Source of the DNA: Microbacterium kunmingense
GTDB taxonomy: Bacteria; Actinomycetota; Actinomycetes; Actinomycetales; Microbacteriaceae
DNA length: 64,000 bases
Direction of reading: 5' to 3'
Assembly: GCF_023155745.1 (NCBI RefSeq)
Contig: NZ_JAKNUS010000007.1
Location: 62,001 to 126,000, forward strand
Position numbers and translations under genes: made by a program. The number at the start of each line of letters is the position of its first letter. Position 1 is the first letter of the stretch. Under the pieces are notes generated by a model, which was not told the DNA's origin, ran no database searches, and saw only the letters and a list, made by a program, of their open reading frames with translations. Shown here in pieces: positions 1 through 64,000 of the stretch.

Positions 1-193
1 AGACCAGGATCACGCGCATCGCCATCGCGAGCGTGAGCCCGAGGTTCCGGGCCTTCGCCTGCTGCTCTTTGGGGAGCTTGGAGGCGAGGATCGAGATGAA
101 GATGACGTTGTCGACGCCGAGGACGATCTCAAGCACGAACAGTGTGATGAAGACCGCGATCAGGTCGGGCGTGAAAGCGAAGCTGAAGTCCAC
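1..193 (-). CDS. TerC family integral membrane protein, 5' part only
   Basis: The gene runs off the left edge; only the first 64 codons are present. The predicted N-terminus has the TerC hallmark EIVLGVDNVIFISI near residues 19-32, followed by the KLPKEQQ loop and the start of the second membrane helix. TerC proteins are multi-pass membrane proteins linked to tellurite resistance and to metal (manganese) export or metalation of secreted proteins. The start is a GTG at 193; the reading frame is closed upstream by the hairpin at 206-232. Family assignment rests on the conserved LG.DN motif; the exact substrate cannot be told from this fragment. Confidence 0.85.
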   Translation of the reverse strand, partial: MDFSFAFTPDLIAVFITLFVLEIVLGVDNVIFISILASKLPKEQQAKARNLGLTLAMAMRVILV

Positions 194-205
194 GGTCACA
201 TCGTA

Positions 206-232
206 GGGGGGTGACCGGACCGGTCACCCCCC
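206..232 (-). terminator. 12-bp perfect hairpin, likely terminator
   Basis: Arms 206-217 and 221-232 are a perfect 12-bp inverted repeat around a 3-base loop. It lies between the stop of the SRPBCC gene (259) and the start of terC (193), so it would end the upstream ArsR/SRPBCC transcript. There is no U-tract on either strand. Confidence 0.6.
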
Positions 233-258
233 GTGATCTCGCGACCCGCCGCCGGTCG

Positions 259-1239
259 TCAGACCGTCGCGAGCACGCCCTCGAGCCGCGCGTAGCTGGC
301 TTCCATGCCGTCGACCATTCCCGTGCCGAGGATCATGTCGCGGGTCTCGGCGTCGGGGTACTCGATGACGAGGGTCAAGAGCGTCATCCCGTCCTCCTCG
401 TAGAACGAGAGGTCGTTGATCGTGCTGGGGCCGTCCGTCCCGATCATCCGCTCGGTCGTGACCGCGCGACGCGGCGGGTCGCTGAGGAGGAGTTCGCCTT
501 CGAAGCCGAACTCCTCCCCTTCCACACCCGGGTCGGGCACCCAGACGTTTCGGTAGGTGTCGCCGACGGCCTCGGCCTGTTCGGCCACGGGCATGCTCCA
601 CCCGTCGGGTCCGAGCATCCACTTCTTCGTCAGCTCCGGGTCGTGGTGGGCCTTCCAGACCAGCTCGCGCGGACCGCGGATGACGCGGGTGATGCGCACG
701 TGCTGGTCGCCGAGGATCTCCAGTTCGGTGCCGCGGCCCGCGGCGTATTCGCGAAGGTCGTGCAGCACCAGGTCGAGCTGGTTGATCGCGAGCGTCGACC
801 CCTCGACGGCGCCGAAGGCGACGACCTGCTCGAGCGCTTCGGACGAGGCGAAGTAGGTGGTGTTGACCAGGCGCGACCCGGTCGCGGTCGCCTCGAAGGC
901 GAAGACGACCCGCATCACCGGCATCCCCTCGAGCGGCGCACCCTCGTCGTTGGCGAAGGCGTCGAGCACCGTGAAGCCGCGGGGGGCGTCGATGGAGAGG
1001 AACTCCCACGAACCCCACGACTCCTCGCCCTTCGGGCTGGTCATGACGTAGCGAGCACGGCCCCCGGGCGTGAAGTCGAACTGCGGGAAGCGCGCCGGCC
1101 AGCCGGGAGGTCCCCAGAAGCGCTCGAGCTGCTGCGGATCGGTGAAGGCACTCCAGAGGCGGTCGACGGATGCGTCGAACTCGGCCTCGAGCGTCATGGT
1201 GAGCGCTTCGGGATCGGTGGTGACATCGGTGACGGGCAT
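259..1239 (-). CDS. Tandem SRPBCC (AHSA1-like) domain protein
   Basis: The 326-residue protein holds two SRPBCC (Bet v1-like, activator of Hsp90 ATPase type) domains: residues about 14-160, with typical VDRLWSAFTDPQQLERFWGP, and about 175-320, with RELVWKAHHDPELTKKWM. The fold is a hydrophobic-ligand pocket; no enzymatic residues are recognisable. It starts 4 bases after the last coding base of the ArsR gene (stop 1241-1243), so the pair is certainly co-transcribed. ArsR plus AHSA1-like protein is a common actinobacterial pair in which the regulator controls the SRPBCC protein. The ligand is unknown. Two fused copies, rather than the usual single domain, suggest internal duplication. Confidence 0.85.
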   Translation of the reverse strand: MPVTDVTTDPEALTMTLEAEFDASVDRLWSAFTDPQQLERFWGPPGWPARFPQFDFTPGGRARYVMTSPKGEESWGSWEFLSIDAPRGFTVLDAFANDEGAPLEGMPVMRVVFAFEATATGSRLVNTTYFASSEALEQVVAFGAVEGSTLAINQLDLVLHDLREYAAGRGTELEILGDQHVRITRVIRGPRELVWKAHHDPELTKKWMLGPDGWSMPVAEQAEAVGDTYRNVWVPDPGVEGEEFGFEGELLLSDPPRRAVTTERMIGTDGPSTINDLSFYEEDGMTLLTLVIEYPDAETRDMILGTGMVDGMEASYARLEGVLATV

Positions 1240-1240
1240 G

Positions 1241-1615
1241 TCATTCTCCTTCGTTGGATGCTGCGGATGTCGGTGTCTGCGGATCTTCGGCGAGCAGCTG
1301 GTCGAGGCGCGAGATGCGCGAGCGCCACAGCGCCTCGTAGGCGGCGAGCAACGCGCGGGCGCGGGCGATCATGGTCGGGTCGGCCCGGACCAGACGCTCC
1401 CGGCCCTCGGCGCGCTTGACGATGAGGCCGGCCGCTTCGAGCACCGCGACGTGCTTCTGCACCGCGGCGAACGACATGTCGTATTCGCGGGCCAGACCTG
1501 AGACGGAATGCTCGCCCTCGATCGCGCGGCGCAGGATGTCGCGACGCGTCGCTGCGGCGAGCGCGTGGAACACGCGGTCGATCTCGTCATCGGTCAACTC
1601 CGTTTGTACAACCAT
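1241..1615 (-). CDS. ArsR family transcriptional regulator
   Basis: The 124-residue protein is a winged helix-turn-helix repressor of the ArsR family; residues about 9-85 carry FHALAAATRRDILRRA, the recognition helix MSFAAVQKHVAVLEAAGL and the wing KRAEGRERLVRA. No CxC metal-binding motif is visible, so it is of the non-metal subgroup that accompanies AHSA1-type proteins. It heads a two-gene operon with the SRPBCC gene. A 9-bp inverted repeat overlaps its start codon and -10 box, which predicts negative autoregulation. The mRNA is predicted to be leaderless, with transcription starting at or next to the ATG. Confidence 0.88.
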   Translation of the reverse strand: MVVQTELTDDEIDRVFHALAAATRRDILRRAIEGEHSVSGLAREYDMSFAAVQKHVAVLEAAGLIVKRAEGRERLVRADPTMIARARALLAAYEALWRSRISRLDQLLAEDPQTPTSAASNEGE

Positions 1616-1652
1616 TTGGTTGTACGTTAGACGTGCGAGTGCGGCCTGTCAA
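1606..1652 (-). promoter_or_regulatory. ArsR promoter with overlapping operator
   Basis: On the minus strand a perfect -35 TTGACA (1652-1647), a 17-base spacer and a -10 TAACGT (1629-1624) end 8 bases before the ATG at 1615. The perfect inverted repeat GTACAACCA-TT-TGGTTGTAC occupies 1606-1625, covering the end of the -10 box, the predicted transcription start and codons 1-4. This is the expected geometry for a self-repressing ArsR regulator. Confidence 0.75.
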
Positions 1653-1715
1653 GGGTCGCCCGCCCGGGGCGGACCACGACGTTTCCGGGGAGCGAGATCT
1701 TCCGTCGGTGCGACG

Positions 1716-1749
1716 CCGAACGGCCCGGGCTTCCGCCCGGGCCGTTCGG
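1716..1749 (-). terminator. Strong 15-bp hairpin terminator
   Basis: Arms 1716-1730 and 1735-1749 form a perfect 15-bp stem with a TTCC loop. It lies 20 bases beyond the stop of the PepSY gene (1769) and ends the regulator-kinase-PepSY transcript. No U-tract follows. Confidence 0.7.
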
Positions 1750-1768
1750 TAAGGCGACGTCGCGTTCG

Positions 1769-2503
1769 TCAGTCGTCGACGTCGGCCGTGAGCACGGCGA
1801 AGTCGGCGTCGAGGTTCAGATCGATGAAGCGGGCGTCGTCGGTGAGGACGGTCACGTCGTAGGGAGAGGTGGCGTCGTCATCCACCTCCAGGTCGGTGAT
1901 CCGTCCCTCGGTCTCGCCGAGCGCCGCTGCGACGAGGGCGTCGACGGTCGCGGGGTCGAGAACGCCCTGCGGCGCCTTGTCGTCGTCGTCCGCCGTGTCG
2001 GTCGAGATGACCGTCGCCTGACCGTCCGGGCTCACGCGCACCTCGGTCTCGTCGCCGGCGCTGGTGCGGAACTCGACATCCCAGCTGCCGTCACGCTCGG
2101 CGTCGATGGCGACCGGGTCGCCATCGGCGACCTCGGCAGCAGCCGCGATGAGGTCGCTGAGCTCCGCCGCGGAGTCGGTGCCCATGTCGGGGGCGGCCGT
2201 TCCGGCCGATCCACCGGTGCGGTCATCGTCGCTCGTCGTCGCGCCGACGACGGCCCGGTCGTCGTCGTCATCCTCGAACGCGTCGGCGATCGCCGCACCG
2301 GCGGCGACGCCCCCTCCGGCGAGGAGGAGCCCGCCCAGAACGGCCCCCCCGGCGATCAGCAGCGTGCGCGTGCGCGGGCGCTTCCGGTCGGGGGCGGTCG
2401 CGGAGGCGGGCGCGGAGGCGGCGGAGTCGGCGGGGAGGGCGGGCTCGGTGGGGACGGCAGTGCCGGCGGCGGGGATCTGGGGGTCACGGGTCGATTCGCT
2501 CAT
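1769..2503 (-). CDS. Single-pass membrane protein with PepSY-like exported domain
   Basis: The 244-residue protein has a Pro/Ala-rich cytoplasmic N-terminus (about 1-44), one membrane helix (about 45-72) and a long acidic extracytoplasmic region. Two repeats of PepSY character follow: one with GDPVAIDAERDGSWDVEF..EVRVSPDGQATV near 127-165 and a second near 178-240 ending in an acidic tail. PepSY domains are inhibitors or sensors in the cell envelope. It is the third gene after a response regulator and histidine kinase transcribed in the same direction and has its own candidate regulator box (2527-2553), so it is probably the main target and output of that system. No lipobox is present. The ligand is unknown. 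Confidence 0.75.
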   Translation of the reverse strand: MSESTRDPQIPAAGTAVPTEPALPADSAASAPASATAPDRKRPRTRTLLIAGGAVLGGLLLAGGGVAAGAAIADAFEDDDDDRAVVGATTSDDDRTGGSAGTAAPDMGTDSAAELSDLIAAAAEVADGDPVAIDAERDGSWDVEFRTSAGDETEVRVSPDGQATVISTDTADDDDKAPQGVLDPATVDALVAAALGETEGRITDLEVDDDATSPYDVTVLTDDARFIDLNLDADFAVLTADVDD

Positions 2504-2526
2504 GCCCTCAGCGTGCCCGTCGGGTG

Positions 2527-2553
2527 CTGAAGCGAGGCTGAAGGATTCTGAAT
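2527..2553 (-). promoter_or_regulatory. Candidate response-regulator box upstream of the PepSY gene
   Basis: CTGAAG occurs at 2527-2532 and again at 2538-2543, an 11-base direct repeat, with a near copy CTGAAT at 2548-2553. OmpR/PhoB family regulators bind direct repeats with about one helical turn between half-sites. The same 17-base block with one substitution (CTGAAG, 5 bases, CTGAAG) stands upstream of the regulator gene itself. Confidence 0.6.
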
Positions 2554-2559
2554 CGCTCT

Positions 2560-3864
2560 TCAGGATGCCGCGGGCAGGGTCACGGTGAAGCGGGCGCCAC
2601 CCCAGCGCGACTCACCGAGCGTCACGTCGCCGCGCGACGACGTCGCGATGCCGCGGACGATCGCAAGGCCCAGGCCCGCCCCGCCGTCGTCGCGGGCGCG
2701 CGCCTCGTCGAGACGCACGAACCGTTCGAAGACGCGGTCGCGATCGGCGACGGGAACCCCGTCACCGTCGTCCTCGACCGTCAGGGTGGCGTGAGAACCG
2801 CGCTGCTCGACCGAGATCGCGATCCGGCCGCGCGCGTGCCGGGCCGCGTTGTCGGCGAGATTGCGCACGAGCTGCGCCAGGAGCTGAGGGTCACCCTGCA
2901 CCCGCGCGGCACCCACACCCGCGGCATCCACCTCATGTCCCGCCGCTCGCAACCGCACCGCCTCCGCCAGAGCGAGGTCGTCGAGATCGACCGGTTGCCC
3001 GGAGGAGGCGGGAGCCTCGTCGAGCCGCGCGAGCAGCAGCAGTGCATCGACGAGACCCTGCAGCCGCAGCCCCTCGTCGCGCACCACCTCGGCAAGCTCC
3101 GCCATCGACATCGCCTGGGGGTGGGTCTGCGCGAGCTCGGCGTGCTGGCGGATCGTCGACAGCGGCGACCGGAGCTCGTGAGAGGCGTCGGAGATGAAAC
3201 GGCGCTGCGCCTGCGCCGACGCGTCGAGCCGGTCGAGCATGCCGTTCATCGTCACCGCCAGCGCGGCGATCTCGTCGCCGGAATCCGGGACGGGCACGCG
3301 CTGCTCGAGACGGTCGGCCGTGATGCCGGCCACCTGCGCCTGTATCCGCGCGACCGGGCGAAGGGCCCGGGCCACCACGAACCACGTCGTCGCCGCCACC
3401 AATCCGACGATCAGCGGCACCGCGATCCCCAGCAGCAGCCCGACCGTGCCGAGCGTCTCGGTGTCGTCGTCGATCGGCACGCCGACCACCAGCACGAGAT
3501 CGTCGTCGAGATCCTCCGAGACGAACAGCACCGGGTCGTCGTCGATCGGCGCCACCCGGGGGTCGTCGGAGAGAGGCAGGATCTCCCCCTCGGCTTCCTC
3601 ACTGGCGGCCACCACCCGTCCGTCGGCAGCGACGATCTGGACGATTTCGTCGTCCAGGCCCGTCACGGTGCCGTAGCCCTCCGACTCGATCCGGTCGGCG
3701 AGCTCTTCGGCCCGGGTGGTGGCGGCGCGCTCCGACGCGGCCGAGACGCTCGTGCGAAGCACCTGGAAGAACGCCACCGCCCCCACGATGAGTACGACGG
3801 CCACGACCACCGTTGCGGCCAGGGTGGTCCGGGCGCGCACCGAGCGCCAGGCCGGCCTAGCCAC
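2560..3864 (-). CDS. Membrane sensor histidine kinase
   Basis: Two membrane helices (about residues 14-37 and 140-165) flank a periplasmic-side sensor loop rich in Asp and Glu. A HAMP linker (ALRPVARI), a dimerisation helix with SDASHELRSPL (phospho-acceptor His about residue 229), an N-box (NLADNAARHA) and ATP-binding G-boxes (DDGDGV, GLGLAI) follow in order, as in class I kinases. The acidic sensor loop suggests a cation or cationic peptide signal, but this is inference. I place the start at GTG 3864, which overlaps the regulator stop by 8 bases; an in-frame GTG at 3894 would add ten residues. It pairs with the response regulator at 3857-4534. Confidence 0.9.
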   Translation of the reverse strand: MARPAWRSVRARTTLAATVVVAVVLIVGAVAFFQVLRTSVSAASERAATTRAEELADRIESEGYGTVTGLDDEIVQIVAADGRVVAASEEAEGEILPLSDDPRVAPIDDDPVLFVSEDLDDDLVLVVGVPIDDDTETLGTVGLLLGIAVPLIVGLVAATTWFVVARALRPVARIQAQVAGITADRLEQRVPVPDSGDEIAALAVTMNGMLDRLDASAQAQRRFISDASHELRSPLSTIRQHAELAQTHPQAMSMAELAEVVRDEGLRLQGLVDALLLLARLDEAPASSGQPVDLDDLALAEAVRLRAAGHEVDAAGVGAARVQGDPQLLAQLVRNLADNAARHARGRIAISVEQRGSHATLTVEDDGDGVPVADRDRVFERFVRLDEARARDDGGAGLGLAIVRGIATSSRGDVTLGESRWGGARFTVTLPAAS

Positions 3865-4534
3865 CGTCCGCCGCCAGTCGGTAGCCGGCGCCACGGACGG
3901 TTTCGATGGTCTCGCGGCCGAACGGCCGGTCGAGTTTGCGCCGCAGGTGCCCGACGTACACCTCGACGATGTTCGGGTCGCCGTCGAAATCGTCGTCCCA
4001 GACGCCTGCGATGAGGTCGCGCTTGGACACCACCTGGCCGCGGCGGCGGATCAGGTACTCCAGCACCGAGAACTCCCGCGCGGTGAGCTCGACGGCGGTC
4101 TCACCCCGCCAGACCCGGCGCGCGCCCGAGTCGACCCGGAGATCTCCCGCCTCCCACACCACGGGCCGTTCCACCCCACCCCGGCGGATCAGTGCGCGAA
4201 GCCGCGCCACCAGCACGGCGAACGAGAAGGGCTTGGTCACGAAGTCATCCGCGCCGGTGTCGAAGGCCTCCACCTGGTCCCACTCGCCGTCTTTCGCGGT
4301 CAGCATGAGCACGGGAGTCCAGTTCTCCTCGGCGCGCAGCGCTTCGCACACCTTCCAACCGCTCATCCCGGGCATCATCAGGTCGAGCACGATCGCGTCG
4401 TAGCGGGCATTCCGCGCACGCCACAGACCGTCGACCCCGTTGTGCGCGACATCGACGGCGAAGCCCTCGGCCTCCAAGCCGCGGCGCACGCCGTCGGCGA
4501 GCCGCACCTCGTCATCGACTACCAGAATTCGCAT
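3857..4534 (-). CDS. OmpR/PhoB family response regulator
   Basis: The 225-residue protein has a receiver domain (1-120) with the acidic pair DD at 7-8, phospho-acceptor Asp51 (IVLDLMMPG) and the conserved Lys in VTKPF. A winged-helix output domain (about 130-222) has the family ending RGAGYRLA. It begins the regulator-kinase-PepSY operon. A direct-repeat box (4558-4574) sits 24-40 bases upstream of its ATG, so autoregulation is likely. The cognate kinase overlaps its stop codon. Confidence 0.93.
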   Translation of the reverse strand: MRILVVDDEVRLADGVRRGLEAEGFAVDVAHNGVDGLWRARNARYDAIVLDLMMPGMSGWKVCEALRAEENWTPVLMLTAKDGEWDQVEAFDTGADDFVTKPFSFAVLVARLRALIRRGGVERPVVWEAGDLRVDSGARRVWRGETAVELTAREFSVLEYLIRRRGQVVSKRDLIAGVWDDDFDGDPNIVEVYVGHLRRKLDRPFGRETIETVRGAGYRLAADGG

Positions 4535-4557
4535 CTCGAACAGTCTCGCGGGATGTC

Positions 4558-4574
4558 CTGAAGCGCGGCTGAAG
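4558..4574 (-). promoter_or_regulatory. Candidate response-regulator box upstream of its own gene
   Basis: CTGAAG at 4558-4563 and 4569-4574, an exact 11-base period, matches the block at 2527-2543 except for one base in the spacer. The position, just upstream of the regulator start, fits autoregulation. Confidence 0.6.
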
Positions 4575-4610
4575 CGGGCCGGAGCGGGGGATCACAGAGT
4601 CGGCGGCGGA

Positions 4611-5525
4611 TCACTCCGACGACGACGCGGCCCCGTGGTGTGCGCGCTCTCGTCGCGACGACGGAAGGAGGCGGCGGACACCCATCACCACACCGACGAT
4701 GATCAGCCCGGCGACAAGACCGAAGACGGCCGAGACGGCGGTGTCGACGATCCAGACGACGACGGGGCCGGCGGCCTCGACGAGATGCGTGATCGCGTGC
4801 AGGAGGTCGTAGGGCCCGTGCCAGAACGTCTCAGCCAGGTTGGTGATGACGAGGTGACCGCCGACCCAGAGCATCGCGACCGTGCCGATGACGCTGATCA
4901 CACGGAACACCGCCGGCATGGATGCGACGACGCGGGCTCCTGCGCGGCGCACGCTGCGTGACGGACTCTTCATGAGCCGGAGGCCGATGTCGTCGATCTT
5001 CACCAGCAGGGCGACCGCCCCGTATACCAGCGCGGTCATGCCGAGCCCGATGACCGCGAGCGCGGCGAGCGTCATTCCCAGCCCGAAGCCCGGATCAAGG
5101 CTCGTGAGGGCGATGAGCATGATCTCGGTGCTGAGGATCAGGTCGGTGCGGATCGCGCCGAACACGAGCTTCTTCTCATCCCGCGGCTCGTCGTCCTCGG
5201 TCTCGTGGTGCGCGCCGAACCACTCCATCACCTTCTCGGCACCCTCGTAGCAGAGGAAGCCGCCGCCGATGATCAACAGGAACGGCAGCACCCACGGCGC
5301 GAAAGCGGTGAGCAGCAGCGCGATCGGGATGATGATGACGAACTTGTTGACGAGGCTTCCGAGCGCGATCTTCCACACGACGGGAAGTTCACGTGCCGGG
5401 GTGATGCCCTGGACGTACTGAGGCGTCACCGCCGCATCGTCGATGACGACGCCCGCGGTCTTCGCGCTCGCCTTCAGCGCGGCGGTGAGGATGTCATCGA
5501 CGACGGCGAGCAGGCCTACCGACAT
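4611..5525 (-). CDS. DUF808 family (YedI-like) inner membrane protein
   Basis: The 304-residue hydrophobic protein starts MSVGLLAVVDDILTAALKAS and has the KTAGVVIDDAAVTPQYV segment (about 22-38) that marks the DUF808/YedI family. About six membrane helices follow, with a charged cytoplasmic loop (ETEDDEPRDEKK) near 108-119. The family has no established biochemical role. It is a single gene: the next gene upstream is divergent. A GAGGAG ribosome-binding site lies 10 bases before the ATG. Confidence 0.85.
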   Translation of the reverse strand: MSVGLLAVVDDILTAALKASAKTAGVVIDDAAVTPQYVQGITPARELPVVWKIALGSLVNKFVIIIPIALLLTAFAPWVLPFLLIIGGGFLCYEGAEKVMEWFGAHHETEDDEPRDEKKLVFGAIRTDLILSTEIMLIALTSLDPGFGLGMTLAALAVIGLGMTALVYGAVALLVKIDDIGLRLMKSPSRSVRRAGARVVASMPAVFRVISVIGTVAMLWVGGHLVITNLAETFWHGPYDLLHAITHLVEAAGPVVVWIVDTAVSAVFGLVAGLIIVGVVMGVRRLLPSSRRERAHHGAASSSE

Positions 5526-5649
5526 GTGCGCTTCTCCTCACGGCGTCGGCGATCGGAACACGACAGCTCCGCAACGCCAGGCCACCACGCTAGTCGCTCG
5601 CGCCCCGTAGCATCCCGCATATGGCAGATGGACGCAGGGAGTGGTAGCG

Positions 5650-6264
5650 ATGGTCGGTCTCACCGTCTGCGGTGGCACCGTCCACCGGACACCCGTCGAC
5701 ACCGCCGTCGGCGACCTGTCCGTTCAAGGCTCGACGGTCGTCTCCGACGCGGACCGCGCGACTGCGCCGACGGTCATCGACGCCCGCGGCTCGTCCGTGG
5801 TGCCGCTCTTCGTCGACACCGTCTTCGCCGCGCCGGAACCACCCGCCGCGGACGCGTTCGACCTCATCCCGGGGAACCCTGCGACCTTCGCCGTCATCGA
5901 CGGGCGCGTGGGGCCGGACGAGATCCGGAACATGCTCGTCGTCCGCCCCGAGCGACTCCGCGCCGTCGTCGTCGACGGTTCGGTGATCGTCCGGGACGGT
6001 CGGGCGGTTCGGCCGGAGGGCGCTGGGGTCAGCGCCACCGATCCGCGCCTCGCGGCGTGGACCGACCCGCGCCGCGACATGACGCAGTTCTTGACCGCGG
6101 ATGGTCGGTACAGCGAGACGCGGAGCGGCCGACGAAACGCCTGGACGGGCCGGTTCTGGATCGACGGAGCGAGGATCACCTATCTCGACGACACGGGATT
6201 CTGGGCGTTCGGGCAGTTCCACGGCCGCCAGCTGCATCACGCGGGGTTCGTGCTGGAGCCCTGA
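5650..6264 (+). CDS. Atu4866-domain protein with a barrel-less amidohydrolase-like N-terminus
   Basis: The C-terminal third (about residues 145-204; DGRYSETRSGRRNAWTG, DDTGFWAFGQFHG, LHHAGFVLEP) matches the small Atu4866 domain, a family without known function. Residues about 1-132 look like the two halves of an amidohydrolase beta-sandwich joined directly: VIDARGSSVVPLFVD resembles the strand that normally leads into the first metal-binding His pair, and GNPATFAVID...VVVDGSVIVRDGR resembles the closing strands. The metal-binding TIM barrel between them, including the HxH motif, is absent. I chose ATG 5650 because AGGGAG lies 8 bases upstream; an in-frame GTG at 5641 overlaps that site. Its 3' end overlaps the convergent VOC gene by 28 bases. 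Confidence 0.75.
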   Translation: MVGLTVCGGTVHRTPVDTAVGDLSVQGSTVVSDADRATAPTVIDARGSSVVPLFVDTVFAAPEPPAADAFDLIPGNPATFAVIDGRVGPDEIRNMLVVRPERLRAVVVDGSVIVRDGRAVRPEGAGVSATDPRLAAWTDPRRDMTQFLTADGRYSETRSGRRNAWTGRFWIDGARITYLDDTGFWAFGQFHGRQLHHAGFVLEP

Positions 6265-6617
6265 TCACCGCCGTCGATGACGCAGAACCGGACGCCCTCG
6301 GGGTCTTCCATGATCACGAAGTCGGCGTCTGCCGGCATCCGGTCCCACGGCACGATCCTCGCGCCGAGCGCCGTGAGCCGCGACACCTCGGCCTTCTGAT
6401 TCTCGGCGTAGAGATCGAGGTGGATCTTCGGCGGCAGCGCGCGAGGCGCCGGCACCGCATCGAGGGACACATTCGGACCCGGGCCGCGGCGCGGTCGCAG
6501 CAGCGCGAAGTCGACATCCCGCGGTTCTCGCACCTCGTAGTCGAGGGCCCGTGTCCAGAACGCGATCTGCGCGTCGAGGTCGTCGACACGGATGACGATG
6601 GAACCGATGGTGAGCAT
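6237..6617 (-). CDS. VOC (glyoxalase/bleomycin-resistance fold) family protein
   Basis: The 126-residue protein begins MLTIGSIVIRVDDLDAQIAF and has a single vicinal-oxygen-chelate module pair: DLDAQIAFWTRALDYEV near 12-28 and DADFVIMEDPEGVRFCVID near the end, with the His (KIHLDLYAE) and Glu expected of metal-binding positions. Such proteins bind a divalent metal and may act as lyases, dioxygenases or drug-binding proteins; the substrate is not visible. The start at 6617 is supported by a TAGCGT -10 box at 6630-6625, seven bases away, so the message is probably leaderless. Confidence 0.85.
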   Translation of the reverse strand: MLTIGSIVIRVDDLDAQIAFWTRALDYEVREPRDVDFALLRPRRGPGPNVSLDAVPAPRALPPKIHLDLYAENQKAEVSRLTALGARIVPWDRMPADADFVIMEDPEGVRFCVIDGGDQGSSTNPA

Positions 6618-6719
6618 GCGGCGAACGCTACGCCACCCGGCGTCTTCTCGCGAGGGATGTCGGGCGCGCAACTAGACTGATCGCGTCCGGCGCCCCGCGA
6701 TTCTCAGGAGTTCAGCCGC

Positions 6720-9050
6720 GTGACCACTCCCTCCGCCTCCTTGGCCGATACCGTTTCGAACGCCCTCGCGACCCCGGAGAAGGAGCAGCCGTACGCCGCG
6801 CTGGGCCTGAAGCCCGACGAGTACGAGCGCATCCGCGAGATCCTCGGCCGCCGTCCGACGAGCGGCGAGCTGGCGATGTACTCCGTCATGTGGAGCGAGC
6901 ACTGCTCCTACAAGTCGTCGAAGATCTACCTCCGCCAGTTCGGGCAGAAGGTCTCCGACGAGATGAAGAAGCGCCTCATGGTCGGGATGGGCCAGAACGC
7001 CGGCGTCGTCGACATCGGTGAGGGCTGGGCGGTCACCTTCAAGGTCGAGTCGCACAATCACCCGAGCTACATCGAGCCGTTCCAGGGCGCCGCGACCGGC
7101 GTCGGCGGGATCGTCCGCGACATCATCTCCATGGGTGCGCGGCCCGTCGCCGTCATGGACCAGCTGCGGTTCGGCGCGATCGACGACCCCGACACCGCGC
7201 GGGTCGTCCATGGCGTCGTCAGCGGCATCTCCTTCTACGCCAACTGCTTGGGCCTGCCGAACATCGGCGGCGAGACGGTCTTCGACCGCGTCTACCAGGG
7301 GAACCCGCTCGTCAACGCGCTCGCGGTCGGCGTCCTCCGTCACGAGGACCTGAAGCTCGCCAACGCCAGCGGCGCCGGCAACAAGGTCGTGCTGTTCGGC
7401 GCTCGCACCGGCGGAGACGGCATCGGCGGAGCATCCATCCTCGCCTCCGACTCGTTCGATGCCACCGGACCCACCAAGCGCCCCGCGGTGCAGGTCGGCG
7501 ACCCCTTCGCCGAGAAGGTCCTCATCGAGTGCTGCCTCGAGCTCTACCGCGACGAGCTCGTCGAGGCGATCCAAGACCTCGGCGCCGCCGGCATCTCGTG
7601 CGCCACGAGCGAGCTCGCCGCCAACGGCGGGTCGGGCATGCGCGTCGACCTGGAGAAGGTGCTGCTGCGCGACCCCACGCTCACGCCCGAGGAGATCCTC
7701 ATGAGTGAGAGCCAGGAGCGGATGATGGCGATCGTCGCCCCTGAGAAACTCGACGCCTTCCTCGCGGTGACCACGAAGTGGGACGTAGAGACGAGCGTCC
7801 TCGGCGAGGTCACCGGCGACGGTCGCCTGCAGATCTTCTGGCACGGCGAGGAGATCGTCAACGTCGATCCGTCCACGGTCGCCGTCGACGGGCCGGTCTA
7901 CGAGCGCCCCGTCGCCTACCCGACGTGGATCGATGCGCTGCGGGATGACTCGGCCGCGGCCCTCCCCCGGCAGAACGACCCGGCGAGCCTGCGCGAGCAG
8001 TTCCTCGCCCTCGTCGGCAGCCCGAACCTCGCCGACCCGTCGTGGGTGACCAACCAGTACGACTACTACGTGATGGGCAACACCGCGCTGTCGTTCCCCG
8101 ACGACGCCGGCATGATCCGCGTCGACGAGCACTCCGGCCTCGGCTTCGCCATCGCCACCGACTGCAACGGCCGGTACTGCCAGCTCGACCCCTACGAGGG
8201 CGCCAAGCTCGCCCTCGCCGAGGCGTACCGCAACGTCGCCGTCACCGGCGCCGAGCCGACCGCGGTGACCGACTGCCTGAACTTCGGCAGCCCCGAGAAT
8301 CCCGAGGTCATGTGGCAGTTCTCCCGCGCGGTCGAGGGGCTCGCGGACGGATGTCTCGAGCTCGGCGTCCCGGTCACGGGCGGCAACGTCTCGTTCTACA
8401 ACCAGACCGGCGATCAGCCGATCCACCCCACCCCCGTGGTGGGTGTGCTCGGCATCATCGACGACGTCGCCCGCCGCATCCCCTCGGGGTGGCAGGACGC
8501 CGGCGAGAACATCTACCTCCTGGGCGTGACGTCGACCGAGCTGAGCGGGTCGGCCTGGGCCGAGACCGTGCACAACCACCTCGGCGGGCGCCCACCGGCG
8601 GTCGACCTCGCGCAGGAGAAGCGCCTCGCCGAGCTGCTGCACGCGGCCTCGCAGCAGGGACTCGTCTCGGGCGCCCACGACCTCTCCACGGGCGGACTCG
8701 CGCAGGCCCTCGCCGACTCGGTGCTGCGGTTCGGCATCGGAGCCCGCGTGTGGCTGACGGAGATCATGGAGCGAGACGGCGTCGACGCGGCATCCGCTCT
8801 GTTCTCCGAATCGACCGGACGAGTGCTGGTGTCGGTGCCCCGCGAGGACGACGTGAAGTTCCGCGGTCTGTGTGAGGGGCGCGGCTACCCGGTGCTGCGC
8901 ATCGGCGTGACCGACGCCCCCGCCGACGGCGACGCCGAGCTGCAGGTGCAGGGGCTCTTCTCGGTGCCGTTGCCCGAGCTCGGGATGATCTCGCGCGCGA
9001 CGCTCCCCGACGCCTTCGGCCCGACGATCAGCGAGCCCGCCGCGCGCTGA
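6720..9050 (+). CDS. purL: Phosphoribosylformylglycinamidine synthase subunit PurL
   Basis: The 776-residue protein is the ATP-binding large subunit of the three-part PurLQS enzyme, which converts FGAR, ATP and glutamine-derived ammonia to FGAM in purine synthesis. It shows the PurM-like duplicated fold; [14 protein letters not shown] near 58-71, [12 protein letters not shown] near 103, and a second half beginning near 440. Length matches small PurL rather than the 1300-residue fused enzyme. The GTG start has AGGAG nine bases upstream, and a TAGACT -10 box (6673-6678) gives a leader of about 35 bases. purQ and purS are not in the window. A hairpin at 9066-9098 follows. Confidence 0.97.
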
Positions 9051-9065
9051 CGACCCGCGAACGTC

Positions 9066-9098
9066 GAAGAGCCGGGAGCATCACGCCCCCGGCTCTTC
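9066..9098. terminator. 11-bp hairpin between convergent genes
   Basis: Arms 9066-9076 and 9088-9098 pair perfectly across an 11-base loop. It lies between the ends of purL (+) and the SRPBCC gene (-) and can serve both strands. Confidence 0.7.
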
Positions 9099-9121
9099 CG
9101 GCCCCCGCCTGCAGACCTGTG

Positions 9122-9574
9122 TCAGGCCTGCACGTCACCGCGCCACGCGCCGGTTTCGGCGCCGCGCGACTCGATGAACGTCTTGAAGTTCTTCAGGTCC
9201 TTCTTCACCGAGCGGTCGTCGATGCCCAGGGCATCCCCGACGTGCTCGACGAAGCCCTGCGGCTCCCAGTCCAGCTGCACCGTGACGCGGGTCTCGGTGT
9301 CGCTGAGCTTGTGGAAGGTCACCACACCGGCGTGGTCCTCGCCCCCGGTGCTGCGCCATGCGACGCGCTCATCGGGGTGCTGCTCGGTGATCTCGGCGTC
9401 GAACTCGCGCTCGACAGTGCCGATCTTCACGCGCCAGTGGTTGTGGGTGTCATCCAGCTGGGTGATCGACTGGACGAAGCTGAGGAACTCGGGGAAGGTC
9501 TCGAACTGGGTCCACTGGTTGTAGGCCATGGAGACCGGGACATCGACATCGACGGTTTCGATGATGCGCGCCAT
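9122..9574 (-). CDS. SRPBCC family (polyketide cyclase/dehydrase-like) protein
   Basis: The 150-residue protein is a single START/SRPBCC domain: VDVPVSMAYNQWTQFETFPEF near 10-30, VKIGTVEREFDAEITEQHPDERVAWRS near 50-75, and a C-terminal amphipathic helix (KKDLKNFKTFIESRG). This subgroup is widespread in actinobacteria and proteobacteria and its ligand is unknown. An AAAGGAG ribosome-binding site precedes the ATG, and a TAGATT -10 box lies at 9628-9623. It is a single-gene unit. Confidence 0.87.
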   Translation of the reverse strand: MARIIETVDVDVPVSMAYNQWTQFETFPEFLSFVQSITQLDDTHNHWRVKIGTVEREFDAEITEQHPDERVAWRSTGGEDHAGVVTFHKLSDTETRVTVQLDWEPQGFVEHVGDALGIDDRSVKKDLKNFKTFIESRGAETGAWRGDVQA

Positions 9575-9699
9575 GTCGCACTCCTTTCGTCGACAGCGCC
9601 GGGTTCGGCGCCGTCGCTGGGAAATCTATCGAGCGCGGATCGATGGGCCTCTGGCGTTGACGCCCGCCGGTCGGTCGGCTAATGTCCCGCGCTGCGCCC

Positions 9700-9756
9700 G
9701 GGCGGGGACGGGTGCTGCGGGCGGGGACGGATGCGGCGGGCGGGGGCGGATGCCGC
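9700..9756. repeat. Three 19-bp G-rich tandem repeats
   Basis: Three consecutive 19-base units (9700-9718, 9719-9737, 9738-9756) share GGGCGGGG.CGG.TGC.GC with one to three differences. The array ends 11 bases before the TAGACT -10 box (9768-9773) of the small membrane protein gene, so it sits where upstream promoter elements would be. The G-runs could form a quadruplex. Confidence 0.75.
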
Positions 9757-9799
9757 GGGGCGCTCCCTAGACTGGAGAAGACCCCCGGACGGAGAGCCG

Positions 9800-9934
9800 A
9801 TGAGCGACGACGACGATTTCGCCCTGTACAGCGACGCGCGCCAGCGCCGGATCAAGGCGGTGGCCTGGGTCGTCATCCTCTCGCTCATCCTCGTCGGCGG
9901 CGGGGCGACCGTGCTGTCTCTGCTCTTCGGCTGA
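9800..9934 (+). CDS. Small single-pass membrane protein (44 residues)
   Basis: The protein starts with an acidic stretch (MSDDDDF), then a basic patch (DARQRRIK), then one membrane helix (about residues 20-42) ending in the cytoplasm-excluded tail LLFG. GGAG lies a few bases upstream of the ATG and a TAGACT -10 box at 9768-9773 gives a short leader. Function is not recognised. The gene stands alone between a tandem-repeat array and an unrelated unknown gene. Confidence 0.7.
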   Translation: MSDDDDFALYSDARQRRIKAVAWVVILSLILVGGGATVLSLLFG

Positions 9935-10146
9935 CGCGCGGCGCGCGGGCGCCCGGCCTCCCCGCCCGCGCTCGCCCGCCCACGGGAGGAGATCAGCGCA
10001 CCGGAGGATGGGGAAGGCCTTTCCGCACCTCCCGTACGTCGATGACCTCCCCAGCGCCTCGAGCTGAGGCTCCGCAGCGCCCGCAACGCGCGCCGCGCGC
10101 GCAGAACTCGTGGCCCGCGTCCAGCCACCGTGGTTAGCATGGCCAG

Positions 10147-11112
10147 GTGGACCCGTTCACGGCCATCGCCGAGTTCTGGTGGATCGGGGCGTCGGCAGCC
10201 GGCGCCGGAACCATCGGATGGTTCGGGCTGCGCCATCAGCGCGCTAAGGGCTCGCGGCGTCTCGCCCTCCACGCCGCGCGGCACGAGCTGCGCGAAGCGC
10301 GCGACGCCGTCACCGCCTCGCGGGTCGAGGTGAGGGTCGCGCGTGCGGAGCTGGCCCGCGCTCAGGCCGATCGCGCGGCCGACCGGGTCCCGGCATCCGA
10401 GGTGTTCCTCGCCCGGCAGCGGCTGCAGCAGGCTCAGCGAGAGGTGCGCGCCGCGCACGCCGAGATCCGGCTGCGACGGATTCAGGTGTCGGCGGCGCGG
10501 GCGACGATCCCGCGCGCCAAGGCCGACCCCGACTCCCTGCCGCTCGCCCGGCTGATGGCCGCGCACACGGCGATCGACACCCGCTGGCTGGAGTACGAGA
10601 CCGACCCCGCCAAGCGCATCGCCTTCCCGGCGATGAGCGACGTGCGCCAGCCGTCCACGGCGGCCTACCTCGCCGCTCGCGCCGAGGCCGGACGCCTTCG
10701 CCCGCCGACGCCGGTCACGCGCATGACGCCGGTCGAGTTCGCGCAGTATCGCGCTGCGGTCGAGAATCTCGGCAAGCTCTTCGAGCGCGCCGAGCGCGAA
10801 GCATGGCGAGCGGCGGGTGCGGGCTCCGGGCCGTCGCGACAGGACGACCCGCACTGGGTCGACCTCGCCCAGTCGGTCGCTCAGACCGTGATCGCGCGCG
10901 GAACCGAGGCGATCGCGCGGGTCGCGGAGTCGAATGCCCGCAATCGCGAACGCGCCGGCGGACGAGCGGATGCCACGGGCGCCGCGCCCAAGGCAGACCC
11001 GGCGCCTCCGCAGGGGGCCGCGACCGGTCCGCGCGAGGATCGCCCGACACGTCCTCCGGCCGCCCCGGTGTGGCCGGTCCCCTCGCGCGGAGCGCGGCGA
11101 CCGCAGGACTGA
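10147..11112 (+). CDS. Unknown membrane-anchored coiled-coil protein, paralogue of next gene
   Basis: The 321-residue protein starts with a Trp-rich membrane segment (about 4-28), then a long charged helix predicted as coiled coil (about 35-120, many Ala, Arg, Glu). A core follows near 135-220: TRWLEYETDP.K.IAFPAMSD.RQP.TAAYLAAR and RLRPPTPV. The tail is Ala/Pro-rich. The same core and the same N-terminal anchor occur in the next gene, so the two are tandem paralogues. No family of known function was recognised. A TAGCAT -10 box (10135-10140) ends six bases before the GTG, predicting a leaderless message. Confidence 0.7.
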   Translation: MDPFTAIAEFWWIGASAAGAGTIGWFGLRHQRAKGSRRLALHAARHELREARDAVTASRVEVRVARAELARAQADRAADRVPASEVFLARQRLQQAQREVRAAHAEIRLRRIQVSAARATIPRAKADPDSLPLARLMAAHTAIDTRWLEYETDPAKRIAFPAMSDVRQPSTAAYLAARAEAGRLRPPTPVTRMTPVEFAQYRAAVENLGKLFERAEREAWRAAGAGSGPSRQDDPHWVDLAQSVAQTVIARGTEAIARVAESNARNRERAGGRADATGAAPKADPAPPQGAATGPREDRPTRPPAAPVWPVPSRGARRPQD

Positions 11113-11158
11113 CAGCGGCGCGGCGATCCGCGAGGCGACGATCGAGTGGGGATGACGG

Positions 11159-11920
11159 GTGGACTGGTCGAACATCTGGATGTTCTGGTGGCTGATCTTC
11201 CCGATCGGCGCCGCCATCGGCGGTGCGATCAAGTCGTTCGACCGGGCATCGGAGCGTCGTCACCGGCGGCGCCTGGAGATGATGCGCGCCAAGGCCGAGC
11301 TGCGCTCGGGTGCCGTGCCCGCGGTCGCGGCGCCGCCGGCAAGCTCGGGTGATGCTGACAGGAGCGGCGGCTCCGCGGCATCCATCCCTCCCGACCCCAC
11401 GCTGACGCAGCTCTTCGCGATCCACGACGACGTGACCGCCCGCTGGCTGGAGTACGAGCTGGATGTCGCCAAGCTCATCGCTTTCCCCGCCATGAGCGAC
11501 GGGCGCCAGCCGCTCACCGCTGCGTTCCTGCGCGCGAAGCGCGTCGCTGACCGGCTGCGCCCGCCGACCGCTTCGGCGCGCCTCAGCGTCGAGCAGCTGA
11601 AGGAGTATCGCGACGCGGTCACCGACTACGAGGTCGCGTTCGACCTGGCCGAGCGCGACGCGCGGCGGGTGAAGGACGCGAACTTCAGCGCCGAGGAGCG
11701 CAAGCGCCTCGACACCGCGCAACAGCTGCTCACCGTGGCCGTCGACGAGGCGGCGACCCCCGCGGAGCGGCAGCTCGCCTACCGTCGGGTGCGCGAGGAG
11801 CTCGACGGGCTGCTGCTGCTGTCCGACGACGCGATCGAGGTCCTCGAGAAGAAGGTGGCGCACGAGCTTCCGGCGCGCCCCTCGACCGCGCCGCCCGCGG
11901 CTCCCTCTCCGCCCGCCTGA
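11159..11920 (+). CDS. Unknown membrane-anchored protein, paralogue of previous gene
   Basis: The 253-residue protein starts MDWSNIWMFWWLIFPIGAAI, a single Trp-rich membrane helix, followed by a basic helix. The core near 90-165 (ARWLEYELDVAKLIAFPAMS, then DGRQPLTAAFLRAK, RLRPPT) is closely similar to the core of the preceding gene. It ends in helical charged segments and a Pro/Ala tail. The two genes are 46 bases apart and probably form an operon. The conserved FPAMSD/RQP block without Cys, His or Asp catalytic pattern suggests a structural or binding role; this is only inference. Confidence 0.72.
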   Translation: MDWSNIWMFWWLIFPIGAAIGGAIKSFDRASERRHRRRLEMMRAKAELRSGAVPAVAAPPASSGDADRSGGSAASIPPDPTLTQLFAIHDDVTARWLEYELDVAKLIAFPAMSDGRQPLTAAFLRAKRVADRLRPPTASARLSVEQLKEYRDAVTDYEVAFDLAERDARRVKDANFSAEERKRLDTAQQLLTVAVDEAATPAERQLAYRRVREELDGLLLLSDDAIEVLEKKVAHELPARPSTAPPAAPSPPA

Positions 11921-11961
11921 GCGCCCCTTCGGCAGCACTTCCCCGCTGCCCCGTCCCCGCG

Positions 11962-12120
11962 TTCCTGCTCCCCCGTCGCAATACGCCCCTGCCGCCCCAG
12001 CATCGGGGCGGAACGTGACGGGGGAAGCGACCTAGGCACGGCCGCCTTCCTGCTCCCCCGTCGCAATACGCCCCTGCCGCCGCAGCATCGGGGCCAAACG
12101 TGACGGGAGAAGCGACCTAG
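11962..12120. repeat. Two 74-bp direct repeats, each an imperfect hairpin
   Basis: The units at 11962-12035 and 12047-12120 agree at 70 of 74 positions and are separated by 11 bases. Each starts TTCCTGCTCCCCCGTCGC and ends GACGGGGGAAGCGACCTAG or a near variant, so its two ends are inverted relative to each other, with an inner CGCCCC/GGGGCG stem. A degenerate third start is visible near 12131. This 311-base gap before the GntR gene holds nothing else except the promoter. A related palindrome lies beyond the other end of the GntR/ABC cassette (14297-14357). Confidence 0.85.
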
Positions 12121-12167
12121 GGCGAGCCGCTTTCCGCTCCCGCGTCGCGCTTTGTCCCGACGTGGGG

Positions 12168-12226
12168 TTGACACGACCCCACCCGTGTTGCATGGTTGGT
12201 TAGTCAACTAATGAACCGGTGAGGAG
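12168..12226 (+). promoter_or_regulatory. Promoter and candidate operator of the GntR/ABC operon
   Basis: A perfect -35 TTGACA (12168-12173), 17-base spacer and weak -10 CATGGT (12191-12196) are followed by TTAGTCAACTAA (12200-12211), an inverted repeat with 5-bp arms across the predicted start of transcription. GntR/YtrA regulators normally bind such AT-rich palindromes in their own promoter. GAGGAG (12221-12226) is the ribosome-binding site. Confidence 0.6.
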
Positions 12227-12231
12227 CTGAC

Positions 12232-12600
12232 GTGGTCGAAGAAGGCAGAGCGCTCTTCCTCCAGATCGCCGAGAGCGTGGAGGACGCGATCATCGACGGC
12301 AGCCTCACCGAGGAGAGCCAGGCGCCGTCGACGAACGAGCTCGCCGCCTTCCACCGCATCAACCCCGCCACCGCCGCCAAAGGAGTGAACATGCTCGTCG
12401 ACAAGGGTGTGCTGTACAAGCGCCGCGGAATCGGCATGTTCGTCGCCCCGGGCGCCCGCGAGCGCCTGCTCGACGAGCGCCGCACCGCCTTCGCCGACCG
12501 CTACGTCGAACCGCTGCTGGCCGAAGCACGCAAGCTCGGCCTCGGCCCCGCCGATCTGACGGCCTTGATCAACGACCGCGCCGCGGTCACCGAACCCTGA
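12232..12600 (+). CDS. GntR family regulator, YtrA subfamily
   Basis: The 122-residue protein has an N-terminal winged HTH (LFLQIAESVEDAIIDGSL; PSTNELAAFHRINPATAAKG; GVLYKRRGIGMFVA) and only a short helical C-terminus (about 85-115) instead of a ligand-binding domain. That architecture marks the YtrA group, which controls adjacent ABC transporter operons and responds to cell-envelope stress. It is followed by an ABC ATPase and permease in the same direction, as expected. Start GTG 12232 is set by GAGGAG five bases upstream. Confidence 0.9.
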   Translation: MVEEGRALFLQIAESVEDAIIDGSLTEESQAPSTNELAAFHRINPATAAKGVNMLVDKGVLYKRRGIGMFVAPGARERLLDERRTAFADRYVEPLLAEARKLGLGPADLTALINDRAAVTEP

Positions 12601-12629
12601 GTCCCCCGATCTTTCGAAAGGACACCACG

Positions 12630-13550
12630 ATGACGCACGTGATCGAGGTGGAGCACCTGACCAAGCGCTACCGCGACACCGTCGCGGTCGACGACGTCAG
12701 CTTCTCCATCGAGAAGGACACCATCTACGGCCTCCTCGGCCGAAACGGTGCGGGCAAGACGACGGTGATGTCGATCCTCACCGCCCAGAACTTCGCCACG
12801 AGCGGCACCGTGCGGGTGTTCGGCCAGCACCCGTACGAGAATGCGCGGGTGCTCGAGCGCATGTGCTTCGTGCGGGAGAGCCAGAAGTACCCGGATGACG
12901 CGACTCCGCGTCACGCGCTGCGGATGGCCCGGCTCTTCTTCCCCCACTGGGACCAGGAGCTCGCCGATCAGCTGGTCGACGACTTCCAGCTGCCCCTGAA
13001 GGGCCGCACCATCAAGAAGCTCTCGCGCGGGCAGCTCTCGGCGGTCGGCGTCATCATCGGGCTGGCCTCCCGCGCCGAGATCACCTTCTTCGACGAGCCC
13101 TACCTCGGTCTCGACGCGGTCGCCCGCCAGATCTTCTACGACCGCCTGCTCAGCGACTACGCCGAGCACCCGCGGACGATCATCCTCTCCAGCCACCTGA
13201 TCGACGAGGTGTCGAACCTCCTCGGCCGGGTCCTGGTCATCGACCGGGGGCGCATCGTCATGGACGAGGAGACCGACGAGATCCGCGACCGCGCCGCCAA
13301 CATCGTCGGCGACGCCGCGGCGGTGGAGGCCTTCACCGCCGGCCGCGAGATCATCCACCGGCAGAGCCTCGGTCGCACCACATCGGTCACGGTGCTGGGG
13401 CGACTCACCTCGGACGACCGCGCACGCATGGCGGCGGCGGGGCTGGATGTCGCTCCCGTCTCGCTGCAGCAGCTGATCGTCCGCACCACCCAGCACGCCG
13501 CCGAGCAGGGCGGCGTGTCCAGCTCGCTCGAGGAAGGAGCACTCCGATGA
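12630..13550 (+). CDS. ABC transporter ATP-binding protein
   Basis: The 306-residue ATPase has Walker A GRNGAGKT at 37-44, a signature written LSRGQ at 131-135 (consensus LSGGQ), Walker B ITFFDEP at 151-157 and the switch His in SSHLIDE. The C-terminal 80 residues are the extension common to YtrB/EcsA-like drug or peptide exporters. It pairs with the permease, overlapping it by four bases, and is under the GntR gene. The second Gly of the signature replaced by Arg is tolerated in some YtrB-type ATPases. Substrate is unknown; export of an envelope-active compound is the likely role. Confidence 0.9.
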   Translation: MTHVIEVEHLTKRYRDTVAVDDVSFSIEKDTIYGLLGRNGAGKTTVMSILTAQNFATSGTVRVFGQHPYENARVLERMCFVRESQKYPDDATPRHALRMARLFFPHWDQELADQLVDDFQLPLKGRTIKKLSRGQLSAVGVIIGLASRAEITFFDEPYLGLDAVARQIFYDRLLSDYAEHPRTIILSSHLIDEVSNLLGRVLVIDRGRIVMDEETDEIRDRAANIVGDAAAVEAFTAGREIIHRQSLGRTTSVTVLGRLTSDDRARMAAAGLDVAPVSLQQLIVRTTQHAAEQGGVSSSLEEGALR

Positions 13551-14242
13551 ATCGCACACTGCGTGTCGTCAGGATGCAGCTGATCAACCGTCAGACCTAC
13601 GTCTGGGTGCCGCTCCTCGTGCTCGGCGGCGCCTTCATCCTGTCCGTCGCGATCTGGTGGATCCTCGCCGGGTCGGGCGTGACCGGGAACTTCTACGGCG
13701 GCGGCGCGCAGGCACCGCTGTGGTACCTCGCCGTCGTGGGCGTGCAGGCCCTGACCCTGACGTTCCCGTTCTCACAGGCCATGAGCGTCACCCGCCGCGA
13801 GTTCTTCTTCGGCACGTATCTCATCGCCGCGCTCAGCGCCGCGAGCCTGGCGGTGGTGTTCGTCATCGGCGGGTGGATCGAGACGCTCACCGGCGGGTGG
13901 GGGCTGAACGGCTACTTCTTCTACTCCGCCGAGATCTGGCAGGGCGGGCCCCACGGTGCCGCGTTCATCTTCTTCGCCATCGCGATGCTGATGTTCACCC
14001 TCGGGTTCACCGGGGCCACCGTCTACAAGCGGTTCGGCCCCACGGTCTTCACCGTGAGCCTCATCGGCCTGGGGGTCGTCCTCGTCGCGGCGATGTTCGT
14101 CGTCGGACGTCTGAACGCCTGGGGTCAGGTGTTCAGCTGGATCGGCGAGCAGGGTCCACTGGGGATGGCCGCCTGGGGCCTCATCGCAGCCGCCGCCCTC
14201 GCCGCGGCCGCGTTCGCCACGCTCCGCCGCGCCACACCCTGA
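13547..14242 (+). CDS. ABC transporter permease (ABC-2 like)
   Basis: The 231-residue protein has six predicted membrane helices: about 20-42, 58-80, 95-113, 140-160, 170-190 and 205-225. Length and spacing fit the small permease that pairs with YtrB-type ATPases. It overlaps the ATPase stop by ATGA, so the subunits are translationally coupled. The sequence is too diverged for a substrate call. Confidence 0.82.
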   Translation: MNRTLRVVRMQLINRQTYVWVPLLVLGGAFILSVAIWWILAGSGVTGNFYGGGAQAPLWYLAVVGVQALTLTFPFSQAMSVTRREFFFGTYLIAALSAASLAVVFVIGGWIETLTGGWGLNGYFFYSAEIWQGGPHGAAFIFFAIAMLMFTLGFTGATVYKRFGPTVFTVSLIGLGVVLVAAMFVVGRLNAWGQVFSWIGEQGPLGMAAWGLIAAAALAAAAFATLRRATP

Positions 14243-14296
14243 ACCGCCGCCGCGCGGCATCCACCCCCTGCTCCCCCATCTTGATCTGCCCGCCTG

Positions 14297-14357
14297 CTCC
14301 CCCGTCACGATCTGCCCGCCTGCTCACCCGAGCAGGGGCAGAACGTGACGGGGGAAG
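14297..14357. repeat. Long palindromic repeat, probable bidirectional terminator
   Basis: Arms 14297-14317 and 14336-14357 pair over about 20 bp with one mismatch and one bulge; the loop holds a second stem, CTGCTC/GAGCAG. Upstream, at about 14268-14293, a further copy of the left arm is repeated in tandem. The arm sequence (CTCCCCCGTCACG, GACGGGGGAAG) is the same as in the 74-bp repeats before the cassette. It lies between converging genes (permease + and DUF3072 -). Confidence 0.75.
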
Positions 14358-14381
14358 CTCGGGATGTGCGCGCGCGGCGCG

Positions 14382-14627
14382 TCACTCCGCGGAGCGGCCC
14401 GTCTTCTCCTGCAGCCGTTCGATGTGCTCGGACGCCTCGGCCTTGGTGAGATCGGCCGACAGCTCCTCGCCCGCCTCGCGGGCCAGGGTGTCGAGGTAGC
14501 TGCGCTGCGGAGCGGTCATCGGCTCGTCGCCGGTGACCCAGTCGGACGGGTCCTTCTCGGCGGGGTTGCCGGTGTCGCGGGAGGTGGTCGCGCCGAGTGT
14601 CTCGGCGCCGGAGGTGTTATCGGACAT
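14382..14627 (-). CDS. DUF3072 family small protein
   Basis: The 81-residue acidic protein carries the DUF3072 signature PSDWVTGDEPMTAPQRSYLD and then LTKAEASEHIERLQ. It is soluble and has no known role; related domains occur in actinobacterial proteins with SAP-like helix pairs. A TACTCT -10 box at 14640-14635 ends seven bases before the ATG at 14627, so the message is probably leaderless. An in-frame start further upstream exists but would lie before this promoter. Confidence 0.85.
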   Translation of the reverse strand: MSDNTSGAETLGATTSRDTGNPAEKDPSDWVTGDEPMTAPQRSYLDTLAREAGEELSADLTKAEASEHIERLQEKTGRSAE

Positions 14628-14690
14628 GCGTTCGAGAGTACGCGGAGCTCGCGCCATCCCTCCCGCCCTTGACATCGGGAGCGCCCGGTG

Positions 14691-15779
14691 TCAGCGAAGC
14701 GGAACCGCCACGTCGCTTCCCCCCTCGACCGTCCACCGGTCACCCATCTGCACGAGCCCGGCGGTCTCGACGAAACCACCGGCGAAGAGCGCCTGGCCCT
14801 GCGCGAACAGCGGAGAACGCTCCACCAGCGCGGCGGGCGCGTACCCGAACACCTCGCCCAGCTCGACCAGGTCGCGGGGCGAGCTCATGCGCATGAGCGC
14901 GAGGTTGTCGCACTGCGAGAGGGCATTGGGGTGCACCTTCGAGGGGCGCTGCGTGGACAGCAGCAGCCACAGCCCGTACTTCCGGCCCTCCGCCGCGATC
15001 TGCACGATGCGCTCGGTGAGCTCCCGCTCCACCGGGGTCACCGGGTTCGGCTGCACGAGGTTGTGCGCCTCGTCGATCACGATCAGCCGGCCGACCCGGT
15101 CGGCTCGGCGCTCCCACAGGTGGTCGAGCACGGCGAGCGCGGCCGCGAGCATCTCCGCCCGGGTCGGGAAGCCGCCGAGGTCGAGCACCGTCGCGTCGGG
15201 CTGCTCGCCGATGTCGTCGGTGACGCTCCGGCCCCGCCACGCCCAGAGCCCCCACGCACCGAGGCCGAGGTTCTCCAGCCGGGTCGCAAGCCGGTGGCGC
15301 GCCGGATCGTCGCCCGATCGGAGGTAGGTCACCAGGCTCCCGCGACGGATGACATCGAGCTCGGCCTCGAGCTTCACGAGGGCGTTGAAGTCCTCCGCAT
15401 CCCGGATCGGATCGAGGTCGAGCAGCGCCGCCCGCGAGCGCCACGGCATGTCGAGGAAGCGCGCCTGCAGGGCGTCGGGCCGGTCGCGGCCCGGGCGGAA
15501 CACGCGGATGTCGCGCTCCTCCCAGGCGGCGCGCACCGCGTCATCCGCCGTCTCCCGCACCGTGCCGAGGCCCACGAAATCGGAATTGGGATCGAGGATG
15601 ACCAGGGGCAGGCGCGTGTGCAGGATGACGCGCTCGAGCAGAACACCCAGGGCGTAGGTCTTGCCCGACCCGCTCTGCCCGCACCAGAAGGTGTGCCGGT
15701 TGAGCTTGCGGGCGAGCACCTGCGCGGGGGTGGGTTCGGCAGCTTCGAGCAGCGTCCCGATGGCGAGGCGGTCGGTCAT
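14691..15779 (-). CDS. HerA/VirB4-like ATPase
   Basis: The 362-residue protein is a HerA/FtsK-fold ATPase: Walker A CGQSGSGKT near residues 33-41, Walker B LIVIDEAHN near 246-254, and the conserved sensor segment STQRPSKVHPNAL near 287-299. HerA-type proteins are hexameric DNA translocases; here there is no HAS-barrel and no nuclease partner (NurA), so it belongs to the stand-alone bacterial helicase HerA-domain group. It starts one base after the chorismate mutase stop, so it is co-transcribed with that unrelated enzyme. The role is unknown. Confidence 0.82.
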   Translation of the reverse strand: MTDRLAIGTLLEAAEPTPAQVLARKLNRHTFWCGQSGSGKTYALGVLLERVILHTRLPLVILDPNSDFVGLGTVRETADDAVRAAWEERDIRVFRPGRDRPDALQARFLDMPWRSRAALLDLDPIRDAEDFNALVKLEAELDVIRRGSLVTYLRSGDDPARHRLATRLENLGLGAWGLWAWRGRSVTDDIGEQPDATVLDLGGFPTRAEMLAAALAVLDHLWERRADRVGRLIVIDEAHNLVQPNPVTPVERELTERIVQIAAEGRKYGLWLLLSTQRPSKVHPNALSQCDNLALMRMSSPRDLVELGEVFGYAPAALVERSPLFAQGQALFAGGFVETAGLVQMGDRWTVEGGSDVAVPLR

Positions 15780-15780
15780 C

Positions 15781-16104
15781 TCAGCGGCTTTCGCTCACGA
15801 CGTCCGTGGCACCGGTGGCGCCCGCGGCGGTGTGGTGGCGGATCACCTCGGCGACGACGAAATTGAACCACTTCTCGGCGAACTCGGGATCGAGATCGGC
15901 CTCCTGGGCCAGGCGTTTCAGCCGGGCGATCTGCTGCTCCTCGCGCCCGGGGTCGGAGGCCGGCATGCCGTGCGCGGCCTTGAGCTCGCCGACCTGCTGG
16001 GTGCAGCGGAAGCGTTCGGCCAGAAGGAAGACCAGCGCCGCGTCGACGTTGTCGATGCTCGCACGCAAGCGCCGCAGAGTGGCCGTGGGATCCTCAGTCG
16101 TCAT
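15781..16104 (-). CDS. Chorismate mutase, AroQ class
   Basis: The 107-residue all-helical protein matches type II chorismate mutase: LRRLRASIDNVDAALVFLLAERF (first helix, split here by the catalytic Arg), QVGELKAAHGMPASDPGREEQQIARL and the third helix with the Glu pair. It converts chorismate to prephenate for phenylalanine and tyrosine synthesis. The start ATG 16104 has GGGAAGGAC upstream and a TATGGT -10. No other aromatic pathway gene is near; the downstream gene is the HerA-like ATPase. Confidence 0.9.
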   Translation of the reverse strand: MTTEDPTATLRRLRASIDNVDAALVFLLAERFRCTQQVGELKAAHGMPASDPGREEQQIARLKRLAQEADLDPEFAEKWFNFVVAEVIRHHTAAGATGATDVVSESR

Positions 16105-16188
16105 GGCAGTCCTTCCCCGATCCACGACCATACCGCGCGGCCCCGAGTGCCGCCGAGGGCGCGGGCACTGCGCCCCTAGAGTGTGACC

Positions 16189-17337
16189 ATGAGCGACGCC
16201 ACCCCGGCCACCCCGCCGCCTGCGGACGACGCACCCGCCGGCGGGACCGACGCCCCCGTCGAGACGACGTACGTACCGCGCCGCGCCCTCTTCGCCAGCG
16301 TGAACAACCCGTTCGCGATCGGCTTCTTCCTCACCCTGGGCGGACTCGTCGCGCTCGGGCTCGGGGTCGCCGTCATCAACCTCTCCACGGTGCTGATCTA
16401 CATCGCATTCGCGCTCTTCGCCGCGCTCGGGCTCGATCCGATCGTGCGCTTCCTCGAGCGTCGCGGGCTCGGCCGCGGCTGGGCGATCCTCATCGTGTTC
16501 GCGGGGTTCGCGATCATCCTGGTCGGGGTCGTCTCGCTCGTCGTGCCGACCCTGGTGCGGCAGATCTCGCAGTTCTTCAGCGACCTGCCTTCGACCATCA
16601 ACGCCTTCCAGAACTCCGACGTCTACGCCTGGCTGCAGAACACTTTCGGCGACCAGATCGGCAACCTGCTCAGCGAGTTCGAGACCTTCATCACCAACCC
16701 CGCGAACATCGCCGCGATCGGCGGCGGCGTGCTGCAGGTCGGCGCCACGATCGCGACGACCATCTCGGGCCTTCTCATCGTGCTGGTGCTGAGCCTGTAC
16801 TTCCTCGCGTCGCTCGACACGATGAAGGTGGCGTTCACCCGGCTGAGCCCCGCGCGCTACCGCACCAAGGTGCGGTCGATGACCGATGAGATCACCGACT
16901 CCATCGGCGGCTACCTCATGGGCATGGTGGTGCTGGCGTTCTTCAACTCGCTGGTGGCGTTCTTCCTCCACCTCTTCCTCGGCCTGCCCTTCCCCGCGCT
17001 GATGGCCGTCGCCGCATTCACCATCACGCTCATCCCGCTCGTGGGTCCGGTGCTGTACTGGATCTTCGCCAGCATCCTGGCACTGTTCACGAGCCCCCTG
17101 ACGGCGCTGATCTTCGCCGTGGCGTACCTCGTCTACATCCAGATCGAGGCGTACGTGCTGACCCCCCGCGTGATGAGCCGCGCGATCGCGGTGCCGGGGG
17201 CCCTCGTCGTCATCGGCGCGCTCGTCGGCGGCACGCTGCTCGGACTCCTCGGGGCGCTCGTCGCGATCCCCGTGACCGCGTCGATCCTGTTGATCATCAA
17301 GCAGGTCGTGATCCCGCGGCAGGACGCGAAGGTCTAG
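16189..17337 (+). CDS. AI-2E family transporter (PerM/TqsA-like)
   Basis: The 382-residue protein has a Pro/Ala-rich cytoplasmic head (1-30) and seven to eight membrane helices in the AI-2E layout: two pairs of helices, a long soluble loop (about 115-175), then LVVLSLYFLASLD-like and the closing segment VPGALVVIGALVGGTLLGLLG. The family name comes from a putative autoinducer-2 exporter; many members instead act as sodium/proton antiporters or have no known substrate, so the name should not be read as quorum sensing. TAGAGT (16177-16182) ends six bases before ATG 16189, which predicts a leaderless message and argues against the GTG at 16183. Confidence 0.85.
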   Translation: MSDATPATPPPADDAPAGGTDAPVETTYVPRRALFASVNNPFAIGFFLTLGGLVALGLGVAVINLSTVLIYIAFALFAALGLDPIVRFLERRGLGRGWAILIVFAGFAIILVGVVSLVVPTLVRQISQFFSDLPSTINAFQNSDVYAWLQNTFGDQIGNLLSEFETFITNPANIAAIGGGVLQVGATIATTISGLLIVLVLSLYFLASLDTMKVAFTRLSPARYRTKVRSMTDEITDSIGGYLMGMVVLAFFNSLVAFFLHLFLGLPFPALMAVAAFTITLIPLVGPVLYWIFASILALFTSPLTALIFAVAYLVYIQIEAYVLTPRVMSRAIAVPGALVVIGALVGGTLLGLLGALVAIPVTASILLIIKQVVIPRQDAKV

Positions 17338-17492
17338 GGCGCGGGGGGGCCGCGCTGGGGCCGCGGGCGCGGGGGCTTCGCCGAAACCCACCTCCCCCGT
17401 CGAGACCCAAAGGCGTCACGGTCGCTCTCGACAGCCGAGGTCGGTCTCGACCGGATAGTGCGGTCGCCAGGGCTCGGGCCCGCCCCCGCGCG

Positions 17493-17555
17493 CCGCGACC
17501 CGTCAGAGAACGTCAGCTCCGCGGCATCCGGACCGCACTTTTCGACGGGTCGCGG
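17493..17555. repeat. 63-bp palindromic element, copy 1
   Basis: Perfect 12-bp arms CCGCGACCCGTC (17493-17504) and GACGGGTCGCGG (17544-17555) enclose a 39-base loop that contains GCGGCATCC and ends CTTTTC. The same element occurs twice near 44.7 kb. It lies in a 486-base gap (17338-17823) without a gene. No transposase or terminal duplication is visible. Confidence 0.8.
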
Positions 17556-17630
17556 GCATGGACCGGCGGCAGGGACCACCCTGGGCCGAGCACGGCGCCC
17601 GGCCGCGGTCCGAGCGGCGGGGCACGACGG

Positions 17631-17776
17631 GCGACATGCCGGGAGGGATGCCGCGGGGGCGGCGTGTCGGCGTGAATCCCCGCCGTTGCGCACCGGCGGA
17701 CGGGCGACACGCGGGGAGGGATGCCGCGGGGGCGGCGTGTCGGCGTGGATCCCCGCCGTTGCGTACCGGCGGCGCG
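17631..17776. repeat. 73-bp tandem repeat, two units plus the start of a third
   Basis: Units at 17631-17703 and 17704-17776 share GCGACA.GC, GGAGGGATGCCGCGGGGGCG, GCGTGTCGGCGTG.ATCCCC and the end GCCGTTGCG.ACCGGCGG; the next bases (from 17777) begin a third unit GCGACACGGC. There are about ten differences between the two units. No open frame across it has family similarity. With the palindrome at 17493-17555 it accounts for most of the gap between the AI-2E gene and the convergent lactonase-like gene. Confidence 0.8.
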
Positions 17777-17823
17777 GCGACACGGCCCGGCGACACCGCC
17801 CGCCGCCCCCGAGCCGCCCGCCC

Positions 17824-19092
17824 TCAGACGAAGGGCGTGAGACAGGTGGGCGACGGCGCGGGTGCGCGGAAGCGCACCCGCCCGGGGACGCCCGCCCGGA
17901 TGTCGAGGGTCATCGACACCACGTCGTCGGAGCGCTCCCCGGCGACGAGCAGCGTGTCGCGCACCACGCGGTGATGCCGAGGCCACGCGACGCCCGCCTC
18001 GACGAGCGCCACGGGCGTGAGCGCATCGCCGGCACCGCGCACCGCGACGACGGCGATCGTGTCGCTGCCGCGCACCCCGGCATACAGGAACGCGCCGTCG
18101 CGCGACGGCGCCAGCTCGGCGGCGCTGTCTCCGGAGAGCGTCCCGGCTCCGAGCGGCGTGCCCGACACCACCCGCCAGCGCCCCGTCGCATCGGGGGCGA
18201 GCGCGAAGACCTCGCAGCTGTACTCCGTCACCACGTACAGGTGACCGCTCGGGTGCCACACCATGTGACGCGGGCCGCTGCCGAAGGGCAGCGCGACGTC
18301 GTGCAGCGGCCGTAGCCTGCCGTCGACGAGGCGCCAGAAGCGCACGAGATCGAACCCCAGATCGGATGTCGCGACGACACCGTCCGCGAGGAACACCGTC
18401 TGATGGGCCCGCGACACCCGCTCCTCGACCGGCGGCGTGCCCGCGGAGCTCGCACCCTCGACACCGGCACCACCGAAACCACCGGCCCCGGCACCGCCAC
18501 CCCCGCCGAACAGCTCGACCCCGTCGAAGCCGTCCAATCCGCGTCCGCCGAACAGTCCCCCATCGCCGCGCCCGCCCAGGCCGAGAGCCGCCAGGTCGAT
18601 GCCGACCTCGGCGGCGGCCGCCTCGACATCCGACGCGTCGCTCAAGCCCGCACCCGCGCCCGCCGCCGGCCCCACCGGGTCGACCGCGGCGGGCGCGAAC
18701 GACGGTCGACCGATCCGGCCGTCGCCGGCGAGCGCGTAGCGCACCACCCGCCCGTCACCCCAGCACGTGGCGACGAGGGTCGAGCCGTCGGGCGAGACCG
18801 CCGCGTGGCACACCGCCTCGCCCGCCTCGACGGGGTCGCCGAGCGGCGCGAAACGCGCCTCCCCGACCCGGCGGTACGCCTGCACGGCTCCCGCGGCCTC
18901 GAGGGTCGCGTACGCGACATCCGTCCGCTCGTTCCAGGTGACCCAGGACGGCGAGCTCGCCGCCACCGCCTCGCCGACGAACGCCAGCGGCCCCCCGGCC
19001 GAGGGCGAATCGACGTCGCCCGCGACGAGCACGCCGATGCCGCCGGCGATCCCGCCGCTGTCGGCGGAGTATCCGCCGACGAGAAGACGCAT
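17824..19092 (-). CDS. Lactonase family beta-propeller protein with Gly-rich insertion
   Basis: The 422-residue protein belongs to the cytosolic seven-bladed propeller family of 6-phosphogluconolactonase type (YbhE/Pgl-like): PSWVTWNE, CHAAVSPDGSTLVATCWGDG, RAHQTVFLADGVVATSDLGF, GSGPRHMVWHPSGHLYVVTE, GDSAAEL.PSRDGAFLYAGVR and WPRHHRVVRDTLLVAGE are the propeller blades with catalytic-site His and Arg. About residues 140-222 are an Ala/Gly-rich low-complexity insertion between two blades that normal family members do not have. Start ATG overlaps the purA stop by one base, so it is translated after purA. The substrate could be 6-phosphogluconolactone or another lactone. Confidence 0.85.
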   Translation of the reverse strand: MRLLVGGYSADSGGIAGGIGVLVAGDVDSPSAGGPLAFVGEAVAASSPSWVTWNERTDVAYATLEAAGAVQAYRRVGEARFAPLGDPVEAGEAVCHAAVSPDGSTLVATCWGDGRVVRYALAGDGRIGRPSFAPAAVDPVGPAAGAGAGLSDASDVEAAAAEVGIDLAALGLGGRGDGGLFGGRGLDGFDGVELFGGGGGAGAGGFGGAGVEGASSAGTPPVEERVSRAHQTVFLADGVVATSDLGFDLVRFWRLVDGRLRPLHDVALPFGSGPRHMVWHPSGHLYVVTEYSCEVFALAPDATGRWRVVSGTPLGAGTLSGDSAAELAPSRDGAFLYAGVRGSDTIAVVAVRGAGDALTPVALVEAGVAWPRHHRVVRDTLLVAGERSDDVVSMTLDIRAGVPGRVRFRAPAPSPTCLTPFV

Positions 19093-20378
19093 CAGTCCAC
19101 CAGGTCGTGGCGCACGATGACCGCATCGCGGGCCGCGCCCACGCCGATCACCGAGATGCGGGTACCGCTCATCTCCTCCAGCGCCAGCACGTAGTCCTGC
19201 GCAGCGAGGGGGAGGTCCTCGAACGTGCGCGCGCCCGAGATGTCGTCCTTCCAGCCGGGGAACATCTCGTAGATCGGCCGGGCGTGGTGGAAGTCGGTCT
19301 GGTTGACCGGCACCTCCTCGAACCGCTCGCCGTCGACGTCGTAGGCCACGCAGACGGGGATCTCGTCGAGGCCCGTGAGGATGTCGAGCTTGGTCAGCAC
19401 GAGGTCGGTGATGCCGTTGATGCGCGTGGCGTACCGGGTGATGGGCGCGTCGTACCAGCCGACGCGGCGCGGGCGGCCGGTCGTGGTGCCGAACTCGAAG
19501 CCGCGCGAGCGCAGGAAGTCGCCGTGCTCGTCGAACAGCTCTGTCGGGAAGGGTCCCGACCCCACGCGCGTCGTGTAGGCCTTGACGATCCCGACGATCC
19601 GGTCCAGGCGCCGGGGCCCGACGCCCGACCCGGTCGCGGCACCGCCGGCGGTCGCCGACGACGACGTGACGAAGGGATAAGTGCCGTGATCGACGTCGAG
19701 CATGGTCGCCTGGCCGCCCTCGAAGACGACGACCTCGTTCCGGTCGAGGGCCTCGTCGAGTAGCAGCGACGTGTCGGCGACCATCGGCCGCAGGCGCTCG
19801 GCGTAGGAGAGCAGGTCGTCGACGACCTCCTCGACGGCGATCGCGCGGCGGTTGTAGACCTTCAGCAGCAGGTGGTTCTTCTGATCGAGCGCCCCCTCGA
19901 CCTTCTGCCGCAGGATGTTCTCGTCGAAGAGGTCCTGCACGCGGATGCCGACGCGGTTGATCTTGTCGGCGTACGCGGGGCCGATCCCCCGGCCCGTGGT
20001 GCCGATCTGGCGCTTGCCGAGGAAGCGCTCGGTGACCTTGTCGAGCGTGCGGTGGTACTGCGTGATGACGTGCGCGTTGGCGCTGATCCGCAGCCGCGAG
20101 GTGTCGAGCCCGCGCGCCTGGAGGGCCTTCAGCTCGGCGAAGAGCACCTCGAGGTCGATCACGACGCCGTTGCCGATGACGGCGTTGACGCCCGGCGACA
20201 GGATGCCCGAGGGCAGCAGGTGCAGCGCGTACTTCTCGTCGCCGATGACGACGGTGTGTCCGGCGTTGTTGCCGCCGTTGAACTTCACGACCCAGTCGGT
20301 GCGCTCGCCCAGGAGGTCGGTGGCCTTGCCCTTGCCCTCGTCACCCCACTGAACGCCGACGATCACAATGCCTGGCAT
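19092..20378 (-). CDS. purA: Adenylosuccinate synthetase PurA
   Basis: The 428-residue enzyme makes adenylosuccinate from IMP, aspartate and GTP. Visible motifs are the GTP loop WGDEGKGK near residues 11-18 with catalytic Asp13, NAGHTVV near 38, [15 protein letters not shown] near 127 and the aspartate loop [10 protein letters not shown] near 296. Length fits the family. ATG 20378 is preceded by GGGGGAG; a TAGGAT -10 box (20418-20413) lies inside a 6-bp palindrome (CCCGAT/ATCGGG). The window thus holds two purine genes, purL and purA, in separate units. The lactonase-like gene follows with a stop/start overlap. Confidence 0.97.
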
Positions 20379-21173
20379 GGCCCACTCCCCCGTTGTCGGA
20401 CGGTTACACCCGATCCTATCGGGCGAGCCCCCCACGCCCCCGGACCGCCGCTAGAGTCGGCCAATGCTGGCATCCTCTCGCTGGGCCGCTGTCTGGAACA
20501 TCCTGCGCCTTGTCGCGGCCCTCGCGATCGTCGTCGCGGTCATCGGACAGGCCGTGCGCACCATCGGCATCGGCATCGACGCCGGGCAGCACCTGCCGAC
20601 CGTGGTGACGAACTTCTTCAGCTTCTTCACCATCCTCTCCAACTGCGCCGCTGCCGCGGTGCTTGTGTGGGCCGGCGGGCGGGGGCTGGGTGGGCGGAGA
20701 AGAACAGCGGATGCCGCGCCCGCGGCCGATCCGGCTGCCCTCGCCGTAGCCCTGGCGAGCGTGACGACCTACATGGTGATCACCGGGGTGGTCTACAACA
20801 CGCTGCTGCGCAACGTCCCCCTCCCGCAGGGGGTGACCGTGCCCTGGTCGAACGAGATCCTCCACGTGATCGCGCCGCTCTTCCTGCTGCTGGATGTGTT
20901 CCTCGGCCCGGGGCGCCGTGCGCTGCCGTGGCGCAGCATCCTCATCATCCTGATCTTCCCCATCCTGTGGGTCGTCTACACCCTGGTGCGCGGACCGCTC
21001 ATCACCAACCCGGCGTCGGAGCAGCCCTTCTGGTACCCGTACCCGTTCCTGAACCCGAACAATCCCGACCTGATCTTCCCCGGGTACGCGGGCGTGGCCT
21101 TCTGGGTCGTGGTGATCGCCGTCGGCATCATCGTCACCGCCGCCACCGTCGTCGGCGTCGGACGCCGACGGGG

Positions 21174-23634
<2,461 letters not shown>

Positions 23635-23663
23635 CCCCCCGCGCCGCGCGACGGCCCACGGGT

Positions 23664-23723
23664 TACGATTCTCCGGTGCCGCCCGAACGGCACCGAGACC
23701 CACGCCGGCTGGCACCGGGTCTC
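23664..23723 (+). promoter_or_regulatory. Promoter and double-hairpin leader of the acylase gene
   Basis: A TACGAT -10 box (23664-23669) would start transcription near 23676. The leader then contains two adjacent stems: GGTGCCG/CGGCACC (23675-23681 with 23688-23694) and GAGACCC/GGGTCTC (23695-23701 with 23717-23723). GGAGG of the ribosome-binding site follows at 23730-23734. The first stem may also end argG transcription. No known riboswitch class is recognised. Confidence 0.45.
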
Positions 23724-23743
23724 GCGACCGGAGGTCCTCTTCA

Positions 23744-26371
23744 ATGACGAAGCCCGCAGACGTGATCGACGACGTCGAGCTGTTCGACGAGCCCGCGCCG
23801 CCCGCCAGGCGGTCCCTCGGCCGGCGCATCGCGATCATCGCCTACGCCGTCTTCGTCGGCCTCGTCGTGCTCGCGCTCATCGCGGCCGGCGTCGTCGTCT
23901 ACTCGATCCAGCGGTCCTTCCCCCAGCTCGACGGTGAGAAGACCCTCACCGGCCTCACCGCCGAGGTGAGCGTGCAGCGCGATGCCCTCGGGGTTCCGAC
24001 CATCACCGCCGAGACCTCTCGCGACCTCTTCTACGCGCAGGGATACGTCCACGCCCAGGACCGGTTCTGGGAGATGGACTTCCGCCGTCACGTCACGAGC
24101 GGCCGGCTGTCGGAGCTGTTCGGCGAATCCCAGCTGCAGACCGACATCTTCCTCCGGACGCTCGGATGGCGCGAGGTCGCCGCCGAGGAGGTCGCCTCGC
24201 TCGACCCGACCGTCCGCGCGTACTACGAGGCCTACGCCGACGGGGTGAACGCCTACCTCGCCGATCACCAGGGACCGGATGCCTCGTTCGAGTACGCCGT
24301 GCTCGGCCTGCAGAACGCCGACTACGAGATCGAGCCGTGGACGCCGGAAGACTCCGTCGCCTGGCTGAAGGCGATGGCCTGGGACCTCCGCTCCAACATT
24401 GGCGATGAGACCGATCGCGCCGTCGCCGCGGCATCCTTCACGCCCGAGCAGCTCGCCGACCTCTACCCGACCTACCCCTTCGACCGGAACCCCGTGATCG
24501 TCCCGGTGCTCGAGGAGGCCGGCACCCCGCTGCCGGCGAGCGCTCCCGGCACCAGCCGAGACGCCCCCGGTGCCGAGGCCGCCGTGGACTGGGCCGAGGT
24601 CGGCGACGTCGTCGAGGCGGTCAGCGCCCTCGTCGGTCCGATCGGCGAGGGTATCGGCTCGAACTCCTGGGTGGTGTCGGGATCGCTCACCGACACCGGG
24701 ATGCCGCTCCTCGCCAACGACCCCCACCTCGGCGCGTCGCTGCCGAGCGTGTGGCACCAGGTGCAGCTGAAGTGCGCGCGGATCCAGCAGGACTGCCCCT
24801 TCGACGTGGCCGGGTTCGGGTTCTCCGGCATGCCGGGTGTCATCATCGGTCACAACGCCGACATCGCCTGGGGCTTCACGAACCTCACCACCGACGTCAC
24901 CGACCTGTATCTGGAGAGGGTGCAGGATGACGCGTACTGGCGTGACGGGCAGCTGCTGCCCCTCACCACACGGCAGGAGACCATCGAGGTCGCCGGGGGC
25001 GACGACGTCGAGATCATCGTGCGCGCGACCGAGAACGGCCCCCTCATCAGCGAGGCGAGCGGGGAGTACGCCGGAATCGCCGACGAACCGTTCGTCGGGA
25101 CCGAGAGCACACCCGTCGCGCCGAGCGACGCCCCCGACGGGGAGTACGCCGTCAGCCTCCGGTGGACGGCCCTCGAGCCCGGCACGACGGCGACCGCCAT
25201 CTTCGCCCTCAACCAGGCGACCGATTTCGACTCGTTCCGCACCGCCGCGTCACTCTTCGACGTGCCCGCGCAGAACCTCGTCTACGCCGACACGGCGGGC
25301 AACATCGGGTACCAGACGCCGGGCAAGCTGCCGATCCGCGGTGCCGGCGACGGGTCGCTGCCGCAGCCGGGGTGGGACTCCGCCTACGCCTGGCAGGGCT
25401 ACATCCCCTTCGAGGAGCTGCCGGTCTCGCTGAACCCGTCGTCGGGCTACATCGTCACCGCCAACAACGCCATCGTGGGCGAGGAGTACCCGTACCAGCT
25501 CACCCGCGACTGGGACTACGGGTGGCGCGCAGCGCGGATCGTGGAGATGCTCGAGCGGCGGATCGCGGCAGGACCCCTGACCGCGACCGACATGCGCGAC
25601 ATCCAGGCCGACAACACCCTGTGGATCGGACCGCGCCTGATCGCCGCGTACGCGGGCGTCCGCACCGGCGACGAGGAGACCGACGCCGCCCTCGACCTCC
25701 TCGGCGGCTGGGACGCCCAGAACCACGCCGGGTCGGCCGCGGCCGCCTACGCCAACGTGCTGTGGGACGAACTCGTGCAGAACATCTTCGTGCGCGAGCG
25801 TGAGACCCCCGCCCCGACGGGCAATCAGGCGCGCATGTTCCTCGTCGTCGACACGCTCCTCGCCGACCCGTCGTCGCCCTGGTGGCAGAACGCGGGGCTC
25901 GACGTCTCGTCGCAGTCCGAGATGCTCGAGCGCACCGCGACGGACGCCTACGAAAGGCTCGTGGCCCTCCAGGGCGACAACCCGGCGATGTGGGACTGGG
26001 GCGACCTCCACGCCCTCGACCTGAAGAACGACACCTTCGGAACCTCGGGCATCGCACCGATCGAGATGCTGTTCAACCGCGGCCCCTACCCCGTCGGCGG
26101 CGGGTCGTCGGTGGCGAACGCGACCGGGTGGGTGCTCGGGCAGGGCTTCGAGACCGTGACCGTCCCCTCGATGCGCATGGTGGTCGACCTCGGCGATCTC
26201 GACCGGTCGGGCTGGCACCATCTCACCGGCGCGAGCGGCCACGCCTTCCACCCGAACTACGTCGACCAGACTCCCGCCTGGCAGCGTGCGGAGCTCCTCC
26301 CCTGGGCCTTCACGCCCGAGGCGGTCGCGGAGACGACGACCCACACGCTGCGGCTCGTTCCCTCCGACTGA
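23744..26371 (+). CDS. Penicillin acylase family N-terminal nucleophile hydrolase
   Basis: The 875-residue protein has a short cytoplasmic head, one membrane helix (about 28-54) and an Ntn-hydrolase ectodomain: VQRDALGVPTITAETSRDLF and YAQGYVHAQDRFWEMDFRR in the alpha part, a spacer, then the self-cleavage site EGIG|SNSWVV with Ser306 as predicted nucleophile, and beta-chain motifs LLANDPHLGASLPSVWHQV and GHNADIAWGFTNLTTDVTDL. The enzyme cleaves amide bonds of acylated substrates such as penicillin G, AHLs or similar; the true substrate is unknown. It is cell-surface anchored rather than secreted. Start ATG 23744 follows GGAGG; the frame is open further upstream but in the argG 3' end. Confidence 0.92.
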   Translation: MTKPADVIDDVELFDEPAPPARRSLGRRIAIIAYAVFVGLVVLALIAAGVVVYSIQRSFPQLDGEKTLTGLTAEVSVQRDALGVPTITAETSRDLFYAQGYVHAQDRFWEMDFRRHVTSGRLSELFGESQLQTDIFLRTLGWREVAAEEVASLDPTVRAYYEAYADGVNAYLADHQGPDASFEYAVLGLQNADYEIEPWTPEDSVAWLKAMAWDLRSNIGDETDRAVAAASFTPEQLADLYPTYPFDRNPVIVPVLEEAGTPLPASAPGTSRDAPGAEAAVDWAEVGDVVEAVSALVGPIGEGIGSNSWVVSGSLTDTGMPLLANDPHLGASLPSVWHQVQLKCARIQQDCPFDVAGFGFSGMPGVIIGHNADIAWGFTNLTTDVTDLYLERVQDDAYWRDGQLLPLTTRQETIEVAGGDDVEIIVRATENGPLISEASGEYAGIADEPFVGTESTPVAPSDAPDGEYAVSLRWTALEPGTTATAIFALNQATDFDSFRTAASLFDVPAQNLVYADTAGNIGYQTPGKLPIRGAGDGSLPQPGWDSAYAWQGYIPFEELPVSLNPSSGYIVTANNAIVGEEYPYQLTRDWDYGWRAARIVEMLERRIAAGPLTATDMRDIQADNTLWIGPRLIAAYAGVRTGDEETDAALDLLGGWDAQNHAGSAAAAYANVLWDELVQNIFVRERETPAPTGNQARMFLVVDTLLADPSSPWWQNAGLDVSSQSEMLERTATDAYERLVALQGDNPAMWDWGDLHALDLKNDTFGTSGIAPIEMLFNRGPYPVGGGSSVANATGWVLGQGFETVTVPSMRMVVDLGDLDRSGWHHLTGASGHAFHPNYVDQTPAWQRAELLPWAFTPEAVAETTTHTLRLVPSD

Positions 26372-26391
26372 GAAGCCCGGAGGCCGACGGG

Positions 26392-26748
26392 TCAGCCGCC
26401 TGCGGCGGGCGGCGTCTGCTTCTGCTCGGCGAGTTCGTCGACGAGCAGATCGCGGTCGTCGATCGTGCCGTTGCGGTGCGCCTGACGGGCGATCATATGG
26501 GCCGAGAGCGGGGCGGTCGCCATCTGCAGCAGCATCACCGGCACAAGGAAGGCCACGACCGGCCACGACTCCAACGCCAGGGCGATGGCGATGCAGATGA
26601 GGAGAAGGCCCAGGATCTGCGGCTTCGTCGCCGCGTGCAGGCGCGAGGCGACATCGTTGAACCGCACCAGGCCGATGGCGGCGGTGAGGCAGAGCAGACT
26701 CCCCGCGAGGATCAGCACGAGGGCGACGAGGTCGAGAGCATCGGTCAT
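26392..26748 (-). CDS. mrpG: Na+/H+ antiporter subunit MrpG
   Basis: The 118-residue protein has three membrane helices and the MrpG motifs LAGSLLCLTAAIGLVRFND, ASRLHAATKPQILGLLL and a polar C-tail. It is the last gene of the Mrp operon; its ATG overlaps the mrpF stop by four bases. MrpG is one of the small subunits of the hetero-oligomeric sodium(potassium)/proton antiporter that expels sodium at high pH. Confidence 0.93.
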   Translation of the reverse strand: MTDALDLVALVLILAGSLLCLTAAIGLVRFNDVASRLHAATKPQILGLLLICIAIALALESWPVVAFLVPVMLLQMATAPLSAHMIARQAHRNGTIDDRDLLVDELAEQKQTPPAAGG

Positions 26749-27017
26749 CGCTCCGCGGTGTCCTTCCGTGCGACGAACCGGGCGATCGAGATCGACCCGA
26801 ACACCCCGACCGCCGCAATCACGAGGAGAACGGGAAGGGTGCGCGTGTGCTGGTTGATGGCCATCTCCGCGCCCAGCACGCACAGCACCTCGGTGAGGAG
26901 GACATCGGATGCCACGGCGCGGTCGAGGATCGAAGGACCCACCACGATGCGCCAGAGCGTCAGCAGTGCCGCGATGACGAAGACCACGAAGATGGTGATG
27001 AGGAGCGCGGTACTCAT
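26745..27017 (-). CDS. mrpF: Na+/H+ antiporter subunit MrpF
   Basis: The 90-residue protein has three membrane helices with the MrpF sequence LWRIVVGPSILDRAVASDVL and Asp residues in the membrane that are conserved in the family. It overlaps mrpE upstream and mrpG downstream by four bases each. Function is within the Mrp antiporter complex. Confidence 0.94.
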   Translation of the reverse strand: MSTALLITIFVVFVIAALLTLWRIVVGPSILDRAVASDVLLTEVLCVLGAEMAINQHTRTLPVLLVIAAVGVFGSISIARFVARKDTAER

Positions 27018-27622
27018 GTCGGTGTTCCTCCCTGCCGGGGGGTGTCGATCGTCGCCTCGCGGATGACATCGAGCTGAGCTCGTGATCCGACGGCGCGCAC
27101 GATCCGCGCCTCCCAGCCGAGCACGGTGTTGCGCTGCAGGTCGATGTCATCGTCGTCGTCGACGCCGATCACGTGGAGGTAGAGCACCCGGCGATCCCGA
27201 TCGGCCTCGACCACGAGCGACCCGGGAATGAGCGACGAGGTCACCGCGGTGTGGGTCATGATCAGGTCGTCGTCGGTGCGCAGATGCACGGCGATGATGG
27301 CCGTCCCGGGGGGCTTTCCCGGGCGGACGGTCTGCCACGCGACCAGGAGCGAACCGCGCACGAGCGCCACGAGGAAGGTCACGACGAAAACAAGGCCGTA
27401 CCAGAGGTTGAGGCGGCCCGACAGGGCGACGGGCGGCAGCCGGAACACGCGCGTCACGACGACCGCGGCGACGAGACCGGTCAGGAACGCCAGCACCGTG
27501 AACTGGCCCCACAGCAGCATCCACAGCGCGATCAGCCACAGGAAGAACGGCAGCTGACGCCAGGTCACACCCAGCACGCCCCGGGTCACGGGCGCAGGCG
27601 CAGGCGCGCGATCGCCGCTCAT
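27014..27622 (-). CDS. mrpE: Na+/H+ antiporter subunit MrpE
   Basis: The 202-residue protein starts MSGDRAPAPAP and has two to three membrane helices (FFLWLIALWMLLWGQFTVL; LWYGLVFVVTFLVALV), then a cytoplasmic domain with HTAVTSSLIPGSLVVEADRD and YLHVIGVDDDDDID that is typical of MrpE. It overlaps mrpD and mrpF by four bases. The upstream open frame has an earlier in-frame start that lies inside mrpD and was rejected. Confidence 0.92.
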   Translation of the reverse strand: MSGDRAPAPAPVTRGVLGVTWRQLPFFLWLIALWMLLWGQFTVLAFLTGLVAAVVVTRVFRLPPVALSGRLNLWYGLVFVVTFLVALVRGSLLVAWQTVRPGKPPGTAIIAVHLRTDDDLIMTHTAVTSSLIPGSLVVEADRDRRVLYLHVIGVDDDDDIDLQRNTVLGWEARIVRAVGSRAQLDVIREATIDTPRQGGTPT

Positions 27623-29175
27623 GAGTCCGCCTCCTCCTCGAGCTGCACGAGCTGGATCGGCTCGAGAAGGGCCGCGCCGATGCGTTCGCACACCTCGTAG
27701 AGCGGTCCGGCGAAGACGGTCAGGGCGACGGTGATCGCCACCATCCCCGTCGTCGCCGCGGTCATGATGCGGGGGATCGCGCGCCGCTCGGTCTGGATGC
27801 CCGCGGCCGGCGCCTGCCCGAGGTACGAGATGCGGGCTTCGGTCTCAGTGGAGTCCTCATCCTCGCGCCAGAACGAGAGGTTCCATGCGCGCATCAGCGC
27901 ATAGAGGGTGAGGAGGCTCGTCACGATTCCGCCGACGATCAGCACCAGCATGATCGGCGTGCCCACCTCGGCAGCGGCGTCGAAGAGGGCGAACTTGCCG
28001 ATGAAGCCCGAGAACGGCGGGAGCCCTCCGAGGTTCACGGCCGGGATGAAGTAGAGCACCGCGATGACAGGCGCCGCCCGCATCAGCCCCTTCACGCGCA
28101 GGATCGAGGTGCTGCCGGCGCGGCGTTCGATGAGCCCCACCGCGAGGAACAGGGTCGTCTGCACGACGATGTGGTGGACGGTGTAGTAGATCGTCGCGCC
28201 GATCGCCGCCGGCGTCGCGATCGCGAGCCCGAAAATCATGTAGCCGATGTGGCTGACGAGGGTGAACGAGAGGATGCGCTTGAGCTCCGCCTGCGCGATC
28301 GCGCCGAGCACGCCGACGATCATCGTCGCGAGCGCGACGCACATCAGCAGGAAGTTCAGGTCGTTGTCGTTGAACAGCTGGGTCTCGGTGCGGATGAGAG
28401 CGTAGACGCCGACCTTCGTCAGCAGGCCCGCGAACACCGCCGTGACCGGTGCGGGCGCGGTCGGGTACGAGTCGGGGAGCCAGAACGACAGCGGGAAGAC
28501 GGCGGCCTTGATGCTGAAGGCGACCAGGAGCAGCAGGTGGAGCACCGTCTGGGTGTCCTGCGGCAGCTCCATCATCCGCTCGGAGATCTGCGCCATGTTG
28601 ACGGTGCCGAGTGCACCGTAGATCGCCGCGATCGCCGCCAGGAACAGGATCGACGACACCAGGGAGACGACGATGTAGACGACGCCGGTGCGGATGCGGT
28701 TCTCGGTGCTGCCCAGGGTGATCAGCACGTAGGAGGCGACGAGCAGGATCTCGAAGCCGACGTAGAGGTTGAACAGGTCGCCGGCGATGAACGCGGTGAA
28801 GATCCCCGCCGCCAGCAGCAGGTACGACGGGTGGAAGATCGACACCGGCGTCTCATCGTCGTTGTCGGCCGCGCCCTGGCCCACCGAGAAGAGCAGAACG
28901 GCCAGCAGCACGATGCTCGAGACGACGATGAGGAGCGCCGAGAGCCGGTCGACGTAGAGCACGATGCCGAAGGGGATCGGCCAGTCGCCGACGGAGACGG
29001 CGAGGGCGTCGCCGCCCTGGTCGACGACGACCAGGAGGATCGCGGCGATGACGGTGACGGTGGTGAGCGTGACGATCGAGATCGCGACCTGGGTGCGCCG
29101 GTGCCGGCCGGCGACGAGCGCCAGCGCGGCGCCCAGGAGCGGCAGGGTCGCCAGAAGCGGGACGAGGGCGATCAT
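27619..29175 (-). CDS. mrpD: Na+/H+ antiporter subunit MrpD
   Basis: The 518-residue protein has about 14 membrane helices and belongs to the NuoN/NuoM-like family: LYVDRLSALLIV, FEILLVASYVLI with the lysine and glutamate residues of the proton path, KAAVFPLSFWLPDSYPTAPAP and LTKVGVYALIRTE. It overlaps mrpC and mrpE by four bases. In the Mrp complex MrpA and MrpD are the two ion-translocating chains. Confidence 0.95.
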   Translation of the reverse strand: MIALVPLLATLPLLGAALALVAGRHRRTQVAISIVTLTTVTVIAAILLVVVDQGGDALAVSVGDWPIPFGIVLYVDRLSALLIVVSSIVLLAVLLFSVGQGAADNDDETPVSIFHPSYLLLAAGIFTAFIAGDLFNLYVGFEILLVASYVLITLGSTENRIRTGVVYIVVSLVSSILFLAAIAAIYGALGTVNMAQISERMMELPQDTQTVLHLLLLVAFSIKAAVFPLSFWLPDSYPTAPAPVTAVFAGLLTKVGVYALIRTETQLFNDNDLNFLLMCVALATMIVGVLGAIAQAELKRILSFTLVSHIGYMIFGLAIATPAAIGATIYYTVHHIVVQTTLFLAVGLIERRAGSTSILRVKGLMRAAPVIAVLYFIPAVNLGGLPPFSGFIGKFALFDAAAEVGTPIMLVLIVGGIVTSLLTLYALMRAWNLSFWREDEDSTETEARISYLGQAPAAGIQTERRAIPRIMTAATTGMVAITVALTVFAGPLYEVCERIGAALLEPIQLVQLEEEADS

Positions 29176-29741
29176 CCGTCATCCCCCCGCTCGGTGGTGT
29201 CCGCTCGTCGCGAGCGGCGCGACGACGGCTCGGGAAGGTTCACCGGGGCGTCATCCTGCACACCCGAGATGTCGCGGCTGCCGAGCACCGTGATCGGCGC
29301 GGTGTCGAGGCCGACGAAGTCGGTGGTGGCGTCGTCATCGGTGTCTTCGATCTCGGTCTCGTCGTCGATCATGTCCTCGTCGGCGGCGCCGCGGTCGCGC
29401 ACCGCCAGGTCGGCCTCGTCGTCGGCGACGGTGTCGGCCTGGCCGAGCTGCCACGACCGGTAGATGAGGGCCAGCAGGAACGCCGACACCGCGAAGGTGA
29501 TCACGATCGCCGTGAGGGTCAGCGCCATGGGGAGCGGATCGGACATGTCCTCGGGGTCGCCGGATCCGTAGAACGGGGCGATGCCGGGCCGACCGACGAC
29601 GACCAGCAGAAACAGGTTCGCGGCGTTGCCGAGGAGGAGGAACCCGATGAGCACCCGGGTGAGGCTGCGCTCGAGCATCGCGTAGACGCCGCAGGCGAAC
29701 AGGACGCCCATGATGAGGATGAGGGTGAGGGAGACGCTCAT
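29172..29741 (-). CDS. mrpC: Na+/H+ antiporter subunit MrpC, with long acidic tail
   Basis: The first 115 residues are a NuoK-like subunit with three helices: GVYAMLERSLTRVLIGFLLL and LPMALTLTAIVITFAVSAFL. After about residue 110 comes a 75-residue hydrophilic tail rich in Asp and Glu (DDEADLAVRDRG, DDETEIEDTDDD) and ending RRSRRADTTERGDDG. Family members usually end soon after the third helix, so this tail is an addition of unknown purpose, facing the cytoplasm. Overlaps of four bases join it to mrpA and mrpD. Confidence 0.93.
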   Translation of the reverse strand: MSVSLTLILIMGVLFACGVYAMLERSLTRVLIGFLLLGNAANLFLLVVVGRPGIAPFYGSGDPEDMSDPLPMALTLTAIVITFAVSAFLLALIYRSWQLGQADTVADDEADLAVRDRGAADEDMIDDETEIEDTDDDATTDFVGLDTAPITVLGSRDISGVQDDAPVNLPEPSSRRSRRADTTERGDDG

Positions 29742-32671
29742 GACACGCTCACCCCACTGGCCTTGCTGCGCTGCATCTGCCGGTCGACCTCGGCTCCCAG
29801 CGAGCGGAGCACGTCGAGCACGAGACCGACGACGACCAGGTAGACGCCGACGTCGAACAGCGTGGAGGTGACGAACTCGACGTGACCGAGCACCGGCAGC
29901 TCCGCCTCGAACCAGGTGCTGGTCAGCGGCGGCGCCCCGAAGAGGAGCGGCACGATCGCGCACCCGACCGCGATCGACATGCCGACCCCGAGGAGTCGCC
30001 CGGCGTCGGTCGGCGCGGCGACGCCCAGCTCGTACCGCCCGCCCGCGACGTAGCGCATCACCAGGGCCATACCGGCGACGAGGCCGCCGGCGAAGCCGCC
30101 GCCGGGAAGGTTGTGGCCGGCGAAGAGCAGGTAGAGCGAGACGATGATGATCGAGTGGAAGAGGATCCGGACGATCACCTCGAGGAGGATGGAGCGGTTC
30201 TCGGGCCGGACCTGCTGCCCGCCCACGAGCCACGCCATCCGCTGGCGTCCGCTCTCCGCGTTCCGCGGCTTCACGCCTGAGGGCGTCTCGACGAGCAGAC
30301 GGCGATCGCGCCCGCCCACGCGGGGCAGGGCGTTGGTGGCGGTGAGGTTGTCTTTGCGGTCGGTGACGAAGACGAGGGATGCCACGCCCGTGGCCGCGAG
30401 GATGAGGACGGCGAGCTCCCCCATGGTGTCCCACCCGCGGATGTCGACAAGGGCGACGTTGACGACGTTGCGTCCCTGCCCGAGCTCGTAGGCCAGGTCG
30501 GGCCACGCGACCGACACGGGGTCCTGCAGCCGCGCGCCGGTCGCGATGACGGCGACCGCCATCATCGTCACGCCGACCGCCGCGGCCACGAGCGCCCGCG
30601 GGATCGCCGCGACCGAGGCGTTGTGCTCGCCCATGCGCGACGGGATGCGCCGGAGCACGAGGGCGAAGGCGATGAGGGTGACCGTCTCGATGAGGATCTG
30701 GGTGAGGGCCAGGTCGGGCGCGCCGCTGATGGCGAAGAGCGCGGCCATCCCGAGGCCGGTGACCGAGACCAGCACGACGCCCGTGTACCGCTTCCTGGCG
30801 CGGACGGCGATGAGGCCGGCGACGATCATCACCGGCGCGATCGCGAGCTGCGCCGGGTTCTGGAAGAGGTCCACATCCGAGCGCCAATCGGGGCCGCCCA
30901 CGATGAGCGCGGTCGCCTCGGCCACCACGAAGACGATGAAGATCGTGCCGATGTAGACCGGGAGCGAGCCGCGCTGGGTGAAGGTGGTGGTCGCCACCGA
31001 CAGCCGGGCGATGCCGCGGAGCACGGAGTTGTAGACGTCGAACGCCTCGAACGGCAGGACGCGCCTCGAGACATCCCGCGTGGCCGTCGCCCAGAAGATC
31101 GCCGCGCCGAGCGCGATCGTGCCGAGCGAGATGAACAGCGCCGGCTCCAGCCCATGCCACAGCGCGAGGTAGTACGGCTCGGGCTCGGCGACGCCGGGGG
31201 TTGCGAGCGGGGCTTCGTCGGCATACGTGGCGAGTGCGGGGTCGACGATCGGTGCGGCGAGCCCCGCGACGAGGGTGAGCGCGGAGAGGATGACCGGGGC
31301 GGCGAGGAATCCCGCCGGGGCGCCGGGCCACTCGGTGCGCGCGGGCGGGGTGCCGTCGGGACCGGTGCGCTTGGTCCAGAACGCGCCCCAGATGAACCGG
31401 ATGCCGTAGGCCATCGTGAGCGCCGAGCCCGCCGCGACCCCGAGGATGCCGACGATCCCCCACACCGCGCCGCCCTCGGCCTCGTGGAGGAGGGCGGTGA
31501 GGGCGGTCTCCTTGGCGACGAACCCGATGGTGGGCGGCAGACCCGCCATCGACGCGACGGCGACGATCGACAGCGTCGCGAGCACCGGCGCCTGGCGACC
31601 GAGGCCCGACAGTTCGTCGATGTTGCGGGTGGCGAGCTGGCGGTCGATGATGCCGACGACGAGGAAGAGGGCCGACTTGAACAGCGCGTGGCTGAGCAGG
31701 AGGGCGAGGCCGGCGAGCGCGGTGTCGCGGACCCCGTAGCCGAGCACGACGGTGAGGAAGCCGAGCTGGCTCACCGTACCGAAGGCGAGGAGGCGCTTGA
31801 GGTCGGTCTCGCGGAGGGCCTGGAATCCGCCGAGCAGCATCGTGAAGACGCCGAGCGAGACGACGATGGGACGCCAACCGGGCTCGTTCGCCTCGAACGG
31901 AGCGAAGAGCGCGATGAGGTAGATGCCGGCCTTGACCATCGCCGCGGCGTGCAGATACGCGCTCACCGGCGTCGGCGCGGTCATGGCGCCGGGGAGCCAG
32001 AAGTGGAACGGGAAGACGGCCGACTTGCTCAGCGCACCGGCGAGCAGCAGCACGAGGGCGGCGACCACGACCGGTCCCTCGGGGCGGGCGGCGAGGATCT
32101 CCGAGATGCTCGAGGTGCCGGTGTCGACGACGAGCAGCACGACGCCGATCAGCATCACCAGGCCGCCCAGGGTCGTCACCAGCAGGGCCTGGAGGGCCGA
32201 GCGGCGGCTCGCGCCGCGGCGGTGGTAGTACCCGATGAGCAGGTACGACAGGACGCTGGTGACCTCCCAGAACATGACCAGCACGACGAGGTCGTCGGTG
32301 AGGACGAGACCGTACATCGCCCCGGCGAAGGCCAGCAGCACGGCGGCGAACTGCCCGAGACCCTCTGCGTTGTCACGGAAGTACCAGCGGCAGTAGAGCA
32401 GGACGAGGGCGCCGACCCCCGTCACGACGAGCGCGAGGATCCACGACAGCGTGGTCATCCGCATCGACAACTCGATGCCGAGGGGCGGGATCCAGTCGTA
32501 TGACTCGAACGGAATGTCTCCGGCGAGCACCCCGGGGCCGAGGACGACCGTGTAGGCGAAGGCGGCCGCCGACACCGCGGCGGCGAAGAAGAACGCGCGC
32601 GCGCCGAGGCGATGGATGAGCCAGGGAAGCACCAGGGACGCCGCCGCGAACACTCCGAGGAAGACCAACAT
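29738..32671 (-). CDS. mrpA: Na+/H+ antiporter fused subunits MrpA-MrpB
   Basis: The 977-residue protein contains MrpA (about 1-800: NuoL-like core with YCRWYFRDNAEGLGQFAA, VFPFHFWLPGAMTAPTPVSA, YLHAAAMVKAGIYLIAL, GLPPTIGFVAKETALTALL) and, in the same frame, the MrpB domain (about 830-960: LFAGHNLPGGGFAGGLVAGM, HVEFVTSTLFDVGVYLVVVG). MrpAB fusion is common in actinobacteria and some proteobacteria. MrpA carries the sodium/proton exchange core. GAGGAGG lies six bases before the ATG; a TAGAAT -10 (32739-32734) overlaps the last codons of lacI, giving a leader of about 60 bases. The six genes mrpABCDEFG overlap at every junction and form one operon. Confidence 0.96.
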   Translation of the reverse strand: MLVFLGVFAAASLVLPWLIHRLGARAFFFAAAVSAAAFAYTVVLGPGVLAGDIPFESYDWIPPLGIELSMRMTTLSWILALVVTGVGALVLLYCRWYFRDNAEGLGQFAAVLLAFAGAMYGLVLTDDLVVLVMFWEVTSVLSYLLIGYYHRRGASRRSALQALLVTTLGGLVMLIGVVLLVVDTGTSSISEILAARPEGPVVVAALVLLLAGALSKSAVFPFHFWLPGAMTAPTPVSAYLHAAAMVKAGIYLIALFAPFEANEPGWRPIVVSLGVFTMLLGGFQALRETDLKRLLAFGTVSQLGFLTVVLGYGVRDTALAGLALLLSHALFKSALFLVVGIIDRQLATRNIDELSGLGRQAPVLATLSIVAVASMAGLPPTIGFVAKETALTALLHEAEGGAVWGIVGILGVAAGSALTMAYGIRFIWGAFWTKRTGPDGTPPARTEWPGAPAGFLAAPVILSALTLVAGLAAPIVDPALATYADEAPLATPGVAEPEPYYLALWHGLEPALFISLGTIALGAAIFWATATRDVSRRVLPFEAFDVYNSVLRGIARLSVATTTFTQRGSLPVYIGTIFIVFVVAEATALIVGGPDWRSDVDLFQNPAQLAIAPVMIVAGLIAVRARKRYTGVVLVSVTGLGMAALFAISGAPDLALTQILIETVTLIAFALVLRRIPSRMGEHNASVAAIPRALVAAAVGVTMMAVAVIATGARLQDPVSVAWPDLAYELGQGRNVVNVALVDIRGWDTMGELAVLILAATGVASLVFVTDRKDNLTATNALPRVGGRDRRLLVETPSGVKPRNAESGRQRMAWLVGGQQVRPENRSILLEVIVRILFHSIIIVSLYLLFAGHNLPGGGFAGGLVAGMALVMRYVAGGRYELGVAAPTDAGRLLGVGMSIAVGCAIVPLLFGAPPLTSTWFEAELPVLGHVEFVTSTLFDVGVYLVVVGLVLDVLRSLGAEVDRQMQRSKASGVSVS

Positions 32672-32736
32672 GCGGCCTCCTCAGGGTCGTCGGTCGGCCG
32701 GGCAGCACGACTCAGGCGATCGGGGTCGGGTCCATT

Positions 32737-33798
32737 CTATCGGGCGGCCGGCGGCGGGCCGGACGTGTTCCCCTCTCGGAAGGCGCAGGTGAAGTGCATC
32801 GAGACCGGGCTCGCGCCCTCCAGCATGCTTGCCACGGCGAGACCGGCGGCGCGCCCCTTGTCGGCAGCCGGCTGGACGAGCGTGGTCAGCGAGTAGGGCG
32901 CCAGGCCGTCGACGACGATGCCGTCGAATCCGGTCACGCTGAGGTCGTCGGGCACCCGCAGACCCGCCTCCTCGGCCGCGCGGATGACCCCGACCGCGAG
33001 CAGATCGCTCTGCGCGATCACCGCCGTCGGCCGGTCCGGGCCCGCCAGCAGGACGCGTCCGGCCGCGAGCCCCTCGTCGATGAAGCTCCCTGCGGCGGCG
33101 TAGGCGGGGGCGTGCGGGTAGACATCGCGGGCGCCGGCGAGCCGGTCGCGGGTCACGTCGACGGTCACCTCGGCGTCGGGGCCGAAGAACCCCCGCGGGC
33201 GGTCGGCGTTCACGGGGAGGGTGAGGATCACCACGTTCTCGTGGCCGAGAGAGCGCAGGTGCCGCGCCGCATGGCGCTGAGCCTCGCGGTTGTCGAGTCC
33301 GATGCGGGGGATGTCGCCTCCGGCATCCCCTTCGATGACCACCACCGGGATGCCGCGGGCGCGCACGGTATCGAGGGATCGCCGCATCAGCGGGCTGCAC
33401 CCGATGAGGACAGCGGCATCGATGGGCGCGGTGGTGAGCGCCGGCCCGGTCTCGGCCGTCTCGTCGTCGCGGAGGAGCAGCAGCCCCGCCCCGAGGCCCG
33501 CGACGCCCTCGGTGAGGCCGTCCATCATGAGCGTCTTCACCGGGTCGAGGAAGGCGGTGCCGAGGTGCTCCTCGAAGACGACGCCGACGATGCCCGAGCG
33601 ACCGCGCCGCAGCGACGCCGCCCGCGGATCGGGTCCGGTGTAGCCGAGAGCGGCCGCCGCCTCGAGCACCCGCGCCCGCGTGGCATCCGACACCGGCGTC
33701 TTGCCGCTGAAGACGACCGACGCCGTCGACGCCGACACCCCCGCCTCTCGGGCGACGTCGGCGATGGTGGCGCGTCGCCGTTCGTCGGTGCGTCTCAT
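32737..33798 (-). CDS. LacI family transcriptional regulator
   Basis: The 353-residue protein has the LacI HTH (TIADVAREAGVSASTASVVF, GKTPVSDATRARVLEAAAALGY, residues 11-54) and a periplasmic-binding-protein-like effector domain: GIVGVVFEE near 70, IPVVVIEGD near 150, DNREAQRHAARHL near 168 and FDGIVVDGLAPYSLTTLVQP near 300. It is divergent from an MFS gene and a palindrome of LacI type lies between them. The effector is probably a sugar or sugar-like compound carried by the transporter. TAGGGT (33810-33805) ends six bases before the ATG, so its mRNA is probably leaderless. C-terminal Pro-rich tail is short. Confidence 0.93.
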   Translation of the reverse strand: MRRTDERRRATIADVAREAGVSASTASVVFSGKTPVSDATRARVLEAAAALGYTGPDPRAASLRRGRSGIVGVVFEEHLGTAFLDPVKTLMMDGLTEGVAGLGAGLLLLRDDETAETGPALTTAPIDAAVLIGCSPLMRRSLDTVRARGIPVVVIEGDAGGDIPRIGLDNREAQRHAARHLRSLGHENVVILTLPVNADRPRGFFGPDAEVTVDVTRDRLAGARDVYPHAPAYAAAGSFIDEGLAAGRVLLAGPDRPTAVIAQSDLLAVGVIRAAEEAGLRVPDDLSVTGFDGIVVDGLAPYSLTTLVQPAADKGRAAGLAVASMLEGASPVSMHFTCAFREGNTSGPPPAAR

Positions 33799-33804
33799 CC
33801 CCCC

Positions 33805-33848
33805 ACCCTAACCGCGTCGTTTTGCGGATCGAAACGATTCGGTAGTCT
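33805..33848. promoter_or_regulatory. Divergent LacI/MFS promoters with shared operator
   Basis: Two -10 boxes face away from each other: TAGGGT for lacI (33810-33805, minus) and TAGTCT for the MFS gene (33843-33848, plus). Between them CGAAACGATTCG (33830-33841) is an inverted repeat with a central CG and one mismatched pair, the usual LacI-family operator shape. It covers the -35 region of lacI and the spacer of the MFS promoter, so one bound dimer could repress both. Confidence 0.7.
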
Positions 33849-33854
33849 TCTCGG

Positions 33855-35087
33855 GTGGAACTCGTCCTGACCCGTCCTCAGCTGGTGCGCTGGCGCACCG
33901 CCGTCTTCGCGATCTTCCTGGCGAGCGGCCTGAGCATCGCCACGTGGGCCTCGCGGGTGCCGGCGATCAAGAGCGCGCTGGGCGTGGACAACGTCGAGAT
34001 CGGCTTCCTCCTGCTCGGCGCGGGCGTGGCCTCGATCCTCGGGCTCTCCCTCGCCTCGGCCGTGCTCGCACGGTTCGGCGCCAAGCGCGGCATGCTCGGC
34101 GCGATGATCACCTTCGCCGTCGGAGTCGCGATCGTCGGCGTCGGCACCGACGCCGTGCCCTCGTACGCGATCGTGCTGCTCGGCCTCTGCCTCTTCGGCT
34201 TCGGCAACGGCGCGGTCGACGTGATGATGAACGTCGACGGCGCAGCCATCGAGAAGGAATCGAACAAGACGATCCTCCCCCTCTTCCACGCCTTCTTCAG
34301 CTTCGGCACCGTCATCGGCGCGGGTGTCGGCGCCCTCGCCGCCGCGGCGGGCATCAACGTGCTCGCCCATACCGTGACGATGGCCGTCGTGGTGCTCGCG
34401 ATCGCCCTGGCGACCTACCCGGCCGTGCCGGCGCGTGACATCGCCGAAGACACCGGGCCGGGGGAGAAGGCCGGCTGGCGCGAGCACCTCCACACGAACC
34501 TGTCGGCGTGGCGCGAGCCGCGCACCTACGCGCTCGGCGTGATCATGCTCGGCATGGCCTTCGCCGAGGGCGGCGCCAACGACTGGCTGGCGCTCGGCGT
34601 CGTGGAGGGCCACGGCGCGACCGAAGCCGTCGGGGCGGCGGGGCTCACCGTCTTCTCGGTCAGCATGACCGTCGTGCGCGTGCTCGGCGGACCGCTCGTC
34701 GACCGGTTCGGTCGCGTCAACACGCTGCGCATCCTCGCGGTCACCGCCGCGGTGGGCCTGCTGCTGTTCATCCTCGCGCCGAACCTGCCCCTCGTCTTCG
34801 TCGGCGCGGCACTCTGGGGCGCGGGCGCCTCGCTCGGCTTCCCGCTCGGCATGTCGGCCGCGGCCGACGATCCCGCCCGCGCGGCCGCCCGGGTGAGCGC
34901 CGCGGCGACCATCGGCTACGTGGCGTTCCTCTGCGGGCCGCCGATCCTCGGATTCATCAGCGAGCAGATCGGGCTCTTGAACACGCTGTTCATCCTGGTC
35001 GCCCTCATCGTGGCATCCGGAATCGCCTCACCCGCCGCCCGGCCCATCGCCGGCTCGACCGTCGGCGCCGGGCACCCGCACCACTGA
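33855..35087 (+). CDS. MFS transporter
   Basis: The 410-residue protein has 12 predicted membrane helices, the cytoplasmic loop motif ARFGAKRG near residue 72 and DRFGRVN near 285, and the SRVPAIK motif near 33-39. Related proteins (YbjJ/YdhP-like, inner membrane FucP-similar set) are uncharacterised sugar or drug carriers. The GTG start lies six bases after the -10 TAGTCT, so a leaderless mRNA is predicted. It is probably repressed by the neighbouring LacI regulator. The natural substrate is not evident. Confidence 0.88.
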   Translation: MELVLTRPQLVRWRTAVFAIFLASGLSIATWASRVPAIKSALGVDNVEIGFLLLGAGVASILGLSLASAVLARFGAKRGMLGAMITFAVGVAIVGVGTDAVPSYAIVLLGLCLFGFGNGAVDVMMNVDGAAIEKESNKTILPLFHAFFSFGTVIGAGVGALAAAAGINVLAHTVTMAVVVLAIALATYPAVPARDIAEDTGPGEKAGWREHLHTNLSAWREPRTYALGVIMLGMAFAEGGANDWLALGVVEGHGATEAVGAAGLTVFSVSMTVVRVLGGPLVDRFGRVNTLRILAVTAAVGLLLFILAPNLPLVFVGAALWGAGASLGFPLGMSAAADDPARAAARVSAAATIGYVAFLCGPPILGFISEQIGLLNTLFILVALIVASGIASPAARPIAGSTVGAGHPHH

Positions 35088-35110
35088 CCCGCCCGCACCA
35101 CTGACCCGCC
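35077..35110. repeat. 17-bp tandem repeat at the MFS stop codon
   Basis: CGCACCACTGACCCGCC occurs at 35077-35093 and again unchanged at 35094-35110, with a degraded third copy. The stop TGA of the MFS gene is inside the first unit, so the second unit holds a duplicate stop; it looks like a recent slippage event. Confidence 0.7.
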
Positions 35111-35144
35111 CGCGCCACCGGCCCGCGGCGACTACGCTCGACGG

Positions 35145-35840
35145 GTGCGCCTGGTCATCGCTCGCTGCTCCGTCGACTACACGGGCCGCCTCACCGCTCA
35201 CCTGCCCCTCGCGACGCGCCTGCTCGTCCACAAGGGCGACGGGAGTCTCCTCGTGCACTCCGACGGCGGCTCGTACAAGCCGCTGAACTGGATGAGTCCG
35301 CCGTGCACCCTGACGGTGCAGGCACCGGATGAGGATGCCGCGGCGGCGGGCGTCATCGAGCAGTGGCGCGTGACGCACGCCAAGACCGGCGACGCGCTGC
35401 TCGTGCACCTGTACGAGGTGCTGCACGACTCGTCGCACGACCTCGGGATCGATCCCGGCCTGCAGAAGGACGGCGTCGAGGCCGACCTGCAGCGCCTCCT
35501 CGCCGAGCAGGTCGCGCTCGTGGGGGAGGGGGTCTCGCTCGTACGTCGGGAGTTCCCGACCGCGATCGGACCGGTCGACCTGCTGCTGCGCGACCCGGAG
35601 GGCGGCACCATCGCGATCGAGGTCAAGCGCCGCGGCGACATCGACGGCGTCGAGCAGCTCACCCGCTACCTCGAGCTGCTCAACCGCGATCCGCACCTCG
35701 CACCGGTGACGGGCGTCTTCGCCGCCCAGGAGATCAAGCCGCAGGCGCGCGTGCTCGCCGCCGACCGCGGCATCCGCTGCCTCACCCTCGACTACGAGGA
35801 GATGAAGGGCGTCGACTCGGGTCACCTGCGCCTCTTCTGA
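35145..35840 (+). CDS. nucS: Mismatch-specific endonuclease NucS (EndoMS)
   Basis: The 231-residue protein is the actinobacterial/archaeal NucS: start [23 protein letters not shown]-binding N-domain with [10 protein letters not shown] near 47-56, and a RecB-like nuclease domain with [30 protein letters not shown] (catalytic D, E, K near 145-165). It cuts both strands at G-T, G-G and T-T mismatches and replaces MutS/MutL repair in these bacteria; it works with the beta clamp. The GTG start lies six bases after TACGCT (35133-35138), predicting a leaderless message. Confidence 0.95.
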
Positions 35841-35883
35841 CCGGCGGTCTTCGCGCGCCCCGCGGACTTGTAGCGTGGAGGTC

Positions 35884-36612
35884 ATGTCGACGCGCTCACC
35901 CTGGACCTGCATCCTGTGGGATGTCGACGGCACCATCATCGACGCGTCGGTCGGCATCCTCCGCCGCCTCACCATCACCCTCGAGCACTTCGGCAAGCCC
36001 GCACCCACGCGCGAGGAACTCGCCCACTGGATCGGCCCGCCGATGTACGAGTCGTTCCAGGTGAACGTGGGGATGACGCCGGCCGAGGCCACCGAGGCCG
36101 TGGCCTTCTACCGCACGCTCGGGAAGCAGGACGGCTACACCACCGACGCGCGGCTCTTCCCCGGCATCGCCGAGATCATCCACGACGTCCACGCCGCGGG
36201 CATCCCGCAGGCGACCGCCAGCTCCAAACCCGAGGTGCAGGTCGTCGCCCTCATGGACCACTTCGACCTCTCACCGCTCTTCACCGCCATCGCCGGGGCG
36301 ACCCCCGACGAGAAGACGCTCAGCGCCAAGTCCGACATCGTCGCCGAGGCGCTCCGCCGCCTGGAGGCTGCCGGGGTCGACACCGACCGGCCCGTGCTCG
36401 TGGGCGATCGCCACCACGACATCGAGGGCGGAGCCGAGCACGAGGTGCCCGTCATCTTCGTGACCTGGGGCTTCAGCTGGCCCCACGAGGCCGAGGGTGC
36501 CCAGGCTGTCGTCTCGGATGCGGCGCAGCTGCGCCGGCTCCTCCTCGTCTCCGACGACGACGCGGCCGCAAGCGACTCCGCCGCGAACGACCCCGCCGGC
36601 AGCGACGGCTGA
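35884..36612 (+). CDS. HAD family hydrolase, phosphoglycolate phosphatase-like
   Basis: The 242-residue protein carries HAD motif I LWDVDGTIIDAS near residues 11-22, motif II ATASSKPE near 106, the lysine region DEKTLSAKSD and motif IV VLVGDRHHDIEGG near 174. A cap domain lies between motifs I and II. The acidic C-terminus (SDDDAAASDSAAND) is disordered. The substrate is a small phosphomonoester of unknown type. TAGCGT (35871-35876) ends seven bases before the ATG and the short GGAGG in between would allow both leaderless and leadered reading. Confidence 0.9.
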   Translation: MSTRSPWTCILWDVDGTIIDASVGILRRLTITLEHFGKPAPTREELAHWIGPPMYESFQVNVGMTPAEATEAVAFYRTLGKQDGYTTDARLFPGIAEIIHDVHAAGIPQATASSKPEVQVVALMDHFDLSPLFTAIAGATPDEKTLSAKSDIVAEALRRLEAAGVDTDRPVLVGDRHHDIEGGAEHEVPVIFVTWGFSWPHEAEGAQAVVSDAAQLRRLLLVSDDDAAASDSAANDPAGSDG

Positions 36613-36623
36613 GCGAGAGCGCC

Positions 36624-37910
36624 ATGACCGAGCAGGCAGACGACCTCCTCCGCTGGGTGATCCCTGCCGCCGTCGTGTTCGGCGTCACCGCGCTCGTCGT
36701 CGTCGCGGGCCTCATCGCGCTCCGGCGCTCGCGCCGATCGCCCAAGGCGCGTGCGGCCGCCGAGGCGGCGCGGAACGAGGCCGGTCGGGCCCTCGTGCGC
36801 CTGGACGACGCCGTCGACGATCTCGACGTCGAGGTGAGCCTTTCGGGGGCGCTGTACGGCGGCGACGCTCCGATGACCCTCCGCCGCGCCCGGATGACCG
36901 CGCAGCACGTGCGCGACGACGGATTCGAGCAGTACCGACGCCTCGCCGAGCGACTCGAGGCCGGCGAGGAGGCGGCGCGGGTGCGCCGCACGGCCGAGAC
37001 GATCACGCGCCGCGTCGAGACGGCCCTGCGCACCGTCGCGGACGCCCGCGCCGCCCATGCCGCGTGGGTCACCTCGCATGTCTCGGCGGGCGATCAGGTC
37101 CGCTCGGCGCAGGCACGACTGGCCGAGGTGCGCGCCGCGATGGGCGATCCCGAGGCGCTCATCTCGCAGCTCGCCCGCTTCGATGAGCGCGAATTCCAGG
37201 ATGCCGCGACCGCGGCCCGCGCCGCCGTCACCGAGGCCGACGAGGCCGAGGAGCGCCTCGCCGAGGCGTCGCGGTCGGCGGCCGACCCGAGCCGAAACGC
37301 CCTGGCCGACCTCGCCGCGGGTGAACGGGCCCTCCGCCGCGCCGAGGCCGACGCCCGGACGCTCGAGGAGACCTATCGCCTCATCACCCAGGCGTCGCAG
37401 GCCCTGCCCGACGAGTTCGCGTCGGCGCGCGGGGCGCTGCGTGCGGCGACGGCGATCCGGGCGAAGCTCGAGCCCGCCGACGCCGAGCGTCTCGGGGGCG
37501 AGATCCGCGCCGTCGCGGCATCCCTCGACGCCCTCGAAGCCGGCGCCGCCCGGCGCCCGACCCACACGATCGGCGAGATCGCGCGGCTGCGCGACCGGCT
37601 CGACGCGGCGCTCGGCGACGCGCGCACCGCGCAGCAGCGCCTGAGGGGTGCGCGCACGGCGCTCCCCGGCACCCTCGCGGCGGCGCGCAACGGCGTCGCC
37701 CTGGCCGAGGCGGCGATGACGGGAGTGCGCGCCGGCGCCGATGCCCGCGCACGTCTCATCTCGGCGCAGCGCGACCTCGCGGCGGCGCGTCAGGCGCAGG
37801 ATCCCGTCGAGGCACTCGACGCCGCCCGGCGCGCGCTCCGGCATGCCGAAGACGCGCAGGCGCTCGCGCAGTACGCCGCGAACACGGGTGCGGCCGGCGA
37901 TCCCGAGTGA
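36624..37910 (+). CDS. Unknown single-pass membrane protein with long coiled coil
   Basis: The 428-residue protein has one membrane helix (about 10-30: WVIPAAVVFGVTALVVVAGL) and then about 390 residues of almost pure helix, rich in Ala, Arg, Glu, with leucine or alanine heptads, no Cys and very few aromatic residues. The order (helix, basic stretch, LVRLDDAVDDLDVEV, GGDAPMTLRRARM) resembles the region after the membrane helix in some actinobacterial TPM-domain proteins, but the TPM domain itself is missing. It lies 11 bases after the HAD gene and is followed by the MprF-like gene. A scaffold or envelope-spanning role is inference. Confidence 0.65.
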   Translation: MTEQADDLLRWVIPAAVVFGVTALVVVAGLIALRRSRRSPKARAAAEAARNEAGRALVRLDDAVDDLDVEVSLSGALYGGDAPMTLRRARMTAQHVRDDGFEQYRRLAERLEAGEEAARVRRTAETITRRVETALRTVADARAAHAAWVTSHVSAGDQVRSAQARLAEVRAAMGDPEALISQLARFDEREFQDAATAARAAVTEADEAEERLAEASRSAADPSRNALADLAAGERALRRAEADARTLEETYRLITQASQALPDEFASARGALRAATAIRAKLEPADAERLGGEIRAVAASLDALEAGAARRPTHTIGEIARLRDRLDAALGDARTAQQRLRGARTALPGTLAAARNGVALAEAAMTGVRAGADARARLISAQRDLAAARQAQDPVEALDAARRALRHAEDAQALAQYAANTGAAGDPE

Positions 37911-37939
37911 GGTCGCGCCCCCTCGCTAGGGTGAGTGCC

Positions 37940-40057
37940 ATGGCGGGGGCGGGCGACGGGGCAGGCGGCACCACGACGGAGGATGCCGCGGGCGCGGCGC
38001 CGCGCGCGTCGCATCCGGTCTTCCGGGTCATCGGGCGCATTCCCGCCACCCTGAGCTTCGTCGCCCTCATCCTCGCGGCGGGGGTGATCTGGCAGGGGCT
38101 GTGGCGACCGTTCGAAGACGCCGACCTCTACGACACGGTCGCGTACGGTCTCCCCGCCCTGCTCGAGGGCCGATGGTGGACACCGGTCACCGGCACCTTC
38201 TTCGTCAACCAGCCGTGGGTCTACCTCTTCACGATCGCCGGATTCTGGGGCATGGCGTACCTGGAATATCACCGCGGCACGCGTGTCGCCTTCGCGTACT
38301 TCTGGATCGGGCAGCTCTTCGCCGTGTGCGCGACGGCGCTGCTGCTGTGGTTCGCGGCGCTGCTGCCCTGGGAATGGGCGCAGACCGAGGCGGCCGCGCT
38401 CGATGTGGGCGCCTCGGGCGGCACCATGGCGTGCATCGCGGCCGCGGTGGGTCTGTTCCCCCCGCCCTGGCGGGTGCGCGGGTGGCTCGTGCTGCTCGGC
38501 TTCGTCTTCGTCGCGCTGCTGTTCTGGGGAGCCCTCCCCGACCTCGAGCATGCCGTGGCGGTCGTGCTCATCCTCTTCGTCGACCGATCGCTGCGGGTGC
38601 AGCGCATCACGGTCCGCGAGCAGCGACTTCTCGCCTTCGTGTCGATCGTCGTGCTCGGCGTCATCCAGATCGCCCTCATCATCGTCCCGACCAACGGGCC
38701 GTTCGGGCCCACCGAGCCGGTCTCGGGCGGGTTCTTCGACGTCGCGCTCGACACGATCGTCATCGCCGTGATCGCCAACGGGCTGCGGCTCGGTCGGCGG
38801 TGGGCGTGGGTGCTCGGCCTGATCCTCGGCGCGCTGAACGTGCTCGTGGGCGTGCTGATCGTCGTCGCGATCGTCCTCAGCAGCGAAGCGCAGGTCGAGG
38901 TCGTGATCGACGGCGAGACCGAGATCGGTCTGGTGTCGGCGGCGCTGTGGCTGATGCTCCTGATCTACCTGGTCTGGGTGCGCGCGGCCTTCCGCGCGAA
39001 GCCGCGACGGGGTCTCGGCGCCACGCCCGCACCGACCGTCGCCGAGGTGAAGGACATCATCCGCGCCGACGGCGGCGGCACGCTGTCGTGGATGGCGACG
39101 TGGGAGGGCATGGCCTACGCGCGCACCACCGCGGGCGTCGTGCCGTATCAGCGGCACCTCGGCACGGCGATCGCGCTCGGAGACCCGCTCGGGCCGGAGG
39201 AGAAGCGCGCGACCTCGGTGCGTGAGTTCGCCGATGCGGCCGAGCGCGCGGGCCTCATCCCGTGCTTCTTCAGCGCCGGGGAGGCGACCCGCGCGGCGGT
39301 TCCCGAGGGATGGCGGAGCCTCGTCGTCGCCGACGACACGATCGTCGACCTCCCCGGCCTGCAGTTCACCGGCAAGGCCTGGGGCGCCGTGCGCTCGTCG
39401 CTGAACCGCGCCGAGCGTGAGGGCATGACCTTCCGCATGACACGGCTCGGCGACGAACCCTGGGGTGTGCAGGCGCAGCTGCGCGCGATCTCGGAGATGT
39501 GGGTCGGCGACAAGGGTCTTCCCGAGATGCGCTTCACCCTCGGGACGCTCATCGAGGCCGCAGACCCCGAGGTGCGCCTCGCGCTGGCCCTCTCGCCCGC
39601 GGGCGACGTGGACGGCTTCCTCTCCTGGCTGCCCGTCTATGGTGCGGGTGGGAAGGTGCGGGGGTGGACCCTCGACCTCATGCGGCGTCGGGAAGGCGGC
39701 TTCGGTCCGGTGATGGAGTTCCTCATCGGATCATCCGCGCGCCACTTCGCCGATGAGGGCGCGGCCGTGCTGTCGCTGTCGGGTGCGCCGCTGGCCCACG
39801 AGAATCCGGCCGATGCCGGTGTCATCGCCGACCTCACCGACCGCCTCGCCCAGATGCTCGAGCCCGTCTACGGCTTCCGCTCCCTGCACCGCTTCAAGCA
39901 GAAGTTCAACCCGCGCTACGAGACGATGTACCTGCTGTACCGCGACGAGGGCGACCTGTCGCGGATCGCCGCCGGGCTCACCCGCGCCTTCCTCCCCGAC
40001 GCGACGTTCCGGCAGTTCGCCGGCGCCGGACTGGAGCTGGTGCGCGGAAAGGACTGA
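37940..40057 (+). CDS. Rhomboid-like/phosphatidylglycerol lysyltransferase-like (MprF, DUF2156) fusion
   Basis: The 705-residue protein has an N-terminal rhomboid-like part (about 40-220): RWWTPVTGTFFV, LEYHRGTRVAFAY, VGASGGTMA with Ser159 at the position of the rhomboid nucleophile, and LEHAVAV with His204 at the position of its partner. Several more helices (about 220-330) lead to the cytoplasmic DUF2156 catalytic domain (about 345-700): GVVPYQRHLGTAIALGDPL, WGAVRSSLNRAEREGM, MEFLIGSSARHFADEG, RFKQKFNPRYETMYLLY. DUF2156 domains transfer aminoacyl groups from tRNA to phosphatidylglycerol. Start ATG 37940 lies seven bases after the TAGGGT -10 (37927-37932). Whether the rhomboid part is an active protease is unknown. 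Confidence 0.85.
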   Translation: MAGAGDGAGGTTTEDAAGAAPRASHPVFRVIGRIPATLSFVALILAAGVIWQGLWRPFEDADLYDTVAYGLPALLEGRWWTPVTGTFFVNQPWVYLFTIAGFWGMAYLEYHRGTRVAFAYFWIGQLFAVCATALLLWFAALLPWEWAQTEAAALDVGASGGTMACIAAAVGLFPPPWRVRGWLVLLGFVFVALLFWGALPDLEHAVAVVLILFVDRSLRVQRITVREQRLLAFVSIVVLGVIQIALIIVPTNGPFGPTEPVSGGFFDVALDTIVIAVIANGLRLGRRWAWVLGLILGALNVLVGVLIVVAIVLSSEAQVEVVIDGETEIGLVSAALWLMLLIYLVWVRAAFRAKPRRGLGATPAPTVAEVKDIIRADGGGTLSWMATWEGMAYARTTAGVVPYQRHLGTAIALGDPLGPEEKRATSVREFADAAERAGLIPCFFSAGEATRAAVPEGWRSLVVADDTIVDLPGLQFTGKAWGAVRSSLNRAEREGMTFRMTRLGDEPWGVQAQLRAISEMWVGDKGLPEMRFTLGTLIEAADPEVRLALALSPAGDVDGFLSWLPVYGAGGKVRGWTLDLMRRREGGFGPVMEFLIGSSARHFADEGAAVLSLSGAPLAHENPADAGVIADLTDRLAQMLEPVYGFRSLHRFKQKFNPRYETMYLLYRDEGDLSRIAAGLTRAFLPDATFRQFAGAGLELVRGKD

Positions 40058-40120
40058 CCCCGCGCGTCCGCGTCGCGCCGCCCTGCCGGCGCCCCGCCGC
40101 GCGTCCGTCCACGTCAGCCG

Positions 40121-40189
40121 GCGAGAGTGCATCTGCGCGCCGAGAATTCGGGGATACCCCGCATCCTCGGCGCCCCGATGCACTCTCGC
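40121..40189. terminator. Three-part nested hairpin
   Basis: Outer arms 40121-40133/40177-40189 (13 bp), middle arms 40137-40144/40166-40173 (8 bp) and inner arms CGGGG/CCCCG at 40149-40153/40157-40161 fold on one axis. It stands between the ends of the MprF-like gene (+) and the cold-shock gene (-), so it may terminate both. It is far longer than a standard terminator stem. Confidence 0.65.
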
Positions 40190-40231
40190 GGGAAACGCGG
40201 CGCGGGAGAGGGCGCGGGTCAGCGCGGAGCG

Positions 40232-40438
40232 TCAGACGGGACGGATGTTCTCGGCCTGGAGCCCCTTCGGGCCCTGGGCCACGTCGAACTCGACGCGCTG
40301 GTTCTCCTCGAGGGAGCGGTAGCCGCTCGCCTGGATCGCCGAGTAGTGCGCGAACACGTCGGCGCTCCCGTCATCCGGTGCGATGAATCCGAAGCCCTTT
40401 TCGGAGTTGAACCACTTGACCGTGCCCTGGGTGCTCAT
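40232..40438 (-). CDS. cspA: Cold-shock protein CspA family
   Basis: The 68-residue protein is a single cold-shock OB domain: [19 protein letters not shown] (RNP1), [10 protein letters not shown] (RNP2) and [15 protein letters not shown]. It binds single-stranded nucleic acid as an RNA chaperone. On the minus strand a TAGCGT -10 (40493-40488) gives a leader of about 42 bases. It is a single-gene unit. Confidence 0.95.
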
Positions 40439-40754
40439 CTACTGCCTTCGCTCCGCCCGCGAGCCCAGCGCCCACGCGGCGTGATCCACGCTAACGAAGG
40501 GCGCCGCATCGCCGGGAGATGGTGACCCAAACGTTGCGAAAGAAGACGGCCAGGGATGCCGCGGGCCCACCGCACACGCCGGTCCATCGTCCGCCCGGGC
40601 CGAGCAGAGAGCTCGAGGCCCGGGCGTCGACGGATCCCCCCGGATGTGTCGCGGGCGCCGTCACAGGGACGGCGCGTGGTCGCGACAACTCACACTGTAC
40701 TGATATATCAGTGTTGGTGCGAGTCATGTGTCAGTTGAATACACTTGTGGCGCC
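40439..40754. other. Intergenic region between divergent cspA and GntR genes
   Basis: This 316-base stretch holds the cspA promoter (minus strand -10 at 40493-40488), one copy of the 9-mer GGATGCCGC (40554-40562), two short G/C hairpins near 40608-40625, and the GntR promoter with a palindrome (40699-40712). No open frame with family similarity was found in it. Confidence 0.6.
40699..40745 (+). promoter_or_regulatory. Candidate FadR-type operator and promoter
   Basis: ACTGATATATCAGT (40699-40712) is a perfect 14-base palindrome, strikingly AT-rich in this GC-rich DNA and of the form bound by FadR-type GntR regulators. A -10 TACACT (40740-40745) stands nine bases before the ATG at 40755. A second, weaker inverted pair, GTGT near 40728 and ACAC near 40741, spans the -10 box. 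Confidence 0.55.
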
Positions 40755-41423
40755 ATGGCCGACACCGACTTCGTTCCACTGACGCCCCGCGAGGGAGCGG
40801 CGCTCGGCGACGACGTCTACGCGGTGCTGGGAGAGGCGATCCTGCGCGGCACCCTGCGACCGGGCGACCGGCTTCGCGACGTCGAACTGGCAAGCCGCCT
40901 CGGCGTCTCCCGCACCCCCGTGCGCGAGGCCCTGCAGCGCCTGGAGCGCCTCGGCCTCATCGAGGTCGCTGCGAACAAGTACACCCGGGTGAGCGAACCC
41001 CATCCCGACGCCTACGCGCACACGACGGAGTTCATGACCTACGTCGCCGGTGACGCCGCGATCCTCGGGCTGTCACGGGCGACCGAGGAGGAGCACGCCG
41101 ACCTCGTCGACGCCGTCGACGCCCTGATCGACTGCTCCGAGCGCGACGACGGCCTGGGGATCCTCGGCGGCACGACCGCGTTCTACCAGCTGCTCATCCG
41201 CGCGACGGCCAACCGCGTGTTCATCACCATCATGCGCGAGGCGGGCCTCGCCCTGCAGCGGAACCTGCAGGGATGGACCCAGCCCGAGGAGGACGTCGAG
41301 CTGCGGACCACCCGGTACCGGCGCCTGCGGGAAGCGGTCGTCGCGCGCGACGGGCATGCGGCCGAGCGCATCCTCATGGAGCTCAATCACCTTCCCTCGC
41401 CCTGCGGGGACGACCCTCGCTAG
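40755..41423 (+). CDS. GntR family regulator, FadR/FCD subfamily
   Basis: The 222-residue protein has an N-terminal winged HTH (DVYAVLGEAILRGTLRPGDR, LRDVELASRLGVSRTPVREA, LQRLERLGLIEV, residues 18-80) and an all-helical C-terminal FCD-type ligand domain. The FCD metal site is not complete: the usual Asp/His triad is only partly visible (FYQLLIRATANRV, HLPS), so the ligand is uncertain. The neighbouring genes give no operon partner except the GNAT gene 9 bases downstream, which has its own promoter. An upstream in-frame GTG at about 40728 was rejected because the -10 box lies inside the longer frame. Confidence 0.88.
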   Translation: MADTDFVPLTPREGAALGDDVYAVLGEAILRGTLRPGDRLRDVELASRLGVSRTPVREALQRLERLGLIEVAANKYTRVSEPHPDAYAHTTEFMTYVAGDAAILGLSRATEEEHADLVDAVDALIDCSERDDGLGILGGTTAFYQLLIRATANRVFITIMREAGLALQRNLQGWTQPEEDVELRTTRYRRLREAVVARDGHAAERILMELNHLPSPCGDDPR

Positions 41424-41432
41424 GTTGGCCTC

Positions 41433-41924
41433 GTGGGCCACATCGAACTGCGAGACCTCGACGACGACGATCTCGACGCCGTCTTCGAGATGATGCGCGA
41501 CCCCGTGGCGGTGGAGCTCGCCGCCTTCACCGCCGACGATCCGGATGACCGCGCCGCATTCGATCGCTGGATCACCCGCATTCGCGAGAACGACGACGTC
41601 ACCTATCGCATCGTCACCGAGGACGGCGCATTCGCCGGCGCGGTAGGGTCGTTCACCGTCGACGGCGACCGCGAGGTGACCTACTGGATCGCCCGCCACG
41701 CGTGGGGGAGAGGCGTGGCGACGCAGGCGCTGCGCCTCCTGGTCTCGCGCGAGCCGGTGCGACCCCTGTTCGCGCGCGTCGCGGTCCACAACGCCGCCTC
41801 CCGTGCCGTCCTCACCCGGTGCGGTTTCACCGAGGTCTCCCGCACCACCTCGTTCGCGCCGGGCGTCGGGCGCGATGTCGAAGAAGCGGTGTACACCCTG
41901 CTGCCGGTCCTCGACGGGAGCTGA
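41433..41924 (+). CDS. GNAT family N-acetyltransferase
   Basis: The 163-residue protein is of the RimJ/RimL-like GNAT type: [40 protein letters not shown] with the acetyl-CoA loop R-x-x-W-G-R-G-V-A, and [17 protein letters not shown]. The acceptor is unknown. GTG 41433 lies six bases after TAGGTT (41421-41426), so a leaderless message is predicted. It follows the GntR gene directly and precedes the broken ABC transporter. Confidence 0.9.
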
Positions 41925-42035
41925 GGCCGCGCCGCGGCATCCCTCCTCCCTTCGCCGCCCGCCCGCACGCCCCCGCCCGCGCCCCAGCCCATGCCGGTGC
42001 GCCCCGGGGCCCTCCCGCGCACATTTGGAGCGGAA

Positions 42036-42982
42036 CTGGACCCCCAGGCGCGCATCGAGGTGTGGGAGGCCGTGCGCGAAGTCGCCCGCGGGGCACGACC
42101 ATTCTGCTGACCACGCAGTACCTCGACGAGGCCGAGCAGCTGGCGGACCGCATCGTGATCATGCACGAGGGACGCATCATCGCCGAGGGCACGCTCGACG
42201 ACCTCAAGCGACGGTTCCCGCCCGCCCGGGTCGAGTACATCGAGAAGCAGCCGCTCACCGGACGGTCGCTGCGCCACATCCTCCGCAGTCCCGACACCAT
42301 CGTCACCACCGCCGTGATGCCGATCGGCTTCCTGCTCCTGTTCGTCTTCGTCTTCGGCGGGGCGATCCAGACGGGAGGGGAGTCGTACGTGAGCTACCTG
42401 CTGCCCGGCATCCGGCTCATCACGGTGGCCTCGGGGGTCGCGTACACCGCGTACCGGCTCTTCCCGCGACCTGCAGGGCGGGATCTCCGAGCGCTTCCAG
42501 TCGATGCGGGTCGCTCGGTCGTCGGTGCTGTGGGCGCATGTCCTCACGTCCGTCGTGGCGAACGCGGTCTCGCTGAGCGTCGTCGTCGCCGTCGCGTTCG
42601 TCATCGGGTTCCGGAGCCCTGCGGGCGCCGGGGCATGGCTCGCCGTCGGCGGCATCCTGCTCCTGTCCACGCTCGCGCTCACCTGGCTCGCCGTCATCGC
42701 CAGGCTCACGGCGAAGACCGTCGACGGCGCCAGCGCGTTCTCGTACCCGCTGACTTCCTGCCGTTCCTGAGCTCGGCCTTCGTTCCGACCGAGACGATGG
42801 CCGGGCCGGTGAGGTGGTTCGCGGAGTATCAGCCGGTCACGTCGATCGTCAACGCGATGCGGGCGCTGCTGGCGGGCGAGGCGCCGGGCGCCGACCTCTG
42901 GATCGCCCTCGCCTGGTGCGCCGGGATCCTCGTGGCGGCCTACCTCGGTGCGGCGGTGGCGTACCGGCGCCGGTTCCGCTGA
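42036..42982 (+). pseudogene. Decayed DrrAB-type ABC exporter (ATPase C-terminus joined to permease)
   Basis: Frame-by-frame translation recovers family sequence from three frames: [19 protein letters not shown] (42036-42093), [20 protein letters not shown] through [13 protein letters not shown] (ATPase switch region; 42097 to about 42235), then [20 protein letters not shown] and [19 protein letters not shown] of a permease (to about 42465), [20 protein letters not shown] to [10 protein letters not shown] in another frame (to about 42765) and [20 protein letters not shown] to RRRFR in the earlier frame. Three single-base shifts (in a G-run near 42094, near 42467 and 42760) explain the changes. 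The ATPase lacks everything before Walker B, and its C-terminal tail is fused to the permease, so an internal deletion also occurred. No functional product is expected. Confidence 0.88.
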
Positions 42983-42998
42983 GACGACACGCGACGTC

Positions 42999-43032
42999 GT
43001 GCTCGCGGGGCGAACGTGCACCCCGCGAGCAC
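42999..43032. terminator. 12-bp hairpin between pseudogene and fdhA
   Basis: Arms GTGCTCGCGGGG (42999-43010) and CCCCGCGAGCAC (43021-43032) pair perfectly around a 10-base loop; flanking CGACG/CGTCG bases extend the stem with a mismatch. It lies just after the fdhA stop on the minus strand. Confidence 0.75.
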
Positions 43033-43040
43033 GGGCGTCG

Positions 43041-44261
43041 TCACGCGGTCTTGATGTACCCGTTCGGGTTCAGGACGTACTTGCGCGCGGCGCCCTGATC
43101 GAACTCCTCGTAGCCGCGCGGGGCGTCATCGAGCGAGATCGGCGTCGCGTTCACCGCCTTGGCGATCTGCACCTTGTCGTGGAGGATCGCCATCATCAGC
43201 TGGCGGTTGTACTTCATCACCGGGCACTGGCCCGTCGTGAACGACAGCGACTTCGCCCATCCCAGACCCAGGCGCAGTGACAGCGAGCCGACCTTCGCAG
43301 CCTCGTCGATGCCGCCCGGGTCACCGGTGACGTAGAGCCCCGGGATGCCGAGGGCACCGCCGGCGGCGGTGAGGTCCATCAGCGAGTTCAGCACCGTCGC
43401 CGGTGCCTCACGGCCGGAGTCCGAGCCGTGCCCGCGGGCCTCGAACCCGACAGCGTCGACCGCGCAGTCGACCTCGGGCACACCGAGGATCTGCTCGATC
43501 TGATCCTTCGGGTCGCCCTGGGAGACGTCGACGGTCTCCGCGCCGAATGAGCGTGCCTGGGCGAGGCGCTCCTCGTTCAGGTCGCCGACGATGACGACCG
43601 CCGCGCCCAGGAGCTGAGCACCCACGGCAGCGGCGAGCCCGACGGGACCCGCGCCGGCGATGTAGACCGTCGAGCCCGGACCGACTCCGGCGGTGTAGGC
43701 GCCGTGGAAGCCGGTCGGGAAGATGTCGGACAGCATCGTCAGGTCGAGGATCTTCTCGAGGGCCTGATCGCGGTCGGGGAACTTCAGCAGGTTCCAGTCG
43801 GCGTAGGGCACCAGCACGAACTCCGCCTGGCCGCCCACCCAGCCGCCCATGTCGACGTAGCCGTAGGCGCTGCCGGGCCGGTCGGGGTTGACGTTGAGGC
43901 AGATCCCGGTCTTGCCCTCCTTGCAGTTGCGGCACCGGCCGCAGGCGATGTTGAAGGGGACCGAGACGATGTCGCCCACCTTGATGAACTCGACGTCGGG
44001 CCCCACCTCGACGACCTCGCCGGTGATCTCGTGTCCGAGCACGAGGCCCTCCGGCGCTGTCGTGCGACCCCGGACCATGTGCTGGTCGGAACCGCAGATG
44101 TTCGTCGACACCGTCTTGAGGATCGCGCCGTGCGGCACCTTCCGCCCGACGTTCGCCGGGTTCACGCCCGGCCCGTCCTTGAGTTCGAACTCCGGGTAGG
44201 CGGTGTCGATCACCTCGACCACCCCGGGGCCCTTGTACGCGACAGCTCTGTTCGTTGACAT
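43041..44261 (-). CDS. fdhA: Zinc alcohol dehydrogenase, glutathione-independent formaldehyde dehydrogenase family
   Basis: The 406-residue protein matches the Pseudomonas putida formaldehyde dehydrogenase group: NICGSDQHM with catalytic Cys and its GRT helix, GHEITGEVVEVG with His and Glu, CGRCRNCKEGKTGIC with four Cys of the structural zinc, and the Rossmann motif IAGAGPVGLAAAVGAQLLGA near 190. A long insertion near 240-300 separates it from common alcohol dehydrogenases and fits tightly bound NAD. It probably oxidises formaldehyde or other aldehydes. ATG 44261 has AGAGG six bases upstream; the adjacent ATG 44264 would leave only three. Confidence 0.92.
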   Translation of the reverse strand: MSTNRAVAYKGPGVVEVIDTAYPEFELKDGPGVNPANVGRKVPHGAILKTVSTNICGSDQHMVRGRTTAPEGLVLGHEITGEVVEVGPDVEFIKVGDIVSVPFNIACGRCRNCKEGKTGICLNVNPDRPGSAYGYVDMGGWVGGQAEFVLVPYADWNLLKFPDRDQALEKILDLTMLSDIFPTGFHGAYTAGVGPGSTVYIAGAGPVGLAAAVGAQLLGAAVVIVGDLNEERLAQARSFGAETVDVSQGDPKDQIEQILGVPEVDCAVDAVGFEARGHGSDSGREAPATVLNSLMDLTAAGGALGIPGLYVTGDPGGIDEAAKVGSLSLRLGLGWAKSLSFTTGQCPVMKYNRQLMMAILHDKVQIAKAVNATPISLDDAPRGYEEFDQGAARKYVLNPNGYIKTA

Positions 44262-44403
44262 CATCGTCCTCTCGTCGTGCGCGACACGAAGGGTGCATCG
44301 CACCCTCCTGGGTCGAGCATGACCGGCGCGTGGGTGAGGCACCATGCCTTGACAGGAAGAGGTTTTCCGAGAAGACGAGCGACCGCACCGCCTGGGAAAG
44401 ACG

Positions 44404-44438
44404 AAGCCCCCGCCCGGAAAATCCCCGGTCGGGGGCTT
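44404..44438 (-). terminator. Rho-independent terminator after tRNA-Leu
   Basis: Arms AAGCCCCCG (44404-44412) and CGGGGGCTT (44430-44438) form a 9-bp stem. On the minus strand it follows the tRNA by 11 bases, and TCGTCTTTCC comes next. Confidence 0.8.
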
Positions 44439-44449
44439 GATCGTCGCTG

Positions 44450-44533
44450 TGCGCGAGGGGGGAGTTGAACCCCCACGCCCTTTCGGGCACTGGCACCTGA
44501 AGCCAGCGCGTCTGCCTATTCCGCCACTCGCGC
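44450..44533 (-). tRNA. tRNA-Leu(CAG)
   Basis: The 84-base gene on the minus strand folds with a 7-bp acceptor stem (GCGCGAG/CTCGCGC), a long variable arm (GCCCGAAAGGGC) typical of class II tRNA, T-arm GGGGGTTCAACTCCCCC and anticodon loop TTCAGGT, i.e. CAG. Discriminator A; no encoded CCA. Confidence 0.96.
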
Positions 44534-44667
44534 GAGCCGAGGGTCACTGACCCGCGAAACTCAACTTCCCGAGGATATCACGCCGCTCAGCCCGCCTTCG
44601 GCCGGCCCGTGGCATCCGCCCTCGCTCTCCCCGGCGCGTTCCGGGGCTCTGTCGCGGGCGAGTTCAG

Positions 44668-44729
44668 CCGCGACCCGTCGATGAATGCTGCCCAGGATGC
44701 CGTGAACCCGCCCTTTTCGACGGCTCGCG
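44668..44729. repeat. 63-bp palindromic element, copy 2
   Basis: Left arm CCGCGACCCGTCGAT (44668-44682) and right arm TTCGACGGCTCGCGG (44715-44729) pair with two mismatches. The loop carries AGGATGCC and CCCTTTT. The flank GCGCGGGAAGC after it also follows copy 3, so the repeat unit may be about 80 bases. Confidence 0.78.
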
Positions 44730-44781
44730 GCCCAGCGCGGGAAGCCCGGCTCTCCGCGACCAGCCGCGACGCGCGAACGGA

Positions 44782-44844
44782 CCGCGACCCGTCGATAAAC
44801 GCTGCCCGGGATGCCGCGAACCCGCATCCATCGACGGGTCGCGG
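44782..44844. repeat. 63-bp palindromic element, copy 3
   Basis: Perfect 15-bp arms CCGCGACCCGTCGAT (44782-44796) and ATCGACGGGTCGCGG (44830-44844), loop 33 bases with GGATGCCGCG. It is in direct tandem with copy 2 at a distance of 114 bases. Confidence 0.82.
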
Positions 44845-44970
44845 CCCACCGCGGGGAAGCCAGGCCGTCCGCACGCGGCCCAGGCAGGGGGCCGTGCGCC
44901 CGGCCAGCCAAAGCCCACCCGCCGCGATCGCGGACGCGCGCGACGCGTGTCGCAGGCGGTGTGGATCGCC

Positions 44971-44985
44971 TGTCCAGGCTGGACA
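44971..44985. promoter_or_regulatory. Palindrome in the fhaA upstream region
   Basis: TGTCCAG and CTGGACA are perfect 7-base arms around one central base. It lies about 40 bases before the fhaA start and overlaps a possible -35 (TGGACA). It may be an operator of the cell-division kinase operon; no regulator is assigned. Confidence 0.4.
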
Positions 44986-45025
44986 ACTAACATGTACCGA
45001 CTGGATCGCCTGCCTGAGGAGCCCC

Positions 45026-45766
45026 GTGGGACTACTAGACAGCTTCGAGAAGGGACTCGAACGCGCCGTCAACAGCGCCTTCGCCAAGACCTTCCGTAGC
45101 GGGATCCAGCCTGTCGAGATCGCGTCCGCGCTCCGCAGCGAACTGGACAAGAAGGCCGCCGTCGTCAGCCGCGACCGCATCCTCACCCCGCACACCTTCA
45201 CCGTGCGTCTCGCCCCGAGCGACGACGAGCGCATGCGCGCGATCGGCCCCGCCCTGGGCGAGGAGCTCCAGTCGCTCGTCGAGAAGCATGCCCGTGCACA
45301 GGGCTACAGCTTCGCCGGCCCCGTGACCATCACGCTCGAGCGCGACGACCAGCTCTCGACCGGGACGCTCCGGGTGGACAGCTCCAGCGCCGAGGGCGCG
45401 GTCTCGTGGCGCGGCGTGATCGACGTCGAGGGCAAGCGGCACCCGCTGCTGAAGGGCCGCACCGTCATCGGTCGCGGGAGCGACGCCGACGTCACCATCT
45501 CGGATGCCGGGACGAGCCGCAAGCACGTCGAGGTGCTGTGGGACGGCGAGCGCGCGATGGTCCGCGACCTGGGGTCGACCAACGGCACCCTCCTGAACGG
45601 CAGCCGGGTGAGCGAAGCCCCGCTCTCGCCGGATTCCACCATCACGATCGGACGAACCGATATCGTCTTCCGCGTGGTGGCGCAGGCGGTACCTCCGCGG
45701 CCGTCCCGGCCGGCTCCCGACGCGACGCGCGCCTTCGATATCCGCGAACAGGGGCCGCTGCCGTGA
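45026..45766 (+). CDS. fhaA: FHA-domain protein FhaA (DUF3662)
   Basis: The 246-residue protein has an N-terminal DUF3662 domain (about 1-120: LLDSFEKGLERAVNSAFAKTF, SGIQPVEIASALR) and a C-terminal FHA domain (about 150-220: TVIGRGSDADVTISDAGTSR, KHVEVLWDG, DLGSTNGTLLNG). The FHA domain binds phosphothreonine on PknA/PknB targets. It is shorter than the mycobacterial FhaA (about 527 residues) because it lacks the long middle linker. GTG 45026 follows GAGGAG; the next gene overlaps its stop by four bases. Confidence 0.93.
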   Translation: MGLLDSFEKGLERAVNSAFAKTFRSGIQPVEIASALRSELDKKAAVVSRDRILTPHTFTVRLAPSDDERMRAIGPALGEELQSLVEKHARAQGYSFAGPVTITLERDDQLSTGTLRVDSSSAEGAVSWRGVIDVEGKRHPLLKGRTVIGRGSDADVTISDAGTSRKHVEVLWDGERAMVRDLGSTNGTLLNGSRVSEAPLSPDSTITIGRTDIVFRVVAQAVPPRPSRPAPDATRAFDIREQGPLP

Positions 45767-46323
45767 GTGAACTGACCCTCCTGCTCCTGCGCATCGGCTT
45801 TCTGGTGCTGCTGTGGTTCTTCGTCTTCGCGGTCGTCTATTCGCTGCGCGCCGACCTGTTCGGCATGAAGGCGCGGAAGATGCCCGAGCCCGCCGCCGCG
45901 GCAGCCGCCCCCGCGGCCCCCGCCGTGACGAAGTCGCCCGCGTCGCCGTCGGCGCTCACCGAGCCGGTCGCACGAGCCCGCCCGGCCGCCGCCGCCGCCG
46001 CGCCCCAGAAGGGCGGACCGGCGACCCCGTCCACCGTCTCGCGCATCGTCATCACGAGCGGCCCGAAGGCCGGGCTCGAGCTGCCGCTCGGCAGCGAACC
46101 GCTCACGATCGGTCGGTCCAGCGAATCCGGCCTGGTCATCCGCGACGACTACACCTCCAGCCACCACGCCCGCATCATGCTGTGGGGAAATCAGTGGATG
46201 CTGCAGGACCTCGATTCCACCAACGGCACCTGGCACGACGGCGCCCGCGTGTCGGCGCCGGTCGCCATCACGGTCGGTGCGCCCATCCGCGTGGGGGCCA
46301 CCACCTTCGAGCTCCGGAAGTAG
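45763..46323 (+). CDS. fhaB: FHA-domain protein FhaB (FipA)
   Basis: The 186-residue protein has one membrane helix (about 5-28), an Ala/Pro-rich linker and an FHA domain (about 90-185: LPLGSEPLTIGRSSESGLVI, SSHHARIML, DLDSTNGTWHDGARV). FhaB links kinase signalling to the division and wall-synthesis machinery. GTG 45763 overlaps the fhaA stop by four bases. Confidence 0.94.
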   Translation: MSELTLLLLRIGFLVLLWFFVFAVVYSLRADLFGMKARKMPEPAAAAAAPAAPAVTKSPASPSALTEPVARARPAAAAAAPQKGGPATPSTVSRIVITSGPKAGLELPLGSEPLTIGRSSESGLVIRDDYTSSHHARIMLWGNQWMLQDLDSTNGTWHDGARVSAPVAITVGAPIRVGATTFELRK

Positions 46324-46341
46324 CGGACGGACCCCTTCTCC

Positions 46342-47580
46342 ATGGTCTTCCAGGGCTCGAGCGCCGCGATCTCGCACACCGGCAAGGTGCGCTCCAACAA
46401 CCAGGACTCCGGGTACGCCGGGTCGAACCTCTTCGTCGTCGCCGACGGCATGGGCGGCCACGCGGGCGGGGATGTCGCCTCGAGCCTGGCCATCGAGCGC
46501 CTGCGCGACCTCGACGATTCGTTCTCGTCGACCTCCGAGGCCGAGCGGGCGCTCCGCGACGCCATCGCCGAGACCGCACAGCACCTCATCGACACCGTCG
46601 GCGTCAAGCCCGAGCTCGCGGGCATGGGAACCACGGTCAGCGCGCTGCTGATGGTCGACGACTACGCCGTCATCGCCCACATCGGCGACTCGCGGATCTA
46701 TCTGTACCGCGATGGTGCGCTGACGCAGATCACCACCGACCACACCTTCGTCCAGCGGCTGGTCGACTCCGGGCGCATCACCCCCGAGGAGGCGCGGTAC
46801 CACCCGCGGCGCTCGGTGCTGATGCGGGTGCTCGGCGACATGGATCCCGATCCCGAGGTCGACACGTTCATCATGCCGACCCAGCCCGGCGACCGGTGGC
46901 TGCTGTGCTCGGACGGACTGTCGGGCGTGGTCGACGATCCCCACACCGCCAAGGCCCTGGGGCTCGGCCTCGCCCCCGGCCGCACCGCCGACGCGCTGCT
47001 GAAGCAGGCCCTCGACGGCGGTGCCCCCGACAACGTCACCATCGTCCTGGTCGACGTCGGCGGGCAGCATCCGGTCTTCTTCGGCACCCCCACCATCGTC
47101 GGCTCCGCCTCCAACCCCATCGGCGTGGAGGTGCCGGCCGCGCGCCCCGGCCGCAGCAGCTGGCTGCACCCCAACCGCGGAGCGGCGAACGAGCCCACCC
47201 ACTTCGAACCCGACGCCGAGTTCCTCGAGGAGCTCATCGAAGAAGACCGTCGTCGCGCCCGCCGTCGCCGGATCGCGTGGTTCGCGGGGCTCATCCTCGT
47301 GATCGCGGCGCTGGCGACCACGCTGATCCTGGCCTACCAGTGGACTCAGACCCGCTACTTCGTGGGCGCCGACGACGACACCGTCGTCATCTACCGCGGT
47401 GTCCAGCAGGACATCGGTCCGCTGTCGCTGTCGACCCCGTTCGAGGACACCGGCATCGACCTGTCCGACCTTCCCCCGTTCTCGCGCACCACGGTCGAAA
47501 GGACGATCTCGGCGCAGTCGCTCGAGGACGCCCGCACGATCGCCGATCGACTGCGCATCGCCGCGGAGGCGAACTCATGA
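46342..47580 (+). CDS. pstP: PP2C-type Ser/Thr protein phosphatase PstP
   Basis: The 412-residue protein has a cytoplasmic PP2C domain (about 5-240): RSNNQD, VVADGMGGHAGGDVAS, AHIGDSRIYLYRDG, TTDHTFVQRLVD, SDGLSGVVDD and GAPDNVTIVLVDV with the metal-binding Asp residues. A juxtamembrane segment rich in Glu and Arg, one membrane helix (about 312-335) and an extracellular tail of about 75 residues follow. It reverses PknA/PknB phosphorylation. The gap to fhaB is 18 bases; the stop overlaps the rodA start. Confidence 0.95.
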   Translation: MVFQGSSAAISHTGKVRSNNQDSGYAGSNLFVVADGMGGHAGGDVASSLAIERLRDLDDSFSSTSEAERALRDAIAETAQHLIDTVGVKPELAGMGTTVSALLMVDDYAVIAHIGDSRIYLYRDGALTQITTDHTFVQRLVDSGRITPEEARYHPRRSVLMRVLGDMDPDPEVDTFIMPTQPGDRWLLCSDGLSGVVDDPHTAKALGLGLAPGRTADALLKQALDGGAPDNVTIVLVDVGGQHPVFFGTPTIVGSASNPIGVEVPAARPGRSSWLHPNRGAANEPTHFEPDAEFLEELIEEDRRRARRRRIAWFAGLILVIAALATTLILAYQWTQTRYFVGADDDTVVIYRGVQQDIGPLSLSTPFEDTGIDLSDLPPFSRTTVERTISAQSLEDARTIADRLRIAAEANS

Positions 47581-48983
47581 CCGCTGCCCCTCCCGGCGTC
47601 ACCCGACCCGACGCCGCCTCGACCGACACCGCGGTGATCCGCGCGCTCAAGCGCATTCGCGTGCCGCAGACCCAGCGCAACCGCGAGCTGTTCCTGCTCC
47701 TCTTCGCCTGCGCGCTCACCTGGGCCGCCGTCGCCCTGGTGCAGCTGGGCGCGATCGGCGCGATCGAGCCGACGTTCCTCTACTACTGCGGCGGGCTCAC
47801 CGTGCTCGTGCTGGCGCTGCACATCGTGCTGCGCTTCCGCGCCCGCGACGCCGACCCGTTCGTCGTGCCGATCGCGACGATCCTCACCGGCCTCGGCATC
47901 GCGATGATCTACCGCATCGACATCGCCATCCGCCAGGAGGGGTGGGATGCCGCCTCGACCCGCCAGATGGCGTGGGCGGCGATCGCCGTGATCGCCGCGG
48001 TGGTCGTGGTGATCTTCCTCCGCAACTACCGGGTGCTCTTCCGCTACACCTACGTCTCCGGCTTCGCCGGCATCGCGCTGCTGCTGCTGCCGATCGTGCC
48101 GGGTCTCGGCACCGACGCGAACGCCGACGTCTGGGTCTCGCTCGGCTTCGTGTCGTTCCAGCCGGGTGAGCTCGCCAAGATCGCGCTGGCGATCTTCTTC
48201 GCCGGCTATCTCGTCCGCACCCGCGAGAGTCTGACCTCGACCGGCACCCGGTTCCTCGGCATGACCTGGCCCCGTGCCCGCGAGCTCGGACCTCTGCTCG
48301 TGATCTGGCTCGTCTCGCTCGGCATCATCGTCATGCAGCGCGACCTCGGCACCGGCACGCTCATCTTCGGCATGTTCGTCGCGATGCTCTACGTCGCCAC
48401 CGGCAAGACCAGCTGGGTGCTCATCGGCGTGACCCTCGCCGCCTCCGGGGCCTTCCTCGCCTCGCGCGTGCTGCCCTACGTCGGTGGGCGCTTCGCCAAC
48501 TGGCTGAACGCCTTCGACCCCGAGATCATCGAGCGCTCCGGCGGCAGCTACCAGCTCGTGCAGGGCATCTTCGGGCTCGCTCACGGCGGACTGATCGGCA
48601 CCGGTCTCGGCCAGGGCCGACCGTACATCACGCCGCTGTCGCAGAGCGACTACATCCTCCCGAGCCTCGGCGAAGAGCTCGGCCTCGTCGGCGTCTTCGC
48701 GATCCTGTGCCTGTACATGGTCTTCGTCAGCCGCGGCATCCGCATCGGGCTGGCGGGACAGGATGACTTCGGCAAGCTCCTGGCCACGGGCTTGGCGTTC
48801 ACGATCGCGCTGCAGGTGTTCATCATGGTGGGCGGCGTCACCCGCCTCATCCCGCTGACCGGTCTGACGACCCCCTTCCTCGCGGCGGGCGGGTCGTCGC
48901 TCGTGGCGAACTGGATCATCGTGGCCCTGCTCCTGCGCATCTCCGCCGCCGTCCGCTCCCGCCCCCGGGTGGTGATCGGATGA
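47577..48983 (+). CDS. rodA: Peptidoglycan polymerase RodA/FtsW family
   Basis: The 468-residue SEDS protein has ten or more membrane helices. Motifs are QPGELAKIALAIFFAGYL near 195-212, MQRDLGTGTLIFGMF near 255-269 (catalytic Asp), GGSYQLVQGIFGLAHGG with GTGLGQGRP near 321-350, and DYILPSLGEELGLVG near 357-371. It polymerises glycan strands from lipid II. It overlaps pstP and pbpA by four bases, so its partner transpeptidase PbpA is produced with it. Confidence 0.95.
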   Translation: MTAAPPGVTRPDAASTDTAVIRALKRIRVPQTQRNRELFLLLFACALTWAAVALVQLGAIGAIEPTFLYYCGGLTVLVLALHIVLRFRARDADPFVVPIATILTGLGIAMIYRIDIAIRQEGWDAASTRQMAWAAIAVIAAVVVVIFLRNYRVLFRYTYVSGFAGIALLLLPIVPGLGTDANADVWVSLGFVSFQPGELAKIALAIFFAGYLVRTRESLTSTGTRFLGMTWPRARELGPLLVIWLVSLGIIVMQRDLGTGTLIFGMFVAMLYVATGKTSWVLIGVTLAASGAFLASRVLPYVGGRFANWLNAFDPEIIERSGGSYQLVQGIFGLAHGGLIGTGLGQGRPYITPLSQSDYILPSLGEELGLVGVFAILCLYMVFVSRGIRIGLAGQDDFGKLLATGLAFTIALQVFIMVGGVTRLIPLTGLTTPFLAAGGSSLVANWIIVALLLRISAAVRSRPRVVIG

Positions 48984-50437
48984 CGAAGGAACTGCGCCGA
49001 CTCAGCATCATCGTGCTGCTGATGTTCCTCGCCCTCTTCGGGTCGACGAGCATCATCCAGGTCATCCAGGCGGAGACCCTCGCCGCGAATTCAGCCAACA
49101 CACGCTCGCTCTACGACTCGTACGAGGTGCAGCGCGGCTCGATCGTGGCGAGCGGCATCGAGATCGCGTCATCCGTCCCCTCCGACGACGTCTACAGCTG
49201 GCAGCGGGTATATCAGAACGGCGACATGTGGGCGCCGGTCACCGGGTACATCAATCCCGCCCTGGGATCGTCCACCGGGATCGAGCAGGCGATGAACGGC
49301 GAACTCAGCGGCACCTCGAACTCGCAGTTCCTCTCCCGGATCGAGCGGATCTTCACCGGACAGCCGCCCCGGGGGTCGAACGTCGAATTGAGTCTGGATG
49401 CCACGGTGCAGCAGGCCGCCTACGACGCCCTCGGCGACCTGCAGGGCGCCGTCATCGCGATCGAGCCCGACACCGGGCGGGTGCTCGCGCTCGTGACGAG
49501 CCCCAGCTACGACACGAACTCGCTGGCGATCCACGATCCCGAGCAGGTCAACGCCACCTACGAGCAGCTGCTGGCCGACCCCGCCGACCCGCTCATCAAC
49601 CGGGCAATCGGCGGCGACCTGAACCCGCCAGGGTCGACCTTCAAGCTCGTGGTGGCCTCGGCCGCGCTCGCGTCGGGCGACTACACCCCCGAGTCGGAGC
49701 TCCCCAATCCCGCGGTGTATCAGCTGCCGCAGTCGAGCAACGTCGTCTTCAACGCCAGCCGCGGTGCCTGCGGTCCGGGCGACACCGTGACCCTCGCCGA
49801 GGCGCTGCGCCTGAGCTGCAACATCCCGTTCGCCGAACTCGCCGTCGAACTCGGTGACACCGCGATCCGCGAAGAGGCCGAGAAGTACGGCTTCAACCGC
49901 AGCTTCGACATCCCGCTCACGTCGACCGCCTCGCCCTACCCCCGTGCACTCGACGACCCGCAGACCGCCCTCACCGGCTTCGGCCAGGGTCAGGTCGATG
50001 CAACGCCGCTGCAGATCGCGATGGTCTCGGCCGGCATCGCCAACGGCGGCGTCGTGATGAATCCCCGCATGGTCGACCAGGTCATCGGTCCCGACCTCTC
50101 GGTACAGCAGACGTTCGAGAACACCGAGTTCGGCCGCGCGCTGGACGAGGACCTGGCCGAGGAGATGGTCACGATGATGGTCGCCAATGTCCAGGACGGC
50201 GCGGCGAGCGGTGCAAGAATAGACGGGGTCGACGTGGCCGGGAAGACCGGCACGGCGGAGAACGGATCAGACGAGCCGTACACGCTCTGGTTCACCGGTT
50301 TCGCACCCGCCGACGACCCCCAGGTCGCCGTCGCGGTGGTCATCGAAGACGGTGGCGGACAGGGCCAGTCCGGCAGCGGGAACACAATCGCGGCGCCCAT
50401 CGCGAAGACGGTCATGGAGGCGGTGTTGGGAAGATGA
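48980..50437 (+). CDS. pbpA: Penicillin-binding protein PbpA (class B)
   Basis: The 485-residue protein has an N-terminal membrane helix (about 8-30), a short pedestal domain starting with [16 protein letters not shown] and a transpeptidase domain: catalytic SxxK at Ser219-Lys222 (PPGSTFKLV), SxN as SCN ([11 protein letters not shown]), KTG in [10 protein letters not shown]. It cross-links glycan made by RodA. The frame overlaps rodA and pknA by four bases. Confidence 0.96.
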
Positions 50438-52200
50438 GACCGACGCAGGGAGTGACCTTCGGAGGACGCTACGAGCTGGACTCGCGCATCGCCATCGGCG
50501 GCATGGGCGAGGTCTGGGAGGCGACCGACCACGTCATCGGGCGCACCGTCGCCATCAAGATCCTCAAGGACGAGTACATGGGGGACCCCGGGTTCCTCGA
50601 GCGCTTCCGCGCCGAGGCCCGGCACGCCGCCCTCGTGAACCACGAGGGGATCGCCAGCGTCTTCGACTACGGCGAGGAGGCCGGCTCGGCGTTCCTCGTC
50701 ATGGAGCTCGTCCCGGGCGAGGCGCTCTCGACGATCCTCGAGCGCGACGGCGCCCTGTCGACCGACAAGACGCTCGACATCGTCGCTCAGACCGCGGCCG
50801 CACTGCAGGCCGCCCACGCGGCGGGCCTGGTCCACCGCGACATCAAGCCCGGAAACCTCCTCATCACGCCCGACGGTCGTGTGAAGATCACCGACTTCGG
50901 CATCGCCCGCATCGCCGACCAGGTGCCGCTGACCGCGACCGGTCAGGTCATGGGCACCGTGCAGTACCTCTCGCCCGAGCAGGCATCGGGCCACCCGGCT
51001 TCGCCGGCGACCGACATCTACTCGCTCGGCATCGTCGCGTACGAGTCGCTCGCCGGCAAGCGTCCCTTCACCGGGGAGTCGCAGGTCGCGATCGCGATGG
51101 CCCAGATCAACGAGCAGCCGCCGCCGCTGCCGCCGACCGTCGCGCAGCCGGTGCAGAACCTCGTCATGGCGATGATCGCCAAGAAGCCCGAGGACCGCCC
51201 CGCCTCCGCCGCGGCGGTCGCGCGTGCGGCATCCGCCCTCCGCCGGGGCGACCTCGCGGCGGCAGCCGCCGCGGTTCCCGCCATCGCGGGCGCGGCCGCG
51301 CTCGCTGACGACGCCACGCAGCTGCTCGCCCCCGCCGGGGCGACCGCCACGGCGACGCAGATCCTCTCCGCACCACTGCCCGACTACGCCGAGCCGCAGG
51401 AGCCCGAGAAGAAGAAGCGCAGCCGCTGGACCTGGCCGCTCATCGCCCTCATCGTCATCCTGCTGCTGGTGCTCGGCGGGACGCTGTGGGCCCTGTTCGC
51501 CAACCAGGGCGGCGCGTCTCCCGACCCGTCCGGGTCGACGACGACCTCGCGCCCGTCTCCCTCGCAGACGACCCCGTCGGCGACGCCCACGCAGGACCGC
51601 ATCGACCTCGACGCGCTGGGCCTCACCGGCGTCGACTGCGACACCGCTCGGGCCGCGGCCCGCGACGCCGGTGTCCTCACCGTGAACTGCCAGCAGGGCA
51701 ACGCAGCGCCGACGGCCGACGAGGTCTCGCTGGTCTACGACTACGAGCCGCAGGGCTCCGTCACCCCCGACCAGGTGCTGACGCTGTCGTTCTACGGGCC
51801 GCAGACCGAGCTGCCCCAGCCGACCGCGCCGACCCTGAGCTCGGGCACCGTCGCCCCCGGCGGCACGCTCACCGTCAACTGGCAGGGCTACTCCTGCCCG
51901 GCGGGTGAGGGATCGCCCGGCGCCTACACGCTCACCGCGGTGAACGGGACGTTCTCCAACGGCCAGAACACCATGCCGTTCGACACCAACACGCGCCAGG
52001 CGCAGCTGTCGGTGCCCAACAACGCCAGCGGCACGGTGCTCGTCACCTACACCGTAACGTGCACCGGCGGGCCGTCGGGAGAGCGCACGTCGGGCAACTC
52101 GCCCGAGGCGCAGGCGGCCATCCAGGCCGCACCGTCGCCCTCCCCGTCCGACGACAACGGCGGGGGCGAAGGCGGCGGTGACGACGGCGACAACGGCTGA
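50434..52200 (+). CDS. pknA: Ser/Thr protein kinase PknA, with atypical extracellular domain
   Basis: The 588-residue protein has a kinase domain (about 10-275): GGMGEVW near 22-28, Lys42, catalytic loop VHRDIKPGN with Asp136, DFG at 154-156, [12 protein letters not shown] cytoplasmic Ala-rich linker leads to one membrane helix (about 333-355). Outside are a Ser/Thr/Pro linker, one PASTA-like unit (about 390-455: [20 protein letters not shown]) and an Ig-like domain (about 460-560) with the Cys pair of [10 protein letters not shown] and VTCTGG, then a Gly/Asp-rich tail. Mycobacterial PknA has no such ectodomain. It overlaps pbpA by four bases. Confidence 0.94.
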
Positions 52201-52279
52201 CCCGCGTCATCCGATCCGGTCCCCAGGAAGACCCCGGTGACCGTCCGTTAGGCTGTACCCGTTCCACCAGGGGGTGACT

Positions 52280-53980
52280 GTGACCACTGAGACGCGCGTG
52301 CTTTCAGGGCGATACCGCGTCGATGAGATCATCGGTCGCGGCGGAATGGCCACGGTGTACCGGGGCGAGGATCTGACGCTCGGTCGCCAGGTCGCGATCA
52401 AGATCCTCGACCGCGATCTCGCCGGCGACAACGCCTTCCGCACCCGGTTCCGGCTGGAGGCGCAGGCGGCGAGCCGCATGGCGAACCCCGCGATCGTGCG
52501 CGTGTACGACGCCGGCGAGGACTCCGAGTCCGGCGTCGACGGCGTGACGCGTCCGGTGCCCTTCATCGTGATGGAACTCGTGCGCGGGCGTCTGCTGAAG
52601 GACATCATCGCCGCGGGTCCGGTCCCGGTCTCCGACGCCGTGCGCTACGTCGACGGCATCCTCGAGGCCCTGGAGTACTCCCACCGTGCGGGGGTCGTCC
52701 ACCGCGACATCAAGCCCGGCAACGTCATGGTCACCGATGCCGGCCAGGTGAAGGTGATGGACTTCGGCATCGCCCGCGCGGTGTCCGATTCGTCGTCGAC
52801 GGTCGCCGAGACCACGCAGATCCTCGGCACCGCCGCCTATTTCTCGCCCGAGCAGGCCAAGGGCGAGCCGGTCGACGCGCGCGCCGACTTGTACTCGACG
52901 GGCGTCGTGCTCTACGAGCTCCTGACCGGACGGCAGCCCTTCCGCGGCGAGTCGCCCGTCGCGGTGGCGTACCAGCACGTCAGCGAGACGCCGCTCGCTC
53001 CCTCCGAGGTCGTCGAGACGGTACCCCGGGCCCTTGACACGGTCGTGCTGCGGGCGCTGGCGAAGGATCCGTTCCAGCGGTATCAGGATGCCGCGGGCTT
53101 CCGCGAGGCGCTGGATGCGACCATCGACGGTCGCACCCCCTCCAAGCGCCAGGTCGGCGCGCTCACGAGCGAGCTCTACGGCCCGAACCCTCGCGCCGCG
53201 GCTGAGACCGCGCGGTCGCTGCGCCAGCTCAGCACCGACACCACCATGAAGCGCACCCAGGCCGGACCCCCGGTCGCGTGGATCTGGGCGGGCGTCGCGC
53301 TCCTTGCCGTGCTGCTCATCTCCGTGCTCTTCTGGGTCGTCACGATCCAGCCGGCGAACGAGGTGCCCACGAGTGCTCGCATCGTCCCCGACGTGTCGGG
53401 GATGACCTATGAGCGCGCGGTCGAAGAGCTCGAAGCGCAGGACCTCGTGCCCTCTCAGCTCACCGAACCGAGCATCGACGTTCCCGAGGGCGCCGTCATC
53501 CGCACCGATCCCGCGTCGGGCCTCTCGGTCTCGCCCGGGCAGGGCGTGCTCGTCGTGGTGTCGGAGGGCCAGGATCTCTCGACCGTTCCCACCCTCGAGG
53601 GTCTGACGCGCGACGCCGCGGCTCAGGCCCTCGCCGACGCGGGGCTCCGCGTGGGAACGATCCGCACCGAGAACGATCCCGGACGCGAGGCGGGCATGGT
53701 GCTCTCGGCCGACCGCGATGCCGGGGTCGAGGTGCCCGCGGGCACCGTGGTGAACCTCGTCGTCGCCACGGGCAACGTCACCATCCTCGACTACCGCGGC
53801 TACACCGTCGAAGCCGCCACGCGCGAGCTGCAGTCCGAAGAGCTCGGCCTCACGGTCGAGACCGCCGAAGACCCCGGCTGCCCGGCCACGAACCCGGCGA
53901 CGGTGTCGCAGCAGTCCCTGGCGCCGGGCGATGTGCCGGTGCGCTCGACGATCACCCTGACGTACTGCACCGGCGGCTGA
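52280..53980 (+). CDS. pknB: Ser/Thr protein kinase PknB with PASTA domains
   Basis: The 566-residue protein has a kinase domain (about 9-275: GRGGMATVYRG, Lys41, [36 protein letters not shown]), one membrane helix (about 334-357) and three PASTA units (about 365-430, 435-498, 500-566) that end in ITLTYCTGG. PASTA units bind muropeptides or lipid II. Start is set to GTG 52280, five bases after AGGGGG; a GTG at 52274 overlaps that site. TAGGCT (52249-52254) is a -10 box of its own, so pknB can be transcribed apart from the 79-base gap after pknA. Confidence 0.95.
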   Translation: MTTETRVLSGRYRVDEIIGRGGMATVYRGEDLTLGRQVAIKILDRDLAGDNAFRTRFRLEAQAASRMANPAIVRVYDAGEDSESGVDGVTRPVPFIVMELVRGRLLKDIIAAGPVPVSDAVRYVDGILEALEYSHRAGVVHRDIKPGNVMVTDAGQVKVMDFGIARAVSDSSSTVAETTQILGTAAYFSPEQAKGEPVDARADLYSTGVVLYELLTGRQPFRGESPVAVAYQHVSETPLAPSEVVETVPRALDTVVLRALAKDPFQRYQDAAGFREALDATIDGRTPSKRQVGALTSELYGPNPRAAAETARSLRQLSTDTTMKRTQAGPPVAWIWAGVALLAVLLISVLFWVVTIQPANEVPTSARIVPDVSGMTYERAVEELEAQDLVPSQLTEPSIDVPEGAVIRTDPASGLSVSPGQGVLVVVSEGQDLSTVPTLEGLTRDAAAQALADAGLRVGTIRTENDPGREAGMVLSADRDAGVEVPAGTVVNLVVATGNVTILDYRGYTVEAATRELQSEELGLTVETAEDPGCPATNPATVSQQSLAPGDVPVRSTITLTYCTGG

Positions 53981-54052
53981 CGGCCCCGCGAGTCGGCCGC
54001 GCGGGCCGGGCCGGGGCATCCTGATGCCTCGCGCTTGCACGCTCGGCTCAGA

Positions 54053-54265
54053 CGCGTACATTCGGCCCGGACGCGTACATTCAGGCCGGAATCGTCCTCG
54101 CCTCAGCCGATCGTCCGCGTGCGGGCTGCTTCCGCCGCGACGTCTGGCCCGCGGCATCCGGATTCCTCGCGCGCGTACGTTCGGCTCGGACGAGTACGTT
54201 CGGGTCGGGATCGTCCTCGTCTCACCCGATCGTCCTCGTCTCAGCCGATCGTCCTCGTCTCAGCC
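54053..54265. repeat. Duplicated 64-bp block and 19-bp tandem repeats after pknB
   Basis: The 341-base gap between pknB (+) and the PabA-family gene (-) holds a 64-base block at 54053-54116 repeated with divergence at 54172-54235. Each block starts with two 19-base units (CGCGTACATTCGGCCCGGA type). From 54209 to 54265 three 19-base units GATCGTCCTCGTCTCA.CC follow directly; two are identical. The region has no recognisable coding sequence. Confidence 0.8.
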
Positions 54266-54321
54266 GATCCTCCGTGCGCGGGCGGGCGGCACGCGGCCAC
54301 GCACCGTCGGCGGAGACGTCG

Positions 54322-54966
54322 TCAGCGGCGCGGGCTGAGCTGGGCGCCGCGCTCCCCAGCCCCGGCGACGCCGAGCGTCTCGAGCCAGTTGCCGAGGAGG
54401 CGGTGCCCCCCGTCGGTGAGCACGCTCTCGGGGTGGAACTGCACACCGAGCACGGGCGCCGAGACATGGGCGATGCCCATGATCACCCCGCTGCCGGTCT
54501 CGGCGGTGACCTTCAACTCGCGCGGGAGCGTCTCGCGCTCGATGGCGAGCGAGTGGTACCGGGTGGCGGTGAAGGGATCGGCGAGCCCCTCGTACAGCGC
54601 ACTGCCGTCGTGTCGGACCTCCGAGGTCATCCCGTGCATCAGCTCGGGAGCGTGGCCGACCCGCGCGCCGAACGCCTCGGCGATGGCCTGGTGACCGAGA
54701 CACACCCCGAGAAGCGGGATGCCACGGGCAGACGCGGCGCGGACGACATCGACCGACGCCCCCGCGTCGGCGGGAGCGCCGGGGCCGGGGGAGACGAGGA
54801 TGCCGCGGTATCCCCCGAGGGCGTCGCCGTCGCCCGCCTCGAGTGCCGCCGCGTCGAGCGCGTCGGCCTCGACCATCCGGGTGGTGACGCCGAGTTGGTG
54901 GAGGTACCCGACGAGGGTGTGGACGAAGCTGTCGTGGTTGTCGACGACGAGCACATCGGCCGTCAC
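54322..54966 (-). CDS. pabA: Class I glutamine amidotransferase, PabA/TrpG
   Basis: The 214-residue protein has the glutaminase triad: Cys in GVCLGHQAIAE near 82-92, and His and Glu in LGVQFHPESVL near 188. Start VLVVDNHDSFVHTLVGYL is typical of the amidotransferase subunit of anthranilate or aminodeoxychorismate synthase. In mycobacteria a gene labelled trpG holds the same place next to pknB. The GTG start overlaps the stop of the small upstream membrane protein gene (GTGA). Which synthase it serves cannot be told. Confidence 0.92.
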   Translation of the reverse strand: MTADVLVVDNHDSFVHTLVGYLHQLGVTTRMVEADALDAAALEAGDGDALGGYRGILVSPGPGAPADAGASVDVVRAASARGIPLLGVCLGHQAIAEAFGARVGHAPELMHGMTSEVRHDGSALYEGLADPFTATRYHSLAIERETLPRELKVTAETGSGVIMGIAHVSAPVLGVQFHPESVLTDGGHRLLGNWLETLGVAGAGERGAQLSPRR

Positions 54967-55118
54967 TCGACCGTCACTTCCTGCGGATTGACGAACTGGC
55001 TCACCCACGGGAAGGCGTAGAAGAACAGGCCGTAGAGGACCGCCGCCACCAGCACGATGACGATGAACAGCCGCACCCACCAGGGTCCGGGAAGAACGCG
55101 CCAGAACGCGGCGTACAT
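54963..55118 (-). CDS. Small membrane protein between sortase and pabA
   Basis: The 51-residue protein has one membrane helix (about 15-38) after FWRVLPGPWWVRLF and a polar tail NPQEVTVE. Its ATG overlaps the sortase stop and its own stop overlaps the pabA start, so it is translated with both. Small single-pass proteins occur in this place of the cluster in related actinobacteria; function is not known. Confidence 0.8.
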   Translation of the reverse strand: MYAAFWRVLPGPWWVRLFIVIVLVAAVLYGLFFYAFPWVSQFVNPQEVTVE

Positions 55119-55972
55119 CAGCTGACCCCCTCGGTGAGCGACGCGGGCGGTCCGTCGGCGTACGGCTGGAACGACTCGAAGACGCCGTAGGCGACGATGC
55201 GCTCGGCGAGGGAGAACATCGGACTGCAACTGGTCATCGTGATGTAGCGCCCGTTGGCGGGCACGTCGGGCATCTGCGGCACGGGGAGGAGCACCTCGAC
55301 CTCATCGGGGGTGACGTACTCGAGGGTGCGGAACCGGTAGGTGTACCACCCCGCCGGCGTCTCGATCACGATCGCGTCGCCGACGTGGAGTTCGGCGATC
55401 CGTTTGAACGGCGCGCCGTAGGTGGTGCGGTGCCCGGCGACGGCGAAGTTGCCGACCTCCCCGGGCATCTTGCTTCCGGGGTAGTGGCCGATGCGGAAGT
55501 TGTCGAGGGTGCCCGCGCGCGTGACCCCGCCCGCCATGGTCCAGGCGTAGTCGGCGCCGAAACGCGGGATGCGCATGATCGCGAAGTCCTCGGTGCCGGT
55601 CGGCTCCGGGAGGATCACCGGCTCCGGCGGAGCAGCCTCGGCGGCCGGCTCTTCGGTCGGCGCCGGCGTCGTCTCGGGGAGACTCTCCTGGAACTGCTCG
55701 GCCCACTGCTCCGACAGCTCCTGCCCCTCGGCGTTGGCCTGCGCGCCGAAGATGAGGTCGCCAAGGTACATCTGCCACCCGACATAGAGGAGCGTCAGCA
55801 CGCCGGCGGTGATGAGCAGCTCGCCGAACACCCCGACGATCGAGACCCGCTGTCGCGGCTTGGCGTGGCGCGGCGCTTTCCCGGAAGGAGGCGCCTGCGG
55901 CGGAGCGGCACGCGCGGTGCGATCGCGGCGCAGGGCCGGCTCGGTCATCCGCTCGTCGCGCTCGTCACCCAC
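55118..55972 (-). CDS. Class E sortase
   Basis: The 284-residue protein has a basic cytoplasmic N-terminus, one membrane helix (about 45-70) and a sortase domain: LDNFRIGHYPGSKMPGEVGN, FAVAGHRTTYGAPFKRI with the catalytic His, and TMTSCSPMFS with the catalytic Cys; the Arg lies in AERIVAYG. Class E sortases attach cell-wall proteins with LAxTG-type signals. On the minus strand TACAAT (55984-55979) ends six bases before GTG 55972, predicting leaderless expression; ATG 55948 would be an alternative start. It is divergent from crgA. Confidence 0.92.
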   Translation of the reverse strand: MGDERDERMTEPALRRDRTARAAPPQAPPSGKAPRHAKPRQRVSIVGVFGELLITAGVLTLLYVGWQMYLGDLIFGAQANAEGQELSEQWAEQFQESLPETTPAPTEEPAAEAAPPEPVILPEPTGTEDFAIMRIPRFGADYAWTMAGGVTRAGTLDNFRIGHYPGSKMPGEVGNFAVAGHRTTYGAPFKRIAELHVGDAIVIETPAGWYTYRFRTLEYVTPDEVEVLLPVPQMPDVPANGRYITMTSCSPMFSLAERIVAYGVFESFQPYADGPPASLTEGVS

Positions 55973-55978
55973 GGTGCG

Positions 55979-56020
55979 ATTGTAGCCATCTCTCGCTGGG
56001 ATCCCGCTGGCGGATAGAAT
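55979..56020. promoter_or_regulatory. Divergent leaderless promoters of sortase and crgA
   Basis: TACAAT on the minus strand (55984-55979) and TAGAAT on the plus strand (56015-56020) each end six bases before a start codon (GTG 55972 and ATG 56027). Neither leaves room for a ribosome-binding site. Confidence 0.7.
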
Positions 56021-56026
56021 GGGGCC

Positions 56027-56266
56027 ATGGCACGCTCAGGCAGGGACGACGACACGCTCATCGAGCGCGCGGAGGGCGAAGCGGCCCCCAACCCGGTGTG
56101 GTTCAAGCCGATCATGATCGGCCTCATGCTGATCGGACTCGTGTGGGTCCTCGTCTTCTACATCAGCGGCATGCAGTGGCCGATCCCCGGCATCGCCGCC
56201 TGGAACCTCCCGATCGGCTTCGGCATCGCGTTCATCGGGTTCCTGATGACCACACGCTGGCGCTGA
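56027..56266 (+). CDS. crgA: Cell division protein CrgA
   Basis: The 79-residue protein starts with an acidic and polar head, then two membrane helices (about 27-48 and 59-76), with the CrgA motif NPVWFKPIMIGLMLIGLVWV and WPIPGIAAWNLPIGFG between and in them. CrgA recruits and regulates FtsZ, FtsQ and PbpA at the septum in actinobacteria. It stands divergent to the sortase-pabA unit, in the same order as around pknB in mycobacteria and streptomycetes. Confidence 0.94.
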   Translation: MARSGRDDDTLIERAEGEAAPNPVWFKPIMIGLMLIGLVWVLVFYISGMQWPIPGIAAWNLPIGFGIAFIGFLMTTRWR

Positions 56267-56285
56267 CCTAATTACACCGGTGTCA

Positions 56286-56307
56286 TTCATCCCCAACTGG
56301 GGATGAA
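56286..56307. terminator. 10-bp hairpin between crgA and rhomboid gene
   Basis: TTCATCCCCA and TGGGGATGAA (10-bp arms, 2-base loop) lie between converging genes. It is preceded by the 10-base palindrome ACACCGGTGT (56274-56283). Confidence 0.65.
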
Positions 56308-56309
56308 CC

Positions 56310-56318
56310 TGTGGATAA
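56310..56318 (-). other. Consensus DnaA box
   Basis: TGTGGATAA on the plus strand is TTATCCACA on the minus strand, the exact consensus DnaA binding site. It is isolated, and a single box can occur by chance, although the site is rich in A/T for this genome and the neighbourhood is origin-proximal by gene order. Confidence 0.5.
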
Positions 56319-56324
56319 GTCCGC

Positions 56325-57206
56325 TCAGAAGTACAGCACGGGCGGCACCAGCAGCAGCGCCAGCAGTCCGACGGTGAGCGTGATCAGCAGCGCGATTTGC
56401 AGAGGTCGGCGCGAGCGCGCTCGCGTCTGGGTGAGGATGACCGCGACGAGCAGTCCCGCGATCAACCCGCCGACGTGCGCCTGCCAGGAGATGTTGAACC
56501 CCGGGATGAATCCGATCACCAGGTTGATGCCGAGGACGATCGCGATCCCCGTCACGGGCGCACCGAGGTGACGACCGATGATCAGCAGGGCACCGAAGAG
56601 GCCGAACACCGCACCCGATGCGCCGACGACCGGCGTGCCGAACGACAGCAGCGCCACCGCCACCGAGCCGCCGAGGGTGCTGATGAGGTAGAGGGCGATG
56701 AAGCGCCACCGGCCGAGGAGCGGTTCGAGACTGCGCCCGATGAGCCAGAGCGCGAGCATGTTCAGACCGATGTGCCAGAAGCCGGAGTGCACGAGCGACA
56801 CCGTCAGCAGGCGCCACGGCTGGAAGACTCCGAACGCCTCAGGGTAGAGGGTCGGCGCCCAGAACGACAGGGTGTCGGTGACCGTCCCGCCGAACCCGGG
56901 GATCAGCGAGATCAGATAGACCAGCGCGGTGATGCCGATGATCGCGTAGGTGGCGAGCGGTCGGGTGTCGCCGACGGCCACGGTCGCGGGGCGTCGGGCC
57001 CACCGCCGCTCGGCCTTCTTCTGCGCGGGAGTGCGTGAGGCCTGCTGCTGCGCGAGGCACTCGGGGCAGATCACGCCGACGGGCGCCTGGATCTGGCACT
57101 CCGGGCAGATGGTGCGCAGGCACCGCTGACACAGGACGAAGCTCTGCCGATCGGGATGCCGGTAGCAGAAGTTGTCGCTGTTGCGACGAAGGTCGTCGGA
57201 GCTCAC
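56325..57206 (-). CDS. Rhomboid intramembrane protease with N-terminal zinc-ribbon
   Basis: The 293-residue protein begins with a zinc-finger-like module (about 14-50: CYRHPDR, LCQRCLRTICPECQIQ, VICPECL). Six or seven membrane helices follow, with HSGFWHIGLNM (about 140-150), catalytic Ser197 in GASGAVFG and His244 in WQAHVGG. It cleaves unknown substrates in the membrane. The GTG start lies 23 bases after the ppiA stop, so the two form an operon in the order ppiA-rhomboid; this pairing is widely conserved in actinobacteria next to crgA. Confidence 0.93.
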   Translation of the reverse strand: MSSDDLRRNSDNFCYRHPDRQSFVLCQRCLRTICPECQIQAPVGVICPECLAQQQASRTPAQKKAERRWARRPATVAVGDTRPLATYAIIGITALVYLISLIPGFGGTVTDTLSFWAPTLYPEAFGVFQPWRLLTVSLVHSGFWHIGLNMLALWLIGRSLEPLLGRWRFIALYLISTLGGSVAVALLSFGTPVVGASGAVFGLFGALLIIGRHLGAPVTGIAIVLGINLVIGFIPGFNISWQAHVGGLIAGLLVAVILTQTRARSRRPLQIALLITLTVGLLALLLVPPVLYF

Positions 57207-57229
57207 GTCCGTGTCAGCGGCGCCGCCGC

Positions 57230-57787
<558 letters not shown>

Positions 57788-57888
57788 GAGTACATTCTTT
57801 CAGAGTCCCGTGCAAGCCCTGGCGGTCGGAGGGCAGTCTGGCAAGATGGACGAAACGTCCGATCACGCCTGTCCAGAGGGAGGGCCCC

Positions 57889-58473
57889 GTGAGCCTCAGC
57901 CGTAAGCGCAAGAAGGAACTCCGCAAGCTTCAGCGTGAAGCCAACAACCTGTGGGAGTCGCAGCAGGTGCTCGTGGGCCAGGCGGCGAACGTCGCCCGTG
58001 AGGCCGGCCGTCAGCTCGGCAAGTACGGCCGCGAAGACCTCGGTCCGCAGGTGCAGGCGACGTACGGCAAGTACGCCGAGCCGTACATCACCAAGAGCCT
58101 GGACGTCTCGCGCGACGTGCTGACCCACCGTGTGATTCCCGCCACCGGCGCCGTTGTCGGCTCGGCACTGTCGGTGTGGGATGCCGCGAACGACACCCGC
58201 GTCAAGCTCGCCAAGGGCAAGGGTCTGTCGCTGCCCGACTCGAAGACCTACTCGAAGAAGGCCGAGAAGTACGGCAAGGACGCCACCAAGGCGCTGTCGA
58301 AGAAGTTCTCGGCGCTCGAGCCCAAGAAGCAGGGCATGGGTGCCGGTGGGGTCATCGCGATCATCCTCGGTGTCGCCGCTGCTGCGGGTGTGCTCTACGC
58401 CGCGTGGCAGACGTTGCGCGCCGACGACGAGCTCTGGGTGGCCGACGACCCGCTGCGCGCCCCCGACGCTTGA
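57889..58473 (+). CDS. Unknown basic protein with C-terminal membrane helix
   Basis: The 194-residue protein starts with a very basic stretch (MSLSRKRKKELRKLQREANN), continues with amphipathic helices and ends with one membrane helix (about 152-173) and a short acidic tail. It is Lys-rich, unusual in this GC-rich genome (SKKAEKYGKDATKALSKKFS). It is conserved in Microbacteriaceae at this place under names such as hypothetical protein or DNA helicase, but no helicase motif is visible. GTG 57889 follows GGGAGGG. The next gene overlaps its stop. Confidence 0.75.
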   Translation: MSLSRKRKKELRKLQREANNLWESQQVLVGQAANVAREAGRQLGKYGREDLGPQVQATYGKYAEPYITKSLDVSRDVLTHRVIPATGAVVGSALSVWDAANDTRVKLAKGKGLSLPDSKTYSKKAEKYGKDATKALSKKFSALEPKKQGMGAGGVIAIILGVAAAAGVLYAAWQTLRADDELWVADDPLRAPDA

Positions 58474-58949
58474 CCTCAGCGCTCGAACACGTGAGAGAGG
58501 CCGCGCAGGCGCGCGGCCTCTCTGTCGAATTCCGCGAGCGGCCGGCGGCGAAGACTTTGCCCGAGGCGGCCGAGCTTCTCGGCATCCCTCCCGCGGGCAT
58601 CGTGAAGACGCTCGTGGTCAAGCGAGCGGACGACTCGTACCTGTTCGTCCTGGTGCCGGGGGATCGCGCGATCTCGTGGCCGAAGCTGCGTGCCGTCGTC
58701 GGCGTCAATCGTCTGAAGCTCCCCGACCCGGATGCCGCGCTGGCGGCCACCGGCTACGAACGGGGGACGATCGTTCCCATCGGAAGCAGCACGGAGTGGC
58801 CGATCTATGCCGACGAGCGCATCGTCGGTCAGCGGATCGCGATGGGCGCCGGTGCCCACGGGTACAGCCTGTTCGTCGACGCCGACGCCCTGATCGCCGC
58901 CTACGGTGCCACGGTCGCCGACATCTCGCAGCCGGCGGAGGGCACCTAG
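58470..58949 (+). CDS. YbaK/EbsC family aminoacyl-tRNA deacylase
   Basis: The 159-residue protein has the YbaK/ProX fold: LPEAAELLGIPPAGIVKTLV near 28-47, conserved Lys and the LVPGDRAISWPKL and GHS-like GAGAHGYSLFVDADAL segments. The family removes wrong amino acids (such as Cys or Ala) from tRNA-Pro, or related tRNAs. I take TTG 58470 as start because its last bases overlap the stop of the preceding gene (TTGA), the same arrangement as the ATGA overlaps elsewhere in the window; GTG 58491 is an alternative. Its stop overlaps the NUDIX gene by four bases on the opposite strand. Confidence 0.82.
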   Translation: MTSALEHVREAAQARGLSVEFRERPAAKTLPEAAELLGIPPAGIVKTLVVKRADDSYLFVLVPGDRAISWPKLRAVVGVNRLKLPDPDAALAATGYERGTIVPIGSSTEWPIYADERIVGQRIAMGAGAHGYSLFVDADALIAAYGATVADISQPAEGT

Positions 58950-59404
58950 CCCGACGCTGCAGCGAGACTCGGTCCTTCGTCGGTGAGCCCCGCCAGACCG
59001 AGGGCGACGTCCACCAGTCGCACGTGTTGCAGCTGACCCACCTCACTGAGGGCGAACCATCCCGCCCTGTCGGTGCTGCCGCCGATCTCGTGCCGCAACG
59101 TGCCCCCGGTGATGTGGGCGCGGTAGACGATCTGCAGGGTATGGAGCGGCTCAGTGGCGCCGGGCGTGATGCGGCGATTGCCGGGGATGACGCGGGAGTT
59201 GATGCCCAGCAGCTCGTCGAGTTCGACGTCGAAGCCGGTCTCCTCCCGCACTTCGCGACGAGCAGCCGCCGCCGGGTCCTCACCGGGCTCGAGGCCGCCG
59301 CCGGGAAGTGTCCAGGCCGCGCGGCGCCCCTCGTTCCAGTGTGCGAGGAGAAGGCGATCCGCGTCGTCCACGACGACCGCGTACGCGGCGACGCGCAGGT
59401 CCAT
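58946..59404 (-). CDS. NUDIX hydrolase
   Basis: The 152-residue protein carries the complete NUDIX box G-x5-E-x7-REUxEExGU as GGGLEPGEDPAAAARREVRE followed by ETGF, near residues 35-58. It probably hydrolyses a nucleoside diphosphate derivative; no further specificity is visible. TAGGGT (59416-59411, minus strand) ends six bases before the ATG at 59404, so the message is probably leaderless. Confidence 0.92.
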   Translation of the reverse strand: MDLRVAAYAVVVDDADRLLLAHWNEGRRAAWTLPGGGLEPGEDPAAAARREVREETGFDVELDELLGINSRVIPGNRRITPGATEPLHTLQIVYRAHITGGTLRHEIGGSTDRAGWFALSEVGQLQHVRLVDVALGLAGLTDEGPSLAAASG

Positions 59405-59482
59405 ACGACGACCCTAGATCAGCGGAACCGCCTCCCCGCCGTCATCCCGCCGACTCGCTCCCGGATCGGGGCGGCTTCTTTC

Positions 59483-59511
59483 GTTCGGGGCGGAGGAATC
59501 ACGCCCCGAAC
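59483..59511. terminator. 10-bp hairpin between NUDIX and the tRNA genes
   Basis: GTTCGGGGCG (59483-59492) and CGCCCCGAAC (59502-59511) pair perfectly around 9 bases. It lies downstream of the tRNA terminator on the minus strand and upstream of NUDIX, so it may be a second stop for read-through. Confidence 0.5.
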
Positions 59512-59558
59512 GGATTCGCACGCCCCAAACGCCGCGCGGGCGTCGCGAGATGGCCGGA

Positions 59559-59601
59559 AACGCAGGAAGGGCCGACCCTTTGGGCCGGCCCTTCCTGCGT
59601 T
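59559..59601 (-). terminator. 16-bp terminator after tRNA-Ala
   Basis: Arms 59559-59574 and 59586-59601 pair over 16 bases with an 11-base loop. On the minus strand it begins two bases after the tRNA-Ala 3' end and is followed by TTTCC. Confidence 0.85.
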
Positions 59602-59602
59602 G

Positions 59603-59675
59603 TGGAGCCTAGGAGATTCGAACTCCTGACATCCTGCTTGCAAAGCAGGCGCTCTACCAACTGAGCTAAGGCCCC
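59603..59675 (-). tRNA. tRNA-Ala(TGC)
   Basis: The 73-base gene on the minus strand starts GGGGCCTTAGCTCAGTTGG, has anticodon loop TTTGCAA (anticodon TGC), T-arm CAGGAGTTCGAATCTCCT and ends with discriminator A without an encoded CCA. It is 13 bases downstream of tRNA-Ile. Confidence 0.97.
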
Positions 59676-59688
59676 GGGGCAGGGATGG

Positions 59689-59762
59689 TGGGGCTACCAG
59701 GACTTGAACCTGGGACCTCTTCATTATCAGTGAAGCGCTCTAACCGCCTGAGCTATAGCCCC
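59689..59762 (-). tRNA. tRNA-Ile(GAT)
   Basis: The 74-base gene on the minus strand starts GGGGCTATAGCTCAGGCGG, with anticodon loop CTGATAA (GAT) and T-arm CCAGGTTCAAGTCCTGG. The bases at 59688-59686 after the discriminator encode CCA. Together with tRNA-Ala it follows gyrA-DUF3566, as in many actinobacteria. Confidence 0.97.
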
Positions 59763-59831
59763 GATCGTGACGACGACTCGCGTCGTCAACCTCCAAGAGA
59801 TTACCGGACGCGCCCGGTTTTCTCGAATCGG

Positions 59832-60236
59832 TCAGTTGGAGGTGAAGCCGACCAGCAGACCGCCGGTCACCTTCACCGCGAGGTTGTAGATGCCGGCCAT
59901 CACCGCGCCGAGCACCGTGACCACGACGAGGTTCAGGATGCCGACGACCGCCGCGAACGCCAGCACCTGGGGAAGGCCCAGGAACTGTGCGAGCACGAAG
60001 CCTCCGTCGGTGAAGCTCGCGAGCAGCTCGTCGACCTCGGCGATCAGCCCGGTGGTCGACACCACGAGGTAGATCATCACCAGCGAAACCACCGTGACGA
60101 TCGCCACAGCCACCGCCGCGAGGAAGGACAGCTTGACCGCCGACCAGAAGTCGACGTACACCAGCCGCAGGCGCACCTGCTTGGCGCTGGTCTTGCTGCT
60201 GGATTTCCGGGCGAGCTTGTCGGCTACCGTGCTCAT
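59832..60236 (-). CDS. DUF3566 membrane protein
   Basis: The 134-residue protein has a basic N-terminus ([20 protein letters not shown]) and two membrane helices (about 35-60 and 85-115), matching DUF3566, a family found only in actinobacteria directly after gyrA. Its ATG overlaps the gyrA stop by four bases. Function is unknown; co-expression with gyrase is clear. Confidence 0.92.
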
Positions 60237-62857
60237 GCGTCAGTACTTCCTTCGGGCGTCTGGGGGGTGTCGGGTGCATCCGCCTCCTGCGGCACCGCAC
60301 CGGCCGGGAGGTCTGGGTCGGCCGCCAGACTCGAGTCTGCCTCGGGTGCCTCGCCGTTCTCTGTGAGATTGCGCTCGGAGTTCCTGGCGATCGCGATGAT
60401 CCGGTCATCGTCGCCGGCACGGGCGAAAACGACACCCATCGTGTCGCGTCCCTTGGCAGGCACCTCGGCCACCGCAGAGCGTACCACCTTGCCGCTGGCA
60501 AGAACCACCAAGACCTCGTCGTCGGCGGAGGCGATGAGACCGCCCGCGAGCACCCCGCGGTCCTCGGTCAGACGGGCAACCTTGATGCCCAGTCCGCCGC
60601 GGCTCTGGCTGCGGTACTGGTCGACCGACGTGCGCTTGGCGTAGCCGCCTTCGGTGACGACGAAGACGAATCCGTCGTCGGAGACCACCGACGCCGACAG
60701 CAGCGAGTCGTCGCCTCGGAACGACATGCCCTTCACGCCCTCGGTCGCGCGGCCCATCGGGCGAAGGGCCTCGTCGGTGGCGGTGAAGCGCAGCGACATC
60801 CCGTGCCTGCTGATGAGCAGGAGGTCGTCTCCATCGTTCACCAGCAGCGCGGAGACGAGCTCGTCGCCGTTCTCCTCATCGGCGCCGCGGAGCTTGATGG
60901 CGATGACCCCGCCCTGGCGGTTCGTGTCGTACTCGGTCAGGCGGGTCTTCTTCACCAACCCACTGCGCGTGGCCAGCACGAGGTGCGTCGCGACGTTGTA
61001 GTCGCGGATGTCGAGGATCTGCGCGATCTCCTCACCCGGCTGCAGCGCCAGGAGGTTCGCCACGTGCTGACCCTTGGCGTCGCGGCCCGCCTCGGGCACT
61101 TCGTAGGCCTTCGCCCGGTAGACCCGTCCCTTCGTGGTGAAGAACAGCAGCCAGTGGTGGGTCGTGGTGACGAAGAAGTGCTCGACCACGTCGTCGGCGC
61201 GCAGCTGCGCACCCTTGACGCCCTTCCCGCCACGGTGCTGCGAGCGGTAGTTGTCGCTGCGGGTGCGCTTGATGTACCCGTCACGGGTGACGGTGACGAC
61301 CATCTCCTCCTCGGGGATCAGGTCTTCGACCGACATGTCCCCGTCGAATCCGGGCAGGATCTCGGTGCGACGGTCGTCGCCGAACTTGTCCACGATCGCG
61401 GTCAGCTCGTCGCGGATGATCTCGCGCTGACGCGCGGGGTCGGCGAGGATCGCGTTGAACTCTGCGATCTGCGCCTCGATCTCGCGCGCCTCATCGACGA
61501 TCTTCTGGCGCTCCAGCGCCGCGAGGCGGCGCAGCTGCATCGCGAGGATCGCGTCGGCCTGGGTGTCGTCGATGTCGAGGAGGGTTTTGAGCCCTTCCCG
61601 CGCGTCGTCGACCGTGGGCGACCGACGGATGAGCGCGATGACCTCGTCGAGCGCGTCGAGCGCCTTGAGGTAGCCGCGCAGGATGTGCATCCGCTCCTCG
61701 GCCTTGCGCAGGCGGAATCGGGTGCGCCGGACGATGACGTCGATCTGGTGGGTGATCCAGTAGGAAATGAACTGGTCGAGCGAGAGCGTGCGGGGCACGC
61801 CGTCGACGATCGCCAGCATGTTGGCGCCGAAGTTCTCCTGCAGCTGGGTGTGCTTGTACAGGTTGTTCAGCACGACCTTCGCCACGGCGTCGCGCTTGAG
61901 CACGATGACCAGGCGCTGGCCGGTGCGGCCCGAGGTTTCATCGCGGATGTCGGCGATGCCGGTGATCTTGCCCTCGCGTGCCAGGTCACCGATCTTCACG
62001 GCCACGTTGTCGGGGTTGACCTGATAGGGCAATTCGGTGATCACCAGGCAGGTGCGGCCCTGGATCTCCTCGACGTTGACCACCGCGCGCATGGTGATCG
62101 AACCGCGGCCGGTGCGGTAGGCGTCCTTGATCCCCCGGGTGCCGAGGATCTGCGCCGCGGTGGGGAAGTCGGGGCCGGGGATGCGCTCCATGAGCGCCTC
62201 GAGCAGCTCCTCGCGCGTGGCATCCGGATTCTCCAGTGCCCACAACGCGCCCGCGGACACCTCGCGGAGGTTGTGGGGCGGGATGTTGGTGGCCATACCG
62301 ACCGCGATGCCGACCGAACCGTTGACGAGAAGGTTCGGGAAGCGCGCCGGCAGCACGACGGGCTCCTGGGTGCGTCCGTCGTAGTTCGGCTCGAAGTCGA
62401 CGGTCTCCTCTTCGATGTCGCGCACCATCTCCAGCGCGAGCGGAGCCATCTTCGTCTCGGTGTATCGGGGAGCAGCCGCGCCCTGGTTTCCGGGAGAGCC
62501 GAAGTTGCCCTGACCGAGCGCCAGCGGGTACCGCAGGGCCCAGGGCTGCACCAGCCGGACGAGGGTGTCGTAGATCGGAGCGTCACCGTGAGGGTGGAAC
62601 TGACCCATCACCTCGCCGACGACGCGCGTGCACTTGGAGAACGCCTTGTCGGGGCGATAGCCCCCGTCGTACATGCCGTAGATCACGCGACGGTGGACGG
62701 GCTTCAGTCCGTCTTCGACGCGGGGCAGCGCACGGCCCACGATGACGCTCATCGCATAGTCGAGGTAGCTGCGCTGCATCTCCAGCTGCAGGTCGACCTG
62801 GTCGATGCGTCCGTGGTTGTGTCCGGCGTTGGCGTCGGGACGCTCGTCGTCAGCCAT
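60233..62857 (-). CDS. gyrA: DNA gyrase subunit A
   Basis: The 874-residue subunit cleaves and rejoins DNA. Motifs are the winged-helix region [15 protein letters not shown], the quinolone-determining segment [15 protein letters not shown] (residues 88-101) and catalytic Tyr132 in APRYTE. The C-terminal half has the beta-pinwheel repeats with GyrA-box-like QRGGKGV (written [10 protein letters not shown]). At the positions equal to E. coli Ser83 and Ala84 this protein has Ala93 and Pro94, while Asp87 is conserved as Asp97. It is followed by DUF3566 with an ATGA overlap and stands 65 bases after gyrB. Confidence 0.98.
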
Positions 62858-62922
62858 CAGTTGTCTCTACTTTCTTCGTTCCGCCTCGTCGCACCGAGAC
62901 GTCGACGCACAGGGTCGAGTCG

Positions 62923-64000
62923 TCAGATATCGAGGAAGCGCACGTCTTTGGCGTTGCGCTGGATGAATCCCCGGCGCGACTCGACGTCTTCTCCCATGAG
63001 GACGGAGAAGATCTCATCGGCCGCCGCCGCGTCGTCGATGGTCACCTGACGCAGAATCCGCGTCTCGGGATTCATCGTCGTCTCCCACAGCTCGTGGTCG
63101 TTCATCTCGCCGAGACCCTTGTAACGCTGGATGCCGCCGTCGTTGGCCTTCGGGAGCCGGTTGCCGCGCGCCTGTCCTTCGACGAGCATCGCATCGCGCT
63201 CGCGGTCGCTGAACGCGTACTCGTGATCGGCGTTCGCCCACTTCAGGCGGAACAGGGGCGGCTGTGCCAGGTAGACGTAGCCCGCCTCGATGAGACCCCG
63301 CATGTAGCGGAAGAGGAGCGTGAGGAGAAGCGTCGTGATGTGCTGACCGTCGACATCGGCATCGGCCATCAGCACGATCTTGTGATACCGCGCCTTGGTG
63401 ATGTCGAAGTCCTCGCCGATGCCCGTGCCGAAGGCCTGGATCATCGCCTGCACCTCTTTGTTGCCGAGGGCACGATCAAGGCGCGCACGCTCGACGTTGA
63501 GGATCTTGCCGCGGAGGGCGAGGATCGCCTGGGTCCGCGGGTCGCGTCCCTGCACGGCCGAGCCACCGGCCGAGTCACCCTCCACGAGGAAGATCTCGCT
63601 GATCGACGGGTCTTTGCTCGTGCAGTCCTTCAGCTTGTCGGGCATCGCCGCCGACTCGAACACGCTCTTGCGCCGCGCGGTCTCGCGGGCCTTCCGTGCG
63701 GCGAGGCGCGCGGTCGCGGCGTCGATGGCCTTGCGGATGATGTTCTTCGCCTGCACGGGGTTGCGGTCGAACCAGTCGCCGAGCCGATCGCCGACGACCT
63801 TCTGAACGAAGGCCTTCGCCTCGGTGTTGCCGAGCTTGGTCTTGGTCTGCCCCTCGAACTGCGGCTCGGAGAGCTTGACCGAGATGACCGCCGTGAGCCC
63901 TTCGCGGACGTCCTCGCCCGAGAGGTTCTCGTCCTTCTCCTTCAGGAGGTTGTTGGCCCGGGCGTACCGGTTCACCAGCGCCGTCAGTGCCGCGCGGAAC
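62923..64000 (-). CDS. gyrB: DNA gyrase subunit B, C-terminal part
   Basis: The reading frame continues past the right edge, so only the last 359 codons are present: the end of the transducer domain ([20 protein letters not shown]), the TOPRIM domain with [14 protein letters not shown] and [11 protein letters not shown], and the C-terminal tail [10 protein letters not shown]. GyrB supplies ATPase and metal-binding functions. It is the first gene of the gyrB-gyrA-DUF3566-tRNA transcript visible here. Confidence 0.98.

Follow-up and report, generated by a model that had tools for sequence, protein, structure and literature searches.

A gene of Microbacterium kunmingense raises the question of what a rhomboid-like membrane domain would do in front of a lipid aminoacyltransferase. 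It lies in a 64,000-nucleotide stretch of contig NZ_JAKNUS010000007.1 (the window; source genome G000, 3.5 Mb in 28 contigs). The original prediction, read from the DNA alone, was that the two parts are joined in one protein, which is supported by profile alignment, fold prediction and a match to the Pfam family PF09924. The open frame has alternative starts, either GTG at 37907, which overlaps the 3′ end of the upstream frame (37910), or ATG at 37940, and its stop is at 40057. The Ser of the GASG motif and the His of TM6 are Ser170 and His215 counted from the GTG, the numbering used here, and Ser159 and His204 counted from the ATG. The best named homologous locus, with 94% identity, is that of Microbacterium sp. 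AK009.

Homologues were taken from genome contigs (80 of 99 relatives kept) and from up to 30 loci of a family draw (199 genomes, 88 of them with a match). The window's own gene (both L001 and L002) and L088, which is short, were left out of the alignment, and removal of L029-L031, whose N-terminal domains were unalignable, reduced the 109 aligned proteins to the 106 used for counting. The features of the locus are:

37907..40057, + strand: fusion gene, 716 aa; rhomboid-fold domain, synthase-type TM module and LPG_synthase_C
38036..38590, + strand: rhomboid-fold six-TM domain, residues 44-228 (hhalign E 6e-7, with controls; VIA Z 16 to GlpG)
38213..38233, + strand: residues 103-109 (PWVYLFT), where rhomboids carry HxxxN; the motif is missing here, and the conserved residues are Pro103 and Tyr106
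38264..38278, + strand: E120-G124, equivalent of GlpG E166/G170 (ExxxG), each residue invariant (106/106)
38402..38422, + strand: D166-V-G-A-S170-G-G, GxSG-like motif starting TM4 (Ser170 codon 38414-38416)
38540..38551, + strand: D212-L-E214-H215, TM6 histidine motif (His215 codon 38549-38551)
38612..39031, + strand: TM7-TM10, residues 236-375, akin to the TM regions of actinobacterial PF09924 proteins and not to rhomboids
39068..39940, + strand: LPG_synthase_C (Pfam PF09924), residues 388-678, of the aminoacyl-tRNA-dependent lipid aminoacyltransferase family

The C-terminal part is a lipid aminoacyltransferase domain with its own membrane module

LPG_synthase_C was the sole Pfam match of the fusion protein. 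It covered profile positions 7-298 of 298 with E 5.9e-61 and 206.6 bits (cut-off 27.5), and the family was matched by all 37 members of the family alignment (A1). Residues from about 365-375 to 700 matched solved aminoacyl-phosphatidylglycerol synthase domains (L-PGS/A-PGS-type) in VIA-align with Z about 27-29, and the sequence match of the domain to these structures had E 1e-22. LDLMR and YxFxxLxxFKxKF, which we take to be conserved core motifs of the aminoacyl-phospholipid synthase domain, aligned with 4v36, 5vrv and 4v34, and 23 C-domain positions that we chose were each kept in 104-106 of the 106 homologues. From these matches we infer that the domain aminoacylates phosphatidylglycerol or diacylglycerol from aminoacyl-tRNA on the cytosolic side.

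We compared the four helices that precede this domain, TM7-TM10, with the TM regions encoded by PF09924 genes at nine other actinobacterial loci (eight distinct). hhalign aligned them with E 3.7e-5, against 0.13 for the reverse control. The rhomboid part did not match the same TM regions (E 0.024), nor did TM7-10 match canonical rhomboids (E 0.056). Since TM7-10 resemble the TM regions of other synthases, the rhomboid domain stands at the place of MprF Subdomain 1; the architecture is that of a synthase with a synthase-type membrane stub and a rhomboid domain ahead of it.

Like MprF (7duw, 7f47, 9goe), the fusion protein has a multi-helix membrane region followed by a C-terminal aminoacyltransferase domain. 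It matches MprF structures as well as the NCBIfam model bifunc_MprF, the latter over residues 302-693 with 145.3 bits, under the 600-bit cut-off. In contrast to MprF, however, it has no match to PF03706 (LPG_synthase_TM, Subdomain 1), and a rhomboid-fold domain is found there instead. LysX and other actinobacterial PF09924 synthases share with it the synthase-type TM module and LPG_synthase_C; unlike LysX (NCBIfam model, 110 bits, under the 742-bit cut-off), it lacks a lysyl-tRNA synthetase domain and has the added N-terminal rhomboid domain. As judged from its sequence, the protein is an MprF/LysX-family lipid aminoacyltransferase with a rhomboid-superfamily N-terminal membrane domain and four further helices between the two.

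An ordinary MprF flippase domain was rejected as an explanation of the N-terminal part, both on the missing PF03706 and on the rhomboid fold described below. The genome's one PF03706 match sits on a different contig (C5) from the fusion gene (C26).

The N-terminal domain has a rhomboid fold

We aligned a profile of the N-terminal domain (residues 36-235, 106 rows) with a profile of canonical rhomboids made from 23 actinobacterial sequences, which had been selected from 31 loci by a motif filter. The two aligned over 142 columns with hhalign E 6.1e-7 and probability 92. With GlpG added, E was 4.6e-7, and Ser170 was paired with GlpG Ser201 and His215 with GlpG His254. As controls, ten profiles with shuffled columns gave E 0.2-0.86, and a reversed one gave 0.083.

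AlphaFold2 modelled the whole protein with a mean pLDDT of 84 (37 sequences) and the N-terminal domain alone with 88 (21 sequences). In the model Ser170 opens helix 170-182, at the start of TM4, and His215 lies within helix 210-226 (TM6). VIA-align placed residues 44-227 of the full model on GlpG with Z 16.2 and an rmsd of 2.9 over 160 residues; the model of the N-terminal domain gave Z 16.1 and 2.9 over 161 residues. Among the best 50 entries for the latter, the first 38 were all GlpG, iRhom1/2 or Derlin-1 (Z 10.7-16.1), the next having 7.4, and everything above Z 8 among the VIA-align matches listed was a rhomboid-superfamily protein. Foldseek with the N-terminal domain alone returned no match at E ≤ 0.001 (best E 1.9e-2); the first 34 rows listed were all GlpG, with probability 0.99-1.00. 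With the full-length model, the C-terminal domain filled the best 50 of 457 Foldseek matches, and no rhomboid was among them. As a single sequence, the fusion protein matched no rhomboid family of Pfam; PF01694 had no match at E ≤ 1, nor was it one of the 15 families listed for the A1 members (n=37).

The N-terminal domain is a member of the rhomboid superfamily, and not a canonical rhomboid protease. The GASG Ser and the His had been picked out in the letters as forming a rhomboid-like helix pattern; hhalign, AlphaFold2 and VIA-align bear this out, and the rhomboid core is present in the model. The domain resembles the pseudoproteases iRhom1/2 and Derlin-1 in that it has their fold (Z 15.7, 14.1, 10.7) and misses parts of the protease machinery, but it differs from them in retaining Ser and His, in being bacterial and in being joined to a lipid enzyme.

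A chance occurrence of GASG and His in an unrelated helical bundle was rejected by the profile, shuffle and fold tests.

Ten helices were predicted for the protein. With the N terminus inside, the inside loops carry 13 Lys+Arg and 3 Asp+Glu, and the outside loops 2 and 13, respectively. Given this orientation, the charge counts predict a cytosolic synthase and a Ser/His site close to the outer face. For LysX2, a mycobacterial relative, a part of PMC8974105 reports the MprF-like domain outside.

The domain departs from canonical rhomboid proteases

GlpG and the PF01694 proteases resemble the N-terminal domain in the six-TM fold, the Ser starting TM4, the TM6 His and ExxxG. The fusion protein, however, is without HxxxN and the TM6 GxxxG, and has Asp166, Asp212, Glu214 and a fused enzyme. 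In the hhalign register, where a one-residue slip is possible, GlpG H150 and N154, oxyanion residues whose role is treated in part of PMC3690538, correspond to V105 and T109. Only 9 of the 106 homologues have His at position 105 and 2 have Asn at the variable position 109, so that alignment and counts agree with the original prediction, which had not found the HxxxN region with its Asn clearly present. Tyr106 is kept in 103 of 106 and, given the one-residue slip, might take the oxyanion role. The TM6 GxxxG (GlpG G257/G261) is absent as well: Gly occupies position 218 in 8 and position 222 in 2 of the 106, against 24 of 24 in the canonical set. Because 23 of the 24 canonical rows were picked by script for HxxxN, GxSG and the TM6 His, only positions outside these motifs count fairly in such comparisons. 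Among the at most five commonest residues per position of the canonical set (n=24), no acidic residue occurs at the positions of D166, D212 and E214.

We consider it unlikely that the domain is an active intramembrane protease, in which Ser170 and His215 would cleave a membrane protein; Tyr106 or backbone amides would supply the oxyanion site, and the cleavage would perhaps be coupled to lipid charge. Such an activity would fit the superposition of Ser and His on GlpG S201 and H254, their places in TM4 and TM6 of the model and their joint conservation (below). The missing HxxxN and GxxxG and the added acidic residues, however, count against a canonical protease, as does the lack of a PF01694 match, and two canonical rhomboids are already encoded in the genome.

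Ser and His are mostly retained or lost jointly

Among the 106 homologues, Ser170 was kept in 102, His215 in 103, Asp166 in 103, Asp212 in 99, Glu214 in 102, Glu120 in 106 and Gly168 in 105; Gly171, which follows the Ser, was kept in 84. Ser and His occurred jointly in 102; all 102 of these had Asp166, 99 had Asp212 and 101 had Glu214. The complete Asp166/Ser170/Asp212/Glu214/His215 module was found in 98 of 106. The four exceptions to joint Ser/His were L089 and L010-L012, the latter from three genomes of the same family and with all five module residues changed. When 38 more distant fused proteins were included (n=144, the alignment of L197, L198, L233 and L242 being uncertain in this count), 112 had both residues, 27 neither, 4 His only and 1 Ser only.

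In L089 Ser170 is replaced by Glu and Asp212 by Gln. Its contig is labelled Stenotrophomonas maltophilia, but the fusion gene on it is of Microbacterium type and groups with Microbacterium in the tree, so that assembly contamination is probable. In L163 (G457; another family of the same class) Thr replaces Ser170, and Asp and His are retained.

We built a tree from C-domain sequences only, which thinning at 85% identity had reduced to 85 rows; its root is not fixed, and the placement of L028, which has a very long branch, is not trusted. Of the 24 rows that have neither Ser nor His, two are the L010/L011 pair (support 100/100), and the other 22 belong to a single clade of 24 rows (support 96/98) that holds divergent paralogues of the family. 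The loss label required 3 changes on the tree, against 21 on shuffles. Loss is a simpler reading than gain, since canonical rhomboids have both residues and many aligned Rhomboid_2 proteins (PF20401) show D-x-G-x-S and D-x-x-H. The Ser and His named in the original prediction are, therefore, not freely lost; they are mostly retained or lost jointly, with no free drift, and the losses are clustered.

In the divergent clade L224-L243, whose rhomboid-derived domain has itself diverged, D-x-Y-R or a similar sequence mostly stands at the D-L-E-H of the window's protein. The YR recalls the YRxxY lipid motif of MprF described in part of PMC8131360, possibly by coincidence.

These patterns bear on whether the domain is inert in both catalysis and transport, that is, an anchor, dimerisation or positioning module for the synthase with conserved residues that are structural, a reading that we regard as rather improbable. 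It accords with the divergent clade, which retains the fused domain mostly without Ser/His, and with the finding, in a section of PMC8131360, that the MprF membrane region helps to position the catalytic domain. However, the joint retention of Ser and His argues against a plain dead anchor, and retention or loss of Asp, Glu and His en bloc is unusual for a mere scaffold. TM7-10 alone, moreover, could anchor the synthase, which is presumably what the related TM region does in other PF09924 proteins.

Alternatively, the Ser/His/Asp set might form a lipid-ester hydrolase that acts on the aminoacyl-lipid on the outside, one protein both making and unmaking the modification. This is a long shot. 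Ser, His and the nearby Asp/Glu are kept as a unit beside a domain family that makes aminoacyl esters, and an acidic pocket would fit a cationic head group; but the substrate is putative, and we know of no rhomboid-fold esterase.

A possible role in lipid handling

The reading that we favour, tentatively and at somewhat under an even chance, is that the rhomboid domain has a lipid-handling role, by membrane thinning or by translocation of the aminoacyl-lipid, and is not a canonical protease. The cytosolic C-terminal domain would charge phosphatidylglycerol (or diacylglycerol) using aminoacyl-tRNA. The rhomboid domain, as a functional stand-in for MprF Subdomain 1, would thin or distort the neighbouring bilayer and help the cationic lipid to reach or stay in the outer leaflet. 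Asp166, Ser170, Asp212, Glu214 and His215 may line a polar, acidic pocket that opens to the outside and in which the lipid head group would be bound or processed; its acidity would suit a cationic group. That such a re-tooled Asp-Ser-Asp-Glu-His site itself acts on lipids, translocating or hydrolysing the aminoacylated phospholipid of its own synthase, is conceivable, although we would sooner expect that it does not.

A lipid-side role is suggested by the position of the domain, which is that of Subdomain 1 in MprF, described in part of PMC8131360 as translocating lipids, and by two further precedents. DedA domains, a fold with scramblase members, are reported in part of PMC11980842 to be fused to MprF soluble domains; the same source describes the Pseudomonas aeruginosa MprF as scrambling lipids and, in simulations, thinning and deforming the membrane. 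Membrane thinning is also called a hallmark of the rhomboid family, pseudoproteases included, in parts of PMC12615303 and PMC8641752.

Several observations weigh against a lipid-handling role. No rhomboid scramblase was visible among the literature matches listed, which counts against translocation, and a site in which Ser and His are retained jointly looks catalytic. The separate PF03706 protein of the genome could move the lipid. The topology is a prediction, and the outside location of the MprF-like domain reported for LysX2 in part of PMC8974105 would differ from it. Most members of the divergent clade have the fused domain but not Ser/His, so any translocation would not need these residues.

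This combination of domains appears to be undescribed, and it may represent a new means of handling modified lipids. No description of a rhomboid-aminoacyltransferase fusion, of a rhomboid with DUF2156 or of PF20401/Rhomboid_2 itself was found in the open-access literature, an absence that is weak evidence. Rhomboid was not named among the literature matches listed on aminoacyl-phosphatidylglycerol or LysX, nor Microbacterium among those listed on MprF-type lipids. Two papers on MprF, PMC8131360 and PMC11980842, do not use the word rhomboid in their main texts, nor does the rhomboid review PMC12615303 mention MprF; in part of PMC6656915, rhomboid and MprF-like appear as separate proteins. The abundance of inactive rhomboids is, in a portion of PMC12615303, a long-standing question only partly answered. 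The covalent tie to a lipid enzyme, at the position of a domain described as a lipid scramblase, makes a lipid-directed, non-proteolytic role of a rhomboid directly testable, and the natural variants with and without the Ser/His module are built-in controls. The fusion is a different way of equipping an actinobacterial cationic-lipid synthase; if the domain does act on lipids, it would be a second, unrelated solution to the synthase-plus-translocator design of MprF and, to our knowledge, the first rhomboid with a lipid substrate.

Distribution and genomic context

Strong matches (E ≤ about 1e-58) covering the N-terminal domain were found in 27 of the 199 family-draw genomes. Of 246 Actinomycetota genomes drawn, 17 matched the N-domain profile (A2; E ≤ 0.001) and 58 matched PF09924, and six genomes (G000, G079, G457, G224, G380, G200) had the rhomboid part and PF09924 in one open frame, which may be a lower bound because few candidates per genome were scored. 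In G331 and G463, only the TM7-10 part of A2 matched beside PF09924. An order-level draw gave A2 matches in 35 of 149 genomes, some in TM7-10 only. The distribution of the fusion is patchy and reaches beyond the class (G380).

Rhomboid_2 (PF20401) resembles the N-terminal domain in the D-x-G-x-S and D-x-x-H of many members that align over that stretch. It was found in 10 of 198 genomes, and 16 of its 17 rows in the phylum draw lie in open frames of 227-553 codons; the seventeenth is the fused protein of G380. Matches to PF20401 in the family of the fusion protein were weak (10 of 37 A1 members at E ≤ 1, best 5.8e-5), with none in the window's protein or elsewhere in G000.

Upstream of the fusion gene, at 35875-37910 (+), genes for a HAD-type hydrolase and a membrane-type protein (no Pfam match) run into it with a 4-base overlap at the GTG, and the three are possibly an operon. 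A scan for Sigma-70-type promoters found 0, and defence-system models had no match. HAD, membrane-type, GntR and GNAT neighbours each occurred, at whatever position, in 29-31 of 80 loci, and contig ends truncate several of the loci; with neighbours in only about 30 of 80, genomic context was set aside as uninformative about function.

The window also contains a canonical rhomboid at 56325-57206 (-), with HSGFWHIGLN, GASG and AHVGG (PF01694, E 1.3e-33), and PF01694 matches once more in the genome. G374, G320 and G201 (L216-L218), which belong to one genus, have Rhomboid_2 genes at a distance of about 6-12 kb from a PF09924 frame that is long (1103-1184 codons) and LysX-like in its length; G298, of the same genus, does not show this arrangement.
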